Shown one piece after another: positions 1 to 64,000 of a DNA stretch of 64,000 nucleotides (position 1 is its first letter; the number at the start of each line of letters is the position of its first letter). Position numbers and translations under genes: made by a program. Under the pieces are notes generated by a model. It did no database searches, was not told where the DNA came from, and saw only the letters and a program-made list of their open reading frames with translations. Origin of the DNA: Chlamydiota bacterium (lineage in GTDB: Bacteria; Auribacterota; Tritonobacteria; UBA1439); NCBI GenBank assembly GCA_012729785.1, contig JAAYCL010000020.1, positions 1 through 64,000 on the forward strand, given 5' to 3'.

Positions 1-2
1 CA

Positions 3-128
3 ATCCAGTGCTTCACTGATACTCAGCCCGGCTGGCAAGAGAAGAGCGTGGAAGTTCAGTGCAGGGGGGCAGGCCTTACTGGCAAGGTGTCTTTACGCTT
101 GCCTTCTGCCTACATAGGTGACCCCTAA
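3..128 (+). CDS. Possible 3' end of a gene entering from the left edge
   Basis: One frame is open from the window edge to a TAA at 126-128, giving 41 codons with a protein-like composition (it ends in PSAYIGDP). The other two plus frames meet stops, one of them early. No family is recognisable from so little sequence. The stretch is clearly less GC-rich than the genes that follow. It could be the tail of a real gene, possibly mobile, or chance. The bases left of the window would decide. Confidence 0.25.
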   Translation: MQCFTDTQPGWQEKSVEVQCRGAGLTGKVSLRLPSAYIGDP

Positions 129-293
129 GATTCTGCTAATGAGTTGGGCGGCATCAGCGGGGCTGCGGTGATGAACAGTCACGTTCGTCTTCAGGAGAAG
201 ATGCTCAGGGATCGCACGCTGGGAAGGTGCCTAGAGCGTATCTGCGATAAAGTGTATAGTTGAGATCTGACCCCTAGGGTTCCCCTAAGGTCA
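119..293. repeat. TGACCCCTA direct repeats and a hairpin at the gene end
   Basis: The bases TGACCCCTA occur at 119-127 and again at 268-276, and CCCCTAAG occurs at 122-129 and 282-289. The second site forms an imperfect inverted repeat over 268-293 that covers the stop codon of the minus-strand phosphoesterase. On the minus strand it can fold as CCTTAGGG / CCCTAGGG around a 3-base loop, but no T-run follows. The interval 129-290 has no supported gene and is lower in GC. An old insertion-sequence edge or an unorthodox 3' end hairpin are both possible. Confidence 0.35.
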
Positions 294-1697
294 GCGGCGC
301 TGGACCTTGATCGCTTCCTTGTCCATCGTGATGACGTGCCGGGTGCGGTCCGGTGAGAGGGCGGAGAGGCGGGAGACCGGGGGCATCGTGCCGGCCTCGA
401 CGATAACGAAATAGAACCAGGTCGTTCCATTCATCGCCGCGACGCAGGGGAATCTCCTCAGGATAAACGCCGCGAACCTGTCGATCCTGGGGACGCCCGC
501 CGCGAGAGGCCGGATCCCGGGCGTGATGCGTCCGTCCAGCCCCATCGAGTAGATCCCCACCGGCGAATCGGCCAGAAGGTACGCGTCGAACGCCCTCCAT
601 ATCGGGATCTCAACCCGCGCGGCCAGGGTGAGCGGATCGCCGTGCAGAAACGAGGTGGCGTTGAGTTGAATGTCGATGCCCTTGCGTGGGGTCGGGGCAG
701 GGGTGGGGGTGAGCGACGGGGAGAGATCGCGCAGCTCGAGGTCGAATTCGTTGGGTCCCGTGCGGTCGTACTGATGCAGTGCGGGGGAATAGGTTTTGGC
801 GCGGATCACGTTGTCCGCCGGGGAGAAGGTGTAGTAGCGGAGCCAGCCGTCTCCGCCGTTGGCATTAGTCTGGTAATTCTGCATGATCTGGTGGACCGGT
901 TTTCCGTTGACCAGGTCCGTTCTTCTTGCGACCGGCCAGAGGTGCCCGCATAGGACGAGCAGGATGTTGTCGTGCCGTTTGAGCAGGCTTTCCCAGAGGG
1001 AGTTCCCGCAGGTCGACCTGCGGCCGTCATTTTCCAGGAAGTCGTGCGTCACCACGATGACGTTGTGGTTCTTGTGCGCGCCGAGTACCGAGTCCGCCCA
1101 CGAGATCGGGAAACTATCCGCGCAGTACTCCATCCCCAGCACGAGGAACTCGTGCCCCCCCGCGGAGAAAAAGGCGTAGTTGTTCTGGTTGCTGTCGGGG
1201 GGGTAGTTTCCGCCGTAGTAGTCGAAAGGCCCGAACCTTCCGGGACCGAAATAGGTATTGAAGAATCTGTACTGGTAGTCCGGCGGCCCGTCGTGGTTGC
1301 CGGGCACGACCAGGTAGGGAACGATCCCGTCCAGCACGCGCATGCTGTTATCCGCGTTCTCCCACTGCGTGAGCGAGGTCGGGTAGTCGACGATGTCCCC
1401 GACGTGCACCACGAAGACGATGTTGAGCTCGTCCCGGTTGTCCTCGATCCAGCGGGTTTGCAGGGAGAAGGTGTCGGGGTAGAGGGCCGAGTAGTTCTGG
1501 GTGTCGGGGAGGACCACCACGGTGAAATCCTCGGGCGCGGAGGGCTGCGCCGACAGCGGGCACGGGACCGTGACGGAAAGGAGGATGCCGGCGGCGACGA
1601 GGGCGGAGAGACGGCTGCAGTCGAACCGTGCCTCGCGTGTCTGAAAGGCGCGGCGGTTCGTCTCCCGCCTGTCATGAAGACGCATACACCGCCCCAT
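291..1697 (-). CDS. Secreted calcineurin-like metallophosphoesterase
   Basis: The 468-residue protein has a charged N-region of about 30 residues, a hydrophobic export segment (about 30-48) ending in PLSAQ, then a calcineurin-like phosphoesterase domain. Visible metal-site motifs are PDTQN (64-68), GDIVD (100-104), GNHD (133-136), His218 and a terminal GH (251-252). These predict hydrolysis of an unidentified phosphate ester outside the cytoplasm. The first motif is PDTQ rather than DxH and the last is GHLW rather than GHxH, as in one secreted branch of the family. A linker of TP repeats (329-337) leads to a C-terminal beta-rich domain of unknown role. The chosen ATG has GGAGGG seven bases upstream; further in-frame ATGs lie upstream, near the promoter. 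The gene appears monocistronic and ends in a hairpin. Confidence 0.8.
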   Translation of the reverse strand: MGRCMRLHDRRETNRRAFQTREARFDCSRLSALVAAGILLSVTVPCPLSAQPSAPEDFTVVVLPDTQNYSALYPDTFSLQTRWIEDNRDELNIVFVVHVGDIVDYPTSLTQWENADNSMRVLDGIVPYLVVPGNHDGPPDYQYRFFNTYFGPGRFGPFDYYGGNYPPDSNQNNYAFFSAGGHEFLVLGMEYCADSFPISWADSVLGAHKNHNVIVVTHDFLENDGRRSTCGNSLWESLLKRHDNILLVLCGHLWPVARRTDLVNGKPVHQIMQNYQTNANGGDGWLRYYTFSPADNVIRAKTYSPALHQYDRTGPNEFDLELRDLSPSLTPTPAPTPRKGIDIQLNATSFLHGDPLTLAARVEIPIWRAFDAYLLADSPVGIYSMGLDGRITPGIRPLAAGVPRIDRFAAFILRRFPCVAAMNGTTWFYFVIVEAGTMPPVSRLSALSPDRTRHVITMDKEAIKVQRR

Positions 1698-1756
1698 GCC
1701 GCCACCCTCCGCCGGTTGCGCCGAGAAGCTCGCATCCCGCCGCATGCCAGGACGGT

Positions 1757-1785
1757 AGTGTAGCACGCCGCGGGCCCCAATTCAA
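1757..1785 (-). promoter_or_regulatory. Promoter of the phosphoesterase gene
   Basis: On the minus strand TTGAAT (1785-1780) is followed after 17 bases by TGC-extended TACACT (1762-1757). The predicted start near 1750 gives a leader of about 53 bases to the chosen ATG at 1697. Confidence 0.6.
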
Positions 1786-1928
1786 ACGGTGCGTGCGCCG
1801 GGGCGACGTTGACAATTCAAGCGCCCCCGGCACCCCCGGAGCGTGCGCGGATCGAAATCGATCCGATTCCGGCATCTCGCGGCCGAGCGCCATTTCGTTT
1901 CGACCCCGATTTCGATGCGTCCGACCGC

Positions 1929-2900
1929 TCAGGGGGCTATCGTGACGGAGGTCGAACCGAGCGGTCCGCCCGAGACGATCACCAGGTCGCCGGGGGTGAG
2001 GAACCGTCCGCTCCGCCCAGCCATCCCGATCAAAAGGGAGAGCCTCGCGAACCGGTCGATTCCGAGCAGATCCGCGAGCGTTCGTTTCCATTTCGGCACC
2101 CGCAGCGCCACGCCTTCGGGCGTTCCGGTGAGCACCAGGTCCCCCGCGCCCGGGAGGTCGTCGGGGAAACGGGCGGCGATGCCGCGCAGCATCTGCCTCG
2201 GCGTGTAGAGGAGGCGGGCGGTCGTCTCCCGCTGCCGCACTTCGCCGTTCACCTCAGCGGTGAGCGTCACGCACGGGACCGCGTCGAGGGTCGGCGCGTC
2301 GGGGACCCAGATCCACGGTCCGACCGGCAGGAAGCCGGGGAAGCTTTTCGACGCGCCCCAGTAGTCGTCCCGGTCGGGCCGGCCCTCTCCCAGCGCCGCG
2401 ACGGAGCGGGCGGAGAGGTCGTTGGCGACGAAAAAGCCGATCCGCGGGGCGTAGGACGGCTCCTCGATCCTCCGCCAGTCCACCTCCTCCAGCAAGACGA
2501 AGGCGAGTTCAGCCTCGTAGTCGAGCAGCGCCGGGAGATCCTTGATCCTTCTCGCCGCCTCCCGCCCGAGCCCCGGCTCGAGCTGATCGAGCGCCTCGAC
2601 GAGCAGGGGCATGGACGGTACGCGCACCGGCAGCCCCTCCGCGTTGAGCGATCCGGGGCTCTTTTTGAAGATGGGGGGCTGCGCCTCCGCGTCGGTGCGC
2701 GCGCCGGTCTCCCCGGCGTGGCCGGCGTAGGAGAGACCGATACCGTAGATTCGCGCCGGGCAAAGCGCGGCGGGCAGGAGGCGGCCGTGGCGCGCGTCGA
2801 TATCGATGCAGCCGATCGCGGGGGGGCGCGCGGGGGGCGTCGCGCACCCCGCGGCGAACGCCGCCACGGCGACCGTCGCTGTACGCATCGCGCCGCGCAC
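1929..2900 (-). CDS. Fumarylacetoacetate hydrolase family protein with lipoprotein-type signal
   Basis: The domain is that of the fumarylacetoacetase (FAH) superfamily, whose members cleave or isomerise beta-diketo and oxo-acid substrates using a bound divalent metal. Recognisable blocks are IYGIGLSYAGHAGE near the start, KSPGSL, DYEAELA (acidic metal ligands), ANDLSAR, KSFPGFLPVGPW and LTGTPEG. The true substrate is not evident. A GTG start at 2900 has GGGAGGG seven bases upstream; an ATG at 2888 is the alternative. Either way the N-terminus is hydrophobic and ends in AAGC, a plausible lipobox, so the protein may be an exported lipoprotein. That is unusual, because the family is normally cytoplasmic. 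Upstream minus-strand sequence shows no clear promoter. Confidence 0.75.
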   Translation of the reverse strand: MRGAMRTATVAVAAFAAGCATPPARPPAIGCIDIDARHGRLLPAALCPARIYGIGLSYAGHAGETGARTDAEAQPPIFKKSPGSLNAEGLPVRVPSMPLLVEALDQLEPGLGREAARRIKDLPALLDYEAELAFVLLEEVDWRRIEEPSYAPRIGFFVANDLSARSVAALGEGRPDRDDYWGASKSFPGFLPVGPWIWVPDAPTLDAVPCVTLTAEVNGEVRQRETTARLLYTPRQMLRGIAARFPDDLPGAGDLVLTGTPEGVALRVPKWKRTLADLLGIDRFARLSLLIGMAGRSGRFLTPGDLVIVSGGPLGSTSVTIAP

Positions 2901-3023
2901 CGGCCATCCCTCCCGTTTGAGTCCGTTGCCGCGGGGAGAAGGGGCGGGCCCGAAATCCCGCGACGGGTCCCGTTTCGCCCGCGCGCCCCGGCTGGGACGG
3001 GGCGTGCGGCGCCTCCCCAATTA

Positions 3024-3032
3024 TGGTATCAT
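3024..3032 (+). promoter_or_regulatory. Extended -10 upstream of the small-protein gene
   Basis: TGG-TATCAT resembles the extended -10 elements seen elsewhere in the window. It would start transcription near 3039, about 36 bases before the 67-residue gene. There is no convincing -35. Confidence 0.4.
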
Positions 3033-3074
3033 CTCCCGTGTGACAAGGAAAACAGGCTGCAAGGGGGGCGGGCG

Positions 3075-3278
3075 ATGCAGATCGTGACGCGATTCCACAA
3101 AAAGCTGTGCACGTTGAAGAAGCAGGATGTGAAGGTAAACTACGAGGGGGTGCGGGAGCGCGGCAACCCGAACGTGAACTGGCAGCCGACGGAGTGTCTC
3201 GGACTCACCGAGGAGTGCGTCGAGGCGAAATGCAGGTTCACGAAGAAGCCGGGGGCGAACAAAAACTACCTGCGGTGA
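3075..3278 (+). CDS. Small basic four-cysteine protein, unknown function
   Basis: This 67-residue protein is Lys/Arg-rich and has four cysteines (12, 41, 48, 53). The last three fall in a compact C-terminal segment (TECLGLTEECVEAKC), which could bind a metal or form disulfides. There is no signal peptide or membrane segment. A G-rich Shine-Dalgarno-like stretch precedes the ATG and an extended -10 lies about 45 bases upstream. The reading frame stays open far upstream, but that extension overlaps the antisense of the FAH-family gene and lacks a sensible start. No family is recognised. Confidence 0.55.
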   Translation: MQIVTRFHKKLCTLKKQDVKVNYEGVRERGNPNVNWQPTECLGLTEECVEAKCRFTKKPGANKNYLR

Positions 3279-3384
3279 CAAGGGGCCGTCCCCCCCGTCT
3301 CTCGCGGGAGGCGGGCGCGGGCGGGTCGCACGGACGCCGCACAACGGAGCCGCGCCTGCAGCGCGGCGAAAGGGGTACGGGCAG

Positions 3385-3564
3385 ATGAAATCGCTCGCGA
3401 TCGCGTTCATCCTCGCCGGCGCCGTGCTGGCGGGCGGCTGCCGGACCGTGAGCCTGTGCAAGTCGGTGGCGCACAACCAGTACAAGACCGTCCAGGGTGT
3501 CAGATACTCCGACAGTCTCGTCACGGACGACGGGAAATCGCGCCTGACGAGGACCATCGAGTGA
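3385..3564 (+). CDS. Small lipoprotein (59 aa)
   Basis: The sequence begins MKSLAIAFILAGAVLAGGC, a textbook lipoprotein signal with an LAGGC lipobox, so Cys19 should be lipidated and the mature 41-residue peptide anchored in the envelope. The mature part is polar (QYKTVQGVRYSDSLVTDDGK) and has no recognised domain. It lies between the four-cysteine protein and purH, 17 bases before the purH start, and is probably cotranscribed with purH. It resembles the small entericidin-like or Lpp-like lipoproteins only in architecture. Confidence 0.6.
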   Translation: MKSLAIAFILAGAVLAGGCRTVSLCKSVAHNQYKTVQGVRYSDSLVTDDGKSRLTRTIE

Positions 3565-3581
3565 ACGGGGAGAGGCCGTCG

Positions 3582-5147
3582 ATGCGTCCGGTGCGCCGCG
3601 CGCTCATAAGCGTCCATGACAAGCGGGGCGTCGCAGAGTTCGCGCGCGGCCTCGCCGGACTCGGTGTCTCCGTCATCTCCACCGGCGGGACCGCCCGGCA
3701 CCTGCGCGCCGCGGGCGTTTGTGTCACGGAGGTGTCCGATTTTACGGGCGTTGCGGAGACGCTCGGCGGGCGCGTGAAGACCCTGCATCCGAAGCTGCAC
3801 GCGGGGATACTCGCCTGCAGGGACAGCGAGGCGCACCGCCTCGAGATGGAGCGCGCGGGGTGGAAGTCGATCGACCTCGTGGCGGTCAACCTTCCCCCGG
3901 CGCCGCCCGCGGAGGGGATCGACCTCCACGCCCTGCTCGAAACCGTTGACATCGGCGGCCCGGCGCTCCTGCGGGCCGCGGCGAAGAACTGCCGCGACGT
4001 GGTTGTGGTCTGCTCCCCGGCGCGGTACGGCATCGTGCTCGAGGAGCTCGTTGCGGGAGACGGCACGGTGCCGGACGGGTTGCGGGTGCGGCTGGCGCGC
4101 GAGGCGTTCGAGGCGACCGCCTGCTACGACGCCAGGGTGCAGCGCCTGCTGTACCGGCACACCTCCCCCGCCGCGCACGCCTTCCCGCTCGAGCTTTCGT
4201 TCGACAGCGCCAAGAAGGAGGAGCTTCGCTACGGCGAGAATCCGCACCAGCGGGCCGCGATCTACCGGCTGCTCTCCTGCGGCGAGCCGTCGGCGGCGGA
4301 GGGGACCCTGCTCTGCGGCAAGGCGCTCTCCTACAACAACTACGTGGATCTCGACGCCGCGCTGGAGATCGTGAAGGAGTTCCAGACGCCCGCCTGCGCG
4401 ATCGTCAAGCACGGCAATCCGTGCGGAGTCGCGATCGCGGAGCGGCTGCTGGAGGCGTACCGGAGGGCGCGGGCGACGGATCCGGAGTCGGCGTTCGGCG
4501 GCATCGTCGGTTTCGGAGGCGAGGTGGACGAGGAGCTCGCGGCGGAGCTCGCCTCGACGTTCCTGGAGTGCGTCGTCGCGCCGTCGTTCACCGCCGCGGC
4601 GCGCCGGGCGCTGGGGGAGAAGAAAAACCTCCGCCTCCTCGAGGTGCCCTCCCTGGCCGGGTGGACCGGCAGGCACGCGGCCGGGGATGCGGGGTTTGAG
4701 GTGCGCTCGATCACCGGCGGCCTGCTCCTGCAGGATCGGGACACCGGCTCGGTGGGCCTGGGGGACCTCCGGCAGGTGACGGAGGCCAGGCCGACGATCG
4801 CGGAGTCGCGCTCGATCCTCTTCGCATGGGCCGTCGTGAGGCATGTCCGGTCGAACGCGATCGTGATCGCCGGGGACGGCGAGACCGTGGGGATCGGCGC
4901 GGGGCAGATGAGCAGGGTGGACGCCGCGCGGCTCGCCATACTCAAGGCCCGGAAACCGATCGCCGGGTGCGTGGCCGCCTCGGACGGTTTCTTCCCGTTC
5001 CGTGACGCCGTGGACGAGCTGGCGCGCGCGGGGGTGCGGACGCTCGTGCAGCCGGGCGGCTCCCGGATGGACCCGGAGGTCATCAAGGCCTGCGACGAGC
5101 TCGGGGTGGCGATGGTGTTCACGGGGATGCGGTGCTTCAGACACTGA
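3582..5147 (+). CDS. purH: Bifunctional AICAR transformylase / IMP cyclohydrolase
   Basis: PurH performs the last two steps of purine synthesis: formyl transfer from 10-formyl-THF to AICAR, then ring closure to IMP in the cytoplasm. The 521-residue length is normal. The N-terminal cyclohydrolase (about 1-200) has ISVHDKRG, STGGTARHL, GRVKTLHPKLHAGIL and DIGGPALLRAAAKN. The C-terminal transformylase has RYGENPHQ, the catalytic KHGNPCG (Lys276-His277) and SDGFFPFRD. One oddity is VNLPPAPP where most homologues read VNLYPF. GGGGAGAGG precedes the ATG. It heads a run with tsaC, rpiB and glyA, and glyA supplies the one-carbon units that PurH consumes. Confidence 0.95.
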   Translation: MRPVRRALISVHDKRGVAEFARGLAGLGVSVISTGGTARHLRAAGVCVTEVSDFTGVAETLGGRVKTLHPKLHAGILACRDSEAHRLEMERAGWKSIDLVAVNLPPAPPAEGIDLHALLETVDIGGPALLRAAAKNCRDVVVVCSPARYGIVLEELVAGDGTVPDGLRVRLAREAFEATACYDARVQRLLYRHTSPAAHAFPLELSFDSAKKEELRYGENPHQRAAIYRLLSCGEPSAAEGTLLCGKALSYNNYVDLDAALEIVKEFQTPACAIVKHGNPCGVAIAERLLEAYRRARATDPESAFGGIVGFGGEVDEELAAELASTFLECVVAPSFTAAARRALGEKKNLRLLEVPSLAGWTGRHAAGDAGFEVRSITGGLLLQDRDTGSVGLGDLRQVTEARPTIAESRSILFAWAVVRHVRSNAIVIAGDGETVGIGAGQMSRVDAARLAILKARKPIAGCVAASDGFFPFRDAVDELARAGVRTLVQPGGSRMDPEVIKACDELGVAMVFTGMRCFRH

Positions 5148-5173
5148 ATTCCAAGGCCGGACGGGGCGCGGGG

Positions 5174-5854
5174 ATGACCGCGACGAGGATCATCGAACTC
5201 TCCGGCGGCGCGTCGGATGCGGAAGCCCTCGCCGAGGCGGCGGCGGCGCTCGGGGAAGGCAAGACGGTCGTGTTCCCGACGGAGACCGTCTACGGGCTCG
5301 GGTGCTGCGCGTCGATGCCGGAGGCGGTGCGCCGCGTCTACGAGATCAAGGGGCGGGCGTGGGGGAAGCCGCTCGCCGCGTATGTCGTCTCCGTCGCGGA
5401 GGCGGTCCGCTACGGGGTCGTCTTCTCCGAGGAGGCGCGCCGGCTTGCGGAACGATTCTGGCCGGGCCCGCTGACGCTGCTCCTCCCGGACGCCGGAGGA
5501 AACCGCGTCGGCTTCCGCTGCCCCGGCGATCCCCGGGCGCTCGCCCTGATCCGGCGGGCGGGCGTGCCGGTGGCGGGAACGAGCGCGAACAGGAGCGGGG
5601 AGGCGCCGCCGGCGGACGGGGCCGAGGCGGTGCGCCTGATGGACGGACTCGCCGACCTGGTGCTGGCGGCGGGACCCGCGCGCCTCGGACGGGAGTCCTC
5701 GATCGTCGATCTCGCGGGGCCGGAACCCCGCTTGGTCCGGGAGGGGGCGGTCGGGTGTGGTGAGATCGAGGAGGCGCTGGGACGGCCGCTCCTGCGCGGG
5801 GACGCGGACGATCGCGCCGGGGCGGCGGGGCGACGGCGAAAGGGCAGGGCATGA
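5174..5854 (+). CDS. tsaC: L-threonylcarbamoyladenylate synthase (TsaC/Sua5 family)
   Basis: The enzyme makes threonylcarbamoyl-AMP from threonine, bicarbonate and ATP, the first step of the universal t6A37 modification of ANN-decoding tRNAs. The YrdC fold is evident from FPTETVYGLG (34-43), the Lys59/Arg61/Lys65 triad in KGRAWGKPL, FWPGPLT and GTSANRSG. At 226 residues it is the short form without the full Sua5 C-terminal domain, though it extends slightly beyond YrdC. The ATG at 5174 is preceded by GGACGGGGCGCGGGG, and an earlier in-frame ATG overlaps purH. Its last codons overlap rpiB by four bases (ATGA), indicating translational coupling. Confidence 0.92.
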   Translation: MTATRIIELSGGASDAEALAEAAAALGEGKTVVFPTETVYGLGCCASMPEAVRRVYEIKGRAWGKPLAAYVVSVAEAVRYGVVFSEEARRLAERFWPGPLTLLLPDAGGNRVGFRCPGDPRALALIRRAGVPVAGTSANRSGEAPPADGAEAVRLMDGLADLVLAAGPARLGRESSIVDLAGPEPRLVREGAVGCGEIEEALGRPLLRGDADDRAGAAGRRRKGRA

Positions 5855-6303
5855 GGATTTCGCTCGGGAGCGATCACGGGGGGTACGAGGTGAAGGAGGC
5901 GCTGAAACGGCGCCTCGGGGAAGCGGGGCACACGGTAATCGATTTCGGCTGCGCCGGGACCGACCCGGCGGACTATCCCGAGTACGGCGCGCGCGCCGCG
6001 CGGGCGGTCGCATCAGGCGACTGCGCGCGGGGGATCCTCGTCTGCAAGAGCGGGATCGGGATGTCGATGGTGGGCAACAAGATCCCAGGGGTGCGCGCGG
6101 CGTTGTGCCTCGACGAGGAGATGGCCGAGTCGAGCAGGCGGCACAACGATGCGAACGTGCTCGCCCTCGCGGCGAACCGTACCGGCCCCGCGGAGGCGAT
6201 CAGGATCGCGGAGCGGTGGCTCGCGGCGCCGTTCGAGGGGGGCCGCCACGCGCGGCGCGTGGCGGCGATGACGGGGCTGGAGAAGGAGCGGTGCGGTCGC
6301 TGA
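5851..6303 (+). CDS. rpiB: Ribose-5-phosphate isomerase B
   Basis: RpiB interconverts ribulose 5-phosphate and ribose 5-phosphate in the pentose phosphate pathway and so feeds PRPP and purine synthesis next door. The 150-residue length and the SDHGGYEVK start (Asp8, His9) are typical, and Cys65 sits at the position of the catalytic cysteine. The surrounding motif is CKSGIGMSMVGNK where the best-known enzymes read CGTGIGMSIAANK, so this is a variant anion-binding loop. SSRRHNDANVL carries the conserved His and Asn. The start overlaps the tsaC stop. A related aldose-phosphate isomerase of the LacAB/RpiB family is the alternative. Confidence 0.88.
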   Translation: MRISLGSDHGGYEVKEALKRRLGEAGHTVIDFGCAGTDPADYPEYGARAARAVASGDCARGILVCKSGIGMSMVGNKIPGVRAALCLDEEMAESSRRHNDANVLALAANRTGPAEAIRIAERWLAAPFEGGRHARRVAAMTGLEKERCGR

Positions 6304-6442
6304 CAGGCGCCCGCCTCGCGCGCCGCCGGGCGGGGATAGACGCGGATCGAGAAGGGGATAACGTTCCCGCGCATCGGGAGGCGTTCGTCGGCCGTGCGGG
6401 CGGAGAGGCGCCGCAGGGCGGGGACGGGACGGGAGGGGAGAC

Positions 6443-7699
6443 GTGCGACTGGAGAACCTGAGAAGAACCGACCCCGAGGTGTGCGACGCGGTCGAGAACG
6501 AGATGCGGCGGCAGTCCGACGAGATCGAGCTGATCGCCTCGGAGAACTTCACGAGCGCCGCGGTGCTGGAGGCGGCCGGCTCGGTGCTGACGAACAAGTA
6601 CGCCGAGGGGTACCCGGCGCAGCGATACTACGACGGCTGCGAGAACGTGGATCGCGTCGAGGAGCTCGCCCGTGCACGTGCAATCGCGCTCTTCGGCGCC
6701 GAGCATGCGAACGTCCAGCCGCACTCGGGCACGCAGGCGAATATGGCGGTCTACTTCACCGTGCTCTCCCCCGGGGACGCGATCCTCTCCATGGACCTCG
6801 CCCACGGCGGGCACCTCTCGATGGGGCACCGGGTCAACTTCTCGGGCAGGCTGTACCGGATCCACTCGTACGGGGTGCGCCGGGACACCGAGCGGATAGA
6901 CTACGAAGAGGTCGCGCGGCTGGCCGCCGCCGTGAAACCGAAACTCCTGATCGCGGGGGCGAGCGCCTATCCGCGGCTGATCGACTACGCCCGCTTCGCC
7001 GAGATCGCGCGCGGTTCGGGCGCGCTGCTGATGGTGGACATGGCGCACGTGGCGGGACTCGTGGCGGCGGGGTGCCACCCGTCGCCGGTCCCCCACGCGG
7101 ACTTCGTGACCAGCACGACGCACAAGACGCTCCGCGGGCCGCGGGGCGGGCTGGTGCTGTGCCGCGCCCGTTTCGCCCGCGATCTCGATCGCGCGGTCTT
7201 CCCGGGCATGCAGGGCGGCCCGCTGATGCACCTGATCGCCGCCAAGGCCGTGGCGCTGAAGGAGGCGCAGGGAGAGGCGTTCGCCGCCTACCAGCGGCAG
7301 GTCGTCAAGAACGCGGCGGCGCTCGCCGCGGCGCTCGCCTCCCGTGGCTTCAGGATCGTCTCCGGGGGCACCGACAATCACCTGATGCTGGTGGACCTCA
7401 CCCCGCGGGGCCTCACCGGGAAGGAGGCCTCGGACGCCCTCCACGCGGGCGGGATCACGGTCAACAAGAACATGATCCCGTTCGACACGCGCACGCCGTT
7501 CGTCACGAGCGGAATCAGGATCGGGACGCCGGCGGTCACGACGCGCGGGATGCGGGAGGGGGAGATGGAGCGCATCGCGGAACTGATCGAGCGGGCGTTG
7601 CAGGGGATCGGCGATCCGGCCGCGGCGGTCGCGGTGCGGAAAAGGGTCGCGGCACTGTGCGGTGCGTTTCCGCTGCCGTACGGCGGGAAGCGGGGGTGA
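6443..7699 (+). CDS. glyA: Serine hydroxymethyltransferase
   Basis: GlyA is a PLP enzyme that converts serine and THF to glycine and methylene-THF, the main cytoplasmic source of one-carbon units. All landmarks are present: [34 protein letters not shown], the PLP-binding Lys228 in [13 protein letters not shown], and FPGMQGGP. The length of 418 is normal. It starts with GTG six bases after GGGAGGGG. The 139-base gap from rpiB shows no clear promoter, so readthrough from the purH run is likely. Confidence 0.96.
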
Positions 7700-7712
7700 C
7701 GGAGGGACGGCC

Positions 7713-8603
7713 ATGCGGCTCGTATTGGTTGCGGCGGTCGTGTGCGCGGCGATTTCGCCGGCGCGGGCGGAGGAGACGATCAGCGGGGACGCCTTCAAGG
7801 CATTCAGCGCATCCCCGGAGCGGTACCTGTTGCGCACGGTGGTTTTGGAGGACACTTTCGAGAGGATCGAGCGGGGCTTCAGCCGCATCGAGACGCAGAA
7901 CTACTTCACGAACGACCGATACGTGAAGTTCTTGCTCGGGCAATCCCCATACCCGTGCATCGGGCTGCGGACCCAGGCGGTGGAATCGGGCCTCGACGTC
8001 TGCGGACGCGGCGACCTGGTGAGGGTCCGCGGCCACCTGGTCAAGATCACGGAGAGCCGGCTGGTGGGGCGGGTCCGGGAGGGGGGGGCGGGCTGGCATA
8101 AAAACGATTACGTCTACGTCGCCGGACCGCTCCAGAGCGACTACTACTTCAGCGTCGGCAGCGTCGAGAAGGGGTGGGGGGGGCAGGACCCGTCGGCGGA
8201 GATGTACGCGGAGGGGATGAACCTCCGCGAGACGCACTACGCCGAGGTCCCGGCGGCGAAGGTCAACGTCGCCCCGGGGGCGCTCGTGGAGCGCGCGATA
8301 TGGTTCTCCGCCCCGTACGGCGGCATCGTCGACGATTTCAGCGAGCTTGAAACCGCCGCGGGGATGGACGCCGCCACAACGATCAAATTCGCGCTTGCGG
8401 GGATCGCGATGCCGGGCTACACGGCCAAGAGCGACGCGACGTCGGAGGGGTTGAACGGGGTCCCCGTCGGCACGCCGGTCCGCGTCTACGGCCGCATCAG
8501 GACCAAGGAGACCGGGAAGGGGATGCTGGTCGGGTTTCTCCTCGACCGGATGACCAGGCCCGCTCCGCTCGCCGAGGCGACCGCAGCCCCGGCGAAGCCG
8601 TAG
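7713..8603 (+). CDS. Exported protein of unknown function
   Basis: A clean signal peptide (1-18, ending SPARA) precedes a 278-residue mature protein. Two stretches look like small beta-barrels of the OB type: about 98-140 (GDLVRVRGHLVKI ... NDYVYVAGPL) and about 250-285 (GTPVRVYGRIRTK ... GMLVGFLLDRM). The mature part has two cysteines (82 and 97) that could pair. The OB reading comes from the strand pattern only. The gene starts 13 bases after the glyA stop with GGAGGG before its ATG, so it is probably cotranscribed with glyA, and it converges on the PpiD-like gene. No named family is recognised. Confidence 0.75.
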   Translation: MRLVLVAAVVCAAISPARAEETISGDAFKAFSASPERYLLRTVVLEDTFERIERGFSRIETQNYFTNDRYVKFLLGQSPYPCIGLRTQAVESGLDVCGRGDLVRVRGHLVKITESRLVGRVREGGAGWHKNDYVYVAGPLQSDYYFSVGSVEKGWGGQDPSAEMYAEGMNLRETHYAEVPAAKVNVAPGALVERAIWFSAPYGGIVDDFSELETAAGMDAATTIKFALAGIAMPGYTAKSDATSEGLNGVPVGTPVRVYGRIRTKETGKGMLVGFLLDRMTRPAPLAEATAAPAKP

Positions 8604-8639
8604 CGCGCGCCGCGCGGGGGGATGGACGCCGCGCCCGGC

Positions 8640-10556
8640 TCAGTCCCCCGCCGCGTCCTCTTCGCTGTCGAGGTAGTCCACCTTCCGCGCCTGCTCGTGG
8701 AGCCGGCGGTTCCACTCCGCGAGGAAACGCCCCTCCTCCTCGCGGCGGGCCCGGTCCCGGAAGCGCGCCATCCCTTTCGCGATCTCCTCTTCTGTGGGCT
8801 CCTCGCGCGAGACGAGGGCGAAGAGGCAGGATCCGTTCGCCGTATCGAGGACGGGACCGAGCTCGCCGGGCTTCAGGGCGGCGGCCGCCGCCGCGATCGC
8901 GGGCTCCGCGCCGAGCCCCTCGACAGGGCCGCGGGCGGTGAACGTCCCGGACTCCTCCGTTTTGATCGAGAGTTCGCCGCAGGCGGCGGCGAAGTCGAGC
9001 TGCTTCTCCGCCATCCGCTTCTGCACCTCGCCGTGCAGCCGCGCCGCTTCCTCGCGGGCCTTCAGGCGCCCCTTCTCCGCAGTCAGATCGGCGACGATGC
9101 GGGTGCGCACCTCCTCGAGCGGGAGGGTTCTGGCCGCGATCCTCTCCTTCGGGACGACGACGCAGTAGCCCCTGCCCGGCAGCTCGACGATATCGCTGAA
9201 CGCGCCGACCTCCGTATCGAACGCGGCCTTCGAGAAGTCCATGCTCGGGCCGATCTCCTTCACGACCTCGCCCTCGGCGAACGGGCCGATCTCCATCAGC
9301 TCGAGGGATTTGGCCCGCGCGACCGCCTCGAGATCAGGGGTGTCCACGAGGGCGAGCGACGCGTCGACAACGCGGCGGTACGCCTTCTCCTTCTCCTCAG
9401 CCGCAAGACGTTCCTTCTTGTCGCGCTGGAGGCGGGAGCGGATGCGGTCCCGGACCTCGTCGAGCGGTTTGGTCCCCGGCTCCTGCGTCTCGTCGACCGC
9501 GATGAGGTGGAGCCCCTGCGCCGTCCTCACCGGACCGCCGAAGGCGCCCGCCTCCAGTGCAAACAGCGCGTCCGAGAGCTCCTTCGGCATCTCATGTCGC
9601 TCGACGAAACCGAGGTCGCCCCCCTTCGAGGCGGTCTTCTCGTCGGCGGAGTGCCTCTTGGCGAGCTTCGCGAAGGCGCCGCCCGCACGGAGCTTCTCCA
9701 GGACCTTCTCCGCCTTCTCCGCGGCCTTCTTCTCGGCCTCGGCGGGGTCCTTCCCCTCGATCTTGAAGAGGATCTGCCGGGCCTTCAGCCGTTTCCCGTG
9801 GGCGAACTCCTCCGGGTGGGCGTCGTAGTAGGCACGCACCTCCTCGTCGGTCACCGCGGGCTCCTCGGCGGAAACGGCCCACGGCGCCATCAGGCAGCGT
9901 ACCGCGACCTTCGTCGGCGTCTTGAACTCCGCGAGGCGCGCCTCGTACCGTTCCCGCACCTCCTCGTCGGAGACGGCCACCGACTTCTCCGCCTGCGCCG
10001 CCTCCATGAGGGCGAACCGTATCCGCAGCCTCGTTTCGGCCTCCCGGTACCGCCGGGCGATCTCGGGGTCGGGGAGCCACGCCGACAGCATCGCGAGCTC
10101 GCTCATCTTCCGGATCATCATACTCTCCCTGAGCCAGCCCTCGTAGAGATCGGCCGGCACCCCGGCGATGTTCCGGATGAGGCTTTCGTAGCGCGCGGGG
10201 TCGAACGCCCCGTCCCCTCCGAACTGGGTCCTGACCGCCCGGGCGAGCTCGCCGTCCGAGACGCTGATCCCCCGCCTGCGGGCCTCCGTGAGGTAGATGA
10301 GCCGCTCCCAGGCCATTTGGCGAGCCCGGGCGGCGTCGAGCGGGAAGCCGGACAACTTGCCGGTGACGACGGTCGCCATGTAGGCGTCGTTGAATTCCTC
10401 CCGTGAAACGGGCCGCCCGAAGAGTTCGCCCGCGGGGCGCCCCTCTCCGCCGGAGCGGAGGCGTACGCCGACCCCCCACGGGATGAAGGTGACGATGACC
10501 ACCACGACGAGCACCCACAGGATGGCCTTCATCCTGCGGCGGAAGAACGCGAGCAT
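8640..10556 (-). CDS. PpiD/SurA-like membrane-anchored peptidyl-prolyl isomerase
   Basis: The 638-residue protein has one N-terminal membrane segment (about 9-27, preceded by FFRRRMK), a SurA-N-like helical chaperone region, and a parvulin rotamase domain at about 258-357 (KARQILFKIE, SKGGDLGFV, FALEAGAFGGPVRT, GLHLIAVDE). A second, weaker parvulin-like region follows (about 450-530). The layout matches PpiD, an inner-membrane periplasmic chaperone that helps outer-membrane and secreted proteins fold after Sec export. The start is the ATG at 10556, preceded by GGAAAGGCAGG. It is monocistronic, with its own strong promoter divergent from the ABC importer. Confidence 0.85.
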   Translation of the reverse strand: MLAFFRRRMKAILWVLVVVVIVTFIPWGVGVRLRSGGEGRPAGELFGRPVSREEFNDAYMATVVTGKLSGFPLDAARARQMAWERLIYLTEARRRGISVSDGELARAVRTQFGGDGAFDPARYESLIRNIAGVPADLYEGWLRESMMIRKMSELAMLSAWLPDPEIARRYREAETRLRIRFALMEAAQAEKSVAVSDEEVRERYEARLAEFKTPTKVAVRCLMAPWAVSAEEPAVTDEEVRAYYDAHPEEFAHGKRLKARQILFKIEGKDPAEAEKKAAEKAEKVLEKLRAGGAFAKLAKRHSADEKTASKGGDLGFVERHEMPKELSDALFALEAGAFGGPVRTAQGLHLIAVDETQEPGTKPLDEVRDRIRSRLQRDKKERLAAEEKEKAYRRVVDASLALVDTPDLEAVARAKSLELMEIGPFAEGEVVKEIGPSMDFSKAAFDTEVGAFSDIVELPGRGYCVVVPKERIAARTLPLEEVRTRIVADLTAEKGRLKAREEAARLHGEVQKRMAEKQLDFAAACGELSIKTEESGTFTARGPVEGLGAEPAIAAAAAALKPGELGPVLDTANGSCLFALVSREEPTEEEIAKGMARFRDRARREEEGRFLAEWNRRLHEQARKVDYLDSEEDAAGD

Positions 10557-10595
10557 GCGGCACACCTGCCTTTCCCTCGTTACCGGCGAACGCAC

Positions 10596-10625
10596 ATTAT
10601 AGCCGCAGGAGCGACTTGCCGGCAA
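10596..10625 (-). promoter_or_regulatory. Promoter of the PpiD-like gene
   Basis: TTGCCG (10625-10620) is separated by 18 bases from a perfect TATAAT (10601-10596) on the minus strand. The leader to the ATG is about 33 bases and contains the Shine-Dalgarno. Confidence 0.7.
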
Positions 10626-10695
10626 TGCGGAAAACGGCTGCGAACCGCCGTTCCCGCGCGCGCGGCAGATCGCGGTGGAGAGGCGGGGGAACGGG

Positions 10696-10704
10696 TGCTA
10701 TACT
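10696..10704 (+). promoter_or_regulatory. Extended -10 promoter of the BMP importer operon
   Basis: TGC-TATACT, the commonest -10 type in this window, ends 43 bases before the ATG of the binding-protein gene. No good -35 is visible at 17 bases. Confidence 0.6.
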
Positions 10705-10747
10705 ACCCGCCGACACCGCGGCCGTGGGCCGCTTCGAGGAGGATCGG

Positions 10748-11824
10748 ATGGCGAGACTGTGTGCGGCGGCGCTGGCCCTGGCGCTGTGGGCAATGGCAGG
10801 GTCGGGGGGGGCGGTGGAGCCGGTGAAGGAGATCCGGGCGGGCTTCGTCTACGTGGCGCCGGTCGGCGACGCGGGCTGGAATTGGGCGCACGACGAGGGG
10901 AGGAAGGGGCTCGAGAAGCTCCCGTTCGTCTCCAGGACCCGTTTCGTGGAGAACGTGCGGGAGGGGGCCGACGCCACGCGCGTGATGACCCAGTTCGCCG
11001 AGATGGGATTCAACCTGATCTTCGCGACGAGCTACGGCTATATGGACCCGTGCGCGGAGGTGGCCGCGAAATACCCGAACGCCTTCTTCCTGCACTGCTC
11101 GGGCTCGAGGCGTTCCGCCAATATGACCAGCTACTTCGGCCGGATGTACCAGGCGCGCTACCTCACCGGGATCGTCGCGGGGAAGATGACGAAACGCGAC
11201 CAGATCGGCTACGTCGCCGCGCACCCGATCCCCGAGGTGATCCGCGGCATCAACGCCTTCACGCTCGGCGTCCGGTCGGTCAACCCGAAGGCGAAGGTGC
11301 GGGTCGTCTGGACCTACACCTGGTTCGACCCGGCGCGCGAGAAGCAGGCCGCCGAGAGCCTCATCGAGGTCGGGGCGGACGTGATCGCCCAGCACCAGGA
11401 CTCCGCCGGCCCGCAGCAGGCGGCCCAGGAGAAGGGGGTCTGGAGCATCGGCTACAACACCGACCAGAGCCGGTTCGCGCCGAAGGCGCACCTCACCTCG
11501 GCGGTCTGGAACTGGGGCCCCCTCTACACGAAGATCGCGACGGAGCTTCACGAGGGGAGATGGACGAACGAGCCGGTCTGGTGGGGGATCGAGACCGGGA
11601 TCGTGGACATCGCCCCGCTCGGGCCGATGGTCCCCGACGAGGTGCGGACGCTCGTCGCGAAGAGGAAGCGGGAGATCGCGGAGAAGCGGCTCGTGGTCTT
11701 TCGCGGCCCGGTAAGGGACCAGGGGGGGCGGACGGCGATCCCCGAGGGGAAGACGCTCGACGACGCGGAGCTCCAGGCGATGAACTGGTTCGTGGAGGGG
11801 GTGGAGGGGAAGGCGCCGAGGTAG
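10748..11824 (+). CDS. BMP-family ABC transporter substrate-binding protein
   Basis: This exported protein (signal about 1-21, ending SGGAV) of 358 residues belongs to the BMP/PnrA (Med) family, whose characterised members bind purine nucleosides. Family features include GFVYVAPVGDAGWNWAHDEG, ARYLTGIVAGKMTK, INAFTLGVRSVNP and ADVIAQHQDSAGPQQAAQEKG. The mature protein should sit in the periplasm. It is the first gene of a complete importer with the ATPase and two permeases downstream. It starts at the ATG after GAGGATCGG, and a promoter lies about 45 bases upstream. The substrate is inferred by family only; some relatives handle riboflavin or other nucleosides. Confidence 0.88.
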   Translation: MARLCAAALALALWAMAGSGGAVEPVKEIRAGFVYVAPVGDAGWNWAHDEGRKGLEKLPFVSRTRFVENVREGADATRVMTQFAEMGFNLIFATSYGYMDPCAEVAAKYPNAFFLHCSGSRRSANMTSYFGRMYQARYLTGIVAGKMTKRDQIGYVAAHPIPEVIRGINAFTLGVRSVNPKAKVRVVWTYTWFDPAREKQAAESLIEVGADVIAQHQDSAGPQQAAQEKGVWSIGYNTDQSRFAPKAHLTSAVWNWGPLYTKIATELHEGRWTNEPVWWGIETGIVDIAPLGPMVPDEVRTLVAKRKREIAEKRLVVFRGPVRDQGGRTAIPEGKTLDDAELQAMNWFVEGVEGKAPR

Positions 11825-11938
11825 GATCTTCCCGGACGCGGCGAGACGGCCCGCGGAAATGATCCATGAGGCGTTCACGGTTCACCTCTCCGCCGCGGAG
11901 GGCGAAGGGTATTCCTTCGGGGAAGGCGCGCATTCGGT

Positions 11939-13495
11939 ATGAGGAACGGGGACGGATCCATCGACGCCCTCGCGGTGCGGATGCGCGGCATCCGGAAGCG
12001 TTTCCCCGGCGTGGCGGCCGCGGACGGCGTCGACTTCGATCTGCGCCGCGGCGAGATCCACACCCTCCTCGGGGAGAACGGGGCCGGCAAATCCACCCTG
12101 ATGCAGATCCTCTCCGGCCTCTACCGCCCCGACGCCGGGGAGATCGAGATCGACGGGCGTCCTGTGGCGATCCGTTCGCCGCGAAACGCCCTCGCCCTCG
12201 GCATCGGGATGCTCCACCAGCACAGCATGCTCATCCCGCGCCACACGGTGGCCGAGAACGCGGCGCTCCTGATGCCCGACCTTTCGTTCCTCTACCGCGC
12301 GCGCGAGATCGAGCGGCGCGTCGCGGAGACGGCGCAACGCTACGGTTTCGCGGTGGACCCGGGCGCCCCCGCCTGGCAGCTCTCGGTCGGCGAGCAGCAG
12401 CGGGCCGAGATCGTCGCGCTCCTGCTCAGGCGGGCGCGTATCCTCATCCTGGATGAGCCGACGGCGGTGCTCGCCCCGGCCGAGATCCGCTCCCTGTTCG
12501 CCGTGATGCGCGGCCTCGCCGCGGAGGGGCGTTCGATCGTCTTCATCTCGCACAAGCTCGACGAGGTGATGGAGATCTCCGACCGGATCACCGTGCTCAG
12601 GAAGGGACGGCGGGTCGCGGTGCTCGATCGGGCGGCGACGAGCGAGAGGGCGCTCGCCCGCCTGATGGTGGGGCGGGGATGCGACGCACCCGCTCCCGCG
12701 GCCGCGCGGACGGGGGGGCTGCCGGTGGTCGAACTCAGGGGGATCGAGGCGTTCGGCGACCGCGGCGCCCCCGCCCTGCGCGGGGTCGACCTCGACCTGC
12801 GGTGCGGGGAGATCCTCGGCATCGCGGGGGTCTCCGGCAACGGGCAGCGTGAGCTCGAGCAGGTGCTCACCGGCCTGCGGAAGCCCTCGGCGGGACGGTA
12901 CAGGCTGCTCGGGAGGGAGATGTCGGCGGCCTCCCCCGCGGCGATCATCGCCCGCGGGCTCGCCTGCATCCCCGGCGACCGGAGCAGGGTCGGCACCGCC
13001 GCGGGGCTCGGCGCGGTCGAGAACCTCATCCTGAAGCGCCGCCGCCTGCCCCCGGTCGGGGCGGGGATCCTGCTGCGGGCCGGCGAGGCCGAGGAGTGGG
13101 CGCGGGAACTCATCGAGCGCTACTCGATCTCCGTCCCCGATCTGCGCCTCCCCGTCCGGCTGCTTTCGGGCGGGAACCTTCAAAAGATCGTCCTCGCCCG
13201 GGAGCTCGCGTCCGGGCCGCGGGCCCTCCTCGCGGTCCACCCGACGCGGGGTCTCGACATCGGGGCGGCCGGGGAGGTCCGCGCCGCCCTCCTGACGATG
13301 CGGGACTGCGGGGCGGCGGTGCTGCTCATATCCGAGGACCTCGACGAAATCCTCGCCCTCGGCGACAGGGTGGCGGTGATGCACCGGGGGAGGCTGAGCG
13401 GGGCGATGCGGCGGGGGGAGGCACACCGAGAGACCATCGGCCTCCTGATGACGGGGCAGGGGCCCGGGGCGGAGCGGGTGGAGGCGGAAGGATGA
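11939..13495 (+). CDS. Nucleoside-type ABC importer ATPase with two nucleotide-binding domains
   Basis: The 518-residue protein carries two fused ATPase domains, as in the RbsA/YufO class. The first is complete: Walker A GENGAGKST (45-53), signature LSVGEQQR, Walker B ILILDEPT and the switch His in FISHK. The second is degenerate: GVSGNGQREL replaces Walker A and LLAVHPTRGLD lacks the usual catalytic Glu, although LSGGNLQK is retained. Asymmetry of this kind is common in the family. It powers uptake through the two permeases downstream. The gene lies 114 bases after the binding-protein gene, and its stop overlaps the next start (ATGA). Confidence 0.92.
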   Translation: MRNGDGSIDALAVRMRGIRKRFPGVAAADGVDFDLRRGEIHTLLGENGAGKSTLMQILSGLYRPDAGEIEIDGRPVAIRSPRNALALGIGMLHQHSMLIPRHTVAENAALLMPDLSFLYRAREIERRVAETAQRYGFAVDPGAPAWQLSVGEQQRAEIVALLLRRARILILDEPTAVLAPAEIRSLFAVMRGLAAEGRSIVFISHKLDEVMEISDRITVLRKGRRVAVLDRAATSERALARLMVGRGCDAPAPAAARTGGLPVVELRGIEAFGDRGAPALRGVDLDLRCGEILGIAGVSGNGQRELEQVLTGLRKPSAGRYRLLGREMSAASPAAIIARGLACIPGDRSRVGTAAGLGAVENLILKRRRLPPVGAGILLRAGEAEEWARELIERYSISVPDLRLPVRLLSGGNLQKIVLARELASGPRALLAVHPTRGLDIGAAGEVRAALLTMRDCGAAVLLISEDLDEILALGDRVAVMHRGRLSGAMRRGEAHRETIGLLMTGQGPGAERVEAEG

Positions 13496-14574
13496 TAGTG
13501 CCCGCGCTCGAGAAGCGGCTTCAGGCGACGCGGCCTTTGCGCGCCGCGGTCACGCTCGGCTCGCTCGCCCTCGCGCTGCTTCTGGGCGGCGCCGTGATCG
13601 CGGCGGTCGGCGTCAACCCCCTCGACGCCTACGCCGCGCTCTGCAGGGGGGCGTTCGGGACCCGCTACGGCCTCGCGGAGACGACGGTCAAGGCGATCCC
13701 GCTCCTCTTCTGCGGCCTGAGCGTCTCGCTGGCGCTCCGGATGCGGCTCTGGAACATCGGGGCGGAGGGACAGTACGTGGCCGGGGCGCTCGCCGCCTCC
13801 CTCGTCGCGCTCGGCATCCCCGGCTTCGGCCGCCCCGCCTACTTCGTCCTGATGCTCCTGGCCTCGTTCGCCGCCGGGGCGCTCTGGGGCGCGGTCCCGG
13901 GCCTGCTCCGCGCGCGCCTGAACGTGAGCGAGATCATCACCACGCTTCTGTTGAACTGGGTGGCGATCTACCTCGTCCAGTTCTTCGTCTACGGCCCCCT
14001 CCGCGGGGCGGACGGATTTCCGTTCACGAGCCCGTTTCCTCCCGCCGCCTGCCTCGCGCAGCTCGGGTGGGGGAGGGTCCACGCCGGAATCTTCCTGGCC
14101 GCTGCGGCCGTGCTCGCGCTCCGGTTCGCGCTCGAGAGGACCGTCTGGGGGTACGAGGTCAGGGTGATCGGCGACAGCCCGGAGTGCGCCCGCTACGCCG
14201 GGATGGCGATCGGGCGGAACATCGTCGCGGTGATGGCCGCGGCCGGCGGGCTTGCCGGGCTCGCCGGCTTCTGCCAGGTCGCGGGGGTCGAGTGCAGGAT
14301 CCCGCGCGAAATCTTCGCCCAGTACGGCTACACCGCGATCATCGTCGCCTGGCTCGCGCGGGCGCGCCCGCTCGGCGTGGCGCTGGTCGCGTTTCTCTTC
14401 GGGGGGCTCCTCACCGGGGGGGAGATGATCCAGATCGACCTCGGCGTCCCGATATCGGCGATCAACATCCTCACCGGGTCGATCCTCTTCTTCCTTCTCG
14501 CCGGGGATCTGTTCCTGGACTATCGGGTCGTCATGCGGAGAGCCGTCTCGTCGCGGGGGGGGGCGGATGGATAG
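13492..14574 (+). CDS. ABC importer permease, first subunit (BMP/nucleoside type)
   Basis: The 360-residue inner-membrane permease of the ribose/branched-chain type (BPD_transp_2) has about nine hydrophobic segments. It has the typical MRLWNIGAEGQYVAGAL, LNVSEIITTLLLNWVAIYLVQF and RVIGDSPECARYAGM blocks; the last matches the cytoplasmic coupling loop. It pairs with the next gene to form the channel energised by the upstream ATPase. Coupling is tight on both sides: it begins in the ATGA overlap with the ATPase stop and overlaps the second permease by eight bases. Confidence 0.92.
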   Translation: MIVPALEKRLQATRPLRAAVTLGSLALALLLGGAVIAAVGVNPLDAYAALCRGAFGTRYGLAETTVKAIPLLFCGLSVSLALRMRLWNIGAEGQYVAGALAASLVALGIPGFGRPAYFVLMLLASFAAGALWGAVPGLLRARLNVSEIITTLLLNWVAIYLVQFFVYGPLRGADGFPFTSPFPPAACLAQLGWGRVHAGIFLAAAAVLALRFALERTVWGYEVRVIGDSPECARYAGMAIGRNIVAVMAAAGGLAGLAGFCQVAGVECRIPREIFAQYGYTAIIVAWLARARPLGVALVAFLFGGLLTGGEMIQIDLGVPISAINILTGSILFFLLAGDLFLDYRVVMRRAVSSRGGADG

Positions 14575-15514
14575 CGGGCTCGGCTTCGTCCAGGCGGTGC
14601 TCGCGGCGGCGGTGGACCAGGGCGCGCCGCTGCTGCTCGTCGCGCTCGGCGAGATCATCTCCGAGCGCGCCGGGGTGCTGAACCTCGGCGCCGAGGGGAT
14701 GATGCTGATGGGGGCGGTCTGCGGCTTCGCGGCGTGCGGCGCGGGGTCGAGCCTCCTCGCGGGCGTCGCGGCGGCGATGCTCGCCGGGGGGCTGTTCAGC
14801 CTCGCCCACGCCGTCCTCTCGGTGACGTTCAGGGCCAACCAGATCGTGAGCGGCCTCGCCCTCTCCATCCTGGGCCTGGGCCTCTCCTCGTTCATCGGGG
14901 AGCGGATGGACCTGATCCTGCAGCCCGCGGCGCTCGGCTTCACCGCGATCGAGATCCCCCTCCTGTCGCGGCTGCCGTTTCTCGGCCCGGCGCTCTTCCG
15001 ACAGAACCTTCTCGCCTACGCGGCCTACGCCCTCGCCCCCGCGACCTGGTTTTTCCTCTTCAGGACGCGGCTCGGCCTGTGCATCCGCGCGGTCGGGGAG
15101 AGCCCGGCGACGGCGGACGTGACGGGGGTGCGGGTCGCCGCCGTGCGGTACCTCTGCGTGACGCTCGGCGGGATCCTCGCCGGGCTCGGCGGGGCGTACC
15201 TCTCGCTCGCCCTATCCCCGGGATGGAAGGAGCAGATGACCGCGGGGCGCGGCTGGGTGGCGCTCGCCCTCGTGATATTCGGCGCCTGGCATCCCGGCAG
15301 GGCGGCGCTCGGGGCGCTGCTCTTCGGGGCGCTCTACTCGCTCGACACGAGGATGCAGGCGCGCGGGACCGTCATCCCGGTGCAGTTCCTCCAGATGATC
15401 CCGTACATCGGCACGATCGTCTTTCTCTCGGTCGCCCAGCGGGGGTCGTCGCGGCGCGCGGCATCCGCGCCGGAGGCGCTGGGGAGGCCGTACTTCAGGG
15501 AGGAGAAGGAGTAG
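14567..15514 (+). CDS. ABC importer permease, second subunit (BMP/nucleoside type)
   Basis: This 315-residue permease is the second half of the heterodimeric channel. It opens with GAPLLLVALGEIISERAGVL and NLGAEGMMLMGA, and has FRANQIVSGLALSILGLGLS and the coupling loop RAVGESPATADVTGVRV. Members of this subfamily are shorter than the first subunit, as here. It completes the four-gene importer and converges on the AGCS symporter gene, with only 31 bases between them and no obvious terminator. Confidence 0.92.
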   Translation: MDSGLGFVQAVLAAAVDQGAPLLLVALGEIISERAGVLNLGAEGMMLMGAVCGFAACGAGSSLLAGVAAAMLAGGLFSLAHAVLSVTFRANQIVSGLALSILGLGLSSFIGERMDLILQPAALGFTAIEIPLLSRLPFLGPALFRQNLLAYAAYALAPATWFFLFRTRLGLCIRAVGESPATADVTGVRVAAVRYLCVTLGGILAGLGGAYLSLALSPGWKEQMTAGRGWVALALVIFGAWHPGRAALGALLFGALYSLDTRMQARGTVIPVQFLQMIPYIGTIVFLSVAQRGSSRRAASAPEALGRPYFREEKE

Positions 15515-15545
15515 CCGCGGGGGGCGAACGACAGGAAGGGGCGAA

Positions 15546-16919
15546 TCAGGGACCGCAGAGCCTTTTGAGGCCGGCCTTCGTCTCGGCCGCCGCGACGCCG
15601 CTCAGCAAAACGAGCGAGACGAGGTTCGGGACGGCCATCAGGGCGTTGGCGATGTCCGCGAACGCCCAGACCGACGGGATGGAGAGGACCGATCCCGCCA
15701 TCACCGCGGCGACCCAGATCCTTCGATACGGTTCGATCGCGCGGGCGCCGAGGAGGTACTCGATCGCCTTCTCCCCGTAGTAGCACCAGCCGAAGATGGT
15801 CGAGGCGACGAAGGTGCACAGCCCCACCGCGAGCACCGTCGGGCCGACACGGGGGATGCCGGCGAACGCCGCGGAGGTGAGCGCGGCGCCCTGCAGTCCG
15901 CTCGTCCACGCGCCGGAGTTCACCAGCACGAGCCCCGTCATGGCGCAGACCACCACCGTGTCCCAGAACGTCCCGGTCATCGAGATGAGCGCCTGGTCGA
16001 TCGGCGTGCGGCTCCTGGCAGCCGCGGCGACAATCGGGGCGCTCCCCATCCCCGATTCGTTCGAGAAGAGCCCCCGGGCGATCCCGTAGCGGACCGCGTC
16101 CCGCACCCCGGCGCCGACAAATCCCCCGAGCGCCGCCTGCCCCGTGAAGGCGCTCCGAAAAATCAAGGCGATCGTCCCCGGGATGCCGCGCGCCCCCGCG
16201 AGCAGGAGCGCCGCGCAGCCGAGGATGTAGAAAACCGCCATGAACGGCACCAGGAGGCTGCAGACCCGCGCGATGGACCTGATGCCGCGGATCATCACCA
16301 GCGCCGTGCAGGCCGTCAGCGCGGCGCCGGTGAGCCACGGGGAGACGCCGAAGCTGTCGCGCAGCATCGTCGCGATCGAGTTCGCCTGCACCATGTTGCC
16401 GATGCCGAAGGCGGCCGTCGCCGTGAGGGCGGCGAAGACCAGCCCGAGCCACCGGCAGCCGAGCCCCTTCTCGAGGACGTACATCGGCCCGCCCGCCATG
16501 GAACCGTCCTCCGTCGTGACGCGGTACTTCACGGAGAGCAGCGCCTCCGCGTACTTCGTGGCGATGCCGAAGAGGCCGGTGAGCCACATCCAGAGGACCG
16601 CCCCGGGCCCGCCGGCGCCGACCACCGTGGCGACGCCGACGATGTTGCCGGCGCCGATCGTCGCGGCGAGGGCCGTCATCAGGGAGGCGAACTGGCTGAT
16701 GTCGCCCCGGCCACCGCCCCCGCGGGAAAACGAGAGTCTGATCGCCTTCCAGGTGTGTCGCTGGATGAGGCCGAGCCGGAAGGTGAGGAACAGGTGCGTG
16801 CCGAAGAGGAGCGCGAGCATCGGCGGGCCCCAGACCGCGTCGCTGACGCGGGAGAGGAACGGCCCGAGCCGCGCGTGCGCGGCCAGCCATGCGAACAGAT
16901 CGGCGAAGTCCTGGAGCAT
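15546..16919 (-). CDS. Sodium:alanine/glycine symporter (AGCS family)
   Basis: The 457-residue inner-membrane protein has about ten hydrophobic segments and the AGCS signature around GAGNIVGVATVVGAGGPGA, followed by LWMWLTGLFGIATKYAEALLS and GLFSNESGMGSAPI. These mark sodium-driven uptake of alanine, glycine or similar small amino acids. The ATG at 16919 lies only seven bases after the -10 box and has no Shine-Dalgarno, so the mRNA is probably leaderless. An upstream in-frame ATG (16955) overlaps the -35 and cannot be in the transcript from this promoter. Confidence 0.9.
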   Translation of the reverse strand: MLQDFADLFAWLAAHARLGPFLSRVSDAVWGPPMLALLFGTHLFLTFRLGLIQRHTWKAIRLSFSRGGGGRGDISQFASLMTALAATIGAGNIVGVATVVGAGGPGAVLWMWLTGLFGIATKYAEALLSVKYRVTTEDGSMAGGPMYVLEKGLGCRWLGLVFAALTATAAFGIGNMVQANSIATMLRDSFGVSPWLTGAALTACTALVMIRGIRSIARVCSLLVPFMAVFYILGCAALLLAGARGIPGTIALIFRSAFTGQAALGGFVGAGVRDAVRYGIARGLFSNESGMGSAPIVAAAARSRTPIDQALISMTGTFWDTVVVCAMTGLVLVNSGAWTSGLQGAALTSAAFAGIPRVGPTVLAVGLCTFVASTIFGWCYYGEKAIEYLLGARAIEPYRRIWVAAVMAGSVLSIPSVWAFADIANALMAVPNLVSLVLLSGVAAAETKAGLKRLCGP

Positions 16920-16926
16920 GCGCGGG

Positions 16927-16955
16927 AGTATAGCAGAGGGCGCCGGCAGGGACAA
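16927..16955 (-). promoter_or_regulatory. Promoter placing the AGCS transcript start at its ATG
   Basis: TTGTCC (16955-16950), 17 bases, then TGC-extended TATACT (16932-16927) on the minus strand. The expected start falls at 16920-16919, the first base of the ATG or next to it. Confidence 0.65.
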
Positions 16956-16985
16956 GCGCCGGCGGGAAGGAGCGGCGCCCCCCGG

Positions 16986-17768
16986 TCAGAGGTAGCTGTG
17001 AAGGCCGGGGAGGAGGAAGCTCACCCCGAGGTAGGTGAAGAGCACGAAGAGGAGCCCGGCCACGGAGAAGAGGGCGGTCAGGCGGGCCCGCGAGGCGCCC
17101 GTCCGGGGCCTGAGGGAGAGGAAGGCGAGATAGAAGAGCCAGGTGAGAAGCGCCCAGGTCTCCTTGGGGTCCCACCCCCACCAGGTGGTCCACGCCTCGT
17201 TGGCCCAGACCGATCCGGTCAAGATCCCGTAGGTGAGGAAGAGGAACCCGAAGCGGATGCAGAGCGTCGCCGACCGTTCCCATCCATCCGCGGGCGTTCC
17301 GCGCCGCAGGGCCAACGCGGTGCCGATCCCCGCCGCCGCGCCGGCGGTGAAGCCGGCGTAGCCGAGGAAGCTCGCGGCCACGTGGACGACCAGCCAGTTG
17401 CTCCGCAGGGCGGGGACGAGGGGGCGGATCGAGGGGTCGAGGGTGGATGCGCCGGCGAGACAGGCGGCGCAGACGAACGGCGCCAGCGCCGCGGGCTCCC
17501 GCATCCGCCGGGGGACGAGGAGCGCAAAGGCCACGGCCCACGATGCCCAGGCGAGAAAGACGGCGGTCTCGTAGAGGGTGGTCAGGGGGGCGTGCCCCGC
17601 GTGCATCCACCTGAGAACGATGCCGAGCGAGAGGGCCGCGAAGCCGCCGGTCGCCGCCGAGATCGAGATCCGGTACAGGGAGGCGGGTCTCCCCAGCAGG
17701 TACAGGACGCCCGCGACGCAGGCGGCCAGGTAGAGCGCCAGGGCGGCGTTGATCAGCGCGGGGTCCAT
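16986..17768 (-). CDS. ccsA: Cytochrome c biogenesis protein CcsA/CcsB (ResC-like)
   Basis: This 260-residue integral membrane protein has about eight hydrophobic segments and the tryptophan-rich haem-binding motif WWGWDPKETW. It also has conserved external histidines (HAGHAPLTTLYET, NWLVVHV and the C-terminal GLHSYL). In system II cytochrome c maturation it carries haem across the membrane and, with ResB, attaches it to CXXCH sites. The ATG at 17768 lies inside the end of resB (16-base overlap), so the two are coupled. It is the last gene of the hemA-peroxidase-resB-ccsA run. Confidence 0.9.
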   Translation of the reverse strand: MDPALINAALALYLAACVAGVLYLLGRPASLYRISISAATGGFAALSLGIVLRWMHAGHAPLTTLYETAVFLAWASWAVAFALLVPRRMREPAALAPFVCAACLAGASTLDPSIRPLVPALRSNWLVVHVAASFLGYAGFTAGAAAGIGTALALRRGTPADGWERSATLCIRFGFLFLTYGILTGSVWANEAWTTWWGWDPKETWALLTWLFYLAFLSLRPRTGASRARLTALFSVAGLLFVLFTYLGVSFLLPGLHSYL

Positions 17769-18745
17769 GCGTCCTCCTCCCCGGGGCCGCCGCGCGCCGT
17801 CCAGAGCGTGACGCCGAGGGCGAGCAGGGCGAAGCCGCAGTAGACGAGCGGGACGCCCGGGTCGCGCACGAACTCGAGCCCGCTCCACTGCCATCCTGTG
17901 CGGTCGTACGTCGACTGGTAGACTTTCCAGCCGCCGATCCTGAGCGGGCGGTTGACCTCGATCCTCCCCTTCGCCGCCGGGGCGCCGTCTCGGAGGATGG
18001 TGACCTCCGACGCGTACGATTGCACCCGCTCGGAGCCGCGGTCCAGGAAGACGATGCGCCCGCTCCGCAGGGTCCGGCTCAGCCCCAGGGGAGGGAAGCC
18101 GGGGAAGCGGGCGAGCAGCCAGCCGCGTTCCGTCTCCCCGCCCGCGCGCACCTCGACCTCGAGCGCCGGATTGTTGGGGGAGGCGCTCCGCTCGACGATC
18201 TCCCCCGACGCGGCCACCTTGAAGTCGGGGATATAGCGCAGGGGGAGGACCCGCAGCCCCTCCGGACCGGTCCATCGCCCGATACGGACCCGGTATAGTT
18301 CCATCCCTTCCGCGCCGGGGACGCTGATGCCCAGTTCCAGCGCGCCCCCCGGGTAACGCTCCACGGCGAAACGGTCGAGCCGGAGGGAGAAGCCGGGGTC
18401 GAAGCTCCCCCCCTTGCCGTCATCGAACGCGCGGACCTCCTGGCCGGGGTAGAGCTGCACCCGCCCGCGCATCCCCGCCCGGGCGCCCACGAATCCCCCG
18501 AGCAGTATGAGCATCGCGCCCAGGCGCATGAGGACGGCCCGGGGCGCCCGGCTGCCTGGCAGGAGGACGCCGAGCAGGAGATTGAGGAAGAGGAGGGCGC
18601 AGAGGAGGGAGAAAAGAGGCGAACCGGCGAACGCCGCGGCGCGCGGCGGCGGCAGCAGGGAGCCGGCGGCCGAGAGGAATCCGAGGCAGACGAGGAGCCC
18701 CGCGGAGACGCCGGGAGAGGCGCAGAGCACCGGGAACCGTTTCAT
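17753..18745 (-). CDS. resB: ResB/Ccs1-like cytochrome c biogenesis protein
   Basis: The 330-residue protein has two or three N-terminal membrane segments (about 10-30, 42-62, 72-88), a long extracytoplasmic beta-rich domain, and a last membrane segment near 302-322. This is the ResB plan. The blocks RLDRFAVERYPGG, EVNRPLRIGGWKVYQSTYDRTGW and DPGVPLVYCGFALLALGV are characteristic. It partners CcsA in system II haem attachment. It is shorter than classical ResB (about 450-550), as in many delta-proteobacterial and candidate-phylum versions. It starts 37 bases after the peroxidase gene. Confidence 0.85.
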   Translation of the reverse strand: MKRFPVLCASPGVSAGLLVCLGFLSAAGSLLPPPRAAAFAGSPLFSLLCALLFLNLLLGVLLPGSRAPRAVLMRLGAMLILLGGFVGARAGMRGRVQLYPGQEVRAFDDGKGGSFDPGFSLRLDRFAVERYPGGALELGISVPGAEGMELYRVRIGRWTGPEGLRVLPLRYIPDFKVAASGEIVERSASPNNPALEVEVRAGGETERGWLLARFPGFPPLGLSRTLRSGRIVFLDRGSERVQSYASEVTILRDGAPAAKGRIEVNRPLRIGGWKVYQSTYDRTGWQWSGLEFVRDPGVPLVYCGFALLALGVTLWTARGGPGEEDAWTPR

Positions 18746-18782
18746 CGCGCGCCAGGCGCCCTCCCCGCCCCGGTCCGGGCGA

Positions 18783-20180
18783 CTAGAGCGCCCGCATGAA
18801 GGCGACCAGATCCTTCTTCTCCTGCGCGCTCAGCTTCAGATCCAGGATCAGATTGAAGAACTCGGCCGTGTCCTCCAGCGTCAGCAAACGCCCGTCGTGC
18901 AGGTACGGCGGCGAGTCCTTGATCCCGCGCAGCGGGAAGGTCTTGATCGGCCCCTCGGCGCGGATATACTGCCCGTTGATCATCCGCGGCGCGTAGAAGC
19001 GCTCGACCTGGAGGTCGTACATACCGTTGTCGGTGTAGTAGGGGGCCGGGTGGCACTCCGCGCAGCGGCCCTTGCTGAAGAAGACGGCCTCCCCCCTGAG
19101 CTCGGACTCGGTGGCCGCGTCCTTCCTCAGCCGCCCGAAGACGTCGAGCTTCGGCGCGGGCGGGAAGTCCAGCAGCGCCTGGAACTCGGCCATGAAGTGG
19201 ACCTGGCTGCCGCGCTCGAGGATGTTGGCGCCCTTCTTCGTGGCCATCACCGGGTCGCCGTCGAAGTACGCGGCCCGCTGCTCGAACTCGGTAAAATCCT
19301 CGACGCTCTTGAGCCCGCGCTGCGACCCGAAGAGGCGCTGGATATTGACGCCGCGCAGCGACGGGACGTCGAGCCTGCTCCGGTGGCTCTGCGGCCGGAT
19401 GTCGCCCACGAGGTGCGTGGCGGCGACGGTATGGCCGTTGGCGTGGCAGTCGAAGCAGGTCACGCCGAGGCTCGGCTTCTCGGATTTGCGGTCCTCGGTC
19501 GCGTTGAACTGCTGCTGCGGGAACTGCGTCACGAGGAGCCGCAGCCCCTCGAGCTGCTTGGGGTTCAACAGCCCGTTGAAGAGGATATGGTAGTTGTCGA
19601 TGGTGACGTTGCGCCCCTGCGAGACATCGCCCATGCCCTTGTGCGTGGTGAGGTACATCGGGGCCGGAAACTCGGGGAGGAAATGCTCCGGCAGGTCGAA
19701 GTCCATGTCGAACCGCTTCAGCCGGTCGAACTCCTTCAGCACCATCTCCGGGAAGACCATTCCGCCGACCTCATGGACCGGATGGGGGAGCGGGAGGTAC
19801 GGGAAGACGCCCTTCTCCTTGATCTCCTCCGGGCTCATCGCGGCGAGCGTATCCCAGGTGAGGCCGTTCTTCAGCCTCGCCGTGGGGCCGACGGGGAGCG
19901 GTTTCCCCCCCGACATCGTCGCGTCGTCGGCGATATTCTTCGACAGGTCGTAGCGCTCGTTGAGGAGGTCCATCTGGCGTTTCATCCGCGCCGGCTTGGC
20001 GGCGATGTCCTTGTGCATCGTCTCCTCGAACGGCTCCGTCACCACCACCGGGGAGTAGCTGGACTCCCACGCGGGTTCGATCCTGGGCCGCGAGGCCTCC
20101 TCGGCGGCGAGGAGACCCGCGCAGGCGGGCGCGAAGACGAGACACAGGGCGATCAAAACGGGCGCGGATCTCTTCATCAT
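18783..20180 (-). CDS. Di-haem cytochrome c peroxidase family protein
   Basis: The 465-residue exported protein has a signal peptide (about 1-25, ending AGLLAAE) and two c-type haem sites, CFDCH (242-246) and CAECH (373-377). The region YLHDGRLLTLEDTAEFFN (C-terminal) is typical of the CcpA/MauG superfamily, which reduces hydrogen peroxide or modifies proteins in the periplasm. An N-terminal extension of more than 200 residues before the first haem is longer than in classical peroxidases. It sits between hemA and the haem-attachment genes resB/ccsA, which fits its need for covalent haem. Whether it is a peroxidase or a MauG-like oxidase cannot be told from sequence alone. Confidence 0.85.
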   Translation of the reverse strand: MMKRSAPVLIALCLVFAPACAGLLAAEEASRPRIEPAWESSYSPVVVTEPFEETMHKDIAAKPARMKRQMDLLNERYDLSKNIADDATMSGGKPLPVGPTARLKNGLTWDTLAAMSPEEIKEKGVFPYLPLPHPVHEVGGMVFPEMVLKEFDRLKRFDMDFDLPEHFLPEFPAPMYLTTHKGMGDVSQGRNVTIDNYHILFNGLLNPKQLEGLRLLVTQFPQQQFNATEDRKSEKPSLGVTCFDCHANGHTVAATHLVGDIRPQSHRSRLDVPSLRGVNIQRLFGSQRGLKSVEDFTEFEQRAAYFDGDPVMATKKGANILERGSQVHFMAEFQALLDFPPAPKLDVFGRLRKDAATESELRGEAVFFSKGRCAECHPAPYYTDNGMYDLQVERFYAPRMINGQYIRAEGPIKTFPLRGIKDSPPYLHDGRLLTLEDTAEFFNLILDLKLSAQEKKDLVAFMRAL

Positions 20181-20202
20181 CTCCTCCTTGACGGCGCGGC
20201 CG

Positions 20203-21249
20203 TCAGACGGCGCAGGCGGCGGCGCGTCTCGCCGTTTCCCGCGCGCGGGCGAACTCCCCGATAGACTCCTCTATCATGGCCCGGGCGTTCCTCATCGCCG
20301 CGAGGCGGGCCTGTTTCGGCGCCTCCGCGAGCGCGTCGACGCAGCGCAGCGTATAGAGCGTCACCCCCCCGATCGACGCGACGCGGGGGTCCACGTCAGG
20401 CGGGTCGGCGAGATCGACGATGCAGAGGGGCCGGCCCCCCCGTCGTTTCATCGCCTCCCCGATCGTCGCGTACCCTACGACCTGGTGCGGGGCGCCGGTG
20501 GCGGCAAGGAGGATATCCGTCTCATCCAGCGCCTTGGAGACGGCGCCGAACGGTATGCACGCGGCGCCGCACTGCCCCGCGACGATGCGCGCGTTCTCCT
20601 CGGAGCGCGCGGCGAAGCGGATCGCGCCGCACCCGTTCGCGGCGAGGTTGAGGGCGGCGAGCTTTCCCATCTGCCCCGCGCCGAGGACCAGGGCGCGCGC
20701 GCCCTCGAGCGTCCCGAGCCGCCGCCGGACGAGCGTCACCGCGAGCGAGGCGGCGGAACAGACGCCGCGGTCTATGCCGGTCCGCGTCCGGACCCGCTTG
20801 GATACGTTCAGGCACTTCTGGAAGAGCCGGTTGAGCACGGGCCCGGTGCAGCCGGCGGCGTGCGCGGCGTGGTATGCCTCCTTCACCTGGGCGACGATCT
20901 GCTTCTCCCCGACGATGGATGAGTCGAGGCCGCAGACGACCTCGAAGAGGTGCCGCACCGCGTCCCCCTCCTCGAAGACGGAGATCGACGCCCCCGGCGC
21001 GGCCGGGTCGACCCCGTGCGCGAGGCGGAGGTAGTCCGCGATCGGCCCCGGGATCCCGACGCCCTCCTCCAGCGCGGCGTAGATCTCGAAACGCAGGCAG
21101 GTGGAGAGGATGACGGCCTCGAGGACGCCGGGTGCGCTCCGCAGGGAGCGGGTCTCGGCGAAAAGAAGCTCCCGGGGGATGAAGATGCGCCCGCCTCGCG
21201 GGGAGGAGACGCGCGCCCGCTGTGAAAGGCAGACGATGCGGCGACGCAT
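20203..21249 (-). CDS. hemA: Glutamyl-tRNA reductase (divergent)
   Basis: HemA reduces glutamyl-tRNA to glutamate semialdehyde with NADPH, the first committed step of haem synthesis. The catalytic Cys51 lies in STCLRFEIYA, and the tRNA and substrate block HLFEVVCGLDSSIVGEKQI (100-118) is well kept, as is the nucleotide-binding VLGAGQMGK. Two normally invariant features are altered: STCNRTE is STCLRFE, and the N-terminal NHxxAPxxxRE motif is not recognisable. At 348 residues it is also shorter than usual (about 420). GGAGGG precedes the ATG and a good promoter lies upstream. It heads the peroxidase-resB-ccsA run, a sensible haem-supply arrangement. Confidence 0.85.
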   Translation of the reverse strand: MRRRIVCLSQRARVSSPRGGRIFIPRELLFAETRSLRSAPGVLEAVILSTCLRFEIYAALEEGVGIPGPIADYLRLAHGVDPAAPGASISVFEEGDAVRHLFEVVCGLDSSIVGEKQIVAQVKEAYHAAHAAGCTGPVLNRLFQKCLNVSKRVRTRTGIDRGVCSAASLAVTLVRRRLGTLEGARALVLGAGQMGKLAALNLAANGCGAIRFAARSEENARIVAGQCGAACIPFGAVSKALDETDILLAATGAPHQVVGYATIGEAMKRRGGRPLCIVDLADPPDVDPRVASIGGVTLYTLRCVDALAEAPKQARLAAMRNARAMIEESIGEFARARETARRAAACAV

Positions 21250-21273
21250 ATCTCATCCCTCCGTGAATAATTC

Positions 21274-21302
21274 CTTATAGCACAAGATCCCGCCCGGAAC
21301 AA
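21274..21302 (-). promoter_or_regulatory. Promoter of the hemA-peroxidase-resB-ccsA operon
   Basis: TTGTTC (21302-21297), 17 bases, TGC-extended TATAAG (21279-21274). The leader of about 18 bases carries the GGAGGG of hemA. Confidence 0.6.
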
Positions 21303-21368
21303 CCGAAATCCTCCGCTATCTTCCCGCACCCTCCCCCGCACATTGAGGCGCCGTGCCGCCGGTTGTAG

Positions 21369-21374
21369 TACACT
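21369..21374 (+). promoter_or_regulatory. -10 box placing the miaB start at its ATG
   Basis: TACACT ends six bases before the miaB ATG, so a start seven bases downstream of the box falls on the A of ATG at 21381. There is no Shine-Dalgarno in the preceding 40 bases. The -35 is unclear: TTGAGG at 21343-21348 is 20 bases away. Confidence 0.45.
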
Positions 21375-21380
21375 ACCCGC

Positions 21381-22718
21381 ATGGACCGGACCGTGCACGC
21401 CGCGTTACCTCCCTCCCGCGCGGTGTATCTGCGCACCTACGGCTGTCAGATGAACGAACTGGACTCCGAGACGATCGCGGGGCTGTTCGAGCAGGACGGA
21501 TGGGCGCTCACGGACCTCGAGCGGGAGGCGGATTTCGTCGTGTTCAACACCTGCGCCGTCCGGCAACATGCCGAGGACCGGGTCTGGGGGGCTCTGTTCG
21601 CCCTGAAGGAGCGCGCCGCGCGGGAACCGGGTTTCGGGGTGGCCGTCTGCGGCTGCATGGCCCAGGCGCGGGCGGCGGAGATCGCCCGGCGCTGCCCGTG
21701 GGTTCGGGTCGTCTGCGGCACGCGGTCGTTCGACCGGCTCCCCGCGCTCGTCGCAGAGGCGGAGCGGGAGGGGAGGACGCTGATCGATGTCGCGACCGAC
21801 AGGGAGCCGCCGCACGGGTCCCTTCCCCGGAGGCGGGGGGGGCGCCTCAAAGGGTTCGTCGCGGCGATGCGGGGCTGCGGCGCCTACTGCGCCTACTGTA
21901 TCGTGCCGTACGTGCGGGGGGGGGAGGTCAGTCGGCCGCCCGGGGAGGTCGTCGCGGAGGTGAAACGGCTCGCGCGGGACGGCTGCCGCGAGTTGATGCT
22001 GCTGGGGCAGAACGTCAACCGCTACTCCTCCGAACGGGTCTCGTTCGCGGGGCTCCTCAGACGCGTCGGCGCCGTCGAGGGGATCCTCCGCGTCCGTTTC
22101 ATGACCTCGCACCCGCGGGATTTTCCCGAGGAGCTCATCGACGCGATGGCCGAGACGCCCCGGGTCTGCCCGCACCTCCACCTGCCGCTCCAGTCCGGAT
22201 CGGACCGGATACTCTCCCTGATGAACCGCGGCTACACGATCGCCCACTACCGCATCCTCGTCGAACGCCTCCGGGAACGGGTGCCCGGCATCGCCGTCAC
22301 CACCGACCTGATCGCGGGGTTCCCGGGGGAGACGGAGGAGGATTTCAGGGACACCCTCCAGGCGCTGGAGGAGATCCGGTTCGACGACGCGTTCGTCTTT
22401 AAATACTCCGACCGCGAGGGGACGCGGGCGGCGCGGATGGGCCCGAAGGTGCCCCCGGAGGAGATCAGGCGGCGGCACGCGGCGATCCTGCGGCTCCAGG
22501 GCACCATCAACGCCGAGAAGCACGCCTCGGCGGCGGGCACGGAGGTCGAGGTGCTCGTCGAGGGGGTGAGCCGCCGGAACCCGAACCGCCTCTTCGGCAG
22601 GACGGCGGAGAACCGTCGCGTGGTCTTCGCGGGGGGGCGAGGATTGACAGAGAGACTTGTTCGTGTTATAATTACAGATACTACGCCGATCACGCTGATC
22701 GGCGATGTCAGGGGGTGA
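21381..22718 (+). CDS. miaB: tRNA-2-methylthio-N6-dimethylallyladenosine synthase
   Basis: MiaB is a radical-SAM methylthiotransferase that adds the 2-methylthio group to i6A37 of tRNA, after MiaA (encoded at 28138). The 445-residue protein has the three cysteines of the auxiliary cluster (TYGCQMN, NTCAVR, CGCMAQ), the radical-SAM CXXXCXXC in CGAYCAYCIVPYVRGGE, LLGQNVNRY, and a C-terminal TRAM domain. VRGGEVSR replaces the more usual VRGREVSR. The start is probably leaderless. The gene's 3' end contains a strong promoter for the next gene. Confidence 0.95.
   Translation: MDRTVHAALPPSRAVYLRTYGCQMNELDSETIAGLFEQDGWALTDLEREADFVVFNTCAVRQHAEDRVWGALFALKERAAREPGFGVAVCGCMAQARAAEIARRCPWVRVVCGTRSFDRLPALVAEAEREGRTLIDVATDREPPHGSLPRRRGGRLKGFVAAMRGCGAYCAYCIVPYVRGGEVSRPPGEVVAEVKRLARDGCRELMLLGQNVNRYSSERVSFAGLLRRVGAVEGILRVRFMTSHPRDFPEELIDAMAETPRVCPHLHLPLQSGSDRILSLMNRGYTIAHYRILVERLRERVPGIAVTTDLIAGFPGETEEDFRDTLQALEEIRFDDAFVFKYSDREGTRAARMGPKVPPEEIRRRHAAILRLQGTINAEKHASAAGTEVEVLVEGVSRRNPNRLFGRTAENRRVVFAGGRGLTERLVRVIITDTTPITLIGDVRG
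22644..22672 (+). promoter_or_regulatory. Perfect consensus sigma-70 promoter inside the miaB 3' end
   Basis: TTGACA, exactly 17 bases, TATAAT. The predicted start is near 22679, still within miaB, about 45 bases before the LapA-like gene. It is the only fully consensus promoter seen in the window. Confidence 0.75.
22684..22704 (+). promoter_or_regulatory. Hairpin at the 5' end of the LapA-like transcript
   Basis: Nine bases CGCCGATCA pair perfectly with TGATCGGCG around a 3-base loop. The hairpin begins about five bases after the predicted start of the consensus promoter and also lies in the last codons of miaB. It could stabilise the mRNA, act as an operator, or attenuate. There is no T-run, so it is not an intrinsic terminator. 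Confidence 0.4.
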
Positions 22719-22723
22719 AGAGG

Positions 22724-23050
22724 ATGCCTCCGGTTGCAGTCAAGGACCCGATGCCAGAGAAGACGGTCGTCAAGCTCATCGCCGCCCTGGTGATCTGCAT
22801 CGTGCTGATCGTGTTCGCCATCCAGAACTTCGGCCACGAGTGCCGGATCAGGCTCTTCTTCTGGAACATCGGGAAGTGGCCGGTCAGCGTCATCATCTTC
22901 GTCTCGATCCTGATCGGGGTGCTGATCGCCGTCTGCGAGATCCTCCCGCACGTGATGCGCCTTCGCAGGCGTCTGCAGGATGCCGAGGAAGCGCTGAGGA
23001 ACGCCGTCGCCGCGCGCGCCGCGCGCGACAGGACCCCGCCGCATCCCTGA
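22724..23050 (+). CDS. LapA-domain (YciS-like) small membrane protein
   Basis: The 108-residue protein has two membrane segments (about 15-35 and 52-75) with a short loop, IQNFGHECRIRLFFWNIGKWPVS, split between them. A C-terminal charged helix (RLRRRLQDAEEALRN) follows. The AIQN/FFW pattern is that of the LapA (lipopolysaccharide assembly protein A, DUF1049) family. In enterobacteria LapA works with LapB to control LpxC and LPS amounts, but many distant homologues have no known role. The ATG at 22724 follows GGGGGTGAAGAGG. A GTG at 22715 is an alternative. It has its own consensus promoter. Confidence 0.75.
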   Translation: MPPVAVKDPMPEKTVVKLIAALVICIVLIVFAIQNFGHECRIRLFFWNIGKWPVSVIIFVSILIGVLIAVCEILPHVMRLRRRLQDAEEALRNAVAARAARDRTPPHP

Positions 23051-23097
23051 ACCCCCTCCGTCTCCCCCCTCCGGCCCTGTGGCGAAGCGGCGATTTC

Positions 23098-23106
23098 TGC
23101 TACAAT
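23098..23106 (+). promoter_or_regulatory. Extended -10 placing the mutS start at its ATG
   Basis: TGC-TACAAT ends six bases before the mutS ATG at 23113, so transcription should begin on the A of ATG. There is no Shine-Dalgarno and no clear -35. Confidence 0.6.
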
Positions 23107-23112
23107 GCCGCC

Positions 23113-25722
23113 ATGCAGCTCACGCCGATGATGCAGCAGTACCGCCGGATCAAGCGCGAGACCCCTCCCTCGATCCTGATGTTCCGCCTCGGCGATTTCT
23201 ACGAGATGTTCTTCGAGGACGCCGTCACCGCCTCGCGCGTCCTGGGGATCACGCTCACCGGGCGCGAGAGCGGGAAGGGGAACCGGGTCCCGATGTGCGG
23301 GGTCCCCTACCACGCGGCGCAGGAGTACATCGCCAAGCTGATCCGCGCCGGGCACAAGGTGGCCGTCTGCGACCAGATCGAGGACCCGTCGCTCGCCAAG
23401 GGGCTCGTGAAGCGGGAGGTGACGAGGGTCGTCACGCCCGGGACCGCGCTCGAGGAGGAGCTGCTGGGGGCGGGGAGCAACAACTATCTCGCGGCGATCC
23501 ACCGCGCGGGGGGCCTCTACGGGCTCTCCTGCCTCGATCTCTCCACCGGCGAGTTCCTCGCGACCGAGCTTTCGTGCGAGGCGGACCTGCTGAACGAGAT
23601 CGCCCGGCTGTCGCCGAGCGAGTTTTTGCTCCCCCGCGCGCTCGCCGAGGACGCGGCGTTCATGAAGGCGCTCCGGCGGGTGTCGGACAAGCTGGTCAAT
23701 CCGTGCGACGACTGGCTCTTCGAGCGGGAGGGCGCCTTCCGGCGTCTCCGGGAGCTCTTCCGCACCCAGTCGCTCGACGGCTTCGGCTGCGCCGGGCTCA
23801 CCGTCGCCGCCTCGGCGGCCGGGGCGGCGGTCCAGTACCTCAAGGACGCCGGGCACGCCTCGCTGGCCCACGTGACGAAGATCGTCCCGTACGCGGCGGA
23901 CCGCGCGCTGGTGATCGATCTCGCCACCCAGCGCAACCTCGAGCTCGCGCGCAACCTCCGCGACGGTGGGCGCGAGGGGACCCTGCTCGCCGTCCTGGAC
24001 CGCACCGCGACCGCGATGGGCGCGCGCCTGCTCAAGGGGTGGCTCCTCCGGCCCCTCGCGGACCCGGATGAGATATCGGCCCGCCTCGACGGGGTGGAGG
24101 AGCTCGCCGGGAACCCGGCGGCCGCGGCCGCCCTCGCGCGCCTCCTCGCCGACTTCAAGGACACCGAGCGCCTGATCGCCCGGATCGACTGCGGGCGCGC
24201 GAACGCGCGCGACCTCCTCTCCCTCGGGCAGTCGCTCGCGCTCCTGCCCGCGCTCGCGGAAACGGTCGCTTCGCTGAAGGCGCCGATCCTCGCCGGCGCC
24301 CGGGGCCTTCTCGAGGACGCCGGTGATCTCGCGGCGCTCATCGAGAAGGCGATCGATCCGGCCGCCCCGCTCACAATCCGCGAGGGCGGGATCATCCGCC
24401 AGGGGTACGACGCGGCGCTCGACGAGGTCCGGGCCGTCTCCCGCGGGGGCAAGGAGTGGATCGCCGCGCTCCAGAAACGCGAGGCGGAGCGGACCGGGAT
24501 CAGGTCGCTGAAGGTGGGCTACAACAGGGTCTTCGGCTACTACCTCGAGGTGACGAAGGCCAACCTCGGGATGGTGCCGCCGGACTACGTCCGGAAGCAG
24601 ACCCTCGTCAACGCCGAACGGTTCGTGACCCCGGAGCTCAAGGAGCACGAGGAGCGGGTGCTCAACGCCGAGGGGAAGGCCGCGGCGATGGAGTACGAGC
24701 TGTTCGGCGCGATCCGCGAGCGGGTCGTGGCCGAGACGGAGCGGATCCAGCGGATCGGCCGGGGCGCCGCCCTGTTGGACGTGCTGCAGGCGCTCGCGTC
24801 CGTCGCGAAACGCAACAACTACGTCCGCCCCGTCGTCAACGGCGCCGATCTGATAGAGATCGTCGACGGCCGGCACCCGGTGATCGAACTCTCCCTCGCC
24901 GGGGAGCGGTTCGTCCCCAACGACACCCTGCTCAACACCGAGACCGATCAGCTTCTCATCATCACCGGCCCGAACATGGCGGGGAAGTCGACCTACATAC
25001 GGCAGACGGCGCTCATCGTCTTGATGGCGCAGATGGGGAGCTTCGTCCCCGCCGCCCGGGCGACGATCGGCGTCGCCGACCGGATCTTCACGCGCGTGGG
25101 GGCCTCCGACGAACTCTCCCGGGGGCAGAGCACCTTCATGGTCGAGATGAACGAGACGGCGAATATCCTCAACAACGCGACCGAGAGGAGCCTGATCGTC
25201 CTGGACGAGATCGGGCGGGGGACCAGCACCTTCGACGGCATCAGCATCGCCTGGGCCGTGGCCGAGTACCTGCACAACACGCCGGCGGTGCGGGCCCGCA
25301 CCCTTTTCGCCACGCACTACCACGAACTCACCGAGCTCCAGATGAACCTCCCCGGGGTGAAGAACTACAACGTCGCCGTCCGGGAGTGGAACGACGAGAT
25401 CATTTTCCTCAGGAAGATCGTCCCCGGCGGCACCGACAAGAGCTACGGGATCCACGTGGCGCGGCTTGCGGGGCTGCCGGGGAGGGTGATCGAACGGGCC
25501 AAGGACATCCTCAACGCCCTCGAGGATGGGTGCATCCGCGAGGAGCGGCTCCCGCAGCCCGAGGAGCAGGCGGGGGGCCCGGCGCCGCCCCGGCAGATGA
25601 GCCTCTTCGATGCGCGCCCGAGTCCGATCGCGGAACAGCTCCGGCGGCTGGACCTGGACCGGATGACGCCGTTGGAGGCGATGCACCTCCTCAAACGGCT
25701 CAAGGAGATGAACGATGGGTAA
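23113..25722 (+). CDS. mutS: DNA mismatch repair protein MutS
   Basis: MutS dimers recognise mismatches and recruit MutL. The 869-residue length is normal for MutS1. The mismatch-reading Phe-X-Glu is present (F29 and E31 in GDFYEMF), followed by connector, core and clamp domains. The C-terminal ABC-type ATPase has Walker A TGPNMAGKST (618-627), the DELSRGQSTFMVEM signature and Walker B LIVLDEIGRGTST. FATHYHELTEL carries the conserved histidines. The start appears leaderless. mutL overlaps its end by eight bases. Confidence 0.97.
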   Translation: MQLTPMMQQYRRIKRETPPSILMFRLGDFYEMFFEDAVTASRVLGITLTGRESGKGNRVPMCGVPYHAAQEYIAKLIRAGHKVAVCDQIEDPSLAKGLVKREVTRVVTPGTALEEELLGAGSNNYLAAIHRAGGLYGLSCLDLSTGEFLATELSCEADLLNEIARLSPSEFLLPRALAEDAAFMKALRRVSDKLVNPCDDWLFEREGAFRRLRELFRTQSLDGFGCAGLTVAASAAGAAVQYLKDAGHASLAHVTKIVPYAADRALVIDLATQRNLELARNLRDGGREGTLLAVLDRTATAMGARLLKGWLLRPLADPDEISARLDGVEELAGNPAAAAALARLLADFKDTERLIARIDCGRANARDLLSLGQSLALLPALAETVASLKAPILAGARGLLEDAGDLAALIEKAIDPAAPLTIREGGIIRQGYDAALDEVRAVSRGGKEWIAALQKREAERTGIRSLKVGYNRVFGYYLEVTKANLGMVPPDYVRKQTLVNAERFVTPELKEHEERVLNAEGKAAAMEYELFGAIRERVVAETERIQRIGRGAALLDVLQALASVAKRNNYVRPVVNGADLIEIVDGRHPVIELSLAGERFVPNDTLLNTETDQLLIITGPNMAGKSTYIRQTALIVLMAQMGSFVPAARATIGVADRIFTRVGASDELSRGQSTFMVEMNETANILNNATERSLIVLDEIGRGTSTFDGISIAWAVAEYLHNTPAVRARTLFATHYHELTELQMNLPGVKNYNVAVREWNDEIIFLRKIVPGGTDKSYGIHVARLAGLPGRVIERAKDILNALEDGCIREERLPQPEEQAGGPAPPRQMSLFDARPSPIAEQLRRLDLDRMTPLEAMHLLKRLKEMNDG

Positions 25723-27454
25723 CATCAGCGTGCTCCCCGAGGCGGTGATCAACAAGATCGCCGCGGGCGAGGTGGTGGAGCGCCCCGCCTCGGTGGTCAA
25801 GGAGCTCGTCGAGAACGCCCTCGACGCCGGCGCCTCGCAGGTGGAGGTCGAGATACGCAACGGGGGGAAGTCGCTCGTGCGGGTGCGCGACGACGGGTGC
25901 GGGATGGGGCGCGACGACGCCGTCCTCGCGATCGAGCGCCACTCGACGAGCAAGATCGCCGGGGCGGACGACCTCTTCGCCGTCCGCACGATGGGGTTCC
26001 GCGGGGAGGCGCTCCCCTCGATCGCGGCCGTCTCGCGGCTCGAGATCGTCACGAAGGAGAAGGGGGCGCTCGCCGGGACCAGGTTTTCGGTCGAGGGGGG
26101 GCGCGCCGGGGAGGCGCGCGACGCCGGCGCCCCGGAGGGGACCGAGGTGACGGTCCGCGACCTCTTCTTCAACGTCCCCGCGCGGCGCAAGTTCCTCAAG
26201 TCGGAGGCGGCGGAGAACTCCCGCATCGCCGCCGCCCTCACGGCGGAGGCGCTCGCCCGCCCGGGCACCGGGTTCTCCCTGCGCGCCGACGGGGAGGAGC
26301 TCCTCAAGGCGCCCCCGGCGGCCTCCCCGCGGGAGAGGATCGCCTCCCTCTTCGGCGCGGAGCTCGCGGCGGCGCTGCTTTCGTTCGAGGCGTCGGCGGG
26401 GGGGGCGCGCGTGCGCGGCTTCGTCAGCCCGCCCGGCATCACGCGCGGGAACCGCGCCGTGCAATACCTGTTCGTGAACGGGCGGCCGGTGCAGGACCGG
26501 ATCCTCTCGTTCGCCGTCTCGGACGCCTGCGACGGGTTCATACCGGCCCGGCGGTACCCGGTCGCGTTCGTCTACCTCGAGATCGAGCCGCGGGAGGTGG
26601 ACGTCAACGTGCACCCGGCCAAGCGGGAGGTGCGTTTCCGTAACGCCGCCCTCGCAAGGGATCTCGTGCGCAACGCCGTCTCGCAGGCCCTTGGAGGAAC
26701 GGGGCGGCCCCGCGCGGCGGGCCCGGCCTTCACCTACGAGTCGCGCGCGCGGGAGGGGGCCGTCGAGCGGGTGCCGGTCGCCGCGGAGGGGGGCGTGCCC
26801 CGCCCGCCGGAAACGAGCGCGCGCCCGCCCCTGGGCGCCGAGACGGCCGTTCTGCCGCTCGAGGAGGCCGAACCGGCGCACCGGCTCCGCGTCGTCGGGC
26901 AGGTGAAGAACCTCTACGTCGTCTGCGAGGACGCCGACGGCATCGCCGTGGTCGACCAGCACGCCGCACACGAGCGGATACTGTTCGAGAAGGTGATGCG
27001 CGCGCGGGAGGAGGGGGGGGGCGAACTCCAGCGGCTCCTCATCCCGTCGATCGTGGAGCTTTCGGCGCACGAGCGGGCGCTCGCCGCGGAGCACCTCGAG
27101 GCGTTCCGGTCGCTCGGGATCGGCCTGGAACCGTTCGGGAAACACGCGCTCAAGGTGGACCATCTCCCGGCGTGTCTCGGGGCGGCCGACCCGGAGGCGC
27201 TCCTGCGCGACGTGCTGGCCGAGCTCGCGGCGGAGGGGAGGAGCCGGGCGGTCAGGGACGGGGTCGCCGCTGCGGTCGCGGCGAAGGTCTGCCGCGCCGC
27301 CGTGAAACGGCGGGATCCGTTGCGGGGCGAGGAGCTCCGGCGCCTCGTGGACGACCTGATGCGCTGCCGCTCGCCGTTTACCTGTCCGCACGGGCGCCCG
27401 ACCGTCATCCGCATCCCCGCCGCGGAGCTGGACAGGAGGTTCGGGAGGACGTGA
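25715..27454 (+). CDS. mutL: DNA mismatch repair endonuclease MutL
   Basis: MutL couples mismatch recognition to strand removal. The N-terminal GHKL ATPase is intact (IAAGEVVERPASVVKELVEN, RDDGCGMG, RHSTSKI, MGFRGEALPSI). The C-terminal domain keeps the endonuclease motif DQHAAHERILFE (from Asp414), VCRAAVK, and the zinc-associated CPHGRP (557-562). It should therefore nick DNA itself, as in most bacteria without MutH. The 579-residue length is normal. It starts in an eight-base overlap with mutS. Confidence 0.96.
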   Translation: MGNISVLPEAVINKIAAGEVVERPASVVKELVENALDAGASQVEVEIRNGGKSLVRVRDDGCGMGRDDAVLAIERHSTSKIAGADDLFAVRTMGFRGEALPSIAAVSRLEIVTKEKGALAGTRFSVEGGRAGEARDAGAPEGTEVTVRDLFFNVPARRKFLKSEAAENSRIAAALTAEALARPGTGFSLRADGEELLKAPPAASPRERIASLFGAELAAALLSFEASAGGARVRGFVSPPGITRGNRAVQYLFVNGRPVQDRILSFAVSDACDGFIPARRYPVAFVYLEIEPREVDVNVHPAKREVRFRNAALARDLVRNAVSQALGGTGRPRAAGPAFTYESRAREGAVERVPVAAEGGVPRPPETSARPPLGAETAVLPLEEAEPAHRLRVVGQVKNLYVVCEDADGIAVVDQHAAHERILFEKVMRAREEGGGELQRLLIPSIVELSAHERALAAEHLEAFRSLGIGLEPFGKHALKVDHLPACLGAADPEALLRDVLAELAAEGRSRAVRDGVAAAVAAKVCRAAVKRRDPLRGEELRRLVDDLMRCRSPFTCPHGRPTVIRIPAAELDRRFGRT

Positions 27455-27608
27455 CGCGTCCGCCGCGGGTGCGGATGATCCCAAGCAGGAAGGATGCGGG
27501 GAGGCGGGTGGTGCAGCGGATCTTCGCGGCTACCCGCGGATCGGGAATCGATCCCGAAGGCGTGAAGGACGCCACGGGGCGATTCGGCCCACACGGCGTT
27601 TCGGGGTG

Positions 27609-27639
27609 AAAAGAATGCCCCTCGTGACGAGGGGCATTC
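27609..27639 (-). terminator. Intrinsic terminator of the Cys-rich protein gene
   Basis: A perfect 12-bp stem (27613-27624 with 27628-27639) closes a 3-base loop. On the minus strand it is followed immediately by TTTT, the normal order for a terminator of the gene ending at 27663. On the plus strand no T-run follows, so it would not act well for mutL. The rest of 27455-27608 holds nothing I can support. Confidence 0.75.
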
Positions 27640-27662
27640 GCACGACCTGGTCCTGCGCGCCG

Positions 27663-27989
27663 CTACTGGAGATCCTTGCAGCAGATCTTGCAGAACGCCG
27701 CGCAGCCGGCGGTCTTGGCGGCGTCGGCGGTGGGGAAGCACTTGACATCCTTTCTCGGGAAAAACTTGCAGGCCTTCCGGTGGCATTTCCCGAGGGTCGG
27801 CTTTCCGTCCTGCATCCGCTCCCTGCAGCAGAAATCCCCCTCCGCCGCCGGGGCGGCCGCGGGAGCCTCCTTCACCTCTGCGGCCGATTCCGCCGCGGGG
27901 GCCTGCGGCTTCTCGGCATCCGGCGCCTCCTGGGCAAAGAGGACGCCGGCGAAGGCGAGAAGGACCATCGCGATCGCGTATCGTTTCAC
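27663..27989 (-). CDS. Small exported cysteine-rich protein
   Basis: The 108-residue protein has a signal peptide (1-20, ending VLFAQ) and an Ala/Pro/Glu-rich spacer to about residue 50. It ends in a 55-residue domain with nine cysteines (54, 55, 69, 74, 84, 96, 100, 103, 104). The order H70-x3-C74, then a TADAAKTAG helix, then C100-KI-C103 recalls the zinc site of the Ada N-terminal domain and related Cys4 metal-binding modules, but this is a pattern match only. It starts with GTG directly after a strong GGAGGAGGTAAC. It is monocistronic with its own terminator. Metal binding or a disulfide-rich fold are both possible. Confidence 0.7.
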   Translation of the reverse strand: MKRYAIAMVLLAFAGVLFAQEAPDAEKPQAPAAESAAEVKEAPAAAPAAEGDFCCRERMQDGKPTLGKCHRKACKFFPRKDVKCFPTADAAKTAGCAAFCKICCKDLQ

Positions 27990-28093
27990 GTTACCTCCTC
28001 CGTGGTTGGATGGTGACTACCCGTTTTCCATGGTCCGCCATAGGCAAAAAAATTGCAAGAAGATTCGGGGGCCGCGCGGGGGGCGCGAACCCC

Positions 28094-28122
28094 TTGATTC
28101 CGCCCGGAACCTCTGTTACCCT
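28094..28122 (+). promoter_or_regulatory. Promoter of miaA-hflX
   Basis: TTGATT, 17 bases, TGT-extended TACCCT. The predicted start near 28129 gives a leader of about nine bases to the miaA ATG. Confidence 0.5.
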
Positions 28123-28137
28123 CCGGCCGTCCATCGG

Positions 28138-29133
28138 ATGCGTTCGACCCCCGGGGATCCTGTGACCGCTCCCGTTCTGTTTCTCGTGGGCCCGACGGCC
28201 TCGGGCAAAAGCGATGTCGCCGTCGCGCTCGCCGCGCGCCTCGGCGGGGAGATCGTCTCCGCCGATTCGATGCAGGTCTACCGGGGCCTCGACATCCTCT
28301 CCGCCAAGCCCGGCCCCGCCCTGCGGGCGCGCGTCCCCCACCACCTCCTCGACGTCGCCGAACCGTGGGAGCGGTTCGACGCGGCCCGCTACGCCCGCCT
28401 GGCGAAGGCGGCGGTGGAGCGGATACGCGGGCGCGGGCGCACGGCGATCGTCGCGGGGGGCGCCGGGATGTACGTGCGCGCCCTGGCCGACGGGCTCTTC
28501 GAGGGGGCGGGGCGCGACGACGCCCTCCGGGAGCGCCTCGAGCGGCTCGCCGACGCCTCCGGCGAAGAGGCGCTCCACAGGCGGCTCCAGGCGGTCGACC
28601 CCGCGGCCGCCGCGCGGATACACCCGCACGACCGCAGGCGGATCGTCCGCGCCCTGGAGGTGTTCGAGGCGTGCGGGCGTCCGATCTCGTCGCTCCAGAG
28701 GGAGTGGGGCAGGGGAGGGGGGAAGGTCGTGCCCGGCGCCGCGTGGTTCAGCCCGACCCTCGCCTGCGCCTGCGTCTTCTTCGGGCTGCGGCGCGGCAGG
28801 GAGGATCTCGCCCGGAGGATCGAGGCGCGGACCCGGGCGATGCTCGCGGCGGGGGCCGTCGCGGAGGCCCGGGCCCTCTCCTCCCGAAGCGGCGGGGCGG
28901 GCGCGACGATCCTGCAGTCGCTCGGCCTCAAGGAGTTCGCCGGCGTCATCGAGGGGGGGTGCGGAGTCGACGAGGCGGCCGAGACGATCGCGCGGGCGAC
29001 GCGCGCCTACGCCAGGAGGCAGTACGGCTGGTTCACGCGCGATCCGAGGATCCTCTGGATCGACGTCGCCTCGGACGAGGCGGCCGCGGAGACGGCGGGG
29101 CGGATCCTGGGCCGTCTCGACAGCGCACGATGA
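28138..29133 (+). CDS. miaA: tRNA dimethylallyltransferase
   Basis: MiaA transfers the dimethylallyl group to A37 of tRNAs reading UNN codons, making the substrate of MiaB. The 331-residue protein has the P-loop GPTASGKS, DSMQVYRGLDI, VGGAGMYVRALADGL-type substrate region, and the C-terminal RATRAYARRQYGWF. The ATG at 28138 gives a very short leader and has no Shine-Dalgarno. A GTG eight codons in is the alternative. hflX follows after seven bases, a frequent miaA-hflX pairing. Confidence 0.94.
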   Translation: MRSTPGDPVTAPVLFLVGPTASGKSDVAVALAARLGGEIVSADSMQVYRGLDILSAKPGPALRARVPHHLLDVAEPWERFDAARYARLAKAAVERIRGRGRTAIVAGGAGMYVRALADGLFEGAGRDDALRERLERLADASGEEALHRRLQAVDPAAAARIHPHDRRRIVRALEVFEACGRPISSLQREWGRGGGKVVPGAAWFSPTLACACVFFGLRRGREDLARRIEARTRAMLAAGAVAEARALSSRSGGAGATILQSLGLKEFAGVIEGGCGVDEAAETIARATRAYARRQYGWFTRDPRILWIDVASDEAAAETAGRILGRLDSAR

Positions 29134-29140
29134 GGCCGCA

Positions 29141-30424
29141 ATGACCGGACACCGCACAGACCCCGGCTCGACGGCGCGCCCGCCCGAGCGCGCGATCCTC
29201 GTCGGCCTCGAGGTCGGCGGGGTCCGCCGGTGGCAGGTCGAGGACCACCTCGCCGAACTCTCCCACCTCGCCCGGACCGCCGGGGCGGAGGTGGCGGGCA
29301 CGCTCGTGCAGAAACTTTCCTCCCCCAACCCCGCCTACTACGTGGGGAGGGGGAAGGCGGAGGAGCTGCGCCTTCTCTGCGCGCGGGAGGGGGCGACGCT
29401 CGCCGTCTTCGACGACGAGCTGAGCCCCGCGCAGGTGAAAAACCTCCAGGAGCTCACCGGGCGCCGGGTGATCGACCGGACCGAACTGATACTGGACATC
29501 TTCGCCCTGCGCGCCCGTTCGCGCGAGGGCAGGATACAGGTCGAACTGGCCCAGCTCCGCTACATGCTCCCCCGCCTCACGAGGGCGTGGACGCACCTGT
29601 CGCGGCAGGAGGGCGGCATCGGCACCCGCGGGCCCGGCGAGCAGCAGCTCGAGGTGGACCGGCGGCGCATCCGGGAGAAGATCCGGCGGCTCAAGGAACG
29701 GCTCGCGGACGTCGAACGGGAGCGTCAGACGCAGGGGACGCGCCGGCGGAGGCGGGAGATCCCCGTCGCGGCGCTCGTCGGCTACACCAACGCGGGGAAA
29801 TCGACCCTCATGAACGCGCTCACCTCCGCGGGGGTCCGTGTCGAGGACCGGCTCTTCGCGACGCTTGACCCGACCACGCGCGTTCTGCCGCTGCCCGGGG
29901 GGCGCAAAGCCCTCCTGACGGACACGGTGGGGTTCATTCGCAAGCTCCCGCACCACCTCGTCGAGTCGTTCAAGGCGACGCTCGACGGGGTGCGGCAGGC
30001 CGATCTTCTGCTCCACGTCATCGATTCCGCCCACCCGCAGGTCGAGGAGCAGATCCAGGCCGCCTTCAGGGTGCTAGGCGAGATCGGGGCGGGCGAGAAA
30101 CCGTGCATCGCGGTCTTCAACAAGATCGACCTTCTCCCGGAGGAGGCGCGGCTGCAGCGCCTCGCCCGCGGCTTTTCGATGCACGCCGCGGTCTCCGCCC
30201 TGCGCGGGACCGGCTGCGACGCGCTGCGCCTCTTGGTGGCGGCGGAACTCGGGCGCGGACTGATCCGCTGCCGCCTCGTCCTGCCCCAGGCGGAGGCGGC
30301 CCTGCTGTCGAGGATCTACGAGGAGGGGACCGTATTCTCCCGCTGCTACGAGGGGGATTGCGTGGTCATCACGGCGGAGATCCCCCCGTCCCTCGCCCGG
30401 GAGACGGCGCAGTACCGGGCATGA
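29141..30424 (+). CDS. hflX: Ribosome-associated GTPase HflX
   Basis: HflX binds stalled or stressed 70S ribosomes and splits them under GTP. The 427-residue protein has the N-terminal nucleotide-binding domain (KLSSPNPAYYVGRGKAEEL, DDELSPAQVKNL), the HflX glycine-rich linker RGPGEQQLE, a coiled arginine-rich stretch, and the G domain (GYTNAGKST, DTVGFIRKLP, NKIDL). The C-terminal region is present. It follows miaA by seven bases. Its 3' end overlaps the convergent YfhO-like gene by 56 bases. Confidence 0.94.
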   Translation: MTGHRTDPGSTARPPERAILVGLEVGGVRRWQVEDHLAELSHLARTAGAEVAGTLVQKLSSPNPAYYVGRGKAEELRLLCAREGATLAVFDDELSPAQVKNLQELTGRRVIDRTELILDIFALRARSREGRIQVELAQLRYMLPRLTRAWTHLSRQEGGIGTRGPGEQQLEVDRRRIREKIRRLKERLADVERERQTQGTRRRRREIPVAALVGYTNAGKSTLMNALTSAGVRVEDRLFATLDPTTRVLPLPGGRKALLTDTVGFIRKLPHHLVESFKATLDGVRQADLLLHVIDSAHPQVEEQIQAAFRVLGEIGAGEKPCIAVFNKIDLLPEEARLQRLARGFSMHAAVSALRGTGCDALRLLVAAELGRGLIRCRLVLPQAEAALLSRIYEEGTVFSRCYEGDCVVITAEIPPSLARETAQYRA

Positions 30425-32681
30425 CGCGCCCGGTGGCGGCGTCGGGGCCGCGGCGAACGGAACGGAGGAGGGCGCAGAGGAGCAGCCCCGCCGCCAGCGC
30501 CGTCGCCGCCAGGCTCGTGCAGGCGCCCGCCGCGAACGACGCGGGCGCATAGCTGAATCGCACCCGGTGCGCGCCCTTCTTCAGGGGGACCGCCCTGAAC
30601 AGGTAGTGGGCGCGGTGGATCGCCCCGGGGGCGCCGTCGACCGAGACCTTCCATCCGGGGAAGAATATCTCGGAGACGAACAGGAACGAGTCCCCGTCGG
30701 CGACCGTCTCGATGTCGATGCAGTCGGGGGTGTACCGCGCGACTCGGGCGCTCCCGCGCGTCGCCGGGGAGAAGTCGAACCCCTCCAGCCCCTCGGCGGA
30801 CTCCAGCAACACCGTCGCCGCCGGATCGAACCCTTCGTCCCCCAGGATCTCCAATATCCGGGCCCGTTCGGGCACCAGTGCGAAACGCGGGACGATGAAT
30901 GCCCGGGGGTAGAAATGCCTGCGGGCGGAGACCTGCATCCACACGGCGCCGTCCCGCCTGAACGGGGCGACATGGTACTTGACGTTCATCAGGCCGCTCA
31001 TCTTCGTGTCCAGATCGGGCAGGAGGAAAAACCTCGAGGTCGGCTGTATCCCGCCGAGGTCGTGGGAACCGGTGGCGTTGTAGATCAGGTAGCGGAGGGT
31101 GTCGGCCAGGATGGCCGGGCTGTAGCCGCCGATGTTCTGCAGGGAGTAGACCATCGGCAGGTTGAGGCCTATCCGCCTGTCGAGGATCGAGACGCGGTAG
31201 AGGCCCGGGTCGCGCTCGAAGAAATCGAATACGGGGGGCTTCGCGCCCGCCGCGGCCGCGTCGCCGAACCGGAGGTAGCCGCGGCCGAAGGAGAGGAGGT
31301 CGGCGAGCGCGAGGACGAGCAGGAGCGCCTTGAGCGGCCTGGGGCCGACCGCCCCGCCGGCCCGCAGGCGGAGGCACGCCAGGCAGGCGGCGAGCGGCAG
31401 GAGGAAGGCGCAGATCCCCCGGACGGCCCCCCCGGCGGAGGGCCCCGGCCCGTGGCCGCGGAGCGCGCATGCCGCCAGGGCCAGGCCGAAGAAGGCGAGG
31501 AAGGCGGCGCACACGGCTCCTCCCGGCCGCGGCGCGAGGCGGGAGGCGGGAGGCGTCCCGGCCGCCCGGTCCAGCGCGAGGGCCGAGAGCACCGACAGCG
31601 CCGTCATGTACGGGAGGAAGAACCTCAGCGGCAGTTGGAGCGCGGGGCGGAGCGGCGGGACGGCGGCGAGCAGGCGATGGAGCGGCGTCGCCTCCCCGAG
31701 CGCGGCGAGGAGCGAGAAGACGGCGAGGATGCCGTAGAACGCGGCGAGCCCCGTGCGCGCCCCGGTCGCGGCCAGCAGGGCGAGGAGGAACGGGACGGCG
31801 CCCGCGTAGATGCCCCCGGTCACCTCGTCGAGCTCGCCCTCGCCGGGGGCGAGCGCGGGCACGAGCAAAGCGGGGAGCCGTCGAGGGGAGAGGGAGAGCC
31901 CCGCGGTCCCGGGCGCGCCGGCGGTCGCCCGCAGCGAGTGACGGTACGCCTCCGCGAACGGGAGGAGTGCCACGGCGGCGAGCGCGGTTCCCAAGGCGAC
32001 GACCGCGGCCCCGATGCGCACCCGCCGCGCCAGTTCCGCCCGGTTGCCGGCGAGCGCCGGGCCGCGGAGCAGGAAGAGGAGATAGGCCCCGGCGGTGCAG
32101 AGGCCTATCAGCGCCATCTGCGGATGCCCGGCCAGGAACTGGAGCCCCACGGCGATGCCCGCGAAAGTCGGGTATGCGAGCCCGCGCCGCTCGGAGGCCC
32201 GCTGGACCAGGAGGAGGATCAGCGGCAGCCAGGCGCAGGAGGAGATGATCGAGAGCTGCTCCGTGTGTACGATGCTGAATCCGTTGTAGCCGAAGACGCA
32301 GGCGCCGAACAGGGACGAACCGCGTGAGATCCCGAGCCCGCGCAGGTACAGGTACATGAAGAGGGAGGCGAGGAAGAGGTGGAGGGCCGCGAAATGGGCG
32401 ATCGCCCTGAAGATCGAGAGCGGGAGGAAGAGGAGGTTGAAAGGATAGAAGAGCGCGGTCTGTATCTCCGCGCCGCCCGGGAGCCCGGCGAAGATGTACG
32501 GGTCCCAGAGGGCGATGCGGCCATCCCGGTACATCCGCGCCGCGGCGGATCTGAACGGGTAGAAGAAGGAGAGATGGTCCTCGAAGAGGAGCGCCTGCGT
32601 TCCGAACGTCGCCGGGAAGAGGAGGAGATGCGGCAGCAGGAGCAGGAAGACGACGATGAGCGCCGCGGTGTACCTGTGCAT
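30369..32681 (-). CDS. YfhO-family large membrane protein (GT-C-like)
   Basis: The 770-residue protein has about a dozen hydrophobic segments, a large extracytoplasmic region and a C-terminal beta domain. The early DHLSFFYPFR and ALWDPYIFAGLPGGAEIQT motifs, LMNVKYHV, and SEIFFPGWKVSVDG followed by a hydrophobic end are hallmarks of the YfhO family. Members resemble GT-C glycosyltransferases that use lipid-linked sugars, and some act in lipoteichoic acid or protein glycosylation; the substrate here is unknown. The frame remains open far upstream, but that part is antisense shadow, and ATG 32681 starts a hydrophobic N-terminus. It lies 41 bases after the DUF2079 gene and is probably cotranscribed. 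Confidence 0.85.
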   Translation of the reverse strand: MHRYTAALIVVFLLLLPHLLLFPATFGTQALLFEDHLSFFYPFRSAAARMYRDGRIALWDPYIFAGLPGGAEIQTALFYPFNLLFLPLSIFRAIAHFAALHLFLASLFMYLYLRGLGISRGSSLFGACVFGYNGFSIVHTEQLSIISSCAWLPLILLLVQRASERRGLAYPTFAGIAVGLQFLAGHPQMALIGLCTAGAYLLFLLRGPALAGNRAELARRVRIGAAVVALGTALAAVALLPFAEAYRHSLRATAGAPGTAGLSLSPRRLPALLVPALAPGEGELDEVTGGIYAGAVPFLLALLAATGARTGLAAFYGILAVFSLLAALGEATPLHRLLAAVPPLRPALQLPLRFFLPYMTALSVLSALALDRAAGTPPASRLAPRPGGAVCAAFLAFFGLALAACALRGHGPGPSAGGAVRGICAFLLPLAACLACLRLRAGGAVGPRPLKALLLVLALADLLSFGRGYLRFGDAAAAGAKPPVFDFFERDPGLYRVSILDRRIGLNLPMVYSLQNIGGYSPAILADTLRYLIYNATGSHDLGGIQPTSRFFLLPDLDTKMSGLMNVKYHVAPFRRDGAVWMQVSARRHFYPRAFIVPRFALVPERARILEILGDEGFDPAATVLLESAEGLEGFDFSPATRGSARVARYTPDCIDIETVADGDSFLFVSEIFFPGWKVSVDGAPGAIHRAHYLFRAVPLKKGAHRVRFSYAPASFAAGACTSLAATALAAGLLLCALLRSVRRGPDAATGRVMPGTAPSPGRGTGGSPP

Positions 32682-32722
32682 TCGCGTCGCGCCCCGTGCG
32701 AAGACGAGGGGCGCCTCCCGGA

Positions 32723-34642
32723 TCAGAGCCGCACGTCGCCGAGCGAGAGCCACCCGTCGCGGGTGACGATGCCCGGCCTCGCGGCGAATTGTCGCACCCT
32801 GCAGGGGGGGAAGGTGTCGATCGGGAGCATCTGGAGCGAGTAGACGCCGCGGGGAAGATCCGGCGGGACGGCGACGAAGTGGCGCGCCTGTATCCGCTCC
32901 CCCTCCTCCCACTCCGAGGTGGGGTGGAGATGGTGGCAGATGCAGGCCACCTGGCGCAGCAGCTCCCCCCCCTCCGGCCCCCGCATCCTCAAAATCAGCG
33001 ACAGATCCCCCCGGCCCGCGCCCGCGGCCTCCCAGAGGGAGCTGACGCGGATCTGGCGCATCCCCCGCGCCTCCTCCGGCGCGAGCTCCGCCTTTCTCAG
33101 GAGGAGGCCGTCGAACGCCGCCAGGATGCCTTCGCCACCGCCGCCCGGGGCGAGCCGCTCCCAGAGCGCGACCGCGTCGGGCGACCCGCGCCGGTACAGC
33201 GCGATCTGGCCGACGATGCGCACGAGGCCGAGTTCGTTCCGGGCCAGATACTCCCTGAAGCGCGCGGGGCTCCTGCGCGGGTCGTAGAATTTCACGAACG
33301 TGGTCGGGTCCCCGAAGTCGATCAAGGCGCACTGGATGTCGGCGCGCCCGGGGTAGGGGCTCGGGAGGTCGCCGAAACGCCCCGCGAGCACCCACGGGAT
33401 CGAGTCGAGCTCCTTCCGGCTCGAGAGGGCGGTGAAGAAGCCGAAGTTCGTGGCCGCGGGGAGGCCGTCGGGGACGGCGCGCACCAGCTCCCATTTCGCC
33501 GCGGCCATCGGGTCGGTCCGGGGAAGGCAGTCGACCGCCCCGCGCCAGGAGTCCGACAGGAGATGGAGCTGCGGCCCGAGGCGCCAGCTGAATCCGATCC
33601 CGGCGACCGCCAGGATCGCGGCCGCCGGACGCCGGAACGCGGCGGCGCCGAGGAGCCCCTGCAAACGCCTGAATCCCGCGATCCCTGCGATGAAGACGAA
33701 CGGGATGATCGGGGCGTTGTACTGGTAGATGATGTCGGCGACGTACGGTTTCGTGGCCAGCAGGTTGAGCAGGAGGGGGGGGAGGCAGAGGAACAGGGCG
33801 CCGGGGGCCAGGAGCGGGAGAAAGGCGAGGGGGGCGAAGAGCCGGAACAGGTAGAGGAGCTTGGCCGGCCGCAAGACGATCCCCAGGATCAGAAGCGGCC
33901 GGCGGACGATGTTCGCGGCCACCGCCCCCGCCGACCCGCCGGCCTCCGCGTAGAACGGGAGGAACGGCGAGGGGGCGCCCCCCCTGAGGTGCGGGGCGAG
34001 CCAGAAGAAGTAGGCGCAGAACCAGCCGATGCCCAGGCAGAGCGGCGCAACGGACCAGCGCAGTCCCCTCCGCTCCCAGAGCGCGCACGCGCCGAACGCG
34101 GCGGCGACGAACGCGATCTCCTCCCGGGTGCTCATCGCGACGACGAGGAAGGCGAGGAAGGGGCCGTAGCGCATCCGCCGGTAGAAGAGGTAGGCCCACG
34201 CGAGAAGGAAGGGGGCGAAGTTGACCGTATGGACGTGGAGCAGGGTGATATAGCCCAGCGGGGGATAGAGGAGGTAGAGCAGGAGGAAGAGGAGCGGCAC
34301 GGCGCCGCCGCCGATCTCCCGCTTCGCGACGAGGTAGATCGGCCATCCCGCCAGCGCCAGGAAGAGGGTCTGAAGGCACAGGAGCATGAGCGGGGACTGC
34401 CAGAGTGCGTAGAGGGGGGAGAGGAGGAGGAGGAACAGGTACGCGTGGAAGCCGAGGATGTTGCCGCCGTGCAGCGAGGAGTAGCACAGGTCGCCGCGCA
34501 GGTTGTTCCAGGCGATCTGGTTCGCGGTCGCCGTGTCGAAGTCGTAGTAGCCGAACGCCAGGTATTTCTTGACGCAGAGGGGGACGAAGGCGGCGATGTA
34601 GAGGCAGAGCAGCGATACCGCGATCGTGTCGTATTTTTTCAA
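32723..34642 (-). CDS. DUF2079 polytopic membrane protein
   Basis: The roughly 639-residue protein has about ten membrane segments followed by a soluble extracytoplasmic C-terminal region. The N-terminal block FDTATANQIAWNNLRGD, GGNILGFHAYLFLLLLSPLY and LQTLFLALAGWPIYLVAKRE is characteristic of DUF2079, a family predicted to be GT-C glycosyltransferase-like. The start is uncertain. The only in-frame ATG (34702) lies in the -35 box, so a TTG at 34642 (about 25 bases into the transcript) is preferred. It probably forms a pair with the YfhO-like gene, both suited to building a surface glycan. Confidence 0.8.
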   Translation of the reverse strand: MKKYDTIAVSLLCLYIAAFVPLCVKKYLAFGYYDFDTATANQIAWNNLRGDLCYSSLHGGNILGFHAYLFLLLLSPLYALWQSPLMLLCLQTLFLALAGWPIYLVAKREIGGGAVPLLFLLLYLLYPPLGYITLLHVHTVNFAPFLLAWAYLFYRRMRYGPFLAFLVVAMSTREEIAFVAAAFGACALWERRGLRWSVAPLCLGIGWFCAYFFWLAPHLRGGAPSPFLPFYAEAGGSAGAVAANIVRRPLLILGIVLRPAKLLYLFRLFAPLAFLPLLAPGALFLCLPPLLLNLLATKPYVADIIYQYNAPIIPFVFIAGIAGFRRLQGLLGAAAFRRPAAAILAVAGIGFSWRLGPQLHLLSDSWRGAVDCLPRTDPMAAAKWELVRAVPDGLPAATNFGFFTALSSRKELDSIPWVLAGRFGDLPSPYPGRADIQCALIDFGDPTTFVKFYDPRRSPARFREYLARNELGLVRIVGQIALYRRGSPDAVALWERLAPGGGGEGILAAFDGLLLRKAELAPEEARGMRQIRVSSLWEAAGAGRGDLSLILRMRGPEGGELLRQVACICHHLHPTSEWEEGERIQARHFVAVPPDLPRGVYSLQMLPIDTFPPCRVRQFAARPGIVTRDGWLSLGDVRL

Positions 34643-34673
34643 GGCGATCGCTCGGGACCGGCGAACCGTGGCA

Positions 34674-34702
34674 AGGGTAGCACAGGGAGGGGAGGGGGGC
34701 AA
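34674..34702 (-). promoter_or_regulatory. Promoter of the DUF2079-YfhO pair
   Basis: TTGCCC (34702-34697), 17 bases, TGC-extended TACCCT (34679-34674). It is back to back with the promoter of the hydrolase at 34764. Confidence 0.6.
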
Positions 34703-34722
34703 GGGGCCCCGGGCGGGCTGTT

Positions 34723-34751
34723 TTGAACCGGCGCCGCAAAGATGCTATCCT
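34723..34751 (+). promoter_or_regulatory. Promoter of the MBL-fold hydrolase
   Basis: TTGAAC, 17 bases, TGC-extended TATCCT. The start near 34758 leaves a leader of about six bases before the ATG. Confidence 0.65.
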
Positions 34752-34763
34752 TCGGGCGTCCGC

Positions 34764-35540
34764 ATGAAGATCTGCATCCTCGGCAGCGGGAGTTCAGGCA
34801 ACTCCATCTACATGGAGAGCGGCGGCTTCCCCCTCCTCGTCGACGCGGGGCTGAGCCGGCGGGCGCTCGCGGCGCGTCTCCTCTCGATCGGCGTCGAGAT
34901 CGAATCGATCCGGGCCGTGCTGGTGAGCCACGAGCACGGCGACCATGTGCGGGGGCTGCCGGCGCTGCACCGGGCGCACGGCGTCGCCGTACACCTGAAC
35001 CGCCTGACGGCGAGCGGCCTGCTCGGCCGGGATTTTCCCGCGGCGGCGTTCAACTACTTCAAAACCGGCGTGGATTTCCGCGTCGGGCCGTTCACGGTGC
35101 ACCCGTTTCCGGTTCCGCACGACGCGCTCGACCCGGTCGGCTTCGTCGTTTCCGCGGCGGGATGCCGTGTGGGCATCGCGACGGATCTCGGGCATCCGTC
35201 CCCCCGGGTGATGGAGCGCCTCAAGAACTGCCGTGCGCTTATCCTCGAGTCCAATCACGATCCGATCCTCCTCGAAAACTCCGACCGCCCCCGGTCGGTG
35301 AAGGAGCGGATCCTGGGCGAAATGGGGCACCTGTCGAACCGCTCCGCCGCCGCGCTGCTCGCGGAGGTCGCCTCGGAGGCGCTCCAGGACATCTTTCTCG
35401 CGCACCTCTCCGAGGAGTGCAACCGGCCCGAGTTGGCGCGCATGAGCGCCGTGCAAGCCGCGAGGGGGAACGGTTTCGGCCATGTCGCCGTGCGCCTTTC
35501 CTGGGCCGACCGCGCGAGCGAGGTGCTGGAGTACGACTGA
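34764..35540 (+). CDS. Metallo-beta-lactamase fold hydrolase (YycJ/WalJ-like)
   Basis: The 258-residue cytoplasmic protein starts ICILGSGSSGNSIYM and carries the metal motif SHEHGDHVRG, then PVPHDALDPVGF and ATDLGH. It ends with the LESNHDP, GHLSN and AHLSEECNRPE blocks that define the YycJ (WalJ) group of MBL proteins. In Firmicutes YycJ has nuclease activity linked to mismatch repair and cell-wall control; outside them the role is unclear. The ATG has no Shine-Dalgarno and lies about six bases into the transcript. It seems monocistronic, since a separate promoter precedes the next gene. Confidence 0.88.
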   Translation: MKICILGSGSSGNSIYMESGGFPLLVDAGLSRRALAARLLSIGVEIESIRAVLVSHEHGDHVRGLPALHRAHGVAVHLNRLTASGLLGRDFPAAAFNYFKTGVDFRVGPFTVHPFPVPHDALDPVGFVVSAAGCRVGIATDLGHPSPRVMERLKNCRALILESNHDPILLENSDRPRSVKERILGEMGHLSNRSAAALLAEVASEALQDIFLAHLSEECNRPELARMSAVQAARGNGFGHVAVRLSWADRASEVLEYD

Positions 35541-35564
35541 GGGGGATCGGGTCGGATTATCCCC

Positions 35565-35592
35565 TTGCGGTGCGCCGCAGGCGTGCTATACT
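35565..35592 (+). promoter_or_regulatory. Promoter of the zinc ribbon-OB/TctA/YdjM cluster
   Basis: TTGCGG, 16 bases, TGC-extended TATACT. It gives an unusually long leader of about 190 bases, which contains a large hairpin. Confidence 0.6.
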
Positions 35593-35683
35593 TTTCGCGT
35601 GCGATTTCACGCGCCGGCGCGGCGCCGCGGGATCCCTTCCAGGGGTGATCATGCGCGACGACGTAGGAAGCGGCGGAGACCCG

Positions 35684-35726
35684 GATGCGCGGGACAGGCG
35701 GCGTTGCGCCGCCTGTCCCGCGCATC
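35684..35726 (+). repeat. Perfect 20-bp inverted repeat in the leader
   Basis: The 20 bases at 35684-35703 are exactly complementary to 35707-35726, with a TTG loop. In RNA this would be an extremely stable hairpin, about 60 bases before the start of the zinc ribbon-OB gene. No T-run follows, so it is not a standard terminator. It may be a leader element, an mRNA stabiliser, a protein-binding site or a REP-like mobile palindrome. Confidence 0.8.
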
Positions 35727-35787
35727 GTGCTTTGCGGACGGAGCGGCGAGCAACGCGGCCGTACACCAGAAAGGGAGGATGACGCCG

Positions 35788-36699
35788 ATGCAAGAGCAGA
35801 AGCAGCCGAACGTGTGTCCCGATCCCCAGAAGGCGCTCCTCGACGAGGTGCTCTGCCCGGGGTGCGGCAAGTTCGTCGGCGCCTACGAGAAGTGCCCGTA
35901 CTGCGGGACCGAGATGAAGAAGCGGATGAGCATCATCTTCTTCAAGCGCGCGGCGCTCGTCCTTGCCTTCGGGGGCCTCGCCCTCCTCTGGTTCACCGCC
36001 ACGAAGATGCAGCCGCCGCTCATCAGGATCGGCGACGTCGACGAGAAGGATCCCAACAGCGCCCGCTACAACAACGCCGTCGTCGAGGTGCGGGGCACCG
36101 TCGAGAGCGTCCGGACGACGGGCAGGGACGGCATCTCGTTCGAGATCGACGACGGGACCGGCAACATCAAGGCGCAGGCGTTCCGCGGGCGGGAGGTGAT
36201 GCGGCAGACGGGCAACACCCCCCACGTCGGGGACCAGGTCGCGGTGGTCGGCTCGATCCAGCTCACCGACAAGTACGGCACCTCGCTGATGATCAACATA
36301 CCCGAGAAGGTGAAGGTCACCCCCGCCAAGGCCGAGAAGGTCCTGCTCGAGCGGATCACGCTCGACCGGAAGGGGGCGCTCGTCGAGGCGACCGGCGAGA
36401 TCGTGATCGCCCGCAGGAGCGGGGACGACATCTTCCTGACCATCGGCGACGCGACCGGCCTCGTCGAGGTCCCGCTCTTCGGCCGCACCATCAGGTACGC
36501 CAAGAACAAGGAGCGCTTCAGCACCGTCGGCAGGGAGATCACGGTCATCGGTACGATCGGTGAGTACCGGGGCCGCCCCCAGATCACCATCCGCGACGTG
36601 GAGGAGATCGTCACGCTCGCCGAGGACACCATCCCGACCGACAAGATCCCCGGCCGCGAGGAGGCGGTCAAGAAGGCCGCGGAGCTCGAGTCGAAATAG
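35788..36699 (+). CDS. Zinc ribbon, membrane anchor and tandem OB-fold protein
   Basis: The 303-residue protein has an N-terminal zinc ribbon (Cys23, 26, 36, 39 in CPGCG and CPYCG), a basic stretch, and one membrane segment (about 54-70). Two OB-like beta-barrels follow at about 95-175 (VVEVRGTVESV, FEIDDGTGNIKAQAF, GDQVAVVGSIQL) and 195-275 (ALVEATGEIV, LTIGDATGLVEVPLF, REITVIGTIG). By the positive-inside rule the ribbon is cytoplasmic and the OB folds are outside. OB folds of this kind often bind nucleic acid, but no ligand can be proved. The ATG at 35788 has GGGAGG nine bases upstream. It leads a three-gene membrane cluster. Confidence 0.8.
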   Translation: MQEQKQPNVCPDPQKALLDEVLCPGCGKFVGAYEKCPYCGTEMKKRMSIIFFKRAALVLAFGGLALLWFTATKMQPPLIRIGDVDEKDPNSARYNNAVVEVRGTVESVRTTGRDGISFEIDDGTGNIKAQAFRGREVMRQTGNTPHVGDQVAVVGSIQLTDKYGTSLMINIPEKVKVTPAKAEKVLLERITLDRKGALVEATGEIVIARRSGDDIFLTIGDATGLVEVPLFGRTIRYAKNKERFSTVGREITVIGTIGEYRGRPQITIRDVEEIVTLAEDTIPTDKIPGREEAVKKAAELESK

Positions 36700-36775
36700 C
36701 CCGCCCCCGCGGCCAGCGCCGGGGCCGTCCCGGGCGCGCCGCGGAGGACCCGTGGACACGGCGGAGGACTGACTG

Positions 36776-38104
36776 ATGGATACGATCGCGGCGCTCCAGA
36801 TACTCTTCTACACCGTCCTCGGGACGGTCATCGGGGGCGTCCTCTCGATGCTCCCCTCGCTGCACATCTTCAACGTCAGCGGGATCGCGCTCCTCATCTG
36901 GATGAAGTGGCCGTTCCTGATGCCCGAGCTGGCGCTCCCGGCGTTCTTTATGGCGATGCTGGTGGCGTGGGCCAACATCAACACCATCCCCTCGATGTTC
37001 ATCGGGGCCCCCGACGAATCGGCGGTCTTCGTGGTGCTGCCGGGGCAGAAGTACATGCTGCAGGGGCGCGGCTTCGAGGCGGCGATCCTCACCGGGGTCG
37101 GCTCGCTCGGGGCCATCTTCATGATGGTGCTCCTCACGCCGTTCCTCTATCGCGCGATGCCGGTCATCAAGAACATCCGGAGCGATAACCTGGCCTGGAT
37201 CATGCTCCTCTTCATCATCTACATGCTGATGAGCGAATGGCCCAAGGGGACCGGGCTGGGCAAGACCACCTGGGAGCGGTTCAAGTGGGCGTGGGCCAAC
37301 CTCATCTCCGGGATCACCACCTTCGCCCTTTCGGCCTTTCTCGGTTTCATCATCCTGAACCGGACCATGGTCCCGCTCGACATGAGTTTCCAGGGGATCA
37401 TGCCGGTCTTCGTCGGGCTCTTCGCGGTGGCGGGGATCATCCAGAACCTCGTCTCCAAGCAGAAGGTGCCGCCCCAGCACGAGGCCACGTCGATCGACGT
37501 GGACTACCGCCTCCTCGGGAAGGGGATCTTCGCCGGGACGATCGGCGGCGGGCTCGCGGCGACCATCCCCGCCGTCACGGGCGGCATCGGCGGCATCATC
37601 GCGGGGCACGCCACCGGGCAGCGCGACGACCGCATCTTCGTCATCTCGCAGGGGGTCTCGAAGACGATCTACTACGTCGGGGCGTTTCTCCTCTTCTTCG
37701 TCCCGACGCTCCAGCTCTCCCGCGGCGGGATGACGATCATCCTGAAGCCGCTCTTTACCCCCTACACCAACCAGGAATATTTCAGCATCCTCTCGGTGAT
37801 CATGATCAGCGGCGCGTTGAGCTTTTTGATGATGTTCCCGCTGACGCGCTGGACCATCCGCCTCATCACGCGGGTCGACTACCATGTCCTCCTCTGGGGC
37901 GCCCTCGGCCTCTGCTGCCTCATCGTCGGGGGGCTCTGCGGCTGGATGGGGCTCTTTCTGATGATCGTCTCGACCGGCATCGGCCTCATCCCCGCGTTCT
38001 ACCACTCGCGCAAGAGCAACTGCATGGCGGTGCTCCTCGTCTGGATGGTGCTCAGCATGAGCGGGCACGGGCCGGCGATACTGAGGTTCTTCCGTCTCGA
38101 CTGA
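36776..38104 (+). CDS. TctA/DUF112-like membrane permease
   Basis: The 442-residue protein has about ten hydrophobic segments and an N-terminal GTVIGGVLSMLPSLHIFN that matches the glycine/proline re-entrant motif of TctA-type permeases. A second such motif lies in the middle (GTIGGGLAATIPAVTGGIGG). The inverted-repeat layout fits this family, whose bacterial members move tricarboxylates with the partners TctB and TctC. Neither partner is encoded here, and the protein looks closer to the stand-alone branch found in archaea and candidate phyla. It lies 76 bases after the OB-fold gene and 30 bases before the YdjM-like gene, probably in one operon. The substrate is unknown. Confidence 0.72.
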   Translation: MDTIAALQILFYTVLGTVIGGVLSMLPSLHIFNVSGIALLIWMKWPFLMPELALPAFFMAMLVAWANINTIPSMFIGAPDESAVFVVLPGQKYMLQGRGFEAAILTGVGSLGAIFMMVLLTPFLYRAMPVIKNIRSDNLAWIMLLFIIYMLMSEWPKGTGLGKTTWERFKWAWANLISGITTFALSAFLGFIILNRTMVPLDMSFQGIMPVFVGLFAVAGIIQNLVSKQKVPPQHEATSIDVDYRLLGKGIFAGTIGGGLAATIPAVTGGIGGIIAGHATGQRDDRIFVISQGVSKTIYYVGAFLLFFVPTLQLSRGGMTIILKPLFTPYTNQEYFSILSVIMISGALSFLMMFPLTRWTIRLITRVDYHVLLWGALGLCCLIVGGLCGWMGLFLMIVSTGIGLIPAFYHSRKSNCMAVLLVWMVLSMSGHGPAILRFFRLD

Positions 38105-38134
38105 GAAAGCGCACACACAGGAGGCCAGGCTGCG

Positions 38135-39226
38135 ATGAAAGGTCTGACGCATTTCATAAGCGGCGTCGCGATGGGGTCGTTCATCCCGGCCGCCGTCCGG
38201 ATGGCCAACAACAAGATCGACAACTCCCTCATCCTCGGGCTCGGGGGGCTCTTCGGCATCATGCCCGACACCCTCGACTTCAAGGTGGGGCAGTTCTTCT
38301 CCCAGGCCGACTACGACGTCGACGTCGACCCGAACAACCTGAACCCGCAGGATATGGCGGAGCAGATCGCCAAGGGGATCAACGACGCGTGGGAGACGGG
38401 GCGGTACGTGAAGGTCCAGCTCTACCCGATCCGCCTCGGCGTGGATCTGTGGCGGCAGTACGTGGTCAAGTTCGACGGGGAGAAGAACGAGGTGGTCGTG
38501 GTGATCAACGAGATCGTCAACACCTCGCAGACCCCGTACCTCGGCACCGCGCCCAAGACCAACCGCGTCGGCCGCTGCCGCGTGAAGGGGAAGATGCTGG
38601 AGACGCACGGCAAGCCGTCGGTGGTGGATATCATGAGCGGGCCGCAGTTCGGCTTCATCAAGCGGGCGGGGCAGGTCGAGGTCGAGTTCCTGCCCTGGCA
38701 CCGGACCTGGAGCCACAGCTACGTCCTCGGCTTCATCCTCTCCTCCGTCGTCTGGGTCCTCGCCTCGCTCGTCGCCGGCTGGGATAAGGGGTGGCTCTAC
38801 GGCCTCGTCGCCTTCCTCGGCTACGCCATCCACATCACCGAGGACCTCACCGGCCACATGGGCGGAAGCCTCCTCTGGCCGTTCCAGAAGGACCGGACCA
38901 ACGGGCTCTGCCTCTTCAAGGCAAGCAACCCGCACGCCAACTTCACCGTCGACTACATCGCGGTGACGCTGCTCCTCTTCAACCTGAACCGTTTCGCCCC
39001 GAGGCCGTACTTCGCGATGGGGGCGTGGCAGTACCTCCTCTACGTCATCGCCATCCCGCTCGTCATCTACGGGCTGATCACCAAGATCTTCGGCGAGAGG
39101 AAGGGCGAGGCGAAGAAGGAGGGGGAGATCTCCGCGGAGAAGGCGCTCGCCGAGCATCTGAAGCAGTCCAACGAGGAGATGCTCTACGAGGCTGAGGACG
39201 CGCTCCTCGGGGACGTCCAACGGTAG
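38135..39226 (+). CDS. YdjM-like membrane-bound metal-dependent hydrolase
   Basis: The 363-residue protein begins with LTHFISGVAMGSF and GLFGIMPDTLDF, and later has WHRTWSHSYVLG and HITEDLTGHMGGSLLWPF. These His/Asp blocks and the surrounding membrane segments define the YdjM (DUF457) family of predicted inner-membrane hydrolases; the E. coli member is LexA-regulated. A polar insert (about 65-185) between the first two motifs is larger than in E. coli YdjM. A charged C-terminal tail (KGEAKKEGEISAEKALAEHL) is cytoplasmic. It is the last gene of the zinc ribbon-OB/TctA cluster and is followed by a strong terminator. Confidence 0.78.
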   Translation: MKGLTHFISGVAMGSFIPAAVRMANNKIDNSLILGLGGLFGIMPDTLDFKVGQFFSQADYDVDVDPNNLNPQDMAEQIAKGINDAWETGRYVKVQLYPIRLGVDLWRQYVVKFDGEKNEVVVVINEIVNTSQTPYLGTAPKTNRVGRCRVKGKMLETHGKPSVVDIMSGPQFGFIKRAGQVEVEFLPWHRTWSHSYVLGFILSSVVWVLASLVAGWDKGWLYGLVAFLGYAIHITEDLTGHMGGSLLWPFQKDRTNGLCLFKASNPHANFTVDYIAVTLLLFNLNRFAPRPYFAMGAWQYLLYVIAIPLVIYGLITKIFGERKGEAKKEGEISAEKALAEHLKQSNEEMLYEAEDALLGDVQR

Positions 39227-39248
39227 CTTCTTCGCCGCAGTGCCGGGG

Positions 39249-39307
39249 CCGGGCATGCATCCCCGCGCGGGCCGCCGCGCCGGGGGAGGATGCCCGGTTC
39301 GTTTTTT
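39249..39307 (+). terminator. Intrinsic terminator after the YdjM-like gene
   Basis: CCGGGCAT (39249-39256) pairs with ATGCCCGG (39290-39297) around an internal GC-rich stem, and TTCGTTTTTT follows at once. It closes the cluster transcribed from 35565. The remainder of the 327-base gap (39308-39484) shows only AT-rich sequence next to the terminator and no supported gene. Confidence 0.75.
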
Positions 39308-39484
39308 AATATATTTTTGAACGAACGCCCGCCGGCGTCGTCGAAACATCCGAAGAGGACCGATCGGGCGGGCGACCCCCTCGCGGGCGCGCCCGGTCGC
39401 CGGTGCGGCGGCCTCTCCGTCCGGTCCCCGGCCGTCCTCGAGCCCGGCCGCGGGGAGGGAGTGGCTCGCGCGGCCGGCGCGTCT

Positions 39485-39513
39485 TTGAGTTGCACGCCCC
39501 CCTGTAGTATAGT
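39485..39513 (+). promoter_or_regulatory. Promoter of the ECF sigma operon
   Basis: TTGAGT, 17 bases, TATAGT, a housekeeping-type promoter. I see no convincing ECF-type GAAC box for autoregulation. The leader is about 34 bases. Confidence 0.6.
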
Positions 39514-39553
39514 GTCTGGTACGCCTGGTGCGCCGCGGCGGACGCGGGGGGGT

Positions 39554-40111
39554 ATGGAGTTCACGGAAGAGGATCTTGTACGCCGCGCGAGGGGGCGCGA
39601 TCGCGACGCGTTCAGGCAGCTCGTCGAGCGGTACCGGGAGCGGGTGTACGGCATCGCCCGCGGGATGACCGGGAATCACGCCGATGCGGACGACGTCGCC
39701 CAGGAGACGTTCATCCGCGCGTACAGGAAGCTGGACGACTTCGAGGGCCGTGCACGCTTCTGCACGTGGCTGTATCGGATCGCGGTGAACTGCAGCCTCG
39801 ACCTGCTCAGGAAACGGTTGCGGCGGGCGGAGTTCGACCTCGGGGACGCGGGCGGCGTGGAGGGGCTCGCCGCCGCGGGGGGACGGCACGGCGGGGACGG
39901 GGCGGCACACCGCGAGCTCATCGAGGCGATCGCGCGGGGGATCGAGTCGCTGCCCGAGAGGCACCGCGCGGTGCTCGTGCTCCACGACCTGGAGGGGCTG
40001 CCGCACGACGAGATCGGCGCCGTGCTGGGGTGCTCGCCGGGGACGGTGCGCTCCCGGCTCCACTACGCGCGGCGGAGGATGCAGCGGAAGCTGAGGGGCT
40101 TCCTCGGGTGA
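39554..40111 (+). CDS. ECF-type RNA polymerase sigma factor (RpoE-like)
   Basis: The 185-residue protein has region 2 (EEDLVRRARGRDRDAFRQLVERY, DDVAQETFIRAYRKLDDFEG, FCTWLYRIAVNCSLDLLRK) and region 4 (SLPERHRAVLVLHDLEGLPHDEIGAVLGCSPGTVRSRLHYARRRM), with no region 1 or 3 (each block is quoted here as a series of short motifs). It resembles the RpoE group that governs envelope stress. The ATG at 39554 follows a G-rich stretch. The anti-sigma gene and two HtrA-like genes lie downstream, the usual neighbours of such factors. Confidence 0.93.
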   Translation: MEFTEEDLVRRARGRDRDAFRQLVERYRERVYGIARGMTGNHADADDVAQETFIRAYRKLDDFEGRARFCTWLYRIAVNCSLDLLRKRLRRAEFDLGDAGGVEGLAAAGGRHGGDGAAHRELIEAIARGIESLPERHRAVLVLHDLEGLPHDEIGAVLGCSPGTVRSRLHYARRRMQRKLRGFLG

Positions 40112-40158
40112 CGGCGTGCGGGGTGGGGCGCCGGGGGATTGGGAGGGGGGACGGGGAT

Positions 40159-40809
40159 ATGAGATGCCGGAAGGCGGCGAGGCTTCTCTCCGACCAGGTC
40201 GACGGCGCGCTCGACGCGGCGGCCGGGCGCGCGGTCGAGGAGCACCTCGCGCGGTGTCCCTCGTGCGCAAACGCGCGGGACAGGATCGAGCGCACGCGCC
40301 GCCTCCTCCTCCAGGCGCGGGCGGTCCGGCCCGGCGACGGCTACTGGGAGAGGTTCTGGCCGCGGCTTGCACAAAGGCTCGACGCGGCGGAGGAGGGGAG
40401 CGGATCGATCCTCGCCTCGGTGCGCGCGTTCCTCTCCCGCCAGCGGCGTGCGGGCCTCCTCTCCCCGGCGCCCGCGCTGTCGCTCCTCGCCCTGGGCTGC
40501 TTCAGCGCGTTCCTCGTCATGCAGTTCATGCACAGACCGGGTACGGGCCGAGAGGCGCCCGCCCCCGCCCCCGCAGCTGTCGTGTCGGCGGCGCGGAACC
40601 TGCCGCGCCACGCGCCGGTCGAGGGAGCCGGGCCGCGGTTCGGGGTCGATGCGGTGCTCTGCGACGGCGCGGGGCGCACGGGGATAGACGAGTACGTGCT
40701 CCAGCCGGCGGCGCTTTTCCGGAGCGGTGGAAACGCCCGGGGGATCGACTTCGTCCTCTCGCGTCCGTCCGTCCGGTCGCGGCGCGCGGAGCCGTACGGA
40801 GCATACTGA
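40159..40809 (+). CDS. Membrane anti-sigma factor with zinc-finger (zf-HC2) domain
   Basis: The 216-residue protein begins with an anti-sigma zinc-binding helix pair (MRCRKAARLLSDQVDGALD, then HLARCPSC), a short cytoplasmic linker, and one membrane segment (about 100-120, ALSLLALGCFSAFLVMQFM). A mostly disordered extracytoplasmic tail follows. This is the RseA/RsgI-like plan: it holds the preceding sigma factor until regulated proteolysis releases it. The tail lies where the neighbouring HtrA proteins could act, which is an inference from gene order. It starts 47 bases after the sigma gene. Confidence 0.88.
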   Translation: MRCRKAARLLSDQVDGALDAAAGRAVEEHLARCPSCANARDRIERTRRLLLQARAVRPGDGYWERFWPRLAQRLDAAEEGSGSILASVRAFLSRQRRAGLLSPAPALSLLALGCFSAFLVMQFMHRPGTGREAPAPAPAAVVSAARNLPRHAPVEGAGPRFGVDAVLCDGAGRTGIDEYVLQPAALFRSGGNARGIDFVLSRPSVRSRRAEPYGAY

Positions 40810-40844
40810 AGGGGGCCGCCCGTCCCCCGCGGAGGGTTCGCCTG

Positions 40845-42182
40845 ATGAAGACGCTTTTCGCGGCGCTCCTGATACTCCTCGCAGCCGTCCGGGCGGATGC
40901 GGGAGGGAAAGAGGAACCGCTGCTCGCGCGGATGGGCCGCGAACTCGAACGGTTCGCCGCCGCCGTGCGTCCCTCGGTCGTGCAGGTCATCGCCGAGTGC
41001 GATCCCTCCGCGCAGGGGGCCGGTTTCGAAGGCGGCATGCGCGGGAGGGGCGGGATCTTCCGTGCCGCCACCAGGCGTTCCGGCAGCGGCTTCTTCATCA
41101 GCCGGGACGGGCACATCCTCACCACCGCCTACGTCGTCCGCGCCGCGCGGCGGATCGTCGTCCGGCTCGACGACGGCGCCGAGCACGAGGCGCGACTGTG
41201 CGGGAGCGATCCCGGGCTAAACGCCGCGGTGCTCGGGATCGAGGGGGCGCGGCGAAACCCGCCTCCGCTCGGCGATTCCGACCGGCTGCGCCCGGGGAGT
41301 TTTGTCTTCGCGATCGGCAACCCGTTCGGTCTCGCCGGGAGCGTGATCCCGGGCGTCGTAGCGGAGCGCGGCAGAACCGTCCCCGAGATCGCCGAACTCG
41401 CGGAGCTGCTCCAGGTGAGCGCGAGCATCAACCCCGGGGACAGCGGCGCGCCGCTCGTCGACGCGGGCGGGGAGGTGGTGGGGATCCTCGCGGCCTCGAT
41501 GGGCGGCCCGGGCGACGCGGGCGACGCCCCGCAGGGGATCTGCTTCGCGGTGCCGCTCAACGCCGTGAAGGGGGCCCTCCCGGCGCTCATGGCGGGAGAG
41601 GAGATCGAGCGCGGGTGGCTGGGCGTGGGGGTGCAGGAGCTCACCCCGGCGCTCCAGGCGGAGTTCGGCGTCCTCGACGGGCGGGGGGTGATGGTGGCGC
41701 GCGTGATCGAGGGGGGTCCCGCCGCCGCCGCGGGCGTGCGGTCGGGGGACGTCGTGCGCGCCTTCGACGGCGCCCCGGTGCGCAGCCCGCGCGAACTGAT
41801 CGCCCGCGTCGCGGCGGCGCCGGCGGGCTCCGACGCGACGCTGGTGCTGATGCGGAACGGGAGGGAGGAGACGCTCTCCGTCCGGATCGGCAGGCGCGCC
41901 GTCTCCTTCGCTCCCATGGCCGAGGGCGAAACCTCCCGCGGGCTGGGGCTGGTGGTCGGGGAGGCCGAGCCCGGCGAGGATGGAGCGGCGGTCGAGATCA
42001 GGGAGGTCCGGCCGGGCAGCCCGGCCGCCCGCGCGGGCCTGCGGCCGGGCGACCGGATCCTGGAGGCGAACAGGAAGCGGGTGTCGGGGCCGGAGGAGTG
42101 GGAGGCCGCCGTCGGCCGGAGCGGCGTGGAGAGGATCCTCGTCAGGACGCAGCGGGGCTTCTTCGTCATCAGGGGCGACTGA
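40845..42182 (+). CDS. Degenerate HtrA-like protein with two PDZ domains
   Basis: The 445-residue exported protein (signal about 1-19) has the trypsin-like HtrA domain and two C-terminal PDZ domains, as in DegP/MucD. The serine is kept in INPGDSGAP (Ser200). The His is replaced by Tyr96 in ILTTAYVV, and the Asp by Asn126 in DPGLNAAVL. Two of three catalytic residues are therefore lost, and the protein is predicted to be inactive as a protease while the fold is kept. It may be a chaperone, a PDZ sensor, or a regulator of the intact HtrA encoded 16 bases downstream. The anti-sigma gene precedes it by 35 bases. Confidence 0.85.
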   Translation: MKTLFAALLILLAAVRADAGGKEEPLLARMGRELERFAAAVRPSVVQVIAECDPSAQGAGFEGGMRGRGGIFRAATRRSGSGFFISRDGHILTTAYVVRAARRIVVRLDDGAEHEARLCGSDPGLNAAVLGIEGARRNPPPLGDSDRLRPGSFVFAIGNPFGLAGSVIPGVVAERGRTVPEIAELAELLQVSASINPGDSGAPLVDAGGEVVGILAASMGGPGDAGDAPQGICFAVPLNAVKGALPALMAGEEIERGWLGVGVQELTPALQAEFGVLDGRGVMVARVIEGGPAAAAGVRSGDVVRAFDGAPVRSPRELIARVAAAPAGSDATLVLMRNGREETLSVRIGRRAVSFAPMAEGETSRGLGLVVGEAEPGEDGAAVEIREVRPGSPAARAGLRPGDRILEANRKRVSGPEEWEAAVGRSGVERILVRTQRGFFVIRGD

Positions 42183-42198
42183 GCGAAAGGGGGGGGCG

Positions 42199-43314
42199 GT
42201 GAGGAACAGACTGTGTGCGGCCGCGGCGGCGTTCCTGCTCGCGGGAACGGCGTTCGGGCAGGGGGGGGCGCGCGACGCGGGGGAGCGGGCCGCCTCGCTC
42301 CAGGCGGCCTTCATCCGGGTCGCCAACGAGGTCGGGCCCTCCGTCGTCGGGGTCTACAACATCAGGAAGGCGCGGGTGGCGGGCTTCGTCGTGCGCCCGG
42401 GGGGGCATTTCGACCTCGACGAGTTTTTCAGACAGTTCGACAGCCCGATCGAGCGGCGGAGCATCGGCTCCGGGGTCATCATCGATCCGGCGGGGTACAT
42501 CCTCACCAACGAGCACGTCGTGGGGAACGCGGACGCGATCGAGGTGATGCTGCCCGACGGGCGCAGGTTCGAGGGGAGGGTGGCCGGGACGGACGCCCGC
42601 TCCGACATGGCGGTGCTGAAGATAGACGCCGAGAATCTCCCCGCCGCGACCCTCGGCGACTCCGACGGCGTGAAGACCGGCCAGTGGGCGATCGCGATCG
42701 GCAACCCGTTCGGCATCGTCGAGGAGAACCCGATGCCCACGATGACGGTCGGTGTGGTGAGCGCGCTCCACCGGAGGCTCGGCGGCCCCGCCATCGGGGG
42801 GAGGTACTACGGCGACCTGATACAGACCGACGCGGCGATCAATCCCGGCAACAGCGGCGGCCCGCTCCTCAACCTGAACGGCGAGGTCGTGGGGATCAAC
42901 GCGGCGATCATCAGCCCCTCGGGGGCGTTCGCGGGGATCGGCTTCGCCATCCCGGTGAACAGGGCGAAGGAGGTGCTGCAGCAGTTGAAGGAGGGGAAGG
43001 CGATCGACTACGGGTGGCTCGGCATCGGCGTGCAATCGCTCGATCGGGACCTCGCGGCGGAGTTCGGCGTGTCCGATCTGCTCGGGGCGCTCGTGGTGAC
43101 CATCGTCCCGGGAAGCCCCGCGGCGGCGGCGGGGATCGCGGTCGGCGACGTCATCCGGGAGTGCACGGGCGTCCAGGTCAAGGACGCGGACGCGCTGATG
43201 GAGCAGATCGGCACCACGCGCGCCGGCACGACGCTGCGGCTCAAGGTGCTGCGCGAGGGGCGGGAGGTCGCGATCGACGCGACCGTGGGGAGGAAGGGTG
43301 AGAAGGTTACCTGA
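42199..43314 (+). CDS. HtrA/DegS-like serine protease
   Basis: The 371-residue periplasmic protease has a signal peptide (about 1-20) and the full catalytic triad: His106 in ILTNEHVVG, Asp136 in DARSDMAVL, Ser219 in INPGNSGGP. A single PDZ domain ends the protein (about 270-365). The one-PDZ plan is that of DegS, which senses misfolded outer-membrane proteins and cleaves RseA, although here the N-terminus looks cleavable rather than an anchor. It starts with GTG after a G-rich ribosome site and lies directly after the degenerate HtrA. Cleavage of the anti-sigma factor at 40159 is an attractive role but is unproven. Confidence 0.9.
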   Translation: MRNRLCAAAAAFLLAGTAFGQGGARDAGERAASLQAAFIRVANEVGPSVVGVYNIRKARVAGFVVRPGGHFDLDEFFRQFDSPIERRSIGSGVIIDPAGYILTNEHVVGNADAIEVMLPDGRRFEGRVAGTDARSDMAVLKIDAENLPAATLGDSDGVKTGQWAIAIGNPFGIVEENPMPTMTVGVVSALHRRLGGPAIGGRYYGDLIQTDAAINPGNSGGPLLNLNGEVVGINAAIISPSGAFAGIGFAIPVNRAKEVLQQLKEGKAIDYGWLGIGVQSLDRDLAAEFGVSDLLGALVVTIVPGSPAAAAGIAVGDVIRECTGVQVKDADALMEQIGTTRAGTTLRLKVLREGREVAIDATVGRKGEKVT

Positions 43315-43374
43315 CCGGCGCCGTCCGCGCGTAGGCGCAACGCCGGGCCCCGCGGTCCCGGGCGGGGGTGAACG

Positions 43375-44244
43375 GTGAGCGCGCCGCCGGGGCGAAACGC
43401 CCTGTATGCGGCGGTCTTCGCCGGTTGCGCGGCCGCGTCGCTTGGCCTCGCCGCCCGCCCCGCGCGCGCCGGCGGCCTGACCGGCGCGCTCGCCGCCGAC
43501 AAGAGCCGCGTCGCGGAGGGGGGGATCGTCCGCCTTGTTTTGACCGTTTCCGGCCCGGCCTCTTCGCCCGCGATCCGCCTGCTGCAGCCGCTTTTCCCGC
43601 CGACGGAAAGATTCGAGCTCCTCTCGACCGGGCAGCGCAACGAGATCTCGATCGGGAAGGACGGAGAGACATTCTCGGCGGCGTTTCTCTACACGCTCCG
43701 CGCGCGGGAAGCGGGGGAGGAGAGGATCCCGGCGTTCGAGGTGCGGGAGAAGGTCGGGGACGGCGAACAGGGCGAGAAGGGCGGGGAGGAGAGAGACACG
43801 CTCCTCCTGACCGTGGAGGGCATCACGCTTGTCGTCGAGCCCCCGGGGAGGGGCGTCTATCGCGCGGGGATCGTCGTCGCCGCAGTCGCCGGCCTCTCCG
43901 CGGCCGCCCTCGCCGCCTCCTGTCTTGCCCGCCGCCGGAGGCCGCTCTCCGCCGCGCCGCCGCCCCCTCGCGGCGGATGCGCGCTCGCGGCCCTCGCCGC
44001 GATGGAGGATGCGCGCCCGCTGTTGGGCGCGGGGGATCGGGGCGCGTACGCCGGCGCGATACACCCCGCCCTCGCGGAGTGCGCGGCGCGGGAGGGGGAC
44101 GAGGAGCTCGCGGCGCTCGCCGGTTCGCTCGCGGCGCTCCGGGAGCGCGTCCGGTACGCCAAAGACGAGGAGGCGGAGCGCGAAATCCGCGACGGCGTGC
44201 GCAGGGCCGAGCAGATCCTCAAGCGCAAGCTCCGGGACGCCTGA
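43375..44244 (+). CDS. BatD-like exported/membrane protein (N-terminal-domain type)
   Basis: The 289-residue protein has a signal peptide (about 1-31) and one Ig-like beta domain resembling the first domain of BatD (DKSRVAEGGIVRLVLTVSG, then a FSAAFLYTLRAREAGEERIPAFEV pattern of strands). A membrane segment (about 160-180) and a cytoplasmic helical tail follow. It starts at a GTG after GGGCGGGGGTGAAC. It precedes moxR, and its domain plan recurs in the gene at 47704 and in full BatD at 52176, so this locus carries three BatD-related proteins. No specific function is known. Confidence 0.7.
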   Translation: MSAPPGRNALYAAVFAGCAAASLGLAARPARAGGLTGALAADKSRVAEGGIVRLVLTVSGPASSPAIRLLQPLFPPTERFELLSTGQRNEISIGKDGETFSAAFLYTLRAREAGEERIPAFEVREKVGDGEQGEKGGEERDTLLLTVEGITLVVEPPGRGVYRAGIVVAAVAGLSAAALAASCLARRRRPLSAAPPPPRGGCALAALAAMEDARPLLGAGDRGAYAGAIHPALAECAAREGDEELAALAGSLAALRERVRYAKDEEAEREIRDGVRRAEQILKRKLRDA

Positions 44245-44460
44245 GCGGGAGGGAGACGTCGCGGGGGATGGGGCGGAACGGCGTCACGCGGCAGGAACGA
44301 AGCCGCGCCCGCCGTCCGCGAGGCGATGCCGTTTTGGAAGAGGCGGAGGCGGGGAATCCGGCGGGTCGCCGCCGCGGATCGGCGCGGCTGGAACGCGGGA
44401 TCGGTGTCGTTTGATTCGCGGAGCGCAGCGGCACACGGGAGGTTGAGAGGGGGGATCGCG

Positions 44461-45450
<990 letters not shown>

Positions 45451-45522
45451 CGGCCCTCCGGCCCTCACCCCCCCGCCCCGGGTCCGCAAGACGGCGGTGC
45501 GGGGTTCGATAGGCGGGAACGA

Positions 45523-46404
45523 ATGCTCCCGAGAGAGATACTGAAAAAGGTCCGGCGCATCCAGATCTTCACGACCCGGATGGTCCAGGACGTCTTCGCG
45601 GGCGAGTACCAGAGCGTCTTCAAGGGGCGCGGGATGGAGTTCGAGGAGGTCCGCGAGTACCACCCCGGGGACGACGTGCGGAGCATCGACTGGAACGTCA
45701 CCGCGCGCACCGGGCACCCGCACGTGAAGGTGTTCAGGGAGGAACGCGAGCTCACCGTGATGTTGCTCGCGGACGTCAGCGCCTCGGGGACGTTCGGCAG
45801 CGTCCGGCAGCGCAAGGAGGAGCTGATCGCCGAATTCTCCGCCGTGCTCGCCTTCGCCGCGATCAACAACAACGACCGGGTCGGGCTGATCTTGTTCAGC
45901 GACCGGATCGAGAAGTACCTCCCCCCGAAGAAGGGGGTCACGCACGTCCTGCGCGTCATCAGGGAGCTGCTCTACCAGTCCCCGCGGGGGAGGGGGACCG
46001 ACATCGGCGCGGCGCTCGAGTTCTTGAGCAGGGTGGCCACGCGGAGGACCGTCTCGTTCCTCGTCTCGGACTTCCTCGCCTCCGGCTACGAGCGGGCGCT
46101 CTCGATCGCCGCCAGGCGGCACGATCTGATCGCGGTAGAGGTCGTCGACCCACGGGAGCGGGCGCTCCCGGACGCGGGGATCATCGAGTTCGAGGATCCG
46201 GAGACCGGGGCCGCCGTCGCGGCCGACACCGGCGACCGGAGGGTGCGCGAGGCGTTCGAGCGGATCGCGGCCCGGCAGGCGGAGATGCGCAACGACTTCC
46301 TCGCCTCGCGCGGCGTCGACCGGATCCGCGTGGAGACCGCGCGGCCGTACGCGGGGGAGCTCCTGAAGTTCTTCAGGGCGCGCGAGCACAGAATGGCGAT
46401 CTGA
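45523..46404 (+). CDS. DUF58 (von Willebrand A-like) protein of the Bat operon
   Basis: The 293-residue soluble protein has GEYQSVFKGRGMEFEEVREY and PGDDVRSIDWNVTART, the DUF58 signature. It ends in a vWA-like fold with a DVSAS metal site (in LLADVSASG) and the DFLASGYERAL region. DUF58 proteins are the usual direct partner of MoxR and are found between moxR and batA in Bat operons. It is cytoplasmic, with no signal or membrane segment. It lies 72 bases after moxR. Confidence 0.92.
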   Translation: MLPREILKKVRRIQIFTTRMVQDVFAGEYQSVFKGRGMEFEEVREYHPGDDVRSIDWNVTARTGHPHVKVFREERELTVMLLADVSASGTFGSVRQRKEELIAEFSAVLAFAAINNNDRVGLILFSDRIEKYLPPKKGVTHVLRVIRELLYQSPRGRGTDIGAALEFLSRVATRRTVSFLVSDFLASGYERALSIAARRHDLIAVEVVDPRERALPDAGIIEFEDPETGAAVAADTGDRRVREAFERIAARQAEMRNDFLASRGVDRIRVETARPYAGELLKFFRAREHRMAI

Positions 46405-46478
46405 ACCCCGGGGCGGGCGTTCCGTTCCCGGGCGGTGAAAACGGCGGCGCGCGAGAGGCGCCGTGAAAGGAGAGGACG

Positions 46479-47594
46479 ATGAGGGGGGCGATGACGGTGT
46501 GCGTGGCGGCGGGGATCTGCCTTTGCGGATGCGCCGCCCCGGCGGGCAGGGCGGATGCCCCGGGGGGGACGGCCTCTGCGGCCGCGCCGGCGGGCGCGTC
46601 GGGCGAGGTGCTCGCGAGGGTCGGCGGCACGGTGATCACGGACAGGGACCTCGACGAGAAGATCGCCTCGATGCCGGCCAGGGTCGCGGGGCGTTTCCGC
46701 ACCCCCGTGGGGAAGAGAAACCTGCTCTCCACGATGGTGGAGCTGGAGATCATCTCCCGCGAGGCGGCCGCGAAGGGGCTCGACAGGGACCAGGAGACGC
46801 TCGCGCGCATCGAGGACGCCCGGAAGCGGATCGTGGCGGAGAAGCTGCGCGAACAGGTGCTCGAATCCGTGGAGGTGGACCGGGACGAGATCCTCAAGGA
46901 GTACGAAAAGGATGCGGACCGCTACAAGACCCAGAAGCAGGTCAGGGTGAGCCAGATCCTCTTCACATGGGACGCGGCCGCCCCCCCGAAGACGATCGAT
47001 GCGGTGAAGCAGGATGCGGCGAAGATCCTCGAGCGCGCGAGGAAGGGCGAGGAGTTCGCCGAGCTCGCCCGCAACTACTCGCTCGACCGGGCGAGCGCCT
47101 CGAAGGGCGGCGACATCGGCTACGCCACGCGGCGATCCCTGACCTCGGAGGCGTACGCCGCCGCGATGGCGATGGAGAAGGAGGGCGAGCTCAGCGGGTT
47201 GATCGAGGGGAAGGACGAGCTGCGCATCCTCAAGGCGACCGAAATCGTCCCCGAGAGGAAAAAACCGTTCGAGGAGATGAGCGCCTGGCTCGAGCGCACC
47301 GTGCGGAGCAGGAAACAGCGCGAGGCCTGGAGCGCCTACCTGGCCGAATTGAAGAACAGGGAAGGCGTCGAGATCTACGAGGAGAAGCTCGGCGCGGCCG
47401 AGGGGACGGCGGAGAGCGGCCCCCCCGCCCTCAGGCGGCCGAGACGCCCCCGGCCGGAGGAGGGGCCGCAGGGCGCGGTTAAAATCAACCTCGGGGGGCC
47501 GAGCAGTTCGACAGGGGCCTCCGGCTGGGTGCAGCCCGACAAAGGGAAGGAGCAGGCGCCTCCCGCATCGGCCCCGTCTTCCGGGGCGATGTAG
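46479..47594 (+). CDS. Lipoprotein peptidyl-prolyl isomerase (SurA/PrsA-like)
   Basis: The 371-residue protein has a lipoprotein signal with lipobox LCGC (Cys18), a SurA-N-like helical region (about 42-130), and one parvulin rotamase domain (about 145-250: KQVRVSQILFTW, SKGGDIGYATRRSL, MEKEGELSGLI). A proline-rich, probably disordered tail follows. It should be an envelope-anchored folding factor. Its place between the DUF58 gene and a BatD-like gene is unusual, as this family is not a standard member of the Bat operon. A strong hairpin follows its stop. The second such chaperone of the window is at 8640. Confidence 0.85.
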   Translation: MRGAMTVCVAAGICLCGCAAPAGRADAPGGTASAAAPAGASGEVLARVGGTVITDRDLDEKIASMPARVAGRFRTPVGKRNLLSTMVELEIISREAAAKGLDRDQETLARIEDARKRIVAEKLREQVLESVEVDRDEILKEYEKDADRYKTQKQVRVSQILFTWDAAAPPKTIDAVKQDAAKILERARKGEEFAELARNYSLDRASASKGGDIGYATRRSLTSEAYAAAMAMEKEGELSGLIEGKDELRILKATEIVPERKKPFEEMSAWLERTVRSRKQREAWSAYLAELKNREGVEIYEEKLGAAEGTAESGPPALRRPRRPRPEEGPQGAVKINLGGPSSSTGASGWVQPDKGKEQAPPASAPSSGAM

Positions 47595-47620
47595 GGCACC
47601 CGTCTCCTCAGGGCGTCCTC

Positions 47621-47654
47621 CCTTCCCCCTCCCCCCGCGGGGGGAGGGGGAGGG
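47621..47654. repeat. Long G/C palindrome between the PPIase and BatD-like genes
   Basis: A 26-base perfect palindrome (C5-T-C6-GC-G6-A-G5) extends with one wobble pair to 34 bases. It is followed by only three T, so it may be a weak terminator or a processing/attenuation hairpin inside the operon. It is one of the strongest secondary structures in the window. Confidence 0.6.
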
Positions 47655-47703
47655 TTTCCCCCGATGCGGTTCCCGCGGACTCGGGGAAAAGGGTAACGAC
47701 ACG

Positions 47704-48684
47704 GTGACGACGAGAACCGGCTGCGTCCTTCTGTGCAGTGCGCCGCTCCTGGCGGGCTCCGTCGCGCGCGGCGCAGAGGCGCCGGCGTGGCGTCCGGAAG
47801 GGGTGCGCGTCACCGCGTCGGCCGCCCCCACGAGGGTGACGGTCGGCGACCCGGTGCGGTACGCCTTCTCCGTCTCCGCCCCCGAGGGGCTCGAGATCGA
47901 TCTCCCGCCCGTCGCCGCGCGGGCGGGGGATTTCAGCGTGCGGGAGACGGGACGCGCGGTTCGCCGCGACCCGAAGGAGAAGCGCGAAGAGGTCGCGGCC
48001 GTCTACGACCTGCGCGTCTACGAAACCGGCGACAAGGAGATTCCGCCGTTCAGGGCGATCGTGCGGGACCGGGAGGGGAGGTCGGCGGAGATCGACGGCG
48101 GCGCCGTCGCGGTGACGGTGGAGAGCGTCCTCGACGCGGATTCGAAGGAGATACGGGATATCAAACCCCCGATCGCCCTGCGGCGGTTCCCCGCCCGGCT
48201 CGCGGCGATCCTCGCCGCCGGCGCGGGCGCCATCGCAGTCGCGGCCGCCTTGGTGTTGCGCCGCCGCCGGCGGCGGGAGGCCGCGCCCGCCGTTGCGCCG
48301 CGCCCGCCGCACGAGATAGCCCGGGAGGAACTCCGGCGGCTTCGGGCGATGCATCTGCCCGAAGCGGGACGCGTGGCGGAGTGCTATGTCCGGCTCTCGG
48401 GAATCGCCCGGCGCTACATCGAGGCGCGGTTCGGCCTGCGGGCGCCCGACAGGACCACCGAGGAGTTTCTCGCCGAGGCGGGCAGGGGGGGCGTTCTGGA
48501 TGCCCGGGCGCGGGTGCTCATCGGCGATTTTCTCGAGCGGTGCGATCTGGTGAAGTTCGCGCGCTACGGCCCCACCGCCGGGGAGGTGGACGGGGCGTTC
48601 GATGCGGCGGAGCGATTCGTGGAGGAGACGGCGCGGGAACGCGAGACGGGAGAGGTGCGAGGGGAGACGGGAGGAGTGGCCTGA
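47704..48684 (+). CDS. BatD-like / DUF4381-like membrane protein
   Basis: The 326-residue protein has a signal peptide (about 1-24), an Ig-like domain (TRVTVGDPVRYAFSVSAP, YDLRVYETGDKEIPPF), a membrane segment (about 161-181), and a cytoplasmic helical domain with ARRYIEARFGLRAPDRTTEEFL. The last region resembles DUF4381-type proteins found between DUF58 and batA genes. It begins at a GTG and its stop overlaps the batA ATG, so translation is coupled. Its function within the Bat complex is not known. Confidence 0.78.
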   Translation: MTTRTGCVLLCSAPLLAGSVARGAEAPAWRPEGVRVTASAAPTRVTVGDPVRYAFSVSAPEGLEIDLPPVAARAGDFSVRETGRAVRRDPKEKREEVAAVYDLRVYETGDKEIPPFRAIVRDREGRSAEIDGGAVAVTVESVLDADSKEIRDIKPPIALRRFPARLAAILAAGAGAIAVAAALVLRRRRRREAAPAVAPRPPHEIAREELRRLRAMHLPEAGRVAECYVRLSGIARRYIEARFGLRAPDRTTEEFLAEAGRGGVLDARARVLIGDFLERCDLVKFARYGPTAGEVDGAFDAAERFVEETARERETGEVRGETGGVA

Positions 48685-49679
48685 TGCGCTTCCAGAGTCC
48701 GCTGCTCCTCCTGCTGCTGCTCGCGATCCCGCCGGCCGCCTGGCTCCGGCTGCGCCGGCGCCCGCCCGCGGTGAACTTCCCCGCCTTCAACGCGCTCCGG
48801 GAGGCGTTGCCGGCGGGAAGGATCCGCCTCTCCCGCCTCCCGCTCATCCTCAGGTGCCTGGCGGCCGCCTGCATCGTCCTCGCCCTGGCGCGGCCGGTGC
48901 AGGGGGTCGGGCGCGCAAGGGTCTTCGCCGAGGGGATCGACATCGTGCTGGCGCTGGATCTGTCCAGCAGCATGGACGCCCGCGACATGACCGGCGATTT
49001 GCGGGTGAACCGGCTCGACGCGGTGAAGGAGGTGGTGAAGCAGTTCATCCCGGCGCGGCGCAACGACCGGATCGGGATCGTCGCCTTCGCGCGATACGCC
49101 TACACCATGTCCCCGCTCACGCTCGACCACGACCTGCTCCTGGAGATCGTCGACCGGCTGAAGATCGTCCCGCGCGGGGGGGAGGAGGACCGGACCGCGA
49201 TCGGCTCCGCCATCATCGCCGCCGTCGCGCGACTGAAGGATTCGGAGGCGAAATCCAAGGTCGTCATCCTCCTGACCGACGGGGTGAACAACATCGGCGA
49301 GATCGGCCCCGAGAGCGCGGCGGAGATCGCCAAGAGCCTAAAGATAAAAATCTACACCATCGGCGCGGGCACGAAGGGGCTCGCCCCCTACCCGGTCTCG
49401 GTGATGGGGCGGGTCGTCTTCGAACGCGCCCCGACCGACATCGACGAGGAGACGTTGCGCATGATCGCGCGGACGACCGGCGGGCAGTACCACCGGGCGC
49501 AGGACGAAGAGGCGCTCCGGCGGATCTACGACCGGATCAACGCGATGGAGAAGGTTCAGATCGAAGAGGACCGTTTCTCCGAGCATCGCGAACTGTTCCC
49601 GTTCCTCCTGATCCCGGCGTTCGTCCTCCTCTTCGCGGAGGCGGCGGCAGGCGCGACGGTGTTGCGGAGGCTGCCCTGA
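48684..49679 (+). CDS. batA: BatA, von Willebrand A membrane protein
   Basis: The 331-residue protein has two N-terminal membrane segments (about 6-22 and 54-70), a vWA domain with a complete metal-ion-dependent adhesion site (Asp92-Ser94-Ser96 in DLSSSMDA, LTDGVNN), and a C-terminal membrane segment. These are the features of BatA in Bacteroides-type aerotolerance operons. The vWA domain faces the periplasm in the usual model and works with BatB. The start lies in an overlap with the preceding stop, and batB follows at once. Confidence 0.92.
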   Translation: MRFQSPLLLLLLLAIPPAAWLRLRRRPPAVNFPAFNALREALPAGRIRLSRLPLILRCLAAACIVLALARPVQGVGRARVFAEGIDIVLALDLSSSMDARDMTGDLRVNRLDAVKEVVKQFIPARRNDRIGIVAFARYAYTMSPLTLDHDLLLEIVDRLKIVPRGGEEDRTAIGSAIIAAVARLKDSEAKSKVVILLTDGVNNIGEIGPESAAEIAKSLKIKIYTIGAGTKGLAPYPVSVMGRVVFERAPTDIDEETLRMIARTTGGQYHRAQDEEALRRIYDRINAMEKVQIEEDRFSEHRELFPFLLIPAFVLLFAEAAAGATVLRRLP

Positions 49680-49685
49680 TATGCA

Positions 49686-50726
49686 GTGGGGAAACGCGTC
49701 GTTCCTGCATCTGCTCTGCTGGTGGCGGCCTTCGCCCTGTTCCTGAAATGGGCCGCGGGTCGTCGGCGCAGGGCGCTGGAGAGATTCGCCGAGCCGGCGC
49801 TCGCCCCCGCCCTCGTCATCGGCCTGAGCGGCCGGCGGCGCAAGGCGCGGGCGCTCCTTTTGACGGCCGCCCTCGCCCTCATCGCGGTCTCCCTCGCCCA
49901 GCCCAAGTGGGGCTACCATTGGCGGCGGGTGACGCGGGAGGGGATCGATATCGTCATCGCCATGGACACCTCCAAGAGCATGCTCGCCGCGGACGTGAAG
50001 CCGGACCGCCTCACCCGGGCCAGGATGGAGGTGAGCGAGCTGTTGGACCGCCTGCGGGGGGACCGGGTGGCGCTCGTCGTCTTCGCGGGGACGGCCTACA
50101 CCCTCTGCCCGCCGACGCTCGACTACGCGGCGCTCCAGATGTTCCTCAAGGCGGTGCGGGTGGGGGTCGTTCCGCTCGGCGGCACGGATATCGGGGGCGC
50201 CATCGGGCAGGCGATCCGCATCTTCGAGGAGGGCGAGCGCGAGCACCGCGCGCTCATCCTCCTCTCAGACGGGGAGGATCTGCGGGAAGGGACCGAGGCC
50301 GCGGCGAAGAGGGCGAAGGAGCTCGGCGTGAAGATCTTCTCGGTGGGGATCGGGAGCCCGTCGGGCGAGCTGATCCCTGTCGAGGACGACGCGGGGGGCA
50401 CAAGCCACCTCAAGGACCGCGAGGGGCGGGTCGTGCAGACGAAGCTGGACGAGCGCACGCTCCAGCAGGCGGCCTTGTTGACGGGGGGCGCCTACGTCTA
50501 TCCCTCCGGCGGAACCTTCGGCCTCGTGACACTGTACGAGCAGGAGATCGCCGAGATGGAGAAGAAGGAGCTCGTGGAACGGCAGCGGAGGGTGTACGTC
50601 AACCGGTTCCAATGGCCGCTCGCCGCGGCGTTCGTCCTCCTCTGCGTGGAGACGGCGATAAGCGAGCGGATGGGCCGCAGGAAACGGGGGCCCGCCCGGG
50701 CGGGAGTCGGGGGGCGCGGCGCATGA
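49686..50726 (+). CDS. batB: BatB, von Willebrand A membrane protein, with an apparent 5' frameshift
   Basis: The vWA domain is intact (Asp94-Ser96-Ser98 in DTSKSML, LSDGEDLREG), with a preceding membrane segment (about 55-70) and one at the C-terminus. The problem is the start. The ATG at 49681 has GGAGG ten bases upstream and encodes MQWGNASFLHLL, a normal BatB beginning, but runs to a stop at once. The downstream frame is open only from a poorly placed GTG at 49686. One missing base near 49715 (a CTC-CTG run) would join them into a typical N-terminal membrane helix. This is either a sequencing/assembly error or a recent mutation. The stop overlaps batC by ATGA. Confidence 0.85.
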   Translation: MGKRVVPASALLVAAFALFLKWAAGRRRRALERFAEPALAPALVIGLSGRRRKARALLLTAALALIAVSLAQPKWGYHWRRVTREGIDIVIAMDTSKSMLAADVKPDRLTRARMEVSELLDRLRGDRVALVVFAGTAYTLCPPTLDYAALQMFLKAVRVGVVPLGGTDIGGAIGQAIRIFEEGEREHRALILLSDGEDLREGTEAAAKRAKELGVKIFSVGIGSPSGELIPVEDDAGGTSHLKDREGRVVQTKLDERTLQQAALLTGGAYVYPSGGTFGLVTLYEQEIAEMEKKELVERQRRVYVNRFQWPLAAAFVLLCVETAISERMGRRKRGPARAGVGGRGA

Positions 50727-51382
50727 GCGGATTCGGCGCGTGGAGGAGGATCGGGGCGGGCGTCGCCGCGGCGGCCCTCTCCGTCTCCTCTCTCGGCCTC
50801 TCGTATCCCGCCGCGCGGAAAGCCGTGCGGGGCGACGAGGCGTACCGGAGGGGCGACTACGGGGAGGCGCTGCAGCGCTACTCGGAGGCGCTGGCGGAGG
50901 CGCCCGAGGAGCCGCGGCTCTTCTTCAACATCGGCGACGTCCTCTACCGCCAGGGGGGCTACCCCGAGGCCGTGAAGTTGTTCCAGAGGGCCGCGGTGAC
51001 GGGCGATTCGCGGCTCCGCGCGAAGTCGTGGTACAACATCGGCAACGCGCACTACCGCTCCGCCGCGCGGGAAGGCGCGCCGGAGGCGGCGGGGCAGGCC
51101 GGCGACATGGAGGCGCTGAAGCGGTCGGCCGCCTCCTACATCAGGGCGCTCGAGTGCGCCCCCGACGACCTGGACGCGAAGTACAACCTCGAGTTCGTCC
51201 AGCGAGAGATCCGGAAACTGGAACAGCAGCAGCAAAAGCAGAAAAACAAGGAGGAGGAGAAGGAAAAGGAGAAGGAGAAGGACAAGCGGCAGGAACAACA
51301 AGACAAGGATGATAAAGACAAAGAGGACGAGCAGGACAAGCCGCCCCAGTTCACCTATCGCCCTGCGCCGGACGAGGAGTGA
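50723..51382 (+). CDS. batC: BatC-like TPR protein
   Basis: The 219-residue protein has a signal or anchor segment (about 10-28), at least two TPR units (DEAYRRGDYGEALQRYSEAL, FFNIGDVLYRQGGYPEAVKLF, and a third around SYIRALECAPDDLDAKYNLE), and a highly charged Gln/Glu/Lys tail with PPQFTYRP at the end. TPR plus charged tail is the BatC plan. The usual BatC terminal block ending in KDW/KNW is missing here but is found at the end of the next gene. Start and batB stop overlap (ATGA). Confidence 0.85.
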   Translation: MSGFGAWRRIGAGVAAAALSVSSLGLSYPAARKAVRGDEAYRRGDYGEALQRYSEALAEAPEEPRLFFNIGDVLYRQGGYPEAVKLFQRAAVTGDSRLRAKSWYNIGNAHYRSAAREGAPEAAGQAGDMEALKRSAASYIRALECAPDDLDAKYNLEFVQREIRKLEQQQQKQKNKEEEKEKEKEKDKRQEQQDKDDKDKEDEQDKPPQFTYRPAPDEE

Positions 51383-51384
51383 GT

Positions 51385-52110
51385 ATGCGATTGAACGCAG
51401 TGCCGAGTCGCGCAGTTATCGCTGCGGTACTGGTGTGTGCGGCATCTGTGACCCCGCGCGCCCATGCCGCCAAAAACGATGTGCCGTCGGGCGCCGGCCG
51501 GACCGAAGTGGATACAAAGGGCACGCCCATCTGGTGGCAGGGCATGCTACACAAGGACGGCGATGTCGATTGGTACCGCTTTGATTCAGAAGAGCCGGGG
51601 ATGCTCAATCTGGCGTTTGAAAAACCTGCAGGGAAGGAGTTCTTCTGTAGCCTTTTTTCGGAGGGCGATACCCGCACGCCTATTATTGCGGTGCCGCCCG
51701 GAGAGGTGGGGAAGAAGTTCAACGGATACACCGCTGTGAAACTGGGAAGGGGGACGTACTTCCTCAAGATCTGGGGATCGCCGGGCCATTTCTCCAAGAA
51801 GCAGGATGAGAAATATCAGTATGCGCTCACCGTGCCGATGGGGGGCGGCACGGGGGGCGGCGCCAACCAGCAGCAGCCTCAGCAGGAGCATGAAACCCCC
51901 CAGCCGCAGCAGGCGCAGCCGACCCCCCAGGTGACGCAGACCCCCCAGGCGCGACAGGAAGGACAGCCGGTCCCAAAGGCAGGTGGAGAACTGACGGAGG
52001 ATCAGGCAAGGGCGCTGATCGAGGCGCTCGAGCGGGAGGAGCGCGACCCCACGCACCTGCTCCAGATCGAGGGCGCCCCCGCAGAGACGCACGCGGACAA
52101 GGATTGGTGA
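51385..52110 (+). CDS. Exported PPC-like domain protein with a BatC-type tail
   Basis: The 241-residue protein has a signal peptide (1-28, ending PRAHA) and a beta-sandwich resembling the bacterial pre-peptidase C-terminal (PPC) domain at about 45-150 (GMLHKDGDVDWYRFD, YFLKIWGSP, KYQYALTV). A Gln/Pro-rich linker follows. The last 35 residues (LTEDQARALIEALEREERD ... HADKDW) look like the conserved C-terminal end of BatC. The codon use is visibly less GC-rich than the flanking Bat genes. It starts two bases after the batC stop. A foreign domain inserted into batC that separated it from its tail would explain all this. Confidence 0.72.
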   Translation: MRLNAVPSRAVIAAVLVCAASVTPRAHAAKNDVPSGAGRTEVDTKGTPIWWQGMLHKDGDVDWYRFDSEEPGMLNLAFEKPAGKEFFCSLFSEGDTRTPIIAVPPGEVGKKFNGYTAVKLGRGTYFLKIWGSPGHFSKKQDEKYQYALTVPMGGGTGGGANQQQPQQEHETPQPQQAQPTPQVTQTPQARQEGQPVPKAGGELTEDQARALIEALEREERDPTHLLQIEGAPAETHADKDW

Positions 52111-52160
52111 CGGTCGCGGTTCCCGGCATCTCGTTGCTGGTTTCCGCGGGGAGCGGAGGA

Positions 52161-52166
52161 TATACT
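52161..52166 (+). promoter_or_regulatory. Possible internal -10 before batD
   Basis: TATACT ends nine bases before the batD ATG, giving a leader of about three bases. It would make batD independently and almost leaderlessly transcribed, just downstream of the inserted gene. A GGAGG further upstream (about 16 bases from the ATG) is too distant to be a normal ribosome site. The -35 is unclear. Confidence 0.4.
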
Positions 52167-52175
52167 TACGCCGGT

Positions 52176-54020
52176 ATGCGCACGCTGGTCTGCGGCATTG
52201 TGGCGGCATGCATCTGCGCTCCGGGAAGCGCCGGCGCGGCGGAGCTCTCCGCCTCGGTGGACCGGAACGTCGTCTCCCTCGACGACCGGCTGGTGTTGAG
52301 CGTGGAGGTCTCGGGGGCCGGGCAGGGGAGCGCCCCCGAGCTCCCCCCGCTCGACGGTTTCGCCGTCGCCCACACGGAGCGCTCGACACAGATCCAGATC
52401 GCGAACTTCCAGATGACGACGAGCGCCCGGTACGACTACACCCTCGTTCCCCTCAAGGCCGGCAGGCTCGTCATCGGCCCCGTCACCCTGCGGGAGGGGG
52501 ACCGGGAACAGCGCACGCCGCCGATCACGGTCGAGGTGCTCGACCGAGGCCGTCCGGTTCCCCCCTCCCCGCCGCCTTCCGGCGCCGGCCGCCCGGCTTC
52601 GCCCGCCCCGCGCGAACCCGACTCCGCCCCGGGCGCCGCGCCGCCGGAGCGGATGTTCATCGAGATCGAGGCCGACAAGACGAATCCGTGGCTCCGCGAG
52701 CAGGTCATCCTCACCTTCAGGTTCTGTTACGCCGACGTGGCGCTCGCGGATCAGCCCGTCTACGAGGCCCCCCCCGCGCACGGCTTCGTCGAGAAGCAGC
52801 TTGGCGACGGGAGGAGCGTCAACTCCACCCGCGTGATCAACGGCAGGCGCTACCTGGTAAGCGAGCTCAAGACCGCGCTCTACCCGTACCGGACGGGGGA
52901 GCTCGCCGTGGGCCCGGCGCGCCTCAAGGGGAACATCCTGGCCGATTCGCCGCGTCGCGCGCGCCCCCCGCGCGGCTTTTTCGACATGGACGATTTCTTC
53001 GGCGATCCGTTCTTCGGCGGCTTCGTCAAGAAGCCGTTCTCGCTCGTCTCCAACGAACTGAAGATCGACGTCCGCCCCCTCCCGAAGGAGGGGGCGCCGG
53101 AGGGGGAGGTCCCGGTCGGCAGGTACCGACTCGCGGTGGAGGCCAAGCCGCGGGAGGTCCGTGCGGGCGACCCGGTCACGCTCACGATGACGCTCACCGG
53201 CGAGGGGGACCTGGAGCGTGTGCCCCCGCCCCGGGTGCGCGCCCTCGACGGCTTCAAGAGCTACGAGCCGACCGGGAGCGTTTCGGCGGGGGGCAAGACG
53301 TTCGAGCAGGCGATCGTGCCGCTCGACGAGAAGATCACCGAGATCCCGCCGGTGATCTTCACCTATTTCGATCCCGGCGAGGGGCGGTACGTGACCCTGA
53401 AGGAGGGCCCCGTTCCCCTGAAGGTGCTCCCGCCGCAGGAGGGCAACGGGAAGATCGTGAGTCTGCCGTCGGCGGCGGGGGGGCGGGACGTGCAGCTCAT
53501 CGAGAGGAACATCGTCTTCATCAAGACCTCGCCGGGAACGCTGAAACGGGAGGCGGCCACGGAGGCGCCGGGAGTTCGTTTCTGGCTCCTCCAGGCGGTT
53601 CCACTTATCGCGGTCGCCGCGGCGGCCGCGCACGCGCGGCACCGGTCGCGCCTTCGCTCCGACCGCGGGTATGCCCGCCTCCACCGCGCCGGGCGGGCCA
53701 CCCGGGCGCGCCTGAAATCGGTCGAGAGGGCGATGCGGAAGGGGAACGCGGAGGAGTTCTACGGCGGCATCGCGAAGGCGGTGAGCGGCTATGTCGCCGA
53801 CCGGCTGAACATGCCGGCGGGGGGGATGACGCCCGATCTGGTCCGCGAGGCGCTGGCCTCGCGGGGGGTGGACCCCGGGCTCATCCGACGCCTGGACGAA
53901 TTGTACCGGACCTGCGACCTCGCGCGTTTCGCCCCCTCCGGCGCGGCGGGGAACGAGATGGCGCACTGCCACGGCGAGGCGACGGGGGTGCTGGAGGAGC
54001 TCAGGAGGGGGAGATGGTGA
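52176..54020 (+). CDS. batD: BatD, oxygen-tolerance membrane protein
   Basis: The 614-residue protein has a signal peptide (about 1-22), three Ig-like domains and a late membrane segment (about 470-488), then a cytoplasmic helical region (ARLKSVERAMRKGNAEEFYGGIAKAVSGYVADRL). FFDMDDFFGDPFFG between domains two and three is typical of BatD. It is the periplasmic partner of the BatA/BatB vWA proteins in aerotolerance and envelope-stress operons. The ATG at 52176 starts the signal peptide. Its 3' end overlaps batE by seven bases. Confidence 0.92.
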   Translation: MRTLVCGIVAACICAPGSAGAAELSASVDRNVVSLDDRLVLSVEVSGAGQGSAPELPPLDGFAVAHTERSTQIQIANFQMTTSARYDYTLVPLKAGRLVIGPVTLREGDREQRTPPITVEVLDRGRPVPPSPPPSGAGRPASPAPREPDSAPGAAPPERMFIEIEADKTNPWLREQVILTFRFCYADVALADQPVYEAPPAHGFVEKQLGDGRSVNSTRVINGRRYLVSELKTALYPYRTGELAVGPARLKGNILADSPRRARPPRGFFDMDDFFGDPFFGGFVKKPFSLVSNELKIDVRPLPKEGAPEGEVPVGRYRLAVEAKPREVRAGDPVTLTMTLTGEGDLERVPPPRVRALDGFKSYEPTGSVSAGGKTFEQAIVPLDEKITEIPPVIFTYFDPGEGRYVTLKEGPVPLKVLPPQEGNGKIVSLPSAAGGRDVQLIERNIVFIKTSPGTLKREAATEAPGVRFWLLQAVPLIAVAAAAAHARHRSRLRSDRGYARLHRAGRATRARLKSVERAMRKGNAEEFYGGIAKAVSGYVADRLNMPAGGMTPDLVREALASRGVDPGLIRRLDELYRTCDLARFAPSGAAGNEMAHCHGEATGVLEELRRGRW

Positions 54021-54844
54021 GACCGACGGGAACCGTGCTCCTTTTCGCGTCGCTCCTCGCCGCCCCGCTCGCCGCCGGAGGCGCCGAAACGGCGCCGCTT
54101 CGCGAGACGCCCCAATCCGCGGCGGCCGCCGCGGGCAGGCCGGAGACGAACGCCGACCCGCGCGAAATCTTCGCGCGCGCCAACCGTCTCTACGAGGCGG
54201 GCGACTACGCCGCGGCGGCGGTGGGGTACGAGAAGCTGGCGAAACGCGGCTACCGGGGCGGGAACCTCTTCTACAACCTCGGGAACGCCTACCTGAAGCT
54301 GGACCGGAAGGGGCCCGCGATCCTCTGCTACCGGAAGGCGTCGCGGTTCCTTCCGCGGGACCAGGACCTCAAGAGCAACCTCGACTACGCCATTTCCCTC
54401 ATCGAGGATCGGCTGGAACCGGCGCGCCGGTCGCCGCTCCTGCGGCGGTGGGACGCGGCGGTCGGTTGGTTCACCCTGCCGGAGTGGCTGCTCGCGGCGG
54501 CGGCGATCCTCTGGGCGCTCTGCGCCTCGCTGGTCGTCATGATCTACGCCCCGCCCGCGCGGCCCGCCTTCTCGAGGGTCTCCGCGACGCTCGCTGTTCT
54601 CCTCCTCGCCGCCTCCGCGGCCGCCTTTTCCCGCGCCCGCGTCGAGAGGCGCGAGGAGGCGGTCATCCTCGCCCGCGAGGCGCGCGTCAGGTACGGCCCC
54701 TCGGAGAACGACGTGGTCGCCTTCCTGCTCCATGAGGGGGCGACGGTCGAGGCGAGGAACGAGAAGGGGGACTGGCGCCAGGTGTCTCTCCCGGACGGGA
54801 AGGCGGGGTGGGTGCGGAAGGAGGAGTGCGGCCTCGTCCAATGA
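54014..54844 (+). CDS. batE: BatE-like TPR and SH3 protein
   Basis: The 276-residue protein has a signal peptide (about 1-22), TPR repeats (IFARANRLYEAGDYAAAAVGYEKL, LFYNLGNAYLKLDRKGPAILCYRKA), two membrane segments (about 155-175 and 188-205), and a C-terminal SH3-like domain (about 215-275, AREARVRYGPSENDVVAFLLHEGATV, GKAGWVRKEECGLV). This is the BatE layout and ends the Bat operon. It converges on a small minus-strand gene with a gap of five bases and no visible terminator. Confidence 0.88.
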   Translation: MVRPTGTVLLFASLLAAPLAAGGAETAPLRETPQSAAAAAGRPETNADPREIFARANRLYEAGDYAAAAVGYEKLAKRGYRGGNLFYNLGNAYLKLDRKGPAILCYRKASRFLPRDQDLKSNLDYAISLIEDRLEPARRSPLLRRWDAAVGWFTLPEWLLAAAAILWALCASLVVMIYAPPARPAFSRVSATLAVLLLAASAAAFSRARVERREEAVILAREARVRYGPSENDVVAFLLHEGATVEARNEKGDWRQVSLPDGKAGWVRKEECGLVQ

Positions 54845-54849
54845 GCGCG

Positions 54850-55086
54850 TCAGCGCCGGAGCCGCAGCTCCTTCAGGGCGCGCTCCAGCTCCTCGACGCG
54901 GGCCTTGAGCCGCTCCTTCTCCATCGTCTTCTCCTTGCTCCTGACGTGGACGAGCATGCCCAGCACGGTGAACATCAGCGCCCAGGTCACCGCGCGGCCC
55001 GAACCGCCCGCGTGGTGCATGATCAGAATCTCCTCGAGGATGCCGTAGATCCCGAGGATGCACAGTACCACACACCAGAAGAGCAT
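54850..55086 (-). CDS. Small membrane protein with C-terminal coiled coil
   Basis: The 78-residue protein has two hydrophobic segments (about 3-22 and 32-48) and a charged helix (KEKTMEKERLKARVEELER) that should form a coiled coil in the cytoplasm. An exceptionally strong ribosome site, GGAGGGAGGTGA, stands three bases before the ATG. A TATACT promoter lies about 35 bases upstream, inside the end of the MFS gene. No family is recognised with confidence; it superficially resembles small phage-shock or envelope adaptor proteins. Confidence 0.75.
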   Translation of the reverse strand: MLFWCVVLCILGIYGILEEILIMHHAGGSGRAVTWALMFTVLGMLVHVRSKEKTMEKERLKARVEELERALKELRLRR

Positions 55087-55112
55087 CGATCACCTCCCTC
55101 CGCCGGCGCCGC

Positions 55113-56315
55113 TCACGAACGAAGTATAGCGCACCGTCGCGGGTTCGTATACGGGGAAGCGCACGGCTCCTCCGTCGCGTATCGGTAGTCGTCGCGGGCG
55201 AGGAGGATGAGCGGGATCGCCGCGAGACTGCACGCCCCCGCCGCCAGATACGCCGCCGAAAAGCCGAACCGCCCGCCCGCCCACCCGAAGACGAGCGCCC
55301 CCGCGGACTGGGATCCGACCATCAGCAGGTAGATGAGGCCGCTCGCGCCGCCGAGGCGCGCGCGGGGAAAGAGCCGGGCGATGCCGAGGTAGGAGAAGAC
55401 GGCGAAGCCGGCGTCGCCCGCCTCGTGGACGAGTCGGAAGAGGAACGCGGGGACCGTGTTTCGCGCCGCCCCGAAGGCGATGAGCCCCGCGCCGGAGAGG
55501 GCGATCGCGCCGAGGGCCAGGCGCAGGGTCGACGCCCCGCGGTCCCGCCGCGTGCCGAACCAGTAGGAGCAGCAGGCGAGGAAGATGATCGGGACGCCCA
55601 TGAAGATTCCCGCCTCGGCGGTGCCGAGGCGGAGATCGGTTTCGAGGAACGGCGCGTAGCAGGCGATCTCCGCGCCCCAGTGCAGGCAGAAGAGGAGGAT
55701 GGCGGCGGCGAAGAGGAGCACGCGCCGCGAGGCCAGGTCGCGCGCGTAGCGGCCCAGCGGCTCGATGCGCACGGTGACCGGGCGGAGGAGAACGGCGCAT
55801 CCCGTCAACGCGAGGGAGAACGCCGCGGAGAGGAGGAAGACGGCGCGGAAATCGAGCCGCGCGAGGAGGAGGCTGCCGGCGATGATCCCGCAGCCCATCG
55901 CGAACTGGGTGAGGAGGTTGTAGAAACCGATCGCGCGGCCCTGGCGGCTCCGGTCGTGGGTCTTGAAGAAAAGGGCGTTCATCGTGACGCGCACGATGTT
56001 GTTGCCCAGGCCGCCGACGAGAAACAGCAGGACCAGGGCGGCGAAGCCGCGGCAGAAGGCGAGCCCGAGGTAGAAGACGCAGGTGAGGGCCAGTCCGGCC
56101 ACGGTGTTCCCCCTCGCGCCGAAGCGGTCCTCGAGGAGGCCGACGAAGAAGGAGCCGAAAATCGCCGTGGCGGTGTAGAGCATCAGCAGGACGCCGATCC
56201 GGCCCCCGGCCATCCCGAGCCCGGCCAGATGGATCGAGTAGATGAAGTAGCTGAAGTAGGTGAAGAAGGCGTAGGCGCCGATGAGCGCGTGGTTGAGGAA
56301 TTTGTCCCTGTCCAT
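55113..56315 (-). CDS. Major facilitator superfamily transporter
   Basis: The 400-residue protein has twelve hydrophobic segments in two halves and an MFS loop-2/3 motif, GLLEDRFGARGN. Other recognisable stretches are LVGGLGNNIVRVTMNALFFK and RQGRAIGFYNLLTQFAMGCG. It is an inner-membrane secondary transporter whose substrate cannot be told, perhaps a drug or sugar exporter. It begins 13 bases after the recJ stop and is most likely cotranscribed with recJ. GGCGGACGG precedes its ATG. Confidence 0.88.
   Translation of the reverse strand: MDRDKFLNHALIGAYAFFTYFSYFIYSIHLAGLGMAGGRIGVLLMLYTATAIFGSFFVGLLEDRFGARGNTVAGLALTCVFYLGLAFCRGFAALVLLFLVGGLGNNIVRVTMNALFFKTHDRSRQGRAIGFYNLLTQFAMGCGIIAGSLLLARLDFRAVFLLSAAFSLALTGCAVLLRPVTVRIEPLGRYARDLASRRVLLFAAAILLFCLHWGAEIACYAPFLETDLRLGTAEAGIFMGVPIIFLACCSYWFGTRRDRGASTLRLALGAIALSGAGLIAFGAARNTVPAFLFRLVHEAGDAGFAVFSYLGIARLFPRARLGGASGLIYLLMVGSQSAGALVFGWAGGRFGFSAAYLAAGACSLAAIPLILLARDDYRYATEEPCASPYTNPRRCAILRS
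55123..55128 (-). promoter_or_regulatory. -10 box of the small membrane protein gene
   Basis: TATACT on the minus strand (55128-55123), with a predicted start near 55116. It lies within the last codons of the MFS gene. There is no clear -35. Confidence 0.45.
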
Positions 56316-56328
56316 CCGTCCGCCGGGG

Positions 56329-58041
56329 TTACCCGGCGCCTCCCGAGGGCCTGAAGTCCTTGAGGATGAGTTCCGTCCGTTTCACGCCGCGCCACTCCCC
56401 CCGGCGGGGGGCGTAGGCGATGTCGAGCGGGCCGCCGGAGAGCTCGGGGAGGCGATGCGCCATGTTCCAGCCGACGCACTCGAGCGGGTCGGCGCCCGGC
56501 TCGGGAGCGACGAGGGCGAACTTGAGGTGCGTCCCGCTCGCGCCCATCGTCCGCGGCGCCCCCGCCACGTGCACCCGTTCCGAAACGATGACCGGCTGCG
56601 GGTTCCCCGACCCGAACGGTTCGAGGCGACCGAGAAGGCCGAGGAAGGCGGGATCCAGCTCGCCGAGCGGAAGGGCGCAGTCGACGGAGAGGGAGGGGAC
56701 GAGGTCCTCGTCGGAGAGGAGCTCCTCGGCGACCGCGCTGAACCGCTCGCGGAACGCCTCGATGTTATGGAGGGGCAGGGTGAGCCCGGCGGCGAGACGG
56801 TGCCCCCCGAACGAGGAGAAGAGGTCCCGGCATCGGGAGAGGCCGCCGAACAGGTCGAAGGCGGGGATGCTGCGCGCGGAGCCGTGGCCCCCCTGCGCGT
56901 CGAGGGCGATGACCACGGTCGGGCGGTGGTACCGTTCCAGTATCCGCGCCGCGACGATCCCGATGACGCCCGGGTGCCAGTCCTTTCCCGCGACGACGAG
57001 CGCCTTCCGCCGCCCGGCATCCCCGCTTCGCTCCACCTGGAGGAGCGCCTCCCCGGCGATCCGCTTCTCGATCGCCTGGCGGCGGGCGTTCAGCCGGTTG
57101 AGGGCATGCGCGGCCGGCCGGCAGTTCGCGAGGTCCCGCGCGAGGAGCAGGCCGGTCGCCTCCTCCGGCGAACCGACGCGACCCGCGGCGTTGATCCGCG
57201 GGCCCACCTGGAAGGCGAGATGGCGCGCCTGCACCGCCCCCGGGTCGATATCCGCCGCCAGGAGCAGCGCCTCGATCCCCGGGAGCGGTTCGCGGGCGAG
57301 GGCTTCGAGGCCGAGCATCGCGATGATGCGGTTCTCGCCCCGGAGCGGGGCCACGTCGGCGACGGTGCCGAGCGCCGCGAGCTGGAGCAGCTCCCCCCAC
57401 GGGAGGCGGGCCGGGAGCGTCTCCACGAGCGCGCGGGCGAACTTGAGGACGACGCCCGCGGCGGCGAGGTCCCCGAACGGATAGGGGCACCCCTCCTTCT
57501 TCGGGTTGACGACCGCCGTCGCCGGGGGGAGGGGCCCCTTGGGGAGATGGTGGTCGATGACGATCACGTCCAGCCCCGCCTCGCGGGCCTCGGCGACCGG
57601 GCCCGCCGCCTCGGTGCCGCAGTCGAGCGTGACGATGAGCGAGGCGCCGAGGCGGCGCGCCGCGCGCACCCCCCGGGCGTTGAAGCCGTACCCCTCGGTC
57701 AGGCGGTTTGGATGGATGAACGCGTAGCGGAGCCCGAGCGCCTCGAGCACCTTCCCCATCGCCGCGGTGGAGCTGATGCCGTCGACGTCGTAGTCGCCGA
57801 AGAGGAGCACCGTCTCCCCGCGTTCCCGCGCCATGCGCAGACGCACGGTCGCCTTCTCCATTTCGTCCATCAGGAGGGGGTCGTGGAGGTCGGAGATGCG
57901 CGGGGAGAGGAAGATACGCGCCGCCTCGGCGGTGGCGATTCCCCTGCCGGCGAGGATGCGGGCGAGGGGGAGGGGGAGGGACGCATCGGCGGCGAGGCGG
58001 GCGACCTCCCCCTCGTCCACGGCACGGATCCGCCAGCGCAT
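56329..58041 (-). CDS. recJ: Single-stranded-DNA-specific exonuclease RecJ
   Basis: RecJ degrades single-stranded DNA 5' to 3' in recombination and mismatch repair, so it is a functional partner of the MutS/MutL pair. The roughly 570-residue protein has the DHH motifs (FGDYDVDGISS, TLDCGTEA, VIDHHLPKG, GTVADVAPL), the DHHA1 block (GKDWHPGVIGIVAARI, SFGGHRLAAGLTL) and the C-terminal OB region. The ATG at 58041 follows GGGGGG; another in-frame ATG lies at 58053. It is divergent from the hydrolase lipoprotein and upstream of the MFS gene. Confidence 0.95.
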   Translation of the reverse strand: MRWRIRAVDEGEVARLAADASLPLPLARILAGRGIATAEAARIFLSPRISDLHDPLLMDEMEKATVRLRMARERGETVLLFGDYDVDGISSTAAMGKVLEALGLRYAFIHPNRLTEGYGFNARGVRAARRLGASLIVTLDCGTEAAGPVAEAREAGLDVIVIDHHLPKGPLPPATAVVNPKKEGCPYPFGDLAAAGVVLKFARALVETLPARLPWGELLQLAALGTVADVAPLRGENRIIAMLGLEALAREPLPGIEALLLAADIDPGAVQARHLAFQVGPRINAAGRVGSPEEATGLLLARDLANCRPAAHALNRLNARRQAIEKRIAGEALLQVERSGDAGRRKALVVAGKDWHPGVIGIVAARILERYHRPTVVIALDAQGGHGSARSIPAFDLFGGLSRCRDLFSSFGGHRLAAGLTLPLHNIEAFRERFSAVAEELLSDEDLVPSLSVDCALPLGELDPAFLGLLGRLEPFGSGNPQPVIVSERVHVAGAPRTMGASGTHLKFALVAPEPGADPLECVGWNMAHRLPELSGGPLDIAYAPRRGEWRGVKRTELILKDFRPSGGAG

Positions 58042-58054
58042 CGCACCCCCCATA

Positions 58055-58066
58055 CCCGCATGCGGG
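58055..58066. promoter_or_regulatory. 12-bp palindrome in the recJ/lipoprotein divergent region
   Basis: CCCGCATGCGGG is a perfect palindrome between the divergent recJ start and the TGC-TATACT promoter. It is a candidate repressor site, supported only by symmetry and position, and chance is possible at this GC content. Confidence 0.3.
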
Positions 58067-58097
58067 CCGTTGTTGTGGAAGGCGGCCCCGCACGGTG

Positions 58098-58106
58098 TGC
58101 TATACT
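58098..58106 (+). promoter_or_regulatory. Extended -10 promoter of the hydrolase lipoprotein gene
   Basis: TGC-TATACT ends nine bases before the ATG at 58116, giving a leader of about three bases and no Shine-Dalgarno. The -35 is unclear. Confidence 0.6.
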
Positions 58107-58115
58107 ACCATAGAA

Positions 58116-60359
58116 ATGAGAAGACGGTTCATCCCCGCACTCCTGCTCCTCCTCGCCGCGCATGGCTGCGCCCTGATCGGCGGGCGCGCGCCGTGCGTCG
58201 ACACGGCACGGCGCCTGCAGGAGCTCGACGCCGCGCTCACCGATGCGGAGCGGATGTGGAGGGAGGCGATCGACGATCCGTGGACCGAGCCCGAGCTCAG
58301 GCGGAGCTACGCGGAGATGCAGAATCTGTGCCGGGAATGCGGCGCCCGCCGCGGCGGCTTCGAGAGCGTGGAGCAGAAGACGCTCTGCGACCGCGTCGCG
58401 AGCCCGTTCGAGATCTACCACAACCGGCTCCGCGTGCAGGTGAACAACCTCGAGGAGCAGATAGAGATCAGGGACCTCAAGGGCGCCCCCGAGCCGAACA
58501 CGGTCGCCTACGAATACAAGCGGCGCCCCTCGAGGGACAACCTCGAGAAGCTCCGGAACGTCTTTTCCCAGGTCCACCGCTACTACGTCGGCGATCGGTA
58601 CACCTGGACGCGGTACATCAACAAGTACGCCTTCCAGAAGTCCCGCAGCGACCATTTCGGCGCGGCCTTCGCCGCGCGCGACGCGGAGTACCGCGCCCTG
58701 CGCGACACGCCGGGCGCGGAGCGGCGCGAGGTGCGGCTCGCCCGCAAGCGCGCGGAGTTCGCCTTCAAACGGCTCAAGAACGAGTACCTCGACAACGATC
58801 TTCCCCCCGCGGGGGAGGTGAACGCGTTCTTCCTCGCCCGCTCGCTCGATGACTACCACCGCCTCGCCAGGGAGGAGGCCGCCGACGCCGCGACGCGGGC
58901 CGCCAACGGGAGACGCAAGGAGGTCGTCGTCTTCGTCCACGGGCTCGGGGAGACGAGGCGCTCGTGGGGGAGGCTCCCCGAACTGCTCGCCCGCGAGGAT
59001 ACGGTGAACCCGTTGCCGGGGGGGATCTACTTCAAGGTCTACCTCTTCCAGTACGACACGGTCGAGGACTCCAAGAGCGTGGAGGGGTTCAAGAACGAGC
59101 TCGCCGGCTTCATCAGCGACGTGCGGCGGGACGAAGGCGTCGAGCGCATCCACCTCGTCGGCCACAGCTTCGGCGCGGTCCTCTCCCTCAAATACATCGG
59201 CCACCAGGCGGACGAATTCCTCGAGGGGGTCGACGCGAACGATTCGCGGCGCGTCGCCGAGACGCTCCTGCGCGCCCGCCTCGAGGGTAGATTCGCGCCG
59301 ACGGTGAAGAGCTTCACCTCCGTCGCCGGGTCGCTCTGCGGGAGCGAGATCGCCAACATCGCGGGCGACCGATTCATCCCGCAGGAGCGGCTCTTCCGCA
59401 GGTCGCTCCCCCTCTTCCGCAGCGGCGTGCCCGGCTACGGCGACATCCAGGTGCGCGAGAACCAGATCGGCAGCGAGGTAAACATCGCCTCCTTCAGGCG
59501 GCTCGACACCGAACACCCGCTGGATCCGCTGGGGCTCCTCGGCATCCTCCCGAAGGGCGCCCGGGAGGAGGCCGGGGGGGACGCGGAGACGCTCCGGGCG
59601 GCGGCGATACCGACGCTCTGCATCGTGGGGGATCCGGTGAAGATCCAGTCGTTCTCCACGGCGAAGGGGTTCCTCAAGCTGGGGGAGGCGTGGAGGATCT
59701 TTTGGGTGGACGGTCTCGCGCAGGTGCTCGGCTCATTCCAGAGGGATGAGGACGACGGCCTGGTGAAGAGCTACAGCGCCAACCTCAACCACGGATGGCT
59801 GACCGGGGCGGGGGAGGAGATCGGCTACCGCAGTGCGGGGGTGCGCTACGCCCCGTACGCGCACTTCAGCCTCTGCCGCGTCGACTCCCGGCAGCACCCG
59901 ACCTACCGCTACCTCGTTTCGTTCCTCAGCGGCCGACTGTTGCCGCAGCTCGGAAAGTCGTTCCACCGGATAGAGCTGTTCGGGACGCTCCTGCGGGTCT
60001 TCCCGGAGGGGATCGACCCGGTGCGGGCGCCCGGCTCGTCGTTCATGCCGGAGGAGCGCGTCGTCTACCTCGACGACCGCAAGCTGGTGCTTCCCCGCCT
60101 CCGGATCCGGCCCGTCTTCGACCGCCGCGGCGGGGAACCGGCCACGGAGAACGTGCGCCTGCGGCATCCGACATGGAACAGGATGACCGGGGTGCATTTC
60201 TGCGAGGGCCGGGTGCGGGACCTGTCGCGCCCGGCGCGGGTTGTCTACCTGATTTCCGCCGACGGCTACGAGGATATGCGCGTCTCCATCCCGGTGCAAC
60301 CGGGGGAGGCGACGTACGCCGTCGATCTGACGCTGAAGAAAAAGGGAGGGAAACCGTGA
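58116..60359 (+). CDS. Large alpha/beta-hydrolase lipoprotein (lipase/esterase-like)
   Basis: The 747-residue protein starts with a lipoprotein signal (RRRFIPALLLLLAAHGC, Cys18), then about 240 residues of charged helices. The alpha/beta-hydrolase core has the oxyanion motif FVHGLGETRRSW (His275) and the nucleophile elbow GHSFG (Ser351). The C-terminal part has ANLNHGWLTG, likely near the catalytic His, and a beta-rich final domain. A lipase, esterase or acyl-hydrolase anchored in the outer membrane is the best guess; the substrate is unknown. An earlier in-frame ATG (58095) lies upstream of the -10. The stop overlaps the next GTG (GTGA). Confidence 0.82.
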   Translation: MRRRFIPALLLLLAAHGCALIGGRAPCVDTARRLQELDAALTDAERMWREAIDDPWTEPELRRSYAEMQNLCRECGARRGGFESVEQKTLCDRVASPFEIYHNRLRVQVNNLEEQIEIRDLKGAPEPNTVAYEYKRRPSRDNLEKLRNVFSQVHRYYVGDRYTWTRYINKYAFQKSRSDHFGAAFAARDAEYRALRDTPGAERREVRLARKRAEFAFKRLKNEYLDNDLPPAGEVNAFFLARSLDDYHRLAREEAADAATRAANGRRKEVVVFVHGLGETRRSWGRLPELLAREDTVNPLPGGIYFKVYLFQYDTVEDSKSVEGFKNELAGFISDVRRDEGVERIHLVGHSFGAVLSLKYIGHQADEFLEGVDANDSRRVAETLLRARLEGRFAPTVKSFTSVAGSLCGSEIANIAGDRFIPQERLFRRSLPLFRSGVPGYGDIQVRENQIGSEVNIASFRRLDTEHPLDPLGLLGILPKGAREEAGGDAETLRAAAIPTLCIVGDPVKIQSFSTAKGFLKLGEAWRIFWVDGLAQVLGSFQRDEDDGLVKSYSANLNHGWLTGAGEEIGYRSAGVRYAPYAHFSLCRVDSRQHPTYRYLVSFLSGRLLPQLGKSFHRIELFGTLLRVFPEGIDPVRAPGSSFMPEERVVYLDDRKLVLPRLRIRPVFDRRGGEPATENVRLRHPTWNRMTGVHFCEGRVRDLSRPARVVYLISADGYEDMRVSIPVQPGEATYAVDLTLKKKGGKP

Positions 60360-60715
60360 ACCTTGCGATTCTCGCGGCCATCACCGCATTTCTTGTCTCC
60401 CCGTCGGCGGTTGAGGGGGAGGAGTACAGCTTCTCCGAGGGGGAGGGGAGTTTCTACGCCCTGCGGCACCGCCCGGCGGACCAGGAGCCGCACGAAGAGG
60501 TGGTGGGGTCCTGGATCGCGATGAACCGGGCGAGGAGGCAGGCGCGCGAGGGCGGCTACGAGCTCGAGATCAAGGGACCGTTCGGGGGCCCCCGCGAGGC
60601 GTCGTCGTTCATCCGGAGGGCGTGGAATCCGGAGTTCGGCAAGCCCAAAAAGCCGGTCTACATCGTCACCCCGCGTTCGAGTCCCACCGTGGGGGGGGGG
60701 GCCGCTTCGCAATGA
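60356..60715 (+). CDS. Small exported protein of unknown function
   Basis: The 119-residue protein has a signal peptide (about 1-21, AILAAITAFLVSPSAVEG). The polar mature part contains SFYALRHRPADQEPHEEVVG and ends in KKPVYIVTPRSS. No domain is recognised. It overlaps both neighbours by four bases (GTGA with the hydrolase lipoprotein, ATGA with the methyltransferase), so the three are translated in concert. A partner or substrate of the hydrolase is possible but only by context. Confidence 0.7.
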   Translation: MNLAILAAITAFLVSPSAVEGEEYSFSEGEGSFYALRHRPADQEPHEEVVGSWIAMNRARRQAREGGYELEIKGPFGGPREASSFIRRAWNPEFGKPKKPVYIVTPRSSPTVGGGAASQ

Positions 60716-61308
60716 GCCGCATCCGCTTTTTCCTCAACTTCATCAGGAGCCCGCGGCAGGTGGGCTCGGTGACGCCCAGCAGCCGGTGGCTGTGCAGGCG
60801 TCTCCTGGGAGCGGCGGATTTGCCCGAGACCGGTTGCGTCGTGGAATTCGGCCCCGGCACGGCCTGCCTCACGCGGATGATCCTCGACGCGCTCCCGGCC
60901 GGCGCGCGCCTCATGGCGTTCGAGATCAACCAGGATTTCGTGGAGATGCTGCAACGCGAACTGCCGCACCCGCGGCTGCTGCTCGTCAACGACAGCGCCG
61001 AGCACGTCGAGCGGCACCTGCGCGCCCGCGGGTACGACGGGGCCGACTACATCTTCTCCGGGCTCCCGTTCACGACGATCCCGTCGGCCCTCCGGGAGCG
61101 GATACTCCGCGCCGCCTATGCCGCCCTCAAGCCCGGCGGGAAGTTCATCGCCTACCAGTACTCGTTGATCCTGCGGCGGATGCTCCTCGGGATCTTCGAC
61201 GACGTGCGACTGGGCTTCGAACCCCGGAACATCCCTCCGGCGTTCTGTTTCGTCTGCACGAAGCGTTCGTCGGAACCGCGCGGATCGGAGCGGGGACGGG
61301 GAAGCTGA
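60712..61308 (+). CDS. SAM-dependent methyltransferase (PmtA / rRNA dimethylase-like)
   Basis: The 198-residue cytoplasmic protein opens FLNFIRSPRQVGSVTPSSRWLCRRLL and has the SAM motif VVEFGPGTACLTRMIL, FEINQDFVEML, and IFSGLPFTTIP. These features place it in the group of phospholipid N-methyltransferases (PmtA-like) related to rRNA adenine dimethylases. Methylation of phosphatidylethanolamine is a reasonable guess, and it sits next to a lipase-like lipoprotein. It overlaps the upstream gene by four bases. Confidence 0.82.
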   Translation: MSRIRFFLNFIRSPRQVGSVTPSSRWLCRRLLGAADLPETGCVVEFGPGTACLTRMILDALPAGARLMAFEINQDFVEMLQRELPHPRLLLVNDSAEHVERHLRARGYDGADYIFSGLPFTTIPSALRERILRAAYAALKPGGKFIAYQYSLILRRMLLGIFDDVRLGFEPRNIPPAFCFVCTKRSSEPRGSERGRGS

Positions 61309-61352
61309 ATCCGGCCGCGGGGCGAGGATCGGCCTGATCGGCCAGCGGACCG

Positions 61353-61379
61353 GCACGGATATCCGCGGATCGTCCGTGC
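61353..61379. repeat. Interrupted hairpin upstream of murI
   Basis: GCACGGA pairs with TCCGTGC around a core containing the palindrome ATCCGCGGAT, in the 143-base gap before murI. No T-run follows. It might be a weak terminator or a regulatory site. Nothing else in the gap is recognisable. Confidence 0.3.
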
Positions 61380-61451
61380 GCGTCACGCCGGGCATCACCG
61401 TGCGGATCCGCGCCGACGCGGGCCCTGCACCCTCTGCGGCAACGTATGCGT

Positions 61452-62252
61452 ATGGACACGCCGATCGGCGTCTTCGACTCGGGGCTCGGGGGCCTCACGG
61501 TCGTGCGGCATCTCCGGCGGCTGCTGCCGGACGCGGGGATCGTCTACTTCGGCGACACCGCGCGGGTGCCGTACGGGAGCAAGTCCCGGGAATCCGTCAC
61601 CCGCTTTTCCCGGGAGAGCTGCCGCTTCCTGCTCGGCCAGGGCGTGGGGAGGATCGTCGTCGCCTGCAACACCTCCTCGGCGCTCGCCCTCGAGGCCTTG
61701 CGGGCCGAGTTCGCCGTCCCGCTGCACGACGTGATCGTCCCGGGCGCGCGCACGGCCGCGGAGCTCACCCGCAGCGGCAGGATCGGGGTCATCGGCACGC
61801 ACGCCACGGTCCGCAGCGGCGCCTACGAACGCGCGCTCAAGGCCCTCGACCCGTCCCTCTCCGTGCACCAGCGGGCCTGCCCGCTGTTCGTCCCCCTCGC
61901 GGAGGAGGGGTGGCTCGACAGGCCCGCGACGGTCGAGATCGCCCGCGACTACCTGCTGCCCCTCAGAGAGACCGGGATCGACGTGTTGATACTCGGCTGC
62001 ACCCACTACCCGGTCCTCGCGGCGACGATCCGCCTCGTGATGGGCGACGGCGTGGCGCTGGTCGACTCGGGCCGCTCCTGCGCCGAGGCGGTCCGCCGCG
62101 GGGCAGGGGCGCACCCGCCGCCCGGGAGGGCGGGGCGGGTCCGCTACTTCGTGAGCGACATGCCGGAGCGGTTCAGGGAGATCGGCAGGGTCTTCATGGG
62201 CGCCGAGATCGGGGACGTGACGGTGGTGAGCCCGGGGGGCGGAGTGAGATGA
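61452..62252 (+). CDS. murI: Glutamate racemase
   Basis: MurI makes D-glutamate for peptidoglycan. The 266-residue protein has FDSGLGGLTVVRHL, YFGDTARVPYGSKS, the first catalytic Cys in ACNTSSA and the second in GCTHYPVL. No Shine-Dalgarno is obvious before either of two adjacent ATGs (61446, 61452); the second is used here because the family begins close to IGVFDSG. The stop overlaps the DUF362 start (ATGA). Confidence 0.95.
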   Translation: MDTPIGVFDSGLGGLTVVRHLRRLLPDAGIVYFGDTARVPYGSKSRESVTRFSRESCRFLLGQGVGRIVVACNTSSALALEALRAEFAVPLHDVIVPGARTAAELTRSGRIGVIGTHATVRSGAYERALKALDPSLSVHQRACPLFVPLAEEGWLDRPATVEIARDYLLPLRETGIDVLILGCTHYPVLAATIRLVMGDGVALVDSGRSCAEAVRRGAGAHPPPGRAGRVRYFVSDMPERFREIGRVFMGAEIGDVTVVSPGGGVR

Positions 62253-63301
62253 GACCGGTCGGCCTTGTCGCCGGGGGGTGCAGGCGCGACAACGTGCGGC
62301 GCGCCCTCGATCTCGTGCGTGACGACTGCGCCCCCCTCGCCGCGGCGCGCCGCGTCCTCGTCAAGCCGAACCTAACAGCCACGCGCGCGGCCCGCGCGAA
62401 CTCCCACGCGGACGCCGTCCGGGGGATCATGGACTTCATCTCCTCCCTCCCCGGCGGCCTCGCGGGGAAGGAGATCGCGGTCGTCGAGGGGAGCGGGAGC
62501 GCCTACTACGAGCGATGCCTCACGCGCGACCTCTTCGAGACGTTCGGCTTCACGGCTCTCGCGCGGGAGTACCCGAACCTGTCGCTCGTGCCGATCGAGG
62601 AGTGCCGCGACTACCTCCCGGTCCCCGTCCGCTCGATCGCCGGGCCGGAGACGGTCGGCCTGGCGGCGGTCGTCCGCGACTTCGACTACCGTATCTCCCT
62701 CAACCTCCCCAAGACCCACAACTACGCCATCCTCACGGCGGGGATCAAGAACATGATGGGGCTGCTGCGGCAGGAGGACAAGTCGATGATCCACGGCCTC
62801 CGCACCCCGAGCGCCCCGGACGCCGGCTCCGTCATCGGCAGGATCCCGACCGCCTGGATCGCCTGGATGCGGAGGAGGGCGCCGTGGCTCGTGAACGCCG
62901 TCTTCGCCCGCTCGACGGCGTACCTCAACGCCGTCCGGGTGATCCACCGCAACGTCGCCGCGGTGGCCCGCGAGGCCTGGCCGGACCTCGTGGTGATCGA
63001 CGCGTGGGAGGGGATGGAGGGGAACGGGCCGATCGACGGGGAGCTGGTGGATTTGAAGGCGGCGGTGGCGTCCGCGGACGCGCTGAAGGCCGACGGGGTG
63101 ACGGCGCGCCTGATGGGGTTCGAGCCGGCCGAGGTCGGCTACCTCCACTACCTTGCCGAGGAGGGGAGGGGCTCGACCGGGCTCGAGGGGCTGAGGGGGG
63201 AGGAGGTCGGGCGCGTCGCCCGGCGGTTCCGGCGGCACCCGACCTACCCGATCCAGCGGCTCTGGCGTGAGGGCCCCGAAGGGAGGGGAGGGGCGGCGTG
63301 A
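62249..63301 (+). CDS. DUF362 family protein
   Basis: The 350-residue protein has VLVKPNLT, the [22 protein letters not shown] block and [14 protein letters not shown], which together define DUF362. Many members are fused to or work with ferredoxin-like domains, but none is present here and the protein has no Cys cluster. Its reaction is unknown. It is translationally coupled to murI upstream (ATGA) and to the YjbQ gene downstream (GTGA). Confidence 0.9.
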
Positions 63302-63717
63302 AATCGTTCACCGAGCACCTCTGGTTCGATACGAAGCGCCGGCGTGAGTTCATCAACATCACACCCCTCGTCGAGGAGTGCCTGCGGAAGAGCGGAATCC
63401 GCGAGGGGCTCTGCCTCGTGAACGCCATGCACATCACCGCGAGCGTCTTCGTGAACGACGACGAACGGGGGCTCCACGAGGACCTCGAGGCGTGGCTCGA
63501 GTCGCTCGCCCCGCACGCGCCCGTCTCCCGCTACCGGCACAACGACACGGGGGAGGAGAACGCGGACGCGCACCTCAAGCGGACGGTCATGGGGCGGGAG
63601 GTCGTGGTCGCGGTTACGCGCGGGAAGCTCGACGTCGGCCCGTGGGAGCGGATCTTCTACGGGGAATTCGACGGAAGGCGGAGGAAGCGGGTGCTCGTGA
63701 AGATCGTGGGGGAGTAG
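63298..63717 (+). CDS. YjbQ family protein (UPF0047)
   Basis: The 139-residue protein has the full YjbQ sequence plan: [56 protein letters not shown] and [20 protein letters not shown]. Conserved His residues form a metal-like pocket. Some homologues show weak thiamine phosphate synthase activity, but the physiological role is not settled. It starts at a GTG overlapping the DUF362 stop, and the macro-domain gene follows after three bases. Confidence 0.93.
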
Positions 63718-63720
63718 GCC

Positions 63721-64000
63721 GTGATCACCATCGTGCTCGGGGACATCACGCGGGAGGATACGGAGGCGATCGTCAACGCCGCCAACAGCGGCCTGCGCGG
63801 GGGCGGCGGGGTCGACGGCGCCATCCACCGGGCGGCGGGCCCCTCCGTCATGCGGGAGTGCCGGGAAATCGGGGGGTGCCCGACCGGCGGGGCGGTCGTC
63901 ACTGGGGCGGGAAACCTCGCGGCGAAGAAGATCATCCACGCCGTCGGACCGGTCTGGCGGGGCGGGTCGCGCGGCGAAGCGGAGCTGCTCGCCTCCGCGT
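63721..64000 (+). CDS. Macro-domain (ADP-ribose binding) protein, cut by the window end
   Basis: The 93 visible residues begin [40 protein letters not shown] (quoted here as a run of short family blocks: [19 protein letters not shown]), then [16 protein letters not shown] and IIHAVGPVW. This is the macro domain of the YmdB/MacroD type, which removes ADP-ribose from proteins or from O-acetyl-ADP-ribose. The gene starts with GTG three bases after the YjbQ stop and continues past the window. Confidence 0.92.

Follow-up and report, generated by a model that had tools for sequence, protein, structure and literature searches.

The locus occupies 35.78-39.23 kb of the window (the whole stretch of 64,000 nucleotides analyzed here) and consists of three operon-packed genes for membrane proteins, all on the + strand, in a host genome of 2.59 Mb that is 96.6% complete. 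One relative of the same family (L053) is a Candidatus Auribacterota MAG, which makes Auribacterota the probable phylum of the host. Gene 1 (35788..36699, with an alternative start at 35779) encodes a protein made up of a zinc ribbon, one transmembrane (TM) helix and two OB folds, as indicated by two PF01336 matches and an AlphaFold2 (AF2) model; gene 2 (36776..38104) encodes a TctA-like permease (PF01970), and gene 3 (38135..39226) a member of the YdjM family of membrane metal-dependent hydrolases (PF04307, AF2). A GGAGG-type ribosome-binding site is present in the sequence ahead of each of the three starts. The interval separating the operon from the MBL-fold gene upstream contains a perfect 17-bp inverted repeat with a 3-base loop (35687..35723, + strand), which occurs in a single copy genome-wide and is possibly an attenuator or the terminator of the upstream gene. 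Downstream of gene 3, a sequence scan identified an intrinsic-terminator-like hairpin followed by a T run (39279..39308, + strand). The initial annotation had described three adjacent membrane genes bracketed by one promoter and one terminator: the presence of the three-gene operon is confirmed, with a Pfam match for each gene, and the hairpin agrees with the terminator, while the promoter was not borne out, as a sigma-70 scan returned no promoter-like site ahead of gene 1.

The gene 1 product was modeled by AF2 with a mean pLDDT of 87.4 and displays one TM helix (residues 50-76, 35926..36006, in agreement with hydropathy) and two OB-like barrels (36061..36324 and 36334..36624), which were delineated by Pfam (PF01336, 1.8e-15), AF2 and Foldseek. 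The four cysteines of the zinc ribbon (C26, C29, C39 and C42; 35854..35904) are all invariant in an alignment of 29 sequences. Since a basic stretch precedes the TM helix, the zinc ribbon is predicted to be cytoplasmic and the OB folds to be extracytoplasmic, so that the earlier picture of two OB folds exposed outside the membrane holds, the two barrels being seen in the model and their sidedness predicted. Comparison of the OB model with the PDB using Foldseek yielded 335 matches at E<=1e-3, headed by archaeal RPA in an RPA-DNA filament (7.8e-10), and the best 50 also include Teb1, human RPA70, HIN-200, POT1 and SSB; a sequence profile searched against PDB sequences also ranked archaeal RPA first (8.8e-9). 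The tandem OB pair is thus nearest, in fold and in sequence, to RPA/SSB-type DNA-binding OB proteins, and for this reason nucleic acid is the likeliest ligand class. The original suggestion of nucleic acid or a nucleotide as ligand gains from this result in its first half, while a nucleotide-sized ligand stays unproven. The net charge of the OB ectodomain ranges among homologues from -29 to +29 and is not consistently positive, which would argue against DNA binding by simple electrostatics. Homologues also differ in how many OB domains they have (proteins of ~280 to 711 residues), and in many Chloroflexota there is a second OB gene, which begins with what resembles a lipoprotein signal (e.g. 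L072, L076, L078 and L112) and would therefore independently put OB folds outside the membrane.

Gene 2 matches PF01970 over its full length (3.4e-38). Neither TctB nor TctC was found anywhere in the host genome by searches that were positive in control genomes, in line with its first description as a TctA-type channel without either partner, and a search by sequence for a solved TctA homologue returned none. The TctA tree mostly tracks phyla (12 label changes against a minimum of 10), and a search of viral contigs found no relative; a mobile or viral origin was accordingly dropped. Among 72,556 plasmids searched by tblastn, the window TctA matched only two cyanobacterial ones, of Pseudanabaena and Cylindrospermopsis, both carrying an OB-TctA pair with no annotated TctB or TctC beside it. 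On the Cylindrospermopsis plasmid (L132:4198-8376), the pair is followed by a NERD nuclease-related gene, possibly a different nuclease partner.

Such a pair has been described in archaea. Transposon and clean deletion mutants of Methanococcus maripaludis established that natural transformation requires both MMJJ_13020 (an OB fold with a single TM) and the gene that follows it, MMJJ_13030 (TctA-like, 11 TM), neither of which is dispensable, and a TctA homologue is also essential for transformation in Methanoculleus thermophilus (PMC10133366). The DNA channel of archaeal transformation was recorded as unknown, with the TctA-like protein as a candidate (PMC10133366). The operon likewise presents a single-TM OB gene and a TctA-like gene in succession, without TctB or TctC, and the OB/TctA genes are best explained as the bacterial counterpart of MMJJ_13020/MMJJ_13030, judging from domain content, order and family. 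The initial statement that the cluster could not be matched to any described system is therefore superseded for its first two genes, which match the archaeal pair in kind and order. In the literature searched, which left most subscription papers and preprints outside, no description of the bacterial three-gene cluster was found.

These observations bear on two alternative readings of the permease. Characterized TTT members move carboxylates, and the membership of gene 2 in PF01970 would therefore be compatible with a small-molecule transporter, in which an organic acid or a phosphorylated small molecule would be the cargo of TctA, with the OB protein as its receptor in place of TctC and YdjM as the enzyme that hydrolyzes it. 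Archaeal TctA (arCOG04469), encoded mostly by stand-alone genes, was earlier predicted to be a probable carboxylate transporter (PMC5898192), which points the same way. Against this stand the absence of TctB and TctC from the genome, the DNA-type tandem OB folds of the putative receptor, the failure of this TctA subfamily to match any other plasmid-borne TctA and the requirement for archaeal TctA-like proteins in transformation (PMC10133366), and we regard a small-molecule transporter as rather unlikely. That the system exports or secretes DNA instead of importing it would be conceivable, given that the inward direction is itself an inference, but the archaeal OB/TctA mutants cannot be transformed (PMC10133366), which makes export highly improbable.

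The assignment of gene 3 to the YdjM family is well supported (PF04307, 1.8e-13; 50.8 bits versus a cut-off of 29), and PF04307 was matched in all 44 aligned members. Seven candidate metal ligands (H6, D45, D48, H189, H194, H233 and D237; 38150..38845) are invariant in these 44 sequences, and the AF2 model (pLDDT 88.6) places the strands of an inserted beta-rich domain at residues 56-187 (38300..38695). By profile comparison, YdjM has been related to alpha-toxin phospholipase C, Het-C and S1/P1 nuclease, often with a beta-sandwich (PMC8557891). In a Foldseek comparison with the PDB, the YdjM model gave no match at E<=0.001, to a PLC/P1 nuclease fold or any other; the His/Asp pattern is conserved. 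A sequence search for a solved YdjM homologue also returned none. Because a significant match to a solved fold is absent, the protein is best regarded as a putative nuclease. Of the earlier designation as a membrane hydrolase, the family assignment thus stands, while the hydrolase activity itself is a family-based expectation. The distribution of charges over the loops (positive-inside rule) predicts that the active site faces the cytoplasm, and the enzyme would therefore meet its substrate at the inner face of the membrane or beyond it.

The reported kinship of YdjM with alpha-toxin-type phospholipase C (PMC8557891) would also suit a role in envelope lipid or cell-surface maintenance, with YdjM acting as a phospholipase-like enzyme and OB/TctA taking part in lipid or polymer traffic. 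The best Foldseek matches of the beta-rich insert, weak and below significance, are C2-like beta-sandwiches, and C2 domains bind membranes. Such a role leaves both the RPA/SSB-like tandem OB folds and the archaeal transformation phenotype unexplained, and we consider it very unlikely.

Besides the window copy on contig C20, the host genome contains one further TctA gene, located on contig C5, where OB and YdjM genes again flank TctA in the order seen in the window. Identities between the two copies amount to 53% for TctA, 49% for YdjM and 39% for OB. In the TctA tree, the two host copies fall into separate, well supported clades, each common to other members of the same family, and the duplication or acquisition hence predates the genus. 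Together with the conservation of order across phyla described below, the second full copy indicates that the arrangement exceeds chance.

The co-occurrence of the gene families was analyzed in 98 related and random bacterial genomes. The TctA subfamily was present in 18 of these, and the YdjM subfamily (E<1e-40) accompanied it in 17 of the 18 carriers and in none of the 80 non-carriers, the sole carrier without it having a contig that stops 347 bp past TctA; Fisher probabilities calculated for these counts are descriptive only, as they ignore shared ancestry. A scan of 84,980 species identified 99 relatives, 80 of which were examined. Once duplicates were removed and contig ends allowed for, an OB gene lies <=500 bp upstream of TctA in 67/74 loci, and YdjM lies downstream of TctA within <=500 bp in 46/74 and within <=5 kb in 53/74, with median intergenic gaps of 16 bp (OB-TctA) and 23 bp (TctA-YdjM). 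Full triads were encountered in Auribacterota, Chloroflexota, Verrucomicrobiota, Kiritimatiellota, Lentisphaerota, Elusimicrobiota, Muiribacteriota, Hydrogenedentota, Lindowbacteria and UBP18, so that the OB-TctA-YdjM order recurs in about ten phylum-level groups, with phylum labels being those of the submitters and bins being open to contamination. The three genes are thus linked and their subfamilies mutually specific, and their shared order in many phyla and near-perfect co-occurrence support one functional unit; the three families are neighbors in related genomes, so that the check suggested with the initial annotation turned out in its favor.

Departures from this arrangement were also observed. 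In some Chloroflexota, TctA and YdjM are separated by unrelated cargo, for instance an AIPR protein; Planctomycetota loci have no adjoining OB gene, and TctA stands without either partner in a clade made up of L068, L071, L077 and L083, where contigs permit a view. In one family only (f9; L041, L044, L039 and L050), a second, diverged TctA directly follows YdjM to give a four-gene cluster, and at L098:4031-10321 a divergently transcribed pair of OB-TctA-YdjM clusters lies back to back. No other widely kept gene family was found in the flanks of the operon, and a wider conserved operon was dropped for want of a fourth gene shared by the phyla.

The relation of the operon to the known competence machinery was evaluated as well. 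The host genome has a normal ComEC, DprA and two PilT proteins, and ComEC is kept in 18/18 operon carriers among the relatives and in 44/50 carriers elsewhere. The operon is therefore not a simple substitute for ComEC, an idea that was dropped on these counts, and its task may be DNA or nutrient uptake of some other form. Competence genes were found near the operon at 2/87 loci, a frequency not far above chance, and their candidacy as general neighbors is weak. At one of these (L066), the ~4.2 kb upstream of the operon hold a ComEA-like gene and the gene for a secreted protein (L066:2693-4429) in which a ComEC-type MBL domain is fused to ComEA-type HHH repeats and to an OB fold; at the other (L033, from a genome of the same family as the host), a secreted ComEC-type MBL protein stands beside a cluster of the second type.

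Two further observations concern competence-related proteins. Long ComEC-like proteins (~960-1300 aa) that have DUF4131 and Competence domains and lack an MBL domain were encountered in 8/18 carriers versus 2/80 non-carriers, as raw counts uncorrected for relatedness (L142-L149 and L151, in G006, G061, G072, G013, G021, G034, G031 and G028); similar proteins are present in ~10/50 carriers of other phyla, and they are unlinked to the operon on contigs. The host genome also yields about ten HHH_3 (ComEA/T2SSK-type) matches, several of them in small proteins (contigs C42, C45, C5, C9, C3 and C39).

Because ComEC is retained, any further route would be expected to do something else, such as scavenging. 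The system might accordingly take up nucleotides, oligonucleotides or nutrient DNA apart from transformation, with YdjM, whose active site is predicted on the cytoplasmic face, hydrolyzing the chain completely. This is countered by the heritable transformation that the archaeal pair yields (PMC10133366) and by flanks in which nothing that is conserved points to nucleotide metabolism, and we judge such scavenging to be unlikely.

Taken together, these results suggest a model, to which we assign an even chance, in which the operon encodes a three-part inner-membrane importer of nucleic acid, a bacterial version of the archaeal uptake pair with a dedicated hydrolase. Outside the membrane, the tandem OB folds would capture nucleic acid, with single-stranded DNA or oligonucleotides as its likeliest form, and the TctA-type channel, independent of TctB and TctC, would conduct it; YdjM, presumably the bacterial addition to the OB/TctA pair, would hydrolyze the nucleic acid at the inner face or trim the entering chain. 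For this proposal we infer the position of the OB folds outside, the inward direction, the DNA substrate and the phosphodiesterase activity. The model draws on the gene linkage and order, the RPA/SSB-like OB folds, the lipoprotein-like second OB genes of Chloroflexota, the archaeal genetics, the plasmid-borne OB-TctA pairs, the L066 locus and the DprA and PilT proteins of the host. Weighing against it are the retention of ComEC, the variable charge of the OB ectodomain, the lack of a significant PDB match for YdjM, the rarity of competence genes as neighbors and the loci in which OB or both partners are missing. A more far-reaching version holds that OB receptor, TctA channel and YdjM nuclease constitute a ComEC-independent DNA import machine, present in about ten bacterial phyla and sharing its core with the euryarchaeal transformation apparatus; this we put forward tentatively, at somewhat less than even likelihood. 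If true, the operon would represent a second way, and an ancient one, for DNA to enter cells, and many uncultivated bacteria would possess two entry routes, which bears on models of gene transfer. By comparison across bacteria, the operon may also lend independent weight to the view that nucleic acid can be moved by TctA-like proteins, and it offers in YdjM a candidate processing enzyme for such a channel.

Compared with known systems, the proposed importer resembles several in part. It shares with TctABC (TTT) a full-length PF01970 TctA homologue, although the operon TctA belongs to a distant sequence subfamily, TctB and TctC are missing, and an OB protein stands where the TctC receptor would be. 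Gene 3 resembles YdjM and PLC-S1/P1-nuclease-like hydrolases in its PF04307 match and its conserved H..D..H..H..H-x3-D pattern, and differs from them in the long beta-rich insert between D48 and H189 and in its strict partnership with OB/TctA. A works-like parallel exists with ComEC/Rec2, as ComEC combines an OB fold that binds DNA with a channel and with a metal nuclease for cutting the strand that stays outside (PMC12455585), and the operon an OB fold, a membrane channel and a putative metal-dependent nuclease. In contrast to ComEC/Rec2, the operon parts reside on separate genes with channel and hydrolase from different families, the three proteins lack the Competence domain (PF03772) and the MBL domain, and the OB folds are of the PF01336 type, whereas the ComEC OB is Arg/Lys-driven (PMC12455585), unlike the operon ectodomains. 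Closest overall in its first two genes is the archaeal MMJJ_13020/MMJJ_13030 pair, from which the bacterial operon is set apart by the predicted cytoplasmic zinc ribbon before the TM helix of the OB protein, by the YdjM hydrolase as a third member and by hosts that are bacteria also having ComEC.
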